A stretch of 7,085 nucleotides of DNA. Origin: CBDBIG01 sp965205845 [NCBI: bacterium] (GTDB taxonomy: Bacteria > SAR324). Within the stretch, counting starts at the first letter, position 1. Each line of letters starts with the position of its first letter. Location of the stretch: NCBI GenBank assembly GCA_965205845.1, contig CBDBIG010000006.1:1-7085 (forward strand), read 5' to 3'. The position numbers and the translations under genes were made by a program. Positions 1 to 7,085 of the stretch are shown in pieces. Under the pieces are notes generated by a model, which did no database searches, was not told the DNA's origin, and saw only the letters and a list, made by a program, of their open reading frames with translations.

Positions 1-208
1 GGGTTGGAAGATTAAGTGTTAGCATTCCGTAGTGAAAATAATCAAAATCGAGCTTTTTGTGATCGTGCTCCGTGTAATAGGTCACGTCGCTTGGCCAAAA
101 TGGCCCATCAACACGGTTCACTTCTCCTGCCGACCCCTTTCGACCAACAATCAAAGAAGGCCCTTCGGTCAATACATGGCATGACCAACCTAATATCCCG
201 TTAGCACC
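1..208 (-). pseudogene. hsdS: HsdS type I specificity subunit, distal fragment (cut by IS copy A, runs off window)
   Basis: This is the continuation of hsdS beyond the insertion of IS copy A. Read on the minus strand from 208, the frame is open to the window edge and encodes residues 37-105 of the reconstructed protein. It begins G-A-N-G-I-L-G-W and includes L-I-V-G-R-K-G-S-A-G-E-V and W-P-S-D-V-T-Y-Y. These are the standard landmarks of the first target-recognition domain of type I HsdS, which contacts one half of the bipartite DNA target. Family members are about 400-450 aa, so the rest of TRD1, the central conserved helix, TRD2 and the C-terminal helix should lie to the left of the window. 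The fragment has no start codon or ribosome site of its own and is separated from its 5' part by 1.7 kb. I infer that it is not expressed as a working subunit. The family call is firm; whether the remainder is intact cannot be seen. Confidence 0.88.
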
Positions 209-330
209 GTGACTACTCCTCGCCCTAAAGGACGAGGCTTCTTGTTTCTCAGGCTGCAACTGGCAGTGTGCCAGAATTACGCGAGCCTCCACAAGCAGAG
301 ACGGATAGCCCTTCCGCCTTTAGTTTCAGG
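189..330 (-). ncRNA. Predicted TnpB omega RNA (reRNA) of copy A with its guide in hsdS
   Basis: TnpB nucleases use an RNA made from the 3' end of tnpB and the element's right end, followed by a guide transcribed from the flanking host DNA. Here the scaffold would end at position 209 (TCAC), and the guide would start at 208 with GGTGCTAACGGGATATTAGG. That is hsdS sequence coding G-A-N-G-I-L-G. The expected TAM equals the transposon target, TTAT, which lay directly before the guide in the intact gene. The only structure I can point to is the right-end hairpin. The 5' limit (330) is a guess and the scaffold may reach further into tnpB. This is inference from family knowledge; no promoter or processing site was identified. 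Confidence 0.45.
209..241 (-). repeat. Right end (RE) of IS copy A: cleavage site, hairpin and guide tetranucleotide
   Basis: In the tnpB sense this reads GAAG (241-238), then a 20-nt hairpin (237-218; stem halves CCTCGTCC and GGGCGAGG with one G-T pair, loop TTTA), then AGTAG and TCAC ending at 209. By analogy with IS608, GAAG at the hairpin foot is the guide and TCAC the right cleavage site. IS608 uses GAAT with TCAA, so the last base changes in a matched way. The hairpin also lies at the 3' end of the predicted TnpB guide RNA scaffold. Confidence 0.75.
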
Positions 331-1418
331 ATACCTTGCTGCCGAATATTGATGGCAGCGTTAATATCGCGGTCATGCTCTTGGTCGCAGGTCTGGCACG
401 TCCATTGCCGCACCGACAGCGGCATAGCATCAACCTTAGTGCCGCAATCAGAACAGGTCTTACTGGATGCAAACCACTGGTCAATTTGCACGAGGTGCTT
501 ACCTGACCAAGCTGTTTTGTAGGTCAGCTTTCGGAGCAATTCGCCCCATGCCGCGTCAGCGATATGTTTGGCAAGCTTCCTATTCTTGAGCATGTTTTTG
601 ACTTTCAACGTCTCCACGCAGATTGCTTGATTTTCGTCAACCAGTCGTTTTGACAATTTATGTTGAAAGTCATTGCGCGTGTTGGCAGTTCTTTCGTGAG
701 CCTTGGCAACAAGTACACGCGCCTTGTTGCGGTTTGCCGACCCTTTCTTCTTTCGTGACAGTGTTTTTTGCTTGCGGCGCAAATTGGCCGCCGCACGTTT
801 CAAAATACGGGGGTTCTTTTGTTTTTCACCCGTGCTGGCAATCGCTAAATGCGTTATGCCCAAATCAATACCCGTCACCGCGTCCGCTTCAATCGTTTTT
901 AAGAGGGCTGGAACCTCCAGCCCATCATCACACAAGATTGACGCATAGTACTTACCTGTTTGAGTGCGCGAGATGGTGACGGTCTTAATCTTACCTACAA
1001 TCTCACGGTGCAGAACTGCTTTGACCGTGCCGACTTTGGGCAAGTACAGACTGACACCATTTACAATTTTGACCCGTTGCGGGTAGGACATGGCTTGTTT
1101 GCCGTGTTTGCTCTTAAAGCGGGGATAGCGGCCCTGTTTTCTAAAAAATCGCTTAAAGGCATCATCCAAATGCATCACCGATTGTTGCAAGGCTTGGCTA
1201 TCGGCTTCCTTTAGCCAGCCTGTTTCTTCCGTGGCTTTCAGTTCAACGAGCTTGTCCAAGGTCTGGCGCTTGCTGATGCTTTCGCCGCGCTCTTTCCAAG
1301 CGGAGCTACGCCAGCCCAAAGTAAAATTATACGCCCACCGCATCGCGCCAAATTGAAAGGCAAACGCCTTCCTCTGGTCAACAGTGGGATACAATCGGAC
1401 TTTGGTTGCCTTTAGCAT
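249..1418 (-). CDS. tnpB: TnpB, RNA-guided RuvC-type nuclease of IS605-family element (copy A)
   Basis: This is a 389-aa protein, a normal length for TnpB, the compact ancestor of Cas12. The N-terminus (M-L-K-A-T-K-V-R-L-Y-P-T) is the usual start of the wedge/helical domain. The RuvC acidic triad is present: D185 in G-I-D-L-G-I-T, E269 in C-V-E-T-L, and D351 in H-D-R-D-I-N-A-A. A C4 zinc finger is formed by C322, C325, C341 and C344. A basic helical segment (about 211-260, many K and R) lies between RuvC I and II, as expected for RNA/DNA contact. TnpB is not needed for transposition itself; in the family it cuts TAM-flanked targets guided by RNA from the right end and so favours retention of the element. 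The start ATG at 1418 leaves 22 bp to the divergent tnpA start; only a weak GAG-type ribosome site precedes it. The protein is identical to that of copy B and I see no damage. Confidence 0.95.
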   Translation of the reverse strand: MLKATKVRLYPTVDQRKAFAFQFGAMRWAYNFTLGWRSSAWKERGESISKRQTLDKLVELKATEETGWLKEADSQALQQSVMHLDDAFKRFFRKQGRYPRFKSKHGKQAMSYPQRVKIVNGVSLYLPKVGTVKAVLHREIVGKIKTVTISRTQTGKYYASILCDDGLEVPALLKTIEADAVTGIDLGITHLAIASTGEKQKNPRILKRAAANLRRKQKTLSRKKKGSANRNKARVLVAKAHERTANTRNDFQHKLSKRLVDENQAICVETLKVKNMLKNRKLAKHIADAAWGELLRKLTYKTAWSGKHLVQIDQWFASSKTCSDCGTKVDAMPLSVRQWTCQTCDQEHDRDINAAINIRQQGILKLKAEGLSVSACGGSRNSGTLPVAA

Positions 1419-1440
1419 ATCTCGACTCTACCATTGGTCT

Positions 1441-1863
1441 ATGGACAACTCAAATGAATATCGCACAGGCAGACATTGTGTTTTTGCGCTACACGTACAC
1501 TTGGTATTTATTACCAAATACCGCAGAGATGTGCTGTCAGAACTGGCTATACAGGACTTGCGGCACATCTTTGCCAAGGTCTGCAACGACTTTGAGGCGC
1601 AACTCGTCGAGTGTGACGGGGAAGACGACCATGTGCATCTGCTTATCAATTATCCGCCCAAAATATCCCTCTCTAAGCTGGTCAACAGTCTCAAGGGTGT
1701 ATCCAGTCGCCGTTTGCGAAACTTTCGCCCTGAAATTACGGGTAGGTATCGCAAAGGTGTCCTTTGGTCGCCGTCTTATTTTGCCGCTTCATGTGGTGGT
1801 GCGCCGCTCGATATTATCCGCAAATATGTCGAAACGCAGCGAGCCAACAAAAAACCGCGCTAG
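1441..1863 (+). CDS. tnpA: TnpA, IS200-type HUH (Y1) transposase (copy A)
   Basis: This is a 140-aa single-strand DNA transposase, a typical size for IS200/IS605 TnpA (Y1 transposase, REP-like HUH fold). The HUH metal site is H64-V-H66 in D-D-H-V-H-L-L. The catalytic tyrosine is Y129 in I-I-R-K-Y-V-E-T-Q, followed by Gln as is usual. The N-terminal strand L-V-F-I-T-K-Y-R-R and the K-G-V-L-W-S-P-S-Y segment are family hallmarks. I chose ATG 1441, not the upstream ATG at 1384: the upstream extension runs antisense through the start of tnpB and adds 19 residues not found in the family. No strong Shine-Dalgarno is visible, which fits the poor translation typical of these genes. The stop codon lies inside the 1853-1870 palindrome. 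Residue 94 is Asn here and Ser in copy B. Confidence 0.94.
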   Translation: MDNSNEYRTGRHCVFALHVHLVFITKYRRDVLSELAIQDLRHIFAKVCNDFEAQLVECDGEDDHVHLLINYPPKISLSKLVNSLKGVSSRRLRNFRPEITGRYRKGVLWSPSYFAASCGGAPLDIIRKYVETQRANKKPR

Positions 1864-1870
1864 CGCGGTT
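1853..1870 (-). terminator. Palindromic rho-independent terminator in left end of copy A
   Basis: This is a perfect 18-bp palindrome (AACCGCGCTAGCGCGGTT) overlapping the tnpA stop. On the minus strand the GC-rich stem runs into a T tract (GGTTTTTTG), the form of an intrinsic terminator for transcription entering from the host operon. On the plus strand the stem is followed by GCGCC, so it is a poor terminator for tnpA. I infer that it shields the element from impinging hsd operon transcription and makes the insertion polar. Confidence 0.7.
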
Positions 1871-1881
1871 GCGCCTTATAT

Positions 1882-1918
1882 CCCCGCCCTGAAGGACGAG
1901 GTTTTACGGCGCGTTCCG
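1882..1918 (-). repeat. Left end (LE) of IS copy A: tip, guide tetranucleotide and hairpin
   Basis: In the tnpB sense, the left tip begins at 1918, 17 nt before a 20-nt hairpin (1901-1882; CCTCGTCC and GGGCGGGG with G-T pairs, loop TTCA). The four bases at the hairpin's 5' foot are AAAA (1905-1902), which fit the target TTAT by the IS608 pattern (AAAG with TTAC). The hairpin has nearly the same sequence and the same orientation as the right-end one, a direct rather than inverted arrangement as expected for TnpA dimers. Confidence 0.75.
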
Positions 1919-1922
1919 ATAA
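1919..1922 (-). other. Insertion target/cleavage site TTAT of copy A (predicted TnpB TAM)
   Basis: The minus-strand TTAT directly precedes the left end. The same tetranucleotide precedes copy B. It is host sequence: with it the hsdS frame restores Val-Tyr-Gly (GTT TAT GGT). There is no duplicate at the other side of the element. Confidence 0.8.
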
Positions 1923-2026
1923 ACAGGAACTCCACCTTCGGGGTTCCGCTCCGCCTTCGCCAATGCTTTTCCATAGTGTAGTTTTGCCACTTCCCCAAGC
2001 GACTTAACCTTCCACCCCGCCTTCAT
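1919..2026 (-). pseudogene. hsdS: HsdS type I specificity subunit, 5' fragment (residues 1-36)
   Basis: hsdS starts at ATG 2026, overlapping the hsdM stop as ATGA, the usual translational coupling of hsdM and hsdS. It encodes M-K-A-G-W-K-V-K-S-L-G-E-V-A-K and ends at P-V-Y36, directly before the element. W-x-x-x-x-L-G-E-V followed by I/V-P-V-Y-G-A-N-G is the standard N-terminus of a type I specificity subunit. As the DNA stands, the frame runs four codons into the element and stops at TAA 1906-1904, giving a useless 40-aa peptide. Joining residue 36 to the 208-1 fragment restores an uninterrupted reading frame. I infer loss of the specificity subunit and so loss of targeted methylation and restriction. 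Confidence 0.88.
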
Positions 2027-3474
2027 AACATGCCCCTGATCTCGGCCAGTATCGCCGCCGTTTCTTTATCCCGTGCCATCATATCCTCGATAATCTCAGC
2101 GGGTGCCCGTAGCGGTGGAGCCTCGGGCGTATTGGGGTTTCTTACCGATAGATCACAGGTGGCCTCATCCAGATCGGCCACATTCACGGTCCAGCTTGTG
2201 TCGCTATCCGCGTGGCTTTTCTGCAAATCCACAAATTCCGCCAAATCCGCATCATTCAGCGGGTTGGTTTTTCCCATGTTGCGGCCCACGTTCATTTGGT
2301 AATACCAAATCTTGTCGGTGTTCACGCCCTTATCAAAAAACAGTACCACGGTTTTCACGCCCGCGCCCTGAAACGTGCCACTTGGGCAGTCCAGCACGGT
2401 ATGCAGATTGCAGGTTTCCAGCAACTCGCGGCGCAGGGCAATGCTGGCATTGTCCGTGTTGCTCAGAAACGTGTTCTTGATCACAATCGCACCGCGCCCG
2501 CCAGCCCGCAGGCTTTTGATAAAATGCTGCAAAAATAGATAAGCGGTTTCACCCGTTTTAATCGGGAAGTTTTGCCGAACCTCTTTGCGTTCCTTGCCGC
2601 CAAAAGGGGGATTGGCAAGGATAATATCGTAACGATCCTTTTCCTCAATGTCCGAAATATTCTCGGTCAGCGTGTTGGTGTGCAGGATATTAGGCGCATC
2701 TATGCCGTGCAGGATCAGATTCATAATCGCAATGACATAGGCGAGGCTTTTCTTTTCCTTGCCGTAAAACGTCTCGGTTTGCAGCGTGTTCAGGTCGGTG
2801 GTGGTGGTGGCTTGCCCGCGTAGAAAATCATAAGCCTCGCACAGAAACCCCGCCGATCCAACCGCCCCATCGTAAATCGTCTGCCCGATTTTGGGTTGGG
2901 TCACGTTGATCATGGCGCGGATCAATGGGCGCGGGGTATAATACTCGCCGCCATTGCGTCCCGCATTGCCCATGTTCTTGATCTTGGCCTCATAAAGCTC
3001 GGACAGCTCGTGCTTGTGATCTTGGGCTTTGAAACTAAGCTGGTCAATCAGATCAAGCGCATCACGCAAAGAATAGCCACTGGCTAATTTGTTTTTGATC
3101 TCCGCGAATATCTCACCGATTTTATATTCAATGGTGTTCGGGTTTTCGGCCCGTTGTCTGAACCCTTGCAAATAGGGGAATAATTGGCGGTCAACAAACT
3201 GGATCAAATCATCACCCGTCATCGCCGCGTCATGGTCAAGCGTGCCATCCGCGTTCTTGGGGGCTGCCCAAGTTGACCAACGGTGTTCGGCGTCCAGTAT
3301 ATGGGCGTATTCTTTGCTCTCCAGGGTCGCCTCGACTTGGCGCTCAGCTTCCAGATCATCAAGGTATTTCAGGAACAAAAGCCAAGAGGATTGTTCGGTG
3401 TAATCCAGTTCCGAAGAACAGCCCGCCTCTTTCCGCAATACATCATCAAGATTCTTAAAAATTTGTTCAAACAT
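2023..3474 (-). CDS. hsdM: HsdM, type I DNA N6-adenine methyltransferase subunit
   Basis: This 483-aa protein is full length for the family. In a type I complex two HsdM and one HsdS transfer a methyl group from S-adenosylmethionine to adenine N6 in a bipartite target, and HsdR adds cleavage. The N-terminal helical domain (about 1-160, with S-E-L-D-Y-T-E-Q-S-S-W-L-L-F-L-K-Y-L) precedes the catalytic domain. G-E-Y-Y-T-P-R-P-L-I (176-185) is the usual lead-in. Motif I is Y-D202-G-A-V-G-S-A-G-F, a variant of the classic D-P-x-x-G-T-G-G loop. Motif IV is N288-P-P-F, the catalytic amino-methyltransferase box. Residues 440-470 (V-R-N-P-N-T-P-E to the I-I-E-D helix) are the HsdS-facing tail. The start ATG 3474 is preceded by GGTAGGGA about 8 nt upstream. 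It sits 62 bp after the integrase stop and overlaps hsdS by 4 bp. The gene is undamaged, but its partner hsdS is split, so it is probably inactive unless another HsdS is encoded elsewhere. Confidence 0.95.
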   Translation of the reverse strand: MFEQIFKNLDDVLRKEAGCSSELDYTEQSSWLLFLKYLDDLEAERQVEATLESKEYAHILDAEHRWSTWAAPKNADGTLDHDAAMTGDDLIQFVDRQLFPYLQGFRQRAENPNTIEYKIGEIFAEIKNKLASGYSLRDALDLIDQLSFKAQDHKHELSELYEAKIKNMGNAGRNGGEYYTPRPLIRAMINVTQPKIGQTIYDGAVGSAGFLCEAYDFLRGQATTTTDLNTLQTETFYGKEKKSLAYVIAIMNLILHGIDAPNILHTNTLTENISDIEEKDRYDIILANPPFGGKERKEVRQNFPIKTGETAYLFLQHFIKSLRAGGRGAIVIKNTFLSNTDNASIALRRELLETCNLHTVLDCPSGTFQGAGVKTVVLFFDKGVNTDKIWYYQMNVGRNMGKTNPLNDADLAEFVDLQKSHADSDTSWTVNVADLDEATCDLSVRNPNTPEAPPLRAPAEIIEDMMARDKETAAILAEIRGML

Positions 3475-3536
3475 ATGTATTCCCTACCATTTCCCCTTAT
3501 TCAATTCCGAGGTTATCCCAATGTAACGACTGGCTT

Positions 3537-3981
3537 TTATGAGGGCAAGCTGCGTTTACTTGCCCTGTCGTTTACTTGCCCCTTGATTAATTCGCCCTGC
3601 CGTTGCGTGGACACGGGTAAATACGCGGAAAATGTTGTCATGATGTTGTCATGACCGAGGTTTTGTGACCACGCCTTTTGCATGTCCAAAGGCATTTTGC
3701 GGTCACTCATTTCCTGCACAAGCGTTTTGCGAATGCTATGAGCGGTGTATTCGGGCTGGTGTACCTTCGCAAAGGCGTTGCGGACTACGGAATTAATTTT
3801 GGCGGCATTGGCATAGGTGTCGCGCGATAGCGTGTTGAAGTTAAACCGCCCATTACTCAATACACGTTCCGGTTTTGGAAACAACGCGTCTTGCGGCCCA
3901 TACAGCTTTTCTTTCGTCAGGTAATTCACCCAAGCTTCAAAACAGTCACGATATTCTATTCCAATCGGAAAAAACCAAGTC
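3537..3981 (-). pseudogene. Tyrosine recombinase/integrase, C-terminal catalytic fragment (cut by IS copy B)
   Basis: This is the distal half of the integrase interrupted by IS copy B. It codes for the last base of codon 202 through residue 349 and the TAA stop. It starts T-W-F-F-P-I-G directly after the element and contains most of the active site: H283-S-I-R286 (the HxxR box), G-H312, and the nucleophile Y322 in F-S-A-Y-L. The first catalytic Arg is in the other fragment. An in-frame GTG at 3929 could open a 130-aa peptide, but no good ribosome site precedes it and this half alone lacks Arg167 and the Lys region, so it should not be a working enzyme. The last residues are encoded by a tandem repeat (3553-3581). 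The recombinase call is firm; activity is judged lost. Confidence 0.9.
3543..3581. repeat. Tandem 13-bp repeat and hairpin at the 3' end of the integrase gene
   Basis: CGTTTACTTGCCC occurs at 3553-3565 and again at 3569-3581, a 16-bp period. GGGCAAG at 3543-3549 is the reverse complement of the CTTGCCC at 3559-3565, giving a 7-bp stem with a 9-nt loop. On the minus strand the stem is followed by TCATAAAA, not a T-run, so it is a poor intrinsic terminator. Repeated arms next to an integrase gene can be recombinase or excisionase binding sites, but that is only a suggestion here. Confidence 0.5.
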
Positions 3982-4103
3982 GTGACTACTCCTCGCCCTA
4001 AAGGACGAGGCTTCTTGTTTCTCAGGCTGCAACTGGCAGTGTGCCAGAATTACGCGAGCCTCCACAAGCAGAGACGGATAGCCCTTCCGCCTTTAGTTTC
4101 AGG
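3962..4103 (-). ncRNA. Predicted TnpB omega RNA of copy B with its guide in the integrase gene
   Basis: By the same reasoning as for copy A, the scaffold ends at 3982 and the guide is the adjoining host DNA, GACTTGGTTTTTTCCGATTG. This would match the uninterrupted integrase allele preceded by TTAT. The 5' limit is a guess. The two copies therefore share one nuclease and scaffold but carry different guides. Confidence 0.43.
3982..4014 (-). repeat. Right end (RE) of IS copy B
   Basis: Same structure as in copy A: foot GAAG (4014-4011), hairpin (4010-3991), and right cleavage tetranucleotide TCAC ending at 3982. Downstream host sequence begins GACTTGG of the integrase. Confidence 0.75.
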
Positions 4104-5191
4104 ATACCTTGCTGCCGAATATTGATGGCAGCGTTAATATCGCGGTCATGCTCTTGGTCGCAGGTCTGGCACGTCCATTGCCGCACCGACAGCGGCATAG
4201 CATCAACCTTAGTGCCGCAATCAGAACAGGTCTTACTGGATGCAAACCACTGGTCAATTTGCACGAGGTGCTTACCTGACCAAGCTGTTTTGTAGGTCAG
4301 CTTTCGGAGCAATTCGCCCCATGCCGCGTCAGCGATATGTTTGGCAAGCTTCCTATTCTTGAGCATGTTTTTGACTTTCAACGTCTCCACGCAGATTGCT
4401 TGATTTTCGTCAACCAGTCGTTTTGACAATTTATGTTGAAAGTCATTGCGCGTGTTGGCAGTTCTTTCGTGAGCCTTGGCAACAAGTACACGCGCCTTGT
4501 TGCGGTTTGCCGACCCTTTCTTCTTTCGTGACAGTGTTTTTTGCTTGCGGCGCAAATTGGCCGCCGCACGTTTCAAAATACGGGGGTTCTTTTGTTTTTC
4601 ACCCGTGCTGGCAATCGCTAAATGCGTTATGCCCAAATCAATACCCGTCACCGCGTCCGCTTCAATCGTTTTTAAGAGGGCTGGAACCTCCAGCCCATCA
4701 TCACACAAGATTGACGCATAGTACTTACCTGTTTGAGTGCGCGAGATGGTGACGGTCTTAATCTTACCTACAATCTCACGGTGCAGAACTGCTTTGACCG
4801 TGCCGACTTTGGGCAAGTACAGACTGACACCATTTACAATTTTGACCCGTTGCGGGTAGGACATGGCTTGTTTGCCGTGTTTGCTCTTAAAGCGGGGATA
4901 GCGGCCCTGTTTTCTAAAAAATCGCTTAAAGGCATCATCCAAATGCATCACCGATTGTTGCAAGGCTTGGCTATCGGCTTCCTTTAGCCAGCCTGTTTCT
5001 TCCGTGGCTTTCAGTTCAACGAGCTTGTCCAAGGTCTGGCGCTTGCTGATGCTTTCGCCGCGCTCTTTCCAAGCGGAGCTACGCCAGCCCAAAGTAAAAT
5101 TATACGCCCACCGCATCGCGCCAAATTGAAAGGCAAACGCCTTCCTCTGGTCAACAGTGGGATACAATCGGACTTTGGTTGCCTTTAGCAT
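4022..5191 (-). CDS. tnpB: TnpB, RNA-guided RuvC-type nuclease of IS605-family element (copy B)
   Basis: This 389-aa protein is identical in every residue to the TnpB of copy A, with D185, E269 and D351 and the C322/C325/C341/C344 zinc finger intact. What differs is its context: read-through from this gene crosses the right end into the distal integrase fragment and towards hsdM on the same strand. Its promoter could therefore be the only remaining source of hsdM transcription, since a terminator at the other end of the element blocks the host operon. That last point is inference. Start and ribosome-site considerations are as for the other copy. Confidence 0.95.
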   Translation of the reverse strand: MLKATKVRLYPTVDQRKAFAFQFGAMRWAYNFTLGWRSSAWKERGESISKRQTLDKLVELKATEETGWLKEADSQALQQSVMHLDDAFKRFFRKQGRYPRFKSKHGKQAMSYPQRVKIVNGVSLYLPKVGTVKAVLHREIVGKIKTVTISRTQTGKYYASILCDDGLEVPALLKTIEADAVTGIDLGITHLAIASTGEKQKNPRILKRAAANLRRKQKTLSRKKKGSANRNKARVLVAKAHERTANTRNDFQHKLSKRLVDENQAICVETLKVKNMLKNRKLAKHIADAAWGELLRKLTYKTAWSGKHLVQIDQWFASSKTCSDCGTKVDAMPLSVRQWTCQTCDQEHDRDINAAINIRQQGILKLKAEGLSVSACGGSRNSGTLPVAA

Positions 5192-5213
5192 ATCTCGACT
5201 CTACCATTGGTCT

Positions 5214-5636
5214 ATGGACAACTCAAATGAATATCGCACAGGCAGACATTGTGTTTTTGCGCTACACGTACACTTGGTATTTATTACCAAATACCGCAGA
5301 GATGTGCTGTCAGAACTGGCTATACAGGACTTGCGGCACATCTTTGCCAAGGTCTGCAACGACTTTGAGGCGCAACTCGTCGAGTGTGACGGGGAAGACG
5401 ACCATGTGCATCTGCTTATCAATTATCCGCCCAAAATATCCCTCTCTAAGCTGGTCAACAGTCTCAAGGGTGTATCCAGTCGCCGTTTGCGAAGCTTTCG
5501 CCCTGAAATTACGGGTAGGTATCGCAAAGGTGTCCTTTGGTCGCCGTCTTATTTTGCCGCTTCATGTGGTGGTGCGCCGCTCGATATTATCCGCAAATAT
5601 GTCGAAACGCAGCGAGCCAACAAAAAACCGCGCTAG
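5214..5636 (+). CDS. tnpA: TnpA, IS200-type HUH (Y1) transposase (copy B)
   Basis: This 140-aa Y1 transposase has the H64-V-H66 metal site and Y129 nucleophile. It differs from copy A only at residue 94, Ser (AGC) here instead of Asn (AAC), in L-R-S-F-R-P. This lies between the HUH motif and the K-G-V-L-W-S-P segment, away from the catalytic residues, so both versions should fold. The start was placed at ATG 5214 for the same reason as in copy A: an upstream ATG at 5157 would extend it antisense through the tnpB start region. Its gene is transcribed against the host operon. Confidence 0.94.
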   Translation: MDNSNEYRTGRHCVFALHVHLVFITKYRRDVLSELAIQDLRHIFAKVCNDFEAQLVECDGEDDHVHLLINYPPKISLSKLVNSLKGVSSRRLRSFRPEITGRYRKGVLWSPSYFAASCGGAPLDIIRKYVETQRANKKPR

Positions 5637-5643
5637 CGCGGTT
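5626..5643 (-). terminator. Palindromic rho-independent terminator in left end of copy B
   Basis: Same 18-bp GC-rich palindrome as in copy A, followed on the minus strand by a T tract. It lies just inside the point where integrase-operon transcripts enter the element, so it should end them before the distal integrase fragment and hsdM. Confidence 0.7.
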
Positions 5644-5654
5644 GCGCCTTATAT

Positions 5655-5691
5655 CCCCGCCCTGAAGGACGAGGTTTTACGGCGCGTTCCG
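5655..5691 (-). repeat. Left end (LE) of IS copy B
   Basis: Same as in copy A: left tip at 5691, guide tetranucleotide AAAA at the hairpin foot (5678-5675), and a 20-nt hairpin with G-T pairs (5674-5655). Confidence 0.75.
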
Positions 5692-5695
5692 ATAA
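5692..5695 (-). other. Insertion target/cleavage site TTAT of copy B (predicted TnpB TAM)
   Basis: Minus-strand TTAT directly precedes the left end and belongs to the integrase reading frame (ACG ATT AT, with the last codon completed by G at 3981 to give Met). Same tetranucleotide as at copy A although the surrounding bases differ. Confidence 0.8.
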
Positions 5696-6296
5696 TCGTT
5701 TTGCTGTTTTTGGTGTTCACATCCCGCCCATCTTGAAAAACAGACCCTTCAACCAGACTGATATGTTTAATCTTTAAGGATGCCACTGCCCCATCCCTTG
5801 CCCCTGTCAGCATAAAAAACGCAAACAAGGCTTTGTCCCGTTTTTCCAGGTCAGTGCCGTCAGGCATGGCTTGAAACGCATGGAAAGCCTGTGCCATCGA
5901 CGGATAGGGAATATCACGCTGGGTATGCGCCACGCGGGCATTTTTGGCATTGTTGTTGAAATACTCAACATCCGGGTAACTAATCCTTGACTTGTAACCT
6001 TGTTGCCCTGCCAGCCAATGGAAAAACCCTTTGACCAAGCGTAAGGTTGCATCCGTTGTGCTATGACTTAACGGCTTTCCTGTTTTCGGGTGCCGCGCCT
6101 TTTCCAGAAAGTTTTTAAACCTGCCCGCCTGATCAATATGAAACGTCTTAAACGATTTGAATTTGGTGCTGGTTTCAAATTTAATCAAAGCCGCCGCGAC
6201 CTTATCAATCGACTTTTGATCCTGCCCTTTGGCATGTTTCAGATAAGCCATATATTGCCGCTTGATCCGTTCGTTTGTTTCGCAATATTTACGCAT
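5692..6296 (-). pseudogene. Tyrosine recombinase/integrase, N-terminal fragment (residues 1-201 and part of 202)
   Basis: Starts at ATG 6296 with a good ribosome site (AAGGGGAG) about 8 nt upstream. It carries the SAM-like core-binding domain (about 1-110, with G-F-F-H-W-L near 90-95) and the first part of the catalytic domain: T-G-A-R167-D-G-A-V-A-S-L holds catalytic Arg I, and T-K-N-S-K-T (195-200) the Lys region. The frame then enters IS copy B and stops at 5649, giving a 215-aa product with 13 foreign residues. Joined to the 3981-3537 part it yields a 349-aa phage-type integrase with R, K, HxxR, H and Y all present; the junction S-K-T-I-M-T-W-F-F-P-I-G matches the S-K-T-F-T-T-W-F-F-P-V-G found in related integrases. 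It lies 52 bp after the helix-turn-helix gene. It probably once moved the island or acted on a site near it; the target is unknown. Confidence 0.9.
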
Positions 6297-6348
6297 GGTC
6301 CCGCTCCCCTTTCGAAGGTATGGTTTAGGTTGGGTTTGGAAGGTTCCT

Positions 6349-6774
6349 TTAGGCTTGCTTCATCATGCTTATGGTAATTTCGAAAACCCGCGATAATTCA
6401 GGCAAACTGGCCTTGCTGGCAAAGCGGTAACAGCAGCCTTCACACACCTCACACAAAGCCACCAAGCGGCCCCTGCTCTCATCTACGGGGATGTAATCGA
6501 CCAACATGCCAAAGGGCTTTTGAGCTTTACGGCAGTGCAAACAATAAAACTCATCCTGCGCGGTCGGGCGTTTTGCTTTGGCCTTTTGATGTTCCAAAAA
6601 AGCCCGCAGCGCACATCCAAGAATAAGCGTCGGGCGTTGAGCACCTAAAATCGGCAAGCCTGCTTTGATCCATATCCGAATGGTTTGTTGTGTTACTCCG
6701 AGCAAGTCCGCGACCTCGGACACATCATATGATTGATGTATTCGTATTGATTGGACCTTATAGTGCCTAGGCAT
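6349..6774 (-). CDS. Helix-turn-helix protein with C-terminal cysteine (zinc-ribbon-like) region
   Basis: This 141-aa protein starts at ATG 6774. That start overlaps the AlpA-like gene by 8 bp (GATAATGCCTAG), an arrangement typical of translational coupling. A longer frame opens at 6942, but its first 56 codons only shadow the AlpA-like gene. Residues 16-60 form a MerR/excisionase-type helix-turn-helix (Y-D-V-S-E-V-A-D-L-L-G-V-T-Q-Q-T-I-R-I-W-I) used for DNA binding. A basic linker (K-A-K-A-K-R-P) leads to a likely metal site: C78-x-x-C81 (Y-C-L-H-C), then C108-x-x-C111-x-x-C114-C115. Position between an AlpA-like gene and an integrase suggests a regulator or recombination directionality factor. 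I do not recognise a named family for the whole protein, and no signal or membrane segment is seen. Confidence 0.82.
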   Translation of the reverse strand: MPRHYKVQSIRIHQSYDVSEVADLLGVTQQTIRIWIKAGLPILGAQRPTLILGCALRAFLEHQKAKAKRPTAQDEFYCLHCRKAQKPFGMLVDYIPVDESRGRLVALCEVCEGCCYRFASKASLPELSRVFEITISMMKQA

Positions 6775-6973
6775 TATCAGGGCTTTCGAACAACGCCCGC
6801 ACATCCTCAGCCCGCCAAACGGTGGTGCGCGGCCCCAGCTTTTGCGGCTTGGGAAAACGCCCGTCTTTGATCCCCTGCCACCACGTGGACTTGGAAACAG
6901 GGATCGGCCCGTTTGGGGCCAGGATATGGGACAGGCGAACAAAGCCTGTTTTGGGAAAGTCTGGATAGTCCAT
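6767..6973 (-). CDS. AlpA-family small DNA-binding regulator
   Basis: This 68-aa protein is about the size of AlpA/excisionase-like proteins. It has the family pattern V-R-L-S-H-I-L (12-18), then I-P-V-S-K-S-T-W-W-Q-G-I-K-D-G-R-F-P-K-P (24-43), where S27-G34 form the recognition helix, and the wing G-P-R-T-T-V-W-R-A-E-D-V-R-A-L. In E. coli CP4-57, AlpA activates an excision integrase; related proteins sit next to integrase genes in many islands. Here it is the first gene of the operon and is followed, with overlap, by a second DNA-binding protein. The ATG at 6973 is preceded by GAGG 10 nt upstream within an inverted repeat. I infer a role in controlling integrase expression or excision; the partner integrase is now broken. 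Confidence 0.85.
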   Translation of the reverse strand: MDYPDFPKTGFVRLSHILAPNGPIPVSKSTWWQGIKDGRFPKPQKLGPRTTVWRAEDVRALFESPDNA

Positions 6974-7085
6974 TGCTACTCAACCTCGTTTAATTACGGT
7001 TGAGGCGGTTTTGCACTGTTCTTTACGAAATGTGTCGGAACAGAATAAAGCCTATCCTGACAAAATAGCCTATTGATTTTAATAG
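6974..7085 (-). promoter_or_regulatory. Upstream region of the operon with two inverted repeats (possible operators)
   Basis: No gene is visible in these 112 bases. CTCAACC (6979-6985) and GGTTGAG (6998-7004) form a 7-bp inverted repeat with a 12-bp AT-rich centre, ending 5 bp before the AlpA-like start and covering its ribosome site. A second inverted repeat, CTGTTC (7016-7021) and GAACAG (7038-7043), lies further upstream. Either could be a repressor site, and the first could also hide the ribosome site as an RNA hairpin. I looked for sigma70 boxes and found only weak matches, so no promoter is assigned. Confidence 0.4.

Follow-up and report, generated by a model that had tools for sequence, protein, structure and literature searches.

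The window analyzed here, which is the whole stretch of DNA of 7,085 nucleotides, contains two copies of one new IS200/IS605-family element. Both appear to have been inserted recently into a type I restriction-modification cassette that is carried by an island in a Rhodobacterales-like bacterium, and a probability of roughly 95% is assigned to this reading. To our knowledge, the element has no name.

Two copies of one element

The copies and their targets are as follows.

209..1918, minus strand (the element's top strand is the minus strand of the window): IS200/IS605-family element, copy 1, inside hsdS; from end comparison, Pfam, and relatives
3982..5691, minus strand: same element, copy 2, inside an integrase gene; from sequence comparison, one base off copy 1
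1919..1922, minus strand: TTAT target of copy 1, on the 5' side of the left end; predicted to serve as left cleavage site and TnpB TAM, by analogy with IS608 and ISDra2
5692..5695, minus strand: TTAT target of copy 2, 5' of the left end; same putative role, by the same analogy

Each copy is 1710 bp long. The two share one orientation, lie 2063 bp apart, and differ at a single base (A at 1721, G at 5494), in TnpA residue 94. Beyond the high end they stay identical for 4 more bases (1919-1922 and 5692-5695; TTAT when read on the minus strand), and beyond the low end for a single base (C208 and C3981). Comparison of the flanks found no target duplication at either copy. Both ends possess a sub-terminal hairpin on the same (minus) strand, and the termini themselves are not inverted repeats. 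The original prediction of two near-identical IS605-type elements inserted 3' of TTAT is borne out by these features, by the TnpA and TnpB family matches, and by the presence of TTAT at four close relatives as well.

Assemblers are known to stumble over identical repeats of 1.7 kb, and one insertion could be real while the second came from repeat mis-assembly. This is extremely improbable. The copies differ at one base, their junctions are exact at TTAT and GTCAC, and each splits a different gene whose parts fit without loss; a mis-join would need to hit both ends by chance. Local hopping is a possible, if rather unlikely, origin of the pair. One copy would be the direct daughter of the other, with a freshly excised single-stranded DNA circle meeting the same replication fork, and the lone difference in 1710 bp, the spacing of 2063 bp, and the common orientation would fit. 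However, any recent spread should leave near-identical copies, a pair within 2 kb is not rare if copies are many, and targets are not limiting, with 29 TTAT sites among the 3,665 host bases of the window when both strands are counted. Chance together with an ordinary number of copies could account for the pair as well as local hopping, a single-stranded or replicating target, or selection for loss of the system.

Searches for further copies of exactly this element in viral_contigs and Rhodobacterales genomes found none, with a best match of 71% DNA identity. The exact left end had 0 matches in viral_contigs. The element matched 4 phage records, with 8-26% covered. When the whole window was compared with plasmids, there were 86 matching records, none covering 80%, and the matches listed were to element ends only. 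Element DNA was matched in 4 of 390 Rhodobacterales genomes (best 71%) and in 2 of 3 genomes of the genus of genome G002. Elements in L001, L002, and L003 (Gammaproteobacteria, Aestuariivita, and Pseudomonadales MAGs) encode TnpB proteins that are 69-75% identical to the one here. They share TTAT, the guide AAAA, and the right end with the element here, and their insertion sites differ. The copy in the L002 genome has about 71% DNA identity to the element.

Genes of the element and predicted guide RNA

1441..1863 (copy 1) and 5214-5636 (copy 2), plus strand: tnpA, Y1 HUH transposase, 140 aa; from Pfam Y1_Tnp, IS608 TnpA, and catalytic residues
249..1418 (copy 1) and 4022-5191 (copy 2), minus strand: tnpB, 389 aa, RNA-guided nuclease family; from Pfam and ISDra2 TnpB
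193..208, minus strand: predicted 16-nt guide of the right-end RNA of copy 1, equal to the hsdS flank; position by analogy with ISDra2 in the portion of PMC8612924 consulted
3966..3981, minus strand: predicted 16-nt guide of the right-end RNA of copy 2, equal to the integrase-gene flank; position from the same source

TnpA matched Pfam Y1_Tnp above its cut-off (1-121/121, 1.6e-40) and IS608 TnpA (2a6m, 3.1e-21), and the catalytic residues H64, H66, and Y129 are present. TnpB aligned with ISDra2 TnpB (8bf8, 1e-81) through the catalytic residues. It possesses RuvC residues D185, E269, and D351, zinc ribbon CxxC motifs at 322 and 341, and the Pfam OrfB_IS605 and Cas12f1-like TNB domains, both above their cut-offs. 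The two genes are divergent, which is the IS605 layout. Judged from sequence, both appear to be intact, with catalytic residues kept. Each predicted guide sequence occurs once in the window. An Rfam search gave nothing above threshold, its sole match being HgcC (18.8 bits versus 50).

Ends of the element

1902..1907 (copy 1), minus strand: guide region of the left end, GTAAAA (guide AAAA), at the base of the left hairpin; from covariation with the fourth base of the target
1882..1901 (copy 1) and 5655-5674 (copy 2), minus strand: left-end hairpin, 8-bp stem and 4-nt loop; from folding
218..237 (copy 1) and 3991-4010 (copy 2), minus strand: right-end hairpin, 8-bp stem and 4-nt loop; from folding
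238-241 (copy 1) and 4011-4014 (copy 2), minus strand: guide GAAG, preceding the right-end hairpin; from the ends of relatives
209..212 (copy 1) and 3982-3985 (copy 2), minus strand: right-end cleavage tetranucleotide TCAC; from the ends of relatives, with its putative role taken from IS608

Both hairpins fold as predicted, with folding energies that are unexceptional against shuffles (z of -0.99 and -1.85). At the right end, GTCAC was found in 34 of 39 relatives, followed by 34 different 10-mers that start with any of the four bases. C208 and C3981 are placed in the flank because GTCAC in the relatives runs into these different sequences. Kept there, they give the frames V-Y-G-A-N in hsdS and T-I-M-T-W in the integrase gene. 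Their assignment to the element was rejected, as both frames would shift and the relatives end at GTCAC. The five right ends that do not have GTCAC are L005 (where the end sits elsewhere), L009 (where the contig ends), L028 (a distant relative), L049 (GTTAC), and L059 (GTCAG).

At the left end, the guide base next to the hairpin is complementary to the fourth base of the target in 28 of 29 cases, which are related elements and not independent. The exception is L007, where TTAG occurs with guide base T; the second target base differs in L013 (TGAG) and L015 (TAAG). TTAT occurs with a guide of ...AAAA in the closest relatives, L001, L002, L003, and L047. More distant relatives have TTAG with ...AAAC, and one Helicobacter element has TTAC with ...AAAG. 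TTAT had originally been described as a degenerate target. That idea of a loosely chosen tetranucleotide is rejected on the guide-target complementarity among left ends, and TTAT instead fits a 4-nt left-end guide. Since the targets of relatives shift with the guide, copies that are not preceded by TTAT would not refute the reading, contrary to what had been proposed.

Interrupted genes

1919..2026, minus strand: hsdS 5' part, 36 codons; from junction alignments
1..208, minus strand: hsdS continuation, which runs off the window; from junction alignments
2023..3474, minus strand: hsdM, type I methyltransferase, intact; from Pfam and PADLOC
5692..6296, minus strand: 5' part of a tyrosine integrase gene (Int2); homologues stop at about residue 201
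3537..3981, minus strand: 3' part of the same gene; from a Pfam match below cut-off and homologues

The type I system is represented in the window by hsdM and hsdS, the latter in two parts, and the window ends within hsdS. HsdM is full length (PADLOC MTase_I, 2.9e-156; 71% to a Bradyrhizobium plasmid). The C-terminal part of Int2 matched Pfam Phage_integrase at 19.6 bits, below the cut-off of 27.1, and homologues of Int2 are annotated as site-specific integrases. No relative of the integrase was found in viral_contigs.

The rejoined integrase is gapless within 15 residues of the junction in 20 of 20 relatives (L103-L122). The same is true of L076, which has a stop further on, and of L081. At the DNA level it is 74% identical to L183 over 622 bp, ungapped, and this alignment extends 20 bp beyond the junction. 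The HsdS junction is gapless within 5 residues in 19 of 20 loci, with no alignment for L082. In many loci a gap of one residue lies some 6 residues upstream of the junction, and L140 contains stops. In a smaller locus set that included L076 and L081, the joined HsdS was matched by only one of seven loci (L080). A scarless split of both genes had been predicted, and the exact junctions and the uninterrupted homologues that read through (20/20 for the integrase and 19/20 for HsdS) agree with it; these homologues come from other species and represent the frame of the family rather than the alleles as they were before insertion. Among the homologues searched, none was an empty allele from the same strain or species. 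L158 possesses alpA-HTH-int-hsdM-hsdS-hsdR with neither insertion.

Island context

6349..6774, minus strand: MerR/HTH_17-type regulator of the island module; from Pfam and relatives
6767..6973, minus strand: alpA-type regulator of the island module; from Pfam Phage_AlpA, 83-86% to L076, L158, and L183

Both broken genes are parts of an AlpA-HTH-integrase island that carries a type I restriction-modification cassette. Relatives of the alpA-HTH-Int2 island adjoin tRNA-Ser or tRNA-Arg. A defence gene was observed in at least 17 of 28 Rhodobacterales loci of the related integrase island.

While the element is inserted, the integrase would not have its C-terminal catalytic half. HsdS terminates early; thus, the methylase should be left with no specificity subunit. 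A type I system without hsdS neither cuts nor methylates. Selection could have retained insertions that silenced a toxic or costly restriction system or kept the island from moving, and both insertions do lie within genes of one module, one of them in hsdS. However, there are two insertions in one window, both would be expected to fall in coding sequence where most of the DNA is coding, and copies in relatives appear to lie in varied surroundings. Selection is considered an improbable explanation.

Proposed mechanism and meaning

The two insertions are probably explained by the transposition cycle of the family. TnpA would fold the top strand, as single-stranded DNA, at each of the two hairpins, guide AAAA would pair with TTAT and GAAG with TCAC, and TnpA would then cut. 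It would join TTAT to the right flank with no scar, and the excised single-stranded DNA circle would go in 3' of another TTAT. Lagging-strand peel-and-paste transposition is described in the portion of PMC8612924 consulted, and it fits the shared orientation of the two copies, though a shared orientation has a 50% chance anyway. TnpB with the right-end RNA, whose last 16 nt or so are flank, would probably cut TTAT plus flank, which is the emptied or uninterrupted allele. If TnpB cuts the emptied allele, each copy may therefore hold its own site.

It is a doubtful proposal that the two copies act as paired off-switches of a defence island, self-guarded and reversible without a scar, with each TnpB guided to its own interrupted gene. 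If so, any intact sister or incoming copy of that hsdS or integrase gene beside TTAT would be cut, and the interrupted version would replace it. The restriction cargo would be silent and the second integrase split until the element leaves, and both would be restored in one step. If TnpB guides fix such insertions in defence genes, transposon retention would be tied to the silencing and return of anti-phage functions. The insertions are in any event a clean textbook case, in which the target and guide of an unnamed IS605-type element conform to the IS608 rule. The natural series of TTAT/AAAA, TTAG/AAAC, and TTAC/AAAG among relatives makes this rule readable from genomes.

Comparison with known systems

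In IS608, tnpA and tnpB have the same direction, whereas they are divergent in the element here. The whole-length TnpA match with catalytic residues kept, the target tetranucleotide retained on the left flank, and the guides at the foot of each hairpin are shared with IS608. Its target/guide pairs are TTAC/AAAG (left) and TCAA/GAAT (right) in the part of PMC5934647 consulted, compared with TTAT/AAAA and TCAC/GAAG here. The target is TTAT and not TTAC, with the guide changed to match, and the right cleavage site is of the TCAx type in both. From the sequences, the target-guide arrangement appears to follow the IS608 rule as given in that part of PMC5934647.

For ISDra2, the available portion of PMC8612924 gives the pentanucleotide TTGAT as both target and TAM. 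The likeness to ISDra2 is in TnpB (1e-81), and the logic of right-end RNA and TAM was applied to the element here from that source. The Pseudomonas islands I23, I44, and I55 contain intY and alpA with variable cargo that includes defence systems, according to the part of PMC12595487 consulted. The island here likewise possesses a tyrosine integrase and an AlpA regulator beside defence cargo. By that same account, the Pseudomonas islands are located at tmRNA and have AlpA at their distal end, whereas alpA-HTH-Int2 are together beside the cargo here.

Two copies of an IS605-type element and their exact ends

The window carries two copies of a 1710-bp element, copy 1 (209-1918) within hsdS and copy 2 (3982-5691) within Int2, the tyrosine integrase gene. 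The features are as follows.

6767-6973, minus: alpA
about 6349-6774, minus: HTH regulator
5692-6296 and 3537-3981, minus: Int2, tyrosine integrase gene, split
2023-3474, minus: hsdM
1919-2026 and 1-208, minus: hsdS, split, extending beyond the window edge
1441-1863, plus: tnpA of copy 1
1418-249, minus: tnpB of copy 1
193-208, minus: predicted 16-nt guide of copy 1
3966-3981, minus: predicted 16-nt guide of copy 2

As long as the element is in place, a truncated HsdS is expected, as is an Int2 that stops short of its C-terminal half. The copies differ at a single base in 1710, and TTAT precedes the left end of each, which bears out the original prediction that two near-identical IS605-type elements split hsdS and the integrase. 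One further base beyond the right end (C208 and C3981) is common to both flanks. Omitting it breaks both rejoined frames, and GTCAC was found in 34 of 39 right ends of relatives, followed by 34 different 10-mers. This base is therefore flank, and excising exactly 209-1918 and 3982-5691 is the right reading.

The genes tnpA and tnpB are divergent within the element, the layout of IS605 and ISDra2. TnpA covers the Pfam Y1_Tnp profile end to end, matches IS608 TnpA (2a6m) at 3.1e-21, and has H64, H66, and Y129 in place. TnpB matches ISDra2 TnpB (8bf8) at 1e-81 and carries D185, E269, and D351 with two CxxC pairs. A hairpin with an 8-bp stem is present at each element end, both on the minus strand. 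Compared with shuffled sequences, neither folds with unusual energy (z -0.99 and -1.85); support for the hairpins comes from position and from relatives rather than from energy. The whole Rfam HgcC model matches the right end of copy 2 (3969-4141, minus) at 18.8 bits, well short of the threshold of 50. One guess is that HgcC is itself the right-end RNA of an IS605-type element.

Uninterrupted homologues

The N-terminal part of Int2 was used as a query against 390 Rhodobacterales genomes and matched in 84, the strong matches breaking off near residue 200-202, the point of entry of the element. All homologues compared are from species other than that of the window. Genes unbroken at the proposed junctions were found for both: all 20 Int2 loci compared (L103-L122) align through without a gap within 15 residues, and 19 of the 20 HsdS loci tried align across without a gap within 5 residues, the other (L082) giving no HsdS alignment. 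HsdS matches occur in 18 of the 390 genomes. Two more Int2 homologues, L081 and L076 (50% over 337 aa; on a Ruegeria conchae plasmid), behave likewise at the junction. The L076 homologue has an in-frame stop near residue 307 and is therefore also broken, by a route other than insertion. At the DNA level, locus L183 matches Int2 at 74% over 622 bp, ungapped and extending 20 bp beyond the junction. Locus L158 has the whole cassette uninterrupted, with alpA (83%), HTH (44%), Int2 (58% and 44% in two parts), and HsdM (67%), then HsdS and HsdR; its HsdS has only an N-terminal stretch in common with that of the window.

Target, guide, and proposed mechanism

Left ends were sought by a GTAAAN-hairpin signature, giving 39 places, from which 10 without a hairpin were dropped. 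The four bases before the remaining 29 are TTAT (6), TTAG (20), TTAC (1), TGAG (1), and TAAG (1). The guide base is A at all six TTAT sites (both window copies, L001, L002, L003, and L047), C at 19 of the TTAG sites, and G at the TTAC site of L066 (Helicobacter bizzozeronii). The second base departs in L013 (TGAG with C) and L015 (TAAG with C). The target had been described as degenerate, but its fourth base complements the guide base in 28 of 29 left ends, broken only by L007 (TTAG with T); these are not 28 independent events because the relatives share ancestry. Right ends found by pattern have TCAC in 31 of 33 and the guide GAAG in 32 of 33. L015 (Idiomarina loihiensis) has two left ends 43 bp apart (3421 and 3464), one seemingly inside or beside another element's, with TAAG before the inner one. 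The same arrangement is described for IS608, in which target TTAC goes with guide AAAG (PMC5934647).

At the level of sequence, the anatomy, ends, target, and uninterrupted homologues at both points are established. From what PMC5934647 and PMC8612924 describe for the family, single-strand excision would join TTAT to the right flank, and insertion would occur 3' of TTAT. Each TnpB would be guided by a right-end RNA that ends in 16 nt of flank, and each such predicted guide is present once in the window. TTAT is the predicted TnpB motif. With a flank-derived guide and this motif, TnpB would cleave its own site wherever that site stands uninterrupted, favouring retention of the insertion. A comparable gene-drive effect on plasmids is reported in a preprint (PMC11870625).

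The original interpretation is supported in part: local hopping, a target in replicating DNA, and selection for loss of the system are conjectural. The searches yielded neither an allele from the window's own species nor a further site of this element. The two strands of the 3,665 host bases together contain 29 TTAT sites, so targets are plentiful. The copies lie 2063 bp apart; were they the only two in the genome, such closeness would be unlikely, whereas among many copies it would be unremarkable.

A defence island

Across Rhodobacterales, the Int2 module consists of an arm-type integrase, a hypothetical gene, sometimes alpA, an HTH regulator, and Int2. Neighbourhoods were surveyed for all 28 best Int2 matches among the 84 genomes (L141-L168). 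At least 17 of the 28 loci carry a PADLOC defence family in the roughly 6.5 kb beyond Int2, a raw count and a lower bound from scans of all loci but L142, L147 (contig end), L154, L163, L165, and L167. At least five kinds of cargo are represented: type I, IIG-like, III, CRISPR II and I-C, and others.

Defence genes past Int2, by PADLOC
Type I restriction: L141, L146, L157, L158, L161
Type IIG-like: L144, L145, L151, L153, L156, L160
Type III: L148, L150
Cas9 with Cas1: L143
Cas3 of type I-C: L159
PbeA: L155
MzaC: L168

No PADLOC match was found in the one or two proteins scanned per locus in L149, L152, L162, L164, and L166. The L143 Cas9 (4870-8117, Int2 orientation) is in two overlapping frames, followed by Cas1; a frameshift is possible. 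Among the loci found, L183 (genome G576) is closest to the module at the DNA level (Int2 77%, alpA 86%); inspection by eye found ordinary metabolic genes downstream of its Int2 and no recognised defence gene.

A tRNA-Ser or tRNA-Arg gene directly precedes the first integrase in 9 of 12 loci examined (L142-L149, L185) and lies on the far side in two (L141, L150); none was found in L183. In Rhodobacterales, the alpA-HTH-Int2 set (window 3537-6973, minus; L141-L168) forms the core of an island associated with tRNA genes. Given the defence cargo of the module in relatives, both element copies are located inside an island that carries defence genes. In Pseudomonas, islands that combine a tyrosine integrase and AlpA with defence cargo have been described (PMC12595487).
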